From a bacterium (GTDB taxonomy: Bacteria > Lindowbacteria > 2-12-FULL-62-27): DNA of 13,626 nt. A program made the translations under genes and the position numbers. Below the pieces are notes generated by a model that saw only the letters and a list, made by a program, of their open reading frames with translations, ran no database searches and had not been told where the DNA came from. The stretch covers positions 1-13,626 of the forward strand of contig JACQOF010000002.1 of the NCBI GenBank assembly GCA_016202645.1. Reading direction: 5' to 3'. This document shows, piece by piece, positions 1 through 13,626 of this stretch. The stretch's first letter is position 1, and each line of letters begins with the position of its first letter.

Positions 1-931
1 GAATGAGACCGACGGTGTTGACCGGAAGAATCGACAGGCCGTAGGCCGCGAGGACCAGGGACACGACGCCGACGACGCCCGGCACGCCGACGCCGGGACT
101 GGAAAATTCAAAATAAATGCCGGCCATCGCCAGCAGAATCAGAACGTAGACGACGTTCGGGTCGGTTAGAAACGCCAGGATTTTTTCCTTCAGGCGCGGC
201 TCGACGCGGCGGATGTCGGGCGCCGATGGCGAGAGCGCGATGCGCCTCAGGGACCCGGCGCCGGTCAGGACCATCGTCTCGCCGCCGACCGCCTTCAGCA
301 GACTCTCGACGCTTTCCGCCTGAAGGTCGATCACTCCGCTGTCCAGCGCGGCCTGGTCCGTCAGGGACATGCTCTCGCGCACCGCCAATTCCGCGAACAC
401 GATGTTCCGGCCGCGGGTCTCCGCGATGGTCCGCGCCCACGCCGCGGCGTCGTTCTCGGCCTTCTGCTTCATGACATTGTCCATTTCCTTCCCGCCCAGC
501 ATCACGGGATGCGCCGCCCCAAGATGCGTGCCGGGGGCCATGGCGGCGATGTGCGCGGCGTAGGTGATGAACACGCCGGCCGACGCCGCCCGCGCTCCGG
601 CCGGACCAATCCAGACCAGGATGGGAATTTTCGAATTTAAAAACGAGGCGACGATCTGGCGGGTCGATTCGAGAAGCCCCCCCGGCGTGTCCAGCCGGAA
701 GAGGACTGCCTTCGCCTTGACCGTCTCCGCCTCCTTCAGGACGCGCGTCACAAACTCGGCCGTGACCGGCGTGATCGCCCGGTCCAGATCGGCGACGATG
801 ATGATATCGGATGGGGTCCGGTCCGTGGCCGCGTCGATGGCGCCGGACCAGAGGCAGGCAATACAGATGAGGATCAAACGCAAAGCATGCTGGATTCCCG
901 CTTTCGCGGGAATGACGGGGCTGCAGGTCAT
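1..931 (-). CDS. NfeD-family membrane-bound serine protease (ClpP-class), C-terminus beyond the window
   Basis: The 310 visible residues match long NfeD proteins, which are membrane proteases that cleave hydrophobic stretches of membrane proteins and are often linked to stomatin partners. A signal-like hydrophobic segment lies at about residues 18-34. A ClpP-like domain follows, with DTPGG at 81-85, the nucleophile Ser117 in AASAG, and Lys157 about 40 residues later, which fits the Ser-Lys dyad known from PH1510. Hydrophobic segments begin at about 259 (VVYVLILLAMAGIYFEF) and continue with a glycine-rich PGVGVPGVVGVV stretch into a second membrane segment. The remaining membrane segments and any OB-fold domain lie off the edge. 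The ATG at 931 lies six bases after a good -10 box. It puts the peptide VIPAKAGIQ, encoded by a dispersed palindrome, into the N-terminus. A TTG at about residue 17 is an alternative start. The gene diverges from the sensor kinase. No stomatin gene is visible. Confidence 0.88.
   Translation of the reverse strand, partial: MTCSPVIPAKAGIQHALRLILICIACLWSGAIDAATDRTPSDIIIVADLDRAITPVTAEFVTRVLKEAETVKAKAVLFRLDTPGGLLESTRQIVASFLNSKIPILVWIGPAGARAASAGVFITYAAHIAAMAPGTHLGAAHPVMLGGKEMDNVMKQKAENDAAAWARTIAETRGRNIVFAELAVRESMSLTDQAALDSGVIDLQAESVESLLKAVGGETMVLTGAGSLRRIALSPSAPDIRRVEPRLKEKILAFLTDPNVVYVLILLAMAGIYFEFSSPGVGVPGVVGVVSLVLAAYGLSILPVNTVGLI
890..917. repeat. dRS3-like dispersed palindrome (ATTCCC-N8-GGGAAT)
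   Basis: ATTCCC at 894-899 and GGGAAT at 908-913 flank the 8-bp GCTTTCGC. The core matches the Neisseria dRS3 consensus ATTCCC-N8-GGGAAT, and similar palindromes are scattered through many proteobacterial and environmental genomes. Only one copy is in this window. It lies inside the first codons of the minus-strand protease (as VIPAKAGIQ) and creates a false upstream start for the plus-strand kinase (MLDSRFRGND). Confidence 0.75.
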
Positions 932-937
932 GCCCGC

Positions 938-966
938 ATCATAATCGCGGCGGCATTAAAAATCAA
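938..966 (-). promoter_or_regulatory. Candidate sigma70-type promoter of the nfeD-like gene, leaderless geometry
   Basis: Read on the minus strand, TTGATT (966-961) is followed by a 17-bp spacer and TATGAT (943-938). Six bases (937-932) separate the -10 box from the ATG at 931, so the expected transcription start coincides with the start codon. No Shine-Dalgarno sequence fits in this space. This is a sequence match only. Confidence 0.5.
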
Positions 967-1012
967 GGACAGTTGCGAATGGGATGCGCGGTTGATAAAT
1001 TCGGGCTGGCGC

Positions 1013-2914
1013 ATGGTCACTTTTCCCAAACGCAGGTTGAGCGCGAAGCTGCTCAAAATTTCCATGTCGGTCGCGGTCCTTGTCGTCCTCCTGTTCGGGC
1101 TCAGCGTTTTTGTGCTCGAATTTCAGGCGGGCGTCCGCGAGGCCCAAAACCGGCAGGTCCAGAATTTCCATGAACTGGTCGACGGCTTTACCCGGGACGT
1201 CAAGCGCCGGCAGGGCCGCGTGATGCTCCTTGTCCATAACCGCCTTGCGCTCAACGCCGCCTACCAGAGCCTGAAACTGGCGCGAAAACCGGAGCCTTTC
1301 TTCGGGCCGGGCGTCCTGCGGTTCCATCTTATATATGGAGAGGAGACCCTCTCGGGCGGATCCGGCCCGGGGGATCTTCCGACTGCCGCCTCCGAATCCC
1401 GGCAGGCTGTTCTGAAAGTGGTCTCCCTTTCGGAGACCGCCGAAACCGCCGGACTTCTCTACGCCGCGCACTCGATGGACAGCGCCCGCCCGGTCTCGGT
1501 CCATGTCCTCTGGGACGTCTCGGACCTCCTGCCCCGGAAAGGCTGGGCCGGCGACGACCTGTTTCACGGAGTGACGGTGAGCGGGGAAGACGGCGCGGCC
1601 CTCTGGAAAACCTCGCCTTGGGAACCCGCGCCGACGGAATCAAAAGATCCGCTGAACATGCGGGAATTCATGTGGGAGGGAAAGTCATGGGTTGAACTGT
1701 CCAAGGAAATTCCGCTCTTTACCGATGTCACCCGTCTTCATGCCTTCTATCCCAGGGCCCTCCTTTACTCGCAGGCCTGGCGGACGAGCCGGCGGATCCT
1801 CTTTCGAACTCTGGTGCTCCTCGGTATTGGCCTCTCTCTGGTGGTTCTTCTGGCGATCTGGCTCCGGCAGGTCTTGAAGCCTCTCGATGACATCACCCAG
1901 GGCGTCAAGCGGATTTCGGAGGGGGATCGGGAGACGGTCCTCGATACCGGCGGCGAGGACGAAATAGCCTTCCTGGCGGAAACCCTCAACGACATGATTC
2001 ACCAGCTGAAGGTCAAGGAGCAGAGCGTGGAGGCGCACATCCGGCTCTTGAGCGAAAAAAACGAGGAACTCCGGCAGGTCACCGAACGGCTCAGGGAAGC
2101 GGACCAGCTCAAGGACCATTTCCTCGCGGTCCTGAGCCACGAACTTCGCACGCCCCTGACCGCCATCCTGGGTTACACGGAACTTTCCCTGGACGGCATC
2201 TACGGGCCGCTCAGCGAAAAGCAGAGGGAAATTTTGAGCTATGTTCAGAACAACGGGAGCAAACTCCTCGCGCTGATGGAGGACCTCCTCGACATTGCCA
2301 AGATCCGGGCGGGAACGATCGACGTCAACGTCGACGAGTTCCGGCTGGAGGAACTTGTTGACGACATCCGAAAGTTCATGGAAAATGCCCTCCGCCAGAA
2401 GCCGGACGTGAAATATGTGGAGGACGTTCAGACGGACAACATGGTCATGAAGACCGACCGGGTCAAGTTCGAACAGATCCTGACGAACCTGCTGTCCAAC
2501 GCCGTCAAATTCACGGAACGGGGTTCCGTGAAACTCAGCGTGCGCCCGGCGGACAGGGATGTCCAGTCCCCGGAGCTCCAGACTCGGGAAATCCCAGGAC
2601 GGGATTTCCTTCAATCCGCGAAGGGGGCGGGCCCGGGCCGGATTGTCTTCGAGGTCGAAGACACCGGCATCGGGATCGCGCCCCAGCACCTGCCGAAAAT
2701 TTTCGAGGCCTTCACCCAGCTGGATTCCACCATTCGCCGGAGGTACGGCGGCACGGGACTGGGATTGACCATTTGCAAGAGCCTGATTGAAAAACTGAGG
2801 GGGACGATCGAAGTCGAAAGCGAGCTCGGGATGGGATGCCGGTTCCGGGTGACACTGCCGACGACGTTTGATCCCGACAGCGCGCACAACAAACAGGAAG
2901 GCGGTCCCGCATGA
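1013..2914 (+). CDS. Membrane sensor histidine kinase (TM - sensor - TM - HAMP - HisKA - HATPase)
   Basis: This 633-residue kinase senses an unknown signal and should phosphorylate the response regulator that follows it. Membrane segments lie at about 14-37 and 264-285 and bracket an extracytoplasmic domain of about 225 residues that I do not recognise. A HAMP linker (about 287-338) and a coiled coil (about 340-365) lead to a HisKA domain with the phospho-acceptor His376 in LSHELRTP. The ATPase domain has the N box with Asn496 (TNLLSNAVKF), the G1 box DTGIGI from Asp550 and the G2 box GGTGLGL from Gly579. About 30 extra residues sit between the N box and G1. I chose the ATG at 1013 because it begins a normal basic N-terminus (MVTFPKRR). 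The open frame extends up to an ATG at 887, but that part is repeat-derived and intergenic sequence. No clear Shine-Dalgarno precedes 1013. The stop overlaps the regulator start. Confidence 0.93.
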   Translation: MVTFPKRRLSAKLLKISMSVAVLVVLLFGLSVFVLEFQAGVREAQNRQVQNFHELVDGFTRDVKRRQGRVMLLVHNRLALNAAYQSLKLARKPEPFFGPGVLRFHLIYGEETLSGGSGPGDLPTAASESRQAVLKVVSLSETAETAGLLYAAHSMDSARPVSVHVLWDVSDLLPRKGWAGDDLFHGVTVSGEDGAALWKTSPWEPAPTESKDPLNMREFMWEGKSWVELSKEIPLFTDVTRLHAFYPRALLYSQAWRTSRRILFRTLVLLGIGLSLVVLLAIWLRQVLKPLDDITQGVKRISEGDRETVLDTGGEDEIAFLAETLNDMIHQLKVKEQSVEAHIRLLSEKNEELRQVTERLREADQLKDHFLAVLSHELRTPLTAILGYTELSLDGIYGPLSEKQREILSYVQNNGSKLLALMEDLLDIAKIRAGTIDVNVDEFRLEELVDDIRKFMENALRQKPDVKYVEDVQTDNMVMKTDRVKFEQILTNLLSNAVKFTERGSVKLSVRPADRDVQSPELQTREIPGRDFLQSAKGAGPGRIVFEVEDTGIGIAPQHLPKIFEAFTQLDSTIRRRYGGTGLGLTICKSLIEKLRGTIEVESELGMGCRFRVTLPTTFDPDSAHNKQEGGPA

Positions 2915-3756
2915 GGGTTCTGGTCATTGACGACGATTTCCACATTCTCCGGATTGTCGAAGACCGCCTCAAGGCGGAGAACTTCGATGTTCTCAAGGCA
3001 TCCGACGGGATCGAGGGCCTCCGGCTCGTCTACGATTTCCATCCCGACGTCATCCTCCTCGACATCATGATGCCTACCATCGACGGCCATGCCGTCCTCC
3101 ACTGCTTGAAACGGGACGAAAAAATCAAGAATATACCGGTCATCATGATGACCGCCAAGCGCGAGCGCGTGGATGTGGTCCGGGCCGCGGAGGGCGGCGC
3201 GGCGGATTACATCGTCAAACCGATCGATTTCCGCCAGATGGTCAAGAAAATCTATGAAATGGCGCACGCCGTTCCGCCGCCGCCGAAGGAATCCCGGGGG
3301 GACATCAACGTCAAGTCAATGGCGGCGGATCTTGCCAACCTGTCTTACGAGATGGAAGCGGTTGCCCAGTCGGCCGGCGTGTCCGTGCCCCGGTCGGTCG
3401 TGCGGTCCAACGCCTTCAAGGTCGACGCCGAACTGAACGGAAATGTCGCGGTCCTGCGGCTGATGGGGCCGATCCAGAACGGGGATGTGGAACAGGTCAA
3501 GAACGAGATCAAGGCGATCACGGCCCGCGGCACGGGACGCTTCGTGCTTGACGGGTCGGGCCTGCAGAGCCTGGATCTGGCCGAGACGATGATCCTCCGG
3601 GACACGCTGGATTTCCTCGCTCTGAACCGGTGCATAGCCGTCCTCGTGGATGAGGACGCGAAACGAAGAAAATTCTTGAAGCAGTGCAAAATCCACCTGG
3701 ACTTCTCGCTCTTCGAGGACTCGGCCGCGGCCGTTAAATTCTTGCAAACTTCTTGA
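2911..3756 (+). CDS. Response regulator: receiver domain fused to a STAS-like domain
   Basis: A 281-residue two-domain protein. Residues 1-120 are a complete receiver with acidic pocket Asp7/Asp8, phospho-acceptor Asp51 (LLDIMMP), Thr81 and Lys103 (KPID). After a proline-rich linker (121-130), about 175-280 look like a STAS fold: a beta strand (NVAVLRLMGPI), a helix, a strand FVLDGSGL, a helix, then IAVLVDEDAKRR and a final FEDSAAAVKFL. STAS domains bind partner proteins in anti-sigma-antagonist switches. The usual phosphorylated Ser of LDxSxxxxxDSSG is not present here (LDGSGLQSLDLAETM), so control probably comes through the receiver. There is no DNA-binding domain, so the output is likely protein-protein contact. 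The start overlaps the kinase stop by ATGA and has an AGGAAG ribosome site at 2895-2900. The STAS assignment is by eye; the receiver is certain. Confidence 0.88.
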   Translation: MRVLVIDDDFHILRIVEDRLKAENFDVLKASDGIEGLRLVYDFHPDVILLDIMMPTIDGHAVLHCLKRDEKIKNIPVIMMTAKRERVDVVRAAEGGAADYIVKPIDFRQMVKKIYEMAHAVPPPPKESRGDINVKSMAADLANLSYEMEAVAQSAGVSVPRSVVRSNAFKVDAELNGNVAVLRLMGPIQNGDVEQVKNEIKAITARGTGRFVLDGSGLQSLDLAETMILRDTLDFLALNRCIAVLVDEDAKRRKFLKQCKIHLDFSLFEDSAAAVKFLQTS

Positions 3757-3781
3757 CGCTCGCCGCCCCCCATACTTTAAT
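3753..3781 (+). promoter_or_regulatory. Candidate promoter of the phosphate-transport operon, leaderless geometry
   Basis: TTGACG (3753-3758) overlaps the stop codon of the response regulator. After a 17-bp spacer comes TTTAAT (3776-3781). Each box matches the sigma70 consensus at five of six positions. Six bases then separate the -10 box from the GTG start of the permease at 3788, so transcription should begin at or beside the start codon. No ribosome-binding site is visible. It would uncouple phosphate transport from the kinase/regulator operon. Confidence 0.55.
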
Positions 3782-3787
3782 GCGCCC

Positions 3788-4867
3788 GTGGAATCACTAA
3801 ACGTCAATCATTACCTCGCGATTTTTACGGTGTGCCTCGCCCTTTTTTTCGATTTTACAAACGGCTTCCACGATTCCTCCAACATCGTCGCGACCATGAT
3901 CTCCTCCCGGGCGATTTCGCCGAAATGGGCGCTGATCATCGCGTCGGTGTTCGAATTCGTCGGCGCGTATTTTCTCGGCACGGCGGTCGCGGCCACCATG
4001 GGCAAGGGCATCGTCGACCCGACCCACTTTCTCGGGCAGGCGGGCGTCCTCATCGTGATCGGAACGCTCCTGGGCGCGGTCGGGTGGAACATGCTGACCT
4101 GGTATTATGGCATTCCCTCGTCCTCCTCCCACGCGCTCATCGGCGGCATGCTGGGGTCCTTCATTTTCGCCGCGGGCTTCGATTTCGCGAACTTCACGTT
4201 CTCCTTCGAGACGGGCGTCAAAGTCATCTATTGGAAAAAGGTCGGACAGATTTTTCTCGTGTTGATCGCGTCGCCCTTCATCGGCGGCCTCGCGGGGTTT
4301 TTCTTCATGAAAGCGACGACGTGGTTCTTCCGGCACGCCCCGCCGGCAGCCAACGTCCTTTTTAAGAGGCTTCAGATTGCCTCATCCATCGGTCTTGCCC
4401 TTTCTCACGGAACGAACGACGCTCAGAAAACCATGGGCGTCATTACCCTTTCTCTCATCATCCTCGGATTCCAGCCCGGAGCGGCGGACGGCGCCAAATT
4501 TTTCGTCCAGGACTGGGTCATCCTCGCCTGCTCGGCCGCCATCGCCATCGGCATCGCGACGGGCGGGTGGACCATCATCAAGACGCTCGGGATGAAGCTC
4601 TTCAAGGTCCGCGCCGTCCATGGGTTTTCGGCGCAGACGTGCTCCGGCGCCGTCCTCTACACCACCGCGGTGCTCGGGTTCCCCGTTTCAACAACGCAGA
4701 TCATCGGATCATCCGTCATGGGCACCGGCGCCGCCCAGAGAGCGAACGCCGTCCGGTGGGGCGTGATCGGAAATATTTTGATCGCCTGGCTGCTGACCAT
4801 TCCCTGCGCCGCCCTCCTCGGAGGCGCGGCCTACTTCGCCGTTCGCATGGCTTGGGACAGGATGTGA
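3788..4867 (+). CDS. pit: PiT-family low-affinity inorganic phosphate permease
   Basis: A 359-residue inner-membrane carrier of the PiT (PitA/PNT) family, which imports phosphate, usually as a metal-phosphate complex with protons or as a sodium symport. Both inverted halves of the family signature are present: FTNGFHDSSNIVAT at 23-36 with GIPSSSSHALIGG at 108-120, then LSHGTNDAQKTMG at 205-217 with GFPVSTTQIIGSS at 297-309. The rest is hydrophobic helices with a central, more polar stretch. The GTG at 3788 leaves about 11 residues before the first helix, which suits the family, and no later start keeps the first signature helix intact. A promoter with leaderless geometry precedes it. The DUF47 partner begins four bases after the stop, the usual pit/DUF47 pairing. 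Confidence 0.95.
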   Translation: MESLNVNHYLAIFTVCLALFFDFTNGFHDSSNIVATMISSRAISPKWALIIASVFEFVGAYFLGTAVAATMGKGIVDPTHFLGQAGVLIVIGTLLGAVGWNMLTWYYGIPSSSSHALIGGMLGSFIFAAGFDFANFTFSFETGVKVIYWKKVGQIFLVLIASPFIGGLAGFFFMKATTWFFRHAPPAANVLFKRLQIASSIGLALSHGTNDAQKTMGVITLSLIILGFQPGAADGAKFFVQDWVILACSAAIAIGIATGGWTIIKTLGMKLFKVRAVHGFSAQTCSGAVLYTTAVLGFPVSTTQIIGSSVMGTGAAQRANAVRWGVIGNILIAWLLTIPCAALLGGAAYFAVRMAWDRM

Positions 4868-4871
4868 TCCC

Positions 4872-5486
4872 GTGGGTCTATTGAGCTGGTTTCTCCCAAA
4901 GGAACGAAACTTCTACAAAATGCTGCTCGATCAGTCGGAAAAAACCTTGGAAGGCATGAAGGCCTTTCAGCAGTTCGCCAGGGACGGGAAACCGGAATCG
5001 GCCGAACGCGTCAAACAGCTCGAAGAGGAGGCCGACGACCTCCGGGCGCGCATCATGCACGAGCTGAACGACACCTTCATCACCCCCATCGACCGCGAGG
5101 ACATCCACACCCTCTCGCGGTCCATCGACGACATCATCGATTACGCCAAGAAAAGCTGTTACGAGATGGAGGTTTTCAAGATCCAGAGCACCGAATACAT
5201 CGTGCAGATGGTCGACGTCCTCACCTACGCCACGGAGCAGATCGTCCACGCCATCGCGAACCTCGAAAAAGACCCCAAAGTCGCCGCGCAGAGGGCGATG
5301 AACGCCAAGCGCAGTGAAAATCAGGTGGAGTACATCTACCACCGCGCCCTCGCGAAACTCTTCGAGTCCGCCGACACGATCTACATTCTCAAATGCCGGG
5401 AAGTCTACCGGCACCTCTCCAACAGCGCGGATCATGTGGACCAGGCGGCGAACATCATTCAGGACATATCCATCAAGATTGTCTGA
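4872..5486 (+). CDS. DUF47 / PhoU-like protein, partner of the phosphate permease
   Basis: A 204-residue soluble, all-helical protein of the DUF47 (TIGR00153, PhoU-related) family, which accompanies PiT permeases and is thought to control their activity. The family pattern is clear: a start with LLSWFLPKERNFYKML, then EEEADDLRARIMHELNDTF at 51-69, TPIDREDI at 71-78 and SIDDIIDYA at 84-92. The acidic E/DxxxD-type pairs resemble the metal-binding bundles of PhoU. The length is typical. The GTG start follows AGGA (4859-4862) with a nine-base spacing, and only four bases separate it from the permease stop, so the two are co-transcribed. The gene ends before a palindromic element with a terminator-like right arm. 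The exact biochemical role of DUF47 proteins is not settled. Confidence 0.93.
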   Translation: MGLLSWFLPKERNFYKMLLDQSEKTLEGMKAFQQFARDGKPESAERVKQLEEEADDLRARIMHELNDTFITPIDREDIHTLSRSIDDIIDYAKKSCYEMEVFKIQSTEYIVQMVDVLTYATEQIVHAIANLEKDPKVAAQRAMNAKRSENQVEYIYHRALAKLFESADTIYILKCREVYRHLSNSADHVDQAANIIQDISIKIV

Positions 5487-5511
5487 ACCCGGCCGTAAAA
5501 GGGGGCCTATA

Positions 5512-5608
5512 AACTCTTCCCCCCTTGAGGGGGAAGTTGGATGGGGGGTTTCAGTACGGCGCATTTGTTTACCCCCCTCCCAGCCTCCCCCTCAAGGGGG
5601 GAGGAGTT
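5512..5608. repeat. 97-bp palindromic element with 38-bp imperfect inverted arms
   Basis: The left arm (5512-5549) and the reverse complement of the right arm (5571-5608) agree at 33 of 38 positions and enclose about 21 bases of unrelated sequence. Each arm also folds alone: an 8-bp stem with a TTGA- or TCAA-containing loop (5516-5536 and 5584-5604). The structure resembles the non-autonomous palindromic or MITE-like elements often seen between genes in environmental genomes. No flanking target duplication is obvious. The 226-bp gap 5487-5712 holds this element and the start signals of the next gene, and nothing else I can recognise. Confidence 0.7.
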
Positions 5609-5616
5609 ATTTTTGG
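5584..5616 (+). terminator. Probable intrinsic terminator after the pit/DUF47 operon
   Basis: CCTCCCCC (5584-5591) pairs with GGGGGAGG (5597-5604) around a five-base loop, followed by the T-rich tail AGTTATTTTTGG. It is the right arm of the palindromic element, so the repeat itself may have supplied termination. The left-arm hairpin lacks a T tract on the plus strand. Confidence 0.5.
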
Positions 5617-5644
5617 TTCGACTTTCATTCCTCCCTGTGATAGT
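5617..5644 (+). promoter_or_regulatory. Weak candidate promoter of the aminotransferase-cyclase operon
   Basis: TTCGAC (5617-5622) lies 16 bp before GATAGT (5639-5644). The latter is preceded by TGT, giving an extended -10 pattern (TGTGATAGT). Both boxes are imperfect. It is offered because the terminator just upstream implies that transcription must restart before 5713. Confidence 0.3.
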
Positions 5645-5699
5645 CTCGGGGTTCTGATGATTCCGTAAGCGAACTTCGGAACCGAATACTCCATGCGCC

Positions 5700-5705
5700 A
5701 GGAGG
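5700..5705 (+). promoter_or_regulatory. Strong ribosome-binding site of the aminotransferase
   Basis: A full AGGAGG lies seven bases before the ATG at 5713 and fixes that start. It is by far the best Shine-Dalgarno sequence in the window, which contrasts with the absent ones at the nfeD-like and pit genes. Confidence 0.8.
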
Positions 5706-5712
5706 CCTGAAG

Positions 5713-7110
5713 ATGCCTGAATTGACGGTTGACCAAATTCGAAAAATGCGGGAAGAATACCTGCTTCCCTCCACCATGACTTATTTCGAGAAGCCTGTGA
5801 ACATCGTCCGGGGCCAGATGCAGCACGTGTATGACGACCAGGGGAAAAAATACCTCGACGCGTTCAGCGCCGTCGTCACCATCAGCGTCGGGCACTGCCA
5901 CCCCGATGTCGTTCAGAAGATCCAGAGACAGGTGGCGGAACTTCAGCACATGACGACGCTCTACTACCATCCAAATGTCGTGAAATACGCGAAAAAAATG
6001 GCGGAAATGGCCGGCGGCGGCGGCCCTCTCAAGGTCAGTTTCTTTACGAACTCCGGATGTGAAGCCAACGAACTCGCCGCCATGCTTGCGAAAAATTTCA
6101 CGGGCCAGCAGGAGTTCATCGCGCTCCGGCATTCCTTCCACGGACGCACCCTCATGGCGATGACACTGACCGGCCAGTCCAGCTGGCGGCATTCGATGCC
6201 GTACGTGTTCGGCGTGACGCACGCGCCCGCCGCGTACTGCTACCGGTGCCCGCTCAAGCTCAAGTATCCCTCCTGCGGAATGGCCTGCGCGACGCAGGTG
6301 GAGGACATCATCAAGTACAACACCTCCGGAAAAATCGCCGGGCTGATCGCCGAACCCATCGCGGGATTCGGCGGCGTCATCCACCCGCCCGCGGAATATT
6401 TTCCGATCGTTTACGACATCGTGAAAAAGTACGGCGGAGTTTATATCTCGGACGAGGTCCAAACCGGCTTCGGCCGCACCGGAAAACACTTCTTCGGGAT
6501 TTCCCACTGGGGTGTCAAGCCGGATATCGTAACCATGGCCAAAGGCATCGGCAACGGCGTGCCGCTTGGCGGGATCATCACGACGCGGGCCGTCGCCGAT
6601 TCGATGCGGGGCAAGGTCCACTTCAACACCTATGGCGGCAACCCGGTTTCCATGGCCGCGGGGTTGGGGGTCCTCGAAGTCATCGAGCGGTATCGCATGG
6701 TTGAAAACGCCCAGACCGTCGGGTCCTACATGAAAGCCCGGCTCCAGCGCCTGATGAACCGCCACGCCCTGATCGGCGACGTGCGGGGACTCGGTCTCAT
6801 GCTTGGCGTGGAACTGGTGAAGAGCAGAAAAACGAAGGAAGTCGCTCCGCGCGAGACATTGCGGCTGATGGAACTTTGCAAGGACCGCGGACTTTTGATC
6901 GGCAAGGGCGGAATGGCGGGCAACGTCGTCCGGATCAAGCCGCCGATGTGTGTCCGCCAGCGGGACGCCGATTTCATCGTCGATGTCCTGGATGAATCCC
7001 TTGGCGCCCTCCAAAAGGAAAATCGCCGCGGTTCGAACGGGGAAAAAGCGGCCGCCCGCAAAAATGGACGGAACGCCCGCGGTAAAAAAATTCACGCCGC
7101 TGGGCGTTGA
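5713..7110 (+). CDS. Class III PLP-dependent aminotransferase (AGXT2-like)
   Basis: A 465-residue cytoplasmic aminotransferase of the class III (acetylornithine/omega-amino acid) family. The overall pattern is closest, by memory, to alanine-glyoxylate aminotransferase 2 and related bacterial enzymes. Visible landmarks are VGHCHP at 59-64, the cofactor-phosphate loop NSGCEANE at 113-120, HSFHGRT at 140-146, EPIAGFGG at 214-221, Asp247 in DEVQTGFGRTG (pairs with the pyridine nitrogen), Schiff-base Lys277 in MAKGIGNG, and Arg407 in VRIKPP. Four cysteines at 176, 179, 188 and 192 form a C-x2-C-x8-C-x3-C cluster in the loop after the cofactor-binding region. The last 30 residues are a basic, low-complexity tail beyond the family core. 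The amino donor cannot be read from the sequence. The 3' end overlaps the next gene by 47 bp. Whether it serves the cyclases functionally or is only a neighbour is unknown. Confidence 0.9.
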   Translation: MPELTVDQIRKMREEYLLPSTMTYFEKPVNIVRGQMQHVYDDQGKKYLDAFSAVVTISVGHCHPDVVQKIQRQVAELQHMTTLYYHPNVVKYAKKMAEMAGGGGPLKVSFFTNSGCEANELAAMLAKNFTGQQEFIALRHSFHGRTLMAMTLTGQSSWRHSMPYVFGVTHAPAAYCYRCPLKLKYPSCGMACATQVEDIIKYNTSGKIAGLIAEPIAGFGGVIHPPAEYFPIVYDIVKKYGGVYISDEVQTGFGRTGKHFFGISHWGVKPDIVTMAKGIGNGVPLGGIITTRAVADSMRGKVHFNTYGGNPVSMAAGLGVLEVIERYRMVENAQTVGSYMKARLQRLMNRHALIGDVRGLGLMLGVELVKSRKTKEVAPRETLRLMELCKDRGLLIGKGGMAGNVVRIKPPMCVRQRDADFIVDVLDESLGALQKENRRGSNGEKAAARKNGRNARGKKIHAAGR

Positions 7111-7645
7111 ACCGCATCCGAAGGGCCGCTCGGCTCTCCTCGGCATCTGCATGACCGCGCTTCTACTAGCGGGCTGTAAAAAAGAGGAATCCCCCGGCGG
7201 CCTCGCTCGTTTCCCCGAAACACCCCAGAGCGCAAGCGCCCCGCCGCTGTCCCAAAGAACTGAACCGGCCCTCGCGGTTCGCACCGAAGGAGGCGCGCGA
7301 AAACTTTTCATCCAGGGACTGCGGGCCGTCCGCTACAGGGATTTCCGCGCGGCCGCCGCCTTTTTTCAGGATGCGCGACAGCGGCATGGACTGCACGCCG
7401 GCGGCGAATCGGTGGACGAATTCGTCCATGGCTGTGAATTTTACATGGGCCGGGTGAATGAAGGACTCTTTCAGTTTGACGCGGCCAGAAATCAGTATGA
7501 CGGGATCCCCGCATCCAGCGCCTACCGGCCCTACGCCGCCGAACGGACCCTCGCCATCACCCGGGACTCGGACGGGGACGGCTACACGGACGCGTGGGAA
7601 GAGGCCGAAGGAACCCGGCCGGACAATCCGTTGTCACATCCCTGA
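7064..7645 (+). CDS. Small lipoprotein with TPR-like helices and a TSP3/EF-hand-type calcium loop
   Basis: A 193-residue protein of no family I can name. A basic n-region (KGR at 20-22) and hydrophobic core lead to the lipobox LLAGC, with Cys38 as the lipidated residue. Lys follows the Cys, which under E. coli Lol rules would favour the outer membrane. After a Pro/Ser-rich linker, 79-165 are helical and TPR-like (GARKLFIQGLRAVRYRDFRAAAAFF, split here by eye into helices at 79-87 and 92-103). The C-terminus, 168-189, holds DSDGDGYTDAWEE followed by GTRPDNP, the aspartate pattern of thrombospondin type 3 and related calcium-binding repeats. The ATG at 7064 lies within the aminotransferase gene. 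The frame is open further upstream, but that part is an aminotransferase shadow. The stop shares TGATG with the cyclase start, so the two are probably translationally coupled. It may bind or present a ligand to the extracytoplasmic cyclase domains (inference). Confidence 0.75.
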   Translation: MDGTPAVKKFTPLGVEPHPKGRSALLGICMTALLLAGCKKEESPGGLARFPETPQSASAPPLSQRTEPALAVRTEGGARKLFIQGLRAVRYRDFRAAAAFFQDARQRHGLHAGGESVDEFVHGCEFYMGRVNEGLFQFDAARNQYDGIPASSAYRPYAAERTLAITRDSDGDGYTDAWEEAEGTRPDNPLSHP

Positions 7646-10600
7646 TGGCTTCACCCAAACTCCCGGGCGCCCGGGCCGCCAGGTTTGCCGCATGGAAAAA
7701 ACATCTGCGGTCCCTGAAGATCGGACTCGGGATCGGTCTGGGGTGCGGGGTCGCCGTGATCCTTGCGGGGTTCATGAAAGAAGGATTTCTCGCCCGCGCT
7801 GAACTCCTGTCCCTCGATTGGCGATACCGCTCGCGCCCCCAGGTGCCTCTGCATCCCCAGGTGGGCAACATCAATTACGACGACGCGTCCCTGGCGCTTT
7901 TTGGCGCCTGGCCCTGGCCCCGCAGCCGCCAGGTGGCCCTGGTCACCGTCATGGATTTCTATGACGCCGGCGCCGTCGGATACGACGTTTTCTTCACCGA
8001 AAAAAACGACATCATCGTCGCAGACCGCCGGCTGAAGCGGTTCGTCCAGGACGTGTCGGCCGACAAGAACGCCGCCGCTGCGGAACGCGCCACTCACGTT
8101 TTGCGGACATCCATCCGGGACTACGACCGGGAATTCGCGAGGGCCATCGAGCAGGCCGGCAACATCTATCTCGGATGTTTTGTGGAGGAACCGGACAAGA
8201 TCATCGCCGACGGCGGAATCGAGGCCATCCGGAAATACATCGCGGAATACAAGCTGACTCCGAAGTGGCAGAAAAAGGCGGAGGCCGTTTTGGCGGCGGC
8301 CTCCTGCACCGTGCCCCTGACGCCCGAGCTTGAAAAAAGCCTCTTCAAAATGACCGACCTGACGGCGCCCCTGCCTGCGCTGACCCGGGCTTCCAGCGGC
8401 GTCGGATTCGCCCAGATCGCCAAGGATTTCGATCACACGGTGCGCCTCTATCCCCTCTTTCTGTACTTCGACGAGGCGGTCTATCCCTCCATCGTCTGCA
8501 TCATGATATCGAAAGTGGTGGATGTCCCGCTCGACCGCTGGGTGTTCAGGCCGGGAGAATATATCGAAATTCCGGATGCGAAAGAACCGGGCGCGGACAT
8601 GCGTCAGACGATCCGCATCCCGGTCAACTCCAATAACCAGATGCTCACCAACTGGGCGGGAAAATACGACGACATCTTTCTGCATCTGCCCTTCCACCTG
8701 GTCTCCGAGTATTACGCCTACTTCACCGCCAAACAAATCGCGCGGCAGGGCTACGCCGCCGCCGCGCCCGCAAGCCTCCCGGCGATCCGGCAGGATATCT
8801 ACGCCGCCATCGACGAGGAAAAAATGGTCACGGACGTGGCGGCCCACCGCATCGCGGAGGAAATCGCCGTCGCGCACGTCGCATCACCGCTCCTGCGCGC
8901 GGGCAAGTCTCCGTCGGATGTCCTGTCTCTCCTGCCGGCCGCGTCCCGCCCGGCGAATGCGGAGGCCACCCTCCAGGCGCTCGCCGCGGCTCTCGGGACG
9001 TCGAAGGACGACGCCGGGATCGACCCCGCCTGGAAAAAAGAAATTGAGAGAAACGTCGCCTGGTTTTCCGGCCGGGACCGTCTGGCCGACGTCGAGCCGC
9101 TCTTTTTTCCGCCGACCCGCCAAGTGCTCTGGAACGGCCGTTGGACCGAATTTTCTCCTGTCGACATCGAAAACAAGATTTTCATGGTCGGCCTGACCGG
9201 CGTCGGCACGATCGACCTGAATCCCATGCCCTTCGAGAGCGTCTCGCCCATGGTCGGCCTTCACACCAGCGCCCTCAACACTCTCCTGACCCGGCAGTTC
9301 CTGAAGTTTCCCGAGGAGGGATGGAGGTATCCGCTCGACCTGGCGTTCGCGCTCGTCACGGCCGTCGTCGGCGCCGTGACCACGCCTTTTATCGGATTTC
9401 TGTCGGTGCTCATGCTGATCGGCGCCTACAGCTATGCGGCCTACTGGGCCTTCGCGGCGCACGGCCAGTGGATCCCGTGGATCGAGCCGTGTCTTGCGGG
9501 ACTTCTGACGTTCGTGGTGATCGTGGTCTTCCATTTTATTGAGGCGGCCCGCGAAAAAGGCAAAGTCCGCGCGCTCTTCGCGGCGATGGTGTCCCCGGCC
9601 GTGTTGAAATTGATGGAGGAGAACCCGGACCGGTTTTCCCTCACGGGTGTCCGCAAACCGGGGACGATGCTTTTTTCGGCGATCGAGAAATTCGGCAAAG
9701 TCACCCAGGGCGTCGCGCCGGACGAACTCGGCGGGATCCTCAGCCTCTATCTCACGCCCACCAGCGAAATCATCATGGACTACCAGGGATACATCGACAA
9801 ATACGAAGGCCACGTCATCATGGCCGATTTCGGCGTGCCGCTTGACGACCCGGGACACCACTGGAAATGCAGTTACTCGGCGCTCGAACAACAGCAGGAC
9901 ATCGACGCCTTTCAGTTTTTCGTCAAGGCCCGCTACGGCGTCGACGTCTATGTGACCATGGGCGTCAATTCGGGGTACGTCTCCGCGGGGAACATGGGCT
10001 CGGAAAAGAAAATGCAGTACACCGTCATGGGCGACGCGGTCAACATGTCGGCGCGCTTCCGGCCGGCCAACCTCATCTACGACACGCGGATCATCATCGG
10101 CGAGGCCAGCATGCCGCTCGTCAAGGACTTTGTTGAAGTCCGCCTGCTCGACAAGCTTCTCGCCAAGGGCAAAACCATTCCGATCACCATCTATGAACTG
10201 CAGGGATGGCAGCCGAAGGCCTATCTCGACGTCAAAGGCGGCGACCCCATTCCGCCTTCGCTGACGACGCGATGGGCCAAGTGTCCGCCGGAAAAGATTT
10301 TCGGATATCAGCGGTTCTGGCACAACCGGGGCGGCGACTTCAACCATCCCCTCATCCCGAAAATCGCGCAGTTCTTCGAGTCCCAGACTCCCCTGGCCGA
10401 GGAACTCATCAAGCTTCAGGGGAGATATGATATCCAGAAATATTATGGTGACCTCCAGACCGTCCGGGAGGAAGCTTCGAAAATCGTCGGGCAGTCCGTC
10501 GACGGCGAGGATCCCGCGGGGAAATCCTGGGACGTCGTTCTCGATACGTGGGCCGCTTCCGGCCGCAAGATCGTCCAGGCGCTTGAGGAGAAACGATACC

Positions 10601-11133
10601 TCGCGGACATGATGAGCAAGGAAGACTATGCGTTCTACACGGCCGCGGTTTCGCGCGCGACGGCCGCCGCCAGCAAGCTTCAGAGCCTGAAGACCCGGCT
10701 CGCCTTCCATGCCGAGACGGAGTCAATCGTCGAACGGTTTATGGTGGACGTGCACGAAGCGGTCGAGCAGATCGCGTCGGGCCGCGGAGGCGCTCCGACG
10801 GTGGACGAGGCGCAGATGGAGGCCAAACGGGAGGAGTACCGGTCGAACGTGGGGACTTTCATCGGACAGCTTGATCCGAAAGAATATCACGAAATGATGG
10901 CCGTGGCCGGCACGGTGACGGACCGGCAGAAGCAGGCGCGGGAGCTGTTCGAGGCCGGCGTGCACCTTCAATGGGAGCGCCGTTGGGACGAGGCGCTGGC
11001 GAAATTTCGCGCCGTCCTGGACATCATCCCGGCCGACGGCCCCAGCAAGTCGTACATCGGTAGAGTGGAGGGCTACAAGACCGAGCCCCCGGGCGAAAAA
11101 TGGCAGGGCGAGTTCGTTCAGAAGAAGAAATAG
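7645..11133 (+). CDS. CHASE2-type class III cyclase homologue A, C2-like: keeps Asn/Arg, lacks metal aspartates
   Basis: A 1162-residue membrane receptor. A first membrane segment (about 26-44) precedes a CHASE2 sensor domain (about 50-552; GAWPWPRS at 87-94, a NWAGKY strand near 337, a MVGLTGVGTIDL strand near 514). This is enlarged by about 140 residues at 360-505. Membrane segments follow between about 564 and 634, then LFAAMVSPAVLKLM and a class III cyclase domain (about 670-825). The metal aspartates are replaced by Ala679 (MLFSAIEKF) and His723 (DKYEGHVIMADFG). Lys719, Thr793, Asn800 and Arg804 (YTVMGDAVNMSAR) are kept. As a homodimer it should be inactive; with cyclase B it can supply the purine-binding and transition-state residues. 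The C-terminal 330 residues end in a TPR-like ARELFEAGVHLQWERRWDEA and PPGEKW, usual in CHASE2 cyclases. The start at 7645 overlaps the lipoprotein stop. Confidence 0.93.
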   Translation: MASPKLPGARAARFAAWKKHLRSLKIGLGIGLGCGVAVILAGFMKEGFLARAELLSLDWRYRSRPQVPLHPQVGNINYDDASLALFGAWPWPRSRQVALVTVMDFYDAGAVGYDVFFTEKNDIIVADRRLKRFVQDVSADKNAAAAERATHVLRTSIRDYDREFARAIEQAGNIYLGCFVEEPDKIIADGGIEAIRKYIAEYKLTPKWQKKAEAVLAAASCTVPLTPELEKSLFKMTDLTAPLPALTRASSGVGFAQIAKDFDHTVRLYPLFLYFDEAVYPSIVCIMISKVVDVPLDRWVFRPGEYIEIPDAKEPGADMRQTIRIPVNSNNQMLTNWAGKYDDIFLHLPFHLVSEYYAYFTAKQIARQGYAAAAPASLPAIRQDIYAAIDEEKMVTDVAAHRIAEEIAVAHVASPLLRAGKSPSDVLSLLPAASRPANAEATLQALAAALGTSKDDAGIDPAWKKEIERNVAWFSGRDRLADVEPLFFPPTRQVLWNGRWTEFSPVDIENKIFMVGLTGVGTIDLNPMPFESVSPMVGLHTSALNTLLTRQFLKFPEEGWRYPLDLAFALVTAVVGAVTTPFIGFLSVLMLIGAYSYAAYWAFAAHGQWIPWIEPCLAGLLTFVVIVVFHFIEAAREKGKVRALFAAMVSPAVLKLMEENPDRFSLTGVRKPGTMLFSAIEKFGKVTQGVAPDELGGILSLYLTPTSEIIMDYQGYIDKYEGHVIMADFGVPLDDPGHHWKCSYSALEQQQDIDAFQFFVKARYGVDVYVTMGVNSGYVSAGNMGSEKKMQYTVMGDAVNMSARFRPANLIYDTRIIIGEASMPLVKDFVEVRLLDKLLAKGKTIPITIYELQGWQPKAYLDVKGGDPIPPSLTTRWAKCPPEKIFGYQRFWHNRGGDFNHPLIPKIAQFFESQTPLAEELIKLQGRYDIQKYYGDLQTVREEASKIVGQSVDGEDPAGKSWDVVLDTWAASGRKIVQALEEKRYLADMMSKEDYAFYTAAVSRATAAASKLQSLKTRLAFHAETESIVERFMVDVHEAVEQIASGRGGAPTVDEAQMEAKREEYRSNVGTFIGQLDPKEYHEMMAVAGTVTDRQKQARELFEAGVHLQWERRWDEALAKFRAVLDIIPADGPSKSYIGRVEGYKTEPPGEKWQGEFVQKKK

Positions 11134-11136
11134 CAG

Positions 11137-13626
11137 ATGGCTGAGCAGGCAAAATCCAAATCGAAACTCGGGACGGCCAAGGCCGCGGTCATCGCGCTCT
11201 GCGGCGCGCTTTTCGTCTCGATCCTCTCGGGACTTGGGCTCCTCGAAAAACTTGAGTTCTTCACCTCGGACCTCCGGTATGTCACCCGGCCGGCCATCGA
11301 GACGGATACGTCCATCTACACGATCGACATCGACGATCCGTCCATCGAGCAGATCGGGCGCTGGCCCTGGACGTGGGACCGCCACGCCGCGATCCTCGAC
11401 ATGCTCCGGCTCTACGGCGCCCGCCAGGCGGCATTTGTCGAACCTTATTTCAACGAACCGGGCCCGATTACAGTTCAGCGGGACCAGGCCAGACAGATCG
11501 CCCTCAGCGTCACGCAGATGGCCCGCGGGTCCGGCGAGGTCGACTATCGCCAGGAACTGAGCGGCCTCATTCCGGATTACAACGACCGGTTCATCGACGC
11601 GGTGGGAAAATTCCCCCGGACATTCATCGGAACGCATTTCGCGATTCCCGAGGGAGCGGCCGTGGAGGACCCGAAGAAAATTCGGGCGCAGGCCGAATCC
11701 AACAAACGTAATTTTTCCAGAGACAAAAATGAGGCGCACGCGTCCCTCGATACATTTTCCGTCGCCTGGCGGGATCCCGGATCTCTCCTCCTGGCAACCG
11801 ACATCGTCCCCATCACCGCCGCCCTCTCCCGCAACATCGCCGGCGCCGGATTTTCGCGGATCGTTCAGGATATCGACGGCAAAGTCCGGCGCACGCCGCT
11901 GCTCGTGTGGTACGACGGCCGCGCCCATCCCAGCATCGGCCTTTCCATGGCCGCCGCATATTTCGGGTGCGCCCTTCAGGACCTCAAGATCGAGCCGGGC
12001 AAGTATATCGAAATTCCCGGGAAGGACCGGACCGTGCGCGTGCCCATTGACGAAAAAGGGTATATGCTCGTCAACTGGGCTGGCGAATACCAGAAGACGT
12101 TCAACCACACGCTGTACAACGTGATCGCCCTTCACTATATGCACCGGACCGCCAAGGCCTTCATCCGGCAGTACCGGCCGGATTTGGATAATCCCAACGA
12201 GGTATTTCAAAAACTCGGGGAATTCATGATGCGCCAGCAGATGCTGCCGGCGGAGGACGTCCAATGGATTGCGACGCAGATATATTACGTTTGGATCATG
12301 GACTTTTTCATGGAACGGGGCGCGGCCTACGACATCTTCCTCAGAAGCACGGGCCTTGAGGATGATCCCTCCTTCTTGTTTTACTGGAACCAGATTTCCG
12401 TCAACCGGCGGGTCGAGGAGGTCATGCGGTCGAACCAGACTCCGGATTATTCGGCTGTCCTCTTCAGCCTCAGCATTCCCGACACCGACATCTATCGCGA
12501 CGGATTCGACCATACGGCGTTCTTTTACCGGAACGGCCGCATCAACGAAGTCCGCCCGCTCTTTTTTCTCGAGCCCAGCGTCATCGCGATCAGCGGCGGC
12601 GAGATCCGGTTCTCGCCGCTGGACCTGCACGACAAAAGCGTTTTCGTCGGGCTCACCGCCACGGGACTCAACGCGCAAAACCCCACGCCCTACCAGCGCC
12701 GCTACCAGATGTTCGGCCTCATTCCGAACGTCTACAACACGATCGCCACCGGCCAATTCCTCCGCGCCCAGGCGCCGTGGATGCGGTATGTCTATATCCT
12801 TTTCTATGCGCTCGCCATCACCTGGATCGTCCTCCACTTTCGGCCCCTCGGCGGCCTCGCCGTCGTCCTCCTGACGTCCGGCCTTCACTTCGCCTGCGCC
12901 TGGGCCGCGTTCGTCGGCGTCGGCGTCATCATGCCCGTTGTGCCGCCCGTCCTGACGGTGATTGTGTGCTACGTGGCGGCCAATCTCTACCGGTACGTCG
13001 AGGAACAGCGGGAGCGGCAGAAAGTCCGCGGGCTGTTTGGCGCGATGGTGTCGCCGCAGGTCTTGAAAATGATGGAGGACAATCCCGACAAGTTCGCGCT
13101 GGGGGGAGAAAAATACGAGGCGACGATGTTTTCCTCCGACGTGTCGGGATTCACGACCATCTCCGAGGGCGTGACGGCGCAGGAACTCGCGGACATTCTG
13201 AACATCTATCTCACCCCCATGAGCAACATCATCATGAATTTCGACGGCTTCGTCGACAAATACGAAGGCGACGCCATCAAGGCCGACTATGGGGTCCCCC
13301 TGGCCGATCCGAACCACGCTTGGAAAGGGTGTTTCGCGGCGCTCCTTCAGCAGGAGGACCTGAGCGTGGTCCAGCGCCTCCTGCTTCTGAAATACGGCGT
13401 GAAAATCACCGCGCGCATGGGCGTGAACACCGGCATCGTCGCGGCCGGGAACAAGGGCTCGGAGAAGAAGCGGCAGTACACCGTGATGGGCGAGGCCGTG
13501 ACCATCGCCGAGGAACTCGAGCCGATCAACAAGCTCTACGAAAGCTGGATCGCCATCGGAGCGCTGACCTATGAAAAGTCCGCGGACTACGTCGACGTGC
13601 GCCTCCTGGACCGCGCGGCCATGGGC
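11137..13626 (+). CDS. CHASE2-type class III cyclase homologue B, C1-like: keeps metal aspartates, lacks Asn/Arg (partial)
   Basis: The first 830 residues of a second CHASE2 cyclase, three bases after the stop of cyclase A and a clear paralogue of it. A membrane segment (about 14-33) precedes a CHASE2 domain (about 38-545; GRWPWTWD near 74-81, VNWAGEY near 312, VFVGLTATG near 498). This carries an extra helical stretch of about 150 residues at 335-490, in the same place as in A. Membrane segments lie at about 551-617, then LFGAMVSPQVLKMMEDNP and the cyclase domain from about 660. Both metal aspartates are present, Asp668 (SSDVSGFT) and Asp712 (DKYEGDAI), with Lys708 and Thr782. The Asn and Arg positions read Thr789 and Glu793 (GEAVTIAEELE). 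It should bind metal-ATP but fail as a homodimer. The C-terminus, probably including a TPR tail, is beyond the window. Confidence 0.93.
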   Translation, partial: MAEQAKSKSKLGTAKAAVIALCGALFVSILSGLGLLEKLEFFTSDLRYVTRPAIETDTSIYTIDIDDPSIEQIGRWPWTWDRHAAILDMLRLYGARQAAFVEPYFNEPGPITVQRDQARQIALSVTQMARGSGEVDYRQELSGLIPDYNDRFIDAVGKFPRTFIGTHFAIPEGAAVEDPKKIRAQAESNKRNFSRDKNEAHASLDTFSVAWRDPGSLLLATDIVPITAALSRNIAGAGFSRIVQDIDGKVRRTPLLVWYDGRAHPSIGLSMAAAYFGCALQDLKIEPGKYIEIPGKDRTVRVPIDEKGYMLVNWAGEYQKTFNHTLYNVIALHYMHRTAKAFIRQYRPDLDNPNEVFQKLGEFMMRQQMLPAEDVQWIATQIYYVWIMDFFMERGAAYDIFLRSTGLEDDPSFLFYWNQISVNRRVEEVMRSNQTPDYSAVLFSLSIPDTDIYRDGFDHTAFFYRNGRINEVRPLFFLEPSVIAISGGEIRFSPLDLHDKSVFVGLTATGLNAQNPTPYQRRYQMFGLIPNVYNTIATGQFLRAQAPWMRYVYILFYALAITWIVLHFRPLGGLAVVLLTSGLHFACAWAAFVGVGVIMPVVPPVLTVIVCYVAANLYRYVEEQRERQKVRGLFGAMVSPQVLKMMEDNPDKFALGGEKYEATMFSSDVSGFTTISEGVTAQELADILNIYLTPMSNIIMNFDGFVDKYEGDAIKADYGVPLADPNHAWKGCFAALLQQEDLSVVQRLLLLKYGVKITARMGVNTGIVAAGNKGSEKKRQYTVMGEAVTIAEELEPINKLYESWIAIGALTYEKSADYVDVRLLDRAAMG

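Follow-up and report, generated by a model that had tools for sequence, protein, structure and literature searches.

Genes A and B, which adjoin each other in the DNA stretch analysed here (the window, 13,626 nucleotides), very probably each encode one subunit of a membrane-bound adenylyl cyclase that is an obligate two-gene heterodimer. The split of the active-site residues between the two chains, its conservation, the tandem layout of the genes and the separate origins of such pairs are observed directly, and dimerisation, activity and ATP as the substrate are inferred.

Gene layout and domain composition

The window corresponds to the entire contig C16 of a 2.9-Mb draft genome, among whose nearest named relatives are the Candidatus Lindowbacteria entries MFPR01000001 (69% identity to B) and JAHFCY010000131 (62% identity). 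The two genes and their domains are located as follows.

7645..11133, forward strand: gene A (ORF, Pfam), 1162 amino acids, with CHASE2, three transmembrane helices, a class III cyclase domain (C2-like half) and a C-terminal region of about 300 amino acids
7756..8697, forward strand: CHASE2 extracytoplasmic sensor region of A (Pfam best stretch, PF05226, E 7e-29)
9664..10068, forward strand: class III cyclase domain of A (Pfam stretch, PF00211, E 8.8e-9)
11137..13626 and past the window end, forward strand: gene B, with CHASE2, a transmembrane part and a class III cyclase domain (C1-like half)
11209..12102, forward strand: CHASE2 extracytoplasmic sensor region of B (Pfam best stretch, PF05226, E 4e-31)
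13117..13521, forward strand: class III cyclase domain of B (Pfam stretch, PF00211, E 1.7e-9)

The genes lie on the same strand with a gap of 3 bp (TAG CAG ATG). B is cut by the contig end and is completed to 1158 amino acids by contig C69. In both proteins the Guanylate_cyc domain scores above the Pfam cut-off, and the PDB sequence matches of both cyclase domains include class III enzymes. A and B meet the criterion for a CHASE2 receptor cyclase, namely an N-terminal CHASE2 domain followed by a transmembrane part and a cyclase domain; CHASE2 and Guanylate_cyc were assigned by Pfam, the transmembrane helices as well as the C-terminal region of A from the sequence alone. AlphaFold2 models of the single cyclase domains of A and B, calculated with six-sequence alignments, reached a mean pLDDT of 45 and 51, respectively, and are too poor to interpret.

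The C-terminal extensions of about 300 amino acids (in A at 10261–11130, in B on contig C69) can be aligned with each other and have no Pfam match; their final 50 residues resemble TPR. They are present in the orthologous pairs described below as group i and absent in group iii. Upstream, the start codon of A overlaps the stop codon of a gene for a lipoprotein-like protein (TGATG at 7643–7647). This protein (6950–7645) carries a bacterial TSP3 repeat of the calcium-binding type, its gene adjoins A in genome G001 as well, and within Lindowbacteria it is a candidate for a third component. That the operon has a conserved third partner was rejected, as the lipoprotein-like gene and an aminotransferase gene are common to the window and G001 only; the contig of G002 ends too soon upstream to judge either. 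In the other two phyla of group i the flanks have no gene in common with the window except response-regulator-type matches in G135. Elsewhere in the window (887–3756) genes for a histidine kinase and for a response regulator whose C-terminus is weakly STAS-like overlap by 4 bp; downstream of them, genes encode a phosphate transporter of the Pit type and a PhoU-like protein (DUF47).

Catalytic residues are divided between A and B

The active site of class III cyclases lies between two domains (PMC3591389, PMC8815786). In soluble guanylyl cyclase it is split between subunits, with D486, D530 and R574 in alpha and R552 and K593 in beta (PMC3591389). The corresponding positions of A and B, numbered from ATG 7645 and ATG 11137, respectively, are listed below, all on the forward strand.

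9679..9681: A679 (GCG) of A, replacing the first metal-binding Asp (codon check; A/S/W/M across orthologues)
9799 (codon start): K719 of A, base-binding Lys
9811..9813: H723 (CAC) of A, replacing the second metal-binding Asp (His in 7/7 orthologues)
9955..9957: T771 of A, replacing the C1-type Arg (equivalent of sGC alpha R574)
10021 (codon start): T793 of A, base-binding Thr
10042..10056: N800 (codon 10042) and R804 (codon 10054) of A, transition-state Asn and Arg, intact
10165..10167: K841 of A, triphosphate Lys (equivalent of sGC beta K593), intact; lost in B orthologues
13138..13140: D668 (GAC) of B, first metal-binding Asp, intact
13258 (codon start): K708 of B, base-binding Lys
13270..13272: D712 (GAC) of B, second metal-binding Asp, intact
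13414..13416: R760 of B, C1-type (metal-side) Arg, intact
13480 (codon start): T782 of B, base-side Thr
13501..13515: T789 (ACC, 13501) to E793 (GAA, 13513) of B, T-I-A-E-E replacing N-x-x-S-R

The equivalents of alpha R574 and beta K593 were placed by their position in the motifs of soluble guanylyl cyclase and adenylyl cyclases.

With complete cyclases as alignment reference, A is without both metal-binding aspartates and B without the transition-state asparagine and arginine. The sequence-only reading had named A679, H723, N800 and R804 of A and D668, D712, T789 and E793 of B, and each of them is found at its codon, as are the Lys and Thr that it had assigned to the purine positions of both chains (K719/T793 and K708/T782). 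The reciprocal losses it had described are borne out and extend further, the metal-side Arg being present only in B and the phosphate Lys only in A, so that three residues of the C1 kind are confined to B and three of the C2 kind to A. The base-binding Lys is kept in both chains, and the Thr is kept in A and replaced by Ser in three B orthologues. Neither chain has all the residues that serve metal binding, base binding, the transition state and the phosphates, a set completed only by both chains together; these reciprocal half-sites agree with the earlier proposal that a single complete site would be obtained from A and B together.

In the predicted productive site, D668, D712 and R760 would be contributed by B, and K719, T793, N800, R804 and K841 by A. 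Only the A-B dimer would unite metal ligands, base pocket, Asn, Arg and Lys, and it would do so in one site. In the pseudo-symmetric second site, H723 of A and E793 of B would stand in place of a catalytic Asp and Arg, and no catalysis is expected there. An adenylyl-type base pocket of Lys and Thr is found in A, the half bearing Asn and Arg, in 7/7 orthologues; ATP is the substrate predicted by this pocket, and the product is inferred only.

An error of sequencing or assembly at the named codons, which would have undone this assignment, can be excluded in practice. The last 300 bp or so of the window are covered again by contig C69, with T789 and E793 present in both, and six further genomes, obtained independently, show the same residue pattern as A and B of the window. 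The one difference that could be held in favour of an error is found between the window end and C69 at residue 773 of B (13453–13455), which is Lys in the window and Met in C69 (L044) as well as in relatives; two further differences close by are silent. The Lys/Met difference represents either strain variation or a contig-end error, and no catalytic codon is affected.

Conservation in orthologous pairs

Whether homologous pairs retain the reciprocal pattern had been put forward as a decisive check. It is retained in 7/7 orthologous pairs (group i: window, G001, G002, G069, G098, G135 and G271), and in addition in 12 pairs of two unrelated groups described below. The pairs of group i occur in every genome examined of three phyla, i.e. 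3/3 (window, G001, G002), 2/2 (G069, G098) and 2/2 (G135, G271). In all seven A proteins the first Asp is replaced by A, S, W or M, the second Asp by His and the Arg by T, A, S or M, with N, R and K kept. All seven B proteins keep D, D and R, with Thr or Ala for Asn and Glu for Arg. A retains the phosphate Lys in 7/7 pairs, and B has Gly or His instead in 6/6 cases where the position is covered; the B of the window stops before it and is not counted.

The altered motif AEELE of B and the motif DKYEGH of A are identical in all seven pairs, and the degenerate half-sites are thus themselves conserved and not decaying. For the catalytic domains of A and B within Lindowbacteria, dN is about 0.08–0.16 as opposed to a dS of about 0.65–0.92, indicating purifying selection.

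Recurrence in other tandem CHASE2 cyclase pairs

Some 90 further CHASE2-cyclase matches were surveyed together with their surroundings, and their catalytic positions were tabulated. Together with group i this yields 19 reciprocal tandem pairs, not all of them independent. Group ii comprises 7/7 genomes examined of another phylum (G122, G258, G384, G386–G389), four of which belong to one genus and are 97–98% alike; its upstream gene has M or L at the first and H, A or S at the second Asp position, and its downstream gene E or D for Asn and His for Arg. In group iii, the pairs of G019, G424 and G167 have S and E for the two Asp, and I for Asn and E for Arg in the partner. In two further pairs of this group, from G413 (L221) and G486 (L222), the upstream gene has lost the first Asp only and its partner Asn and Arg, which is possibly an earlier stage of the split.

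All 19 domains deficient in Asp retain N and R, and all 19 domains deficient in N and R retain both Asp. Every pair is arranged in tandem on one strand with the Asp-less gene upstream, an order that could be due to chance, since only three origins are involved. The residue preceding the lost Arg is Glu in 19/19 of the NR-less domains and in 0/81 of the complete ones, where it is Ser, Ala or Gln. The full D, D, N, R set is present in 81 other CHASE2-cyclase domains, and among the CHASE2-cyclase domains examined no orphan half without a partner gene was found, each deficient domain belonging to a tandem reciprocal pair. As judged from this distribution, the residue losses are not due to chance.

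The same distribution bears on the possibility that A and B each form homodimers with substitute residues, their pattern reflecting nothing but the divergence of paralogues. Such homodimers would be in keeping with the base-pocket Lys in both chains and with the full metal site of B. Nevertheless, this possibility appears very unlikely, because an A-A dimer would hold no metal-binding Asp at all (absent from A in 7/7 pairs), and because the 81 unpaired or other domains are complete and losses are seen only beside an adjacent partner gene. Some class III cyclases with non-canonical residues do function as homodimers, and residual B-B activity cannot therefore be excluded.

Origins of the split

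In catalytic-domain trees the two halves of each group form neighbouring clades, the three groups lie apart from each other, and groups i and iii adjoin complete single-copy cyclases. The closest unpaired relatives (G003, G055 and G329) have the full residue set. By the AU test, a single clade of all C1-like halves (p 8e-98) and a single clade of all C2-like halves (p 5e-4) were rejected, as was a common origin of either half for any two groups, with p values ranging from 2.5e-5 down to 3e-54. The alignment included the shared degenerate positions; these can only favour grouping, so that the rejection is conservative. With a common origin rejected for each combination of two groups, the split has arisen three times or more. 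Separate origins could be mimicked by gene conversion between neighbouring genes, which is not excluded, although it would need to spare the split positions every time.

A and B are sisters in the tree, with bacterial CHASE2 cyclases next to them. This placement, in a tree without animal sequences, argues for an origin separate from that of the animal C1/C2 and alpha/beta halves. The A/B pair would have been derived from a homodimeric CHASE2 cyclase whose gene was duplicated in tandem, the two copies then losing complementary residues.

It remains conceivable, if improbable, that both A and B are pseudoenzymes, in which the cyclase domains have been kept for dimerisation or nucleotide sensing and no cyclic nucleotide is made. 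Each chain alone is without essential residues, and the conservation of His and Glu in the second site implies that non-catalytic roles exist. A loss of catalysis predicts decay, however, yet the exact complementary set is kept in 19/19 pairs of three origins. An obligate A-B heterodimer is a very strong inference from these data, and an inference it stays in the absence of data on physical dimerisation and activity.

Comparison to known heterodimeric and homodimeric cyclases

The parallel to animal C1/C2 and to soluble guanylyl cyclase alpha/beta, already drawn in the sequence-only reading, gains support from the C1-type Arg and the C2-type Lys, which are split as in the animal heterodimers. 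As in A/B, mammalian transmembrane adenylyl cyclases carry Asp, Asp and Arg in one domain and Lys, Asn, Arg and Lys in the other, and they are membrane bound with one active and one degenerate site, as proposed for A-B. The AC5 C1 chains (1azs_A, 1cjk_A) occur in the PDB match list of B and are absent from that of A. The mammalian enzymes are, however, single fused chains with two six-helix membrane blocks, whereas A and B are bacterial and encoded by two genes, each with CHASE2 and a membrane part of its own. Soluble guanylyl cyclase resembles A/B in its separate homologous subunits and split site (PMC3591389). It is a eukaryotic, soluble enzyme with a haem sensor and GTP as substrate, in contrast to the membrane location, CHASE2 sensors and ATP-predicting Lys/Thr pocket of A/B.

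The NeoR/RGC rhodopsin cyclases of chytrid fungi are obligate heterodimers encoded by two genes, each subunit having its own sensor, as is proposed for A/B, but RGC1 and RGC2 retain all catalytic residues (PMC8815786), and their heterodimerisation is consequently not forced by split sites. Among bacterial enzymes, CyaD1, CyaD2 and CyaK of Sinorhizobium meliloti share the CHASE2 and class III cyclase layout, and the accessible part of the report on them describes no reciprocal split (PMC13001267); their sequences lie outside the present comparison. Mycobacterial Rv1625c (Cya), likewise a membrane-bound enzyme of class III, also forms its site at the dimer interface (PMC9433096), but its dimer consists of identical chains and has two equal sites (PMC9552081). 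Reviews treat the class III cyclases of bacteria as homodimerising monomers and fused dimeric species as unknown there (PMC9552081; also PMC4886424). As to the latter statement (PMC9552081), contig C84 of the genome studied here encodes a 1287-amino-acid chain (L045:1708-5568, reverse strand) with two cyclase domains followed by an AAA ATPase and TPR, a layout equal to that of mammalian soluble adenylyl cyclase; its second domain has Asn at the first metal position.

Neither a bacterial two-gene cyclase heterodimer nor a CHASE2 heterodimer was found in the literature searched, which does not cover most subscription journals, in line with the earlier statement that no bacterial two-receptor version with CHASE2 sensors was known. 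Split sites as such are already known from animal transmembrane cyclases and soluble guanylyl cyclase; judged by these searches, the bacterial two-gene case appears to be new.

Implications for signalling and evolution

Each subunit of the proposed A-B heterodimer would place a CHASE2 sensor outside the cell, connected by three transmembrane helices to a cytoplasmic cyclase domain. With CHASE2 on each chain, two signals or one asymmetric ligand could be sensed, an inference from the layout. A regulatory role has been proposed for the pseudo-symmetric sites of animal cyclases (PMC3591389). The second site of A-B may by inference serve an allosteric or structural purpose as well, comparable to the forskolin site of these enzymes. 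The genome contains 24 cNMP-binding domain matches, which could respond to cAMP.

Taken together, it is likely that tandem duplicates of CHASE2 receptors have given rise in bacteria, at least three times independently, to adenylyl cyclases that are obligate two-gene heterodimers, with two different sensor subunits per active site and a second site that is conserved, does not catalyse and may bind a regulator. With at least three bacterial origins, the split-site step behind the asymmetric adenylyl and guanylyl cyclases of animals would be no eukaryotic invention but a repeatable one. The pairs of group iii with a single Asp loss, as a possible earlier stage, open the order of the losses to study, and with two receptor subunits per active site it becomes testable whether the asymmetry serves the sensing of two signals or an allosteric second site.
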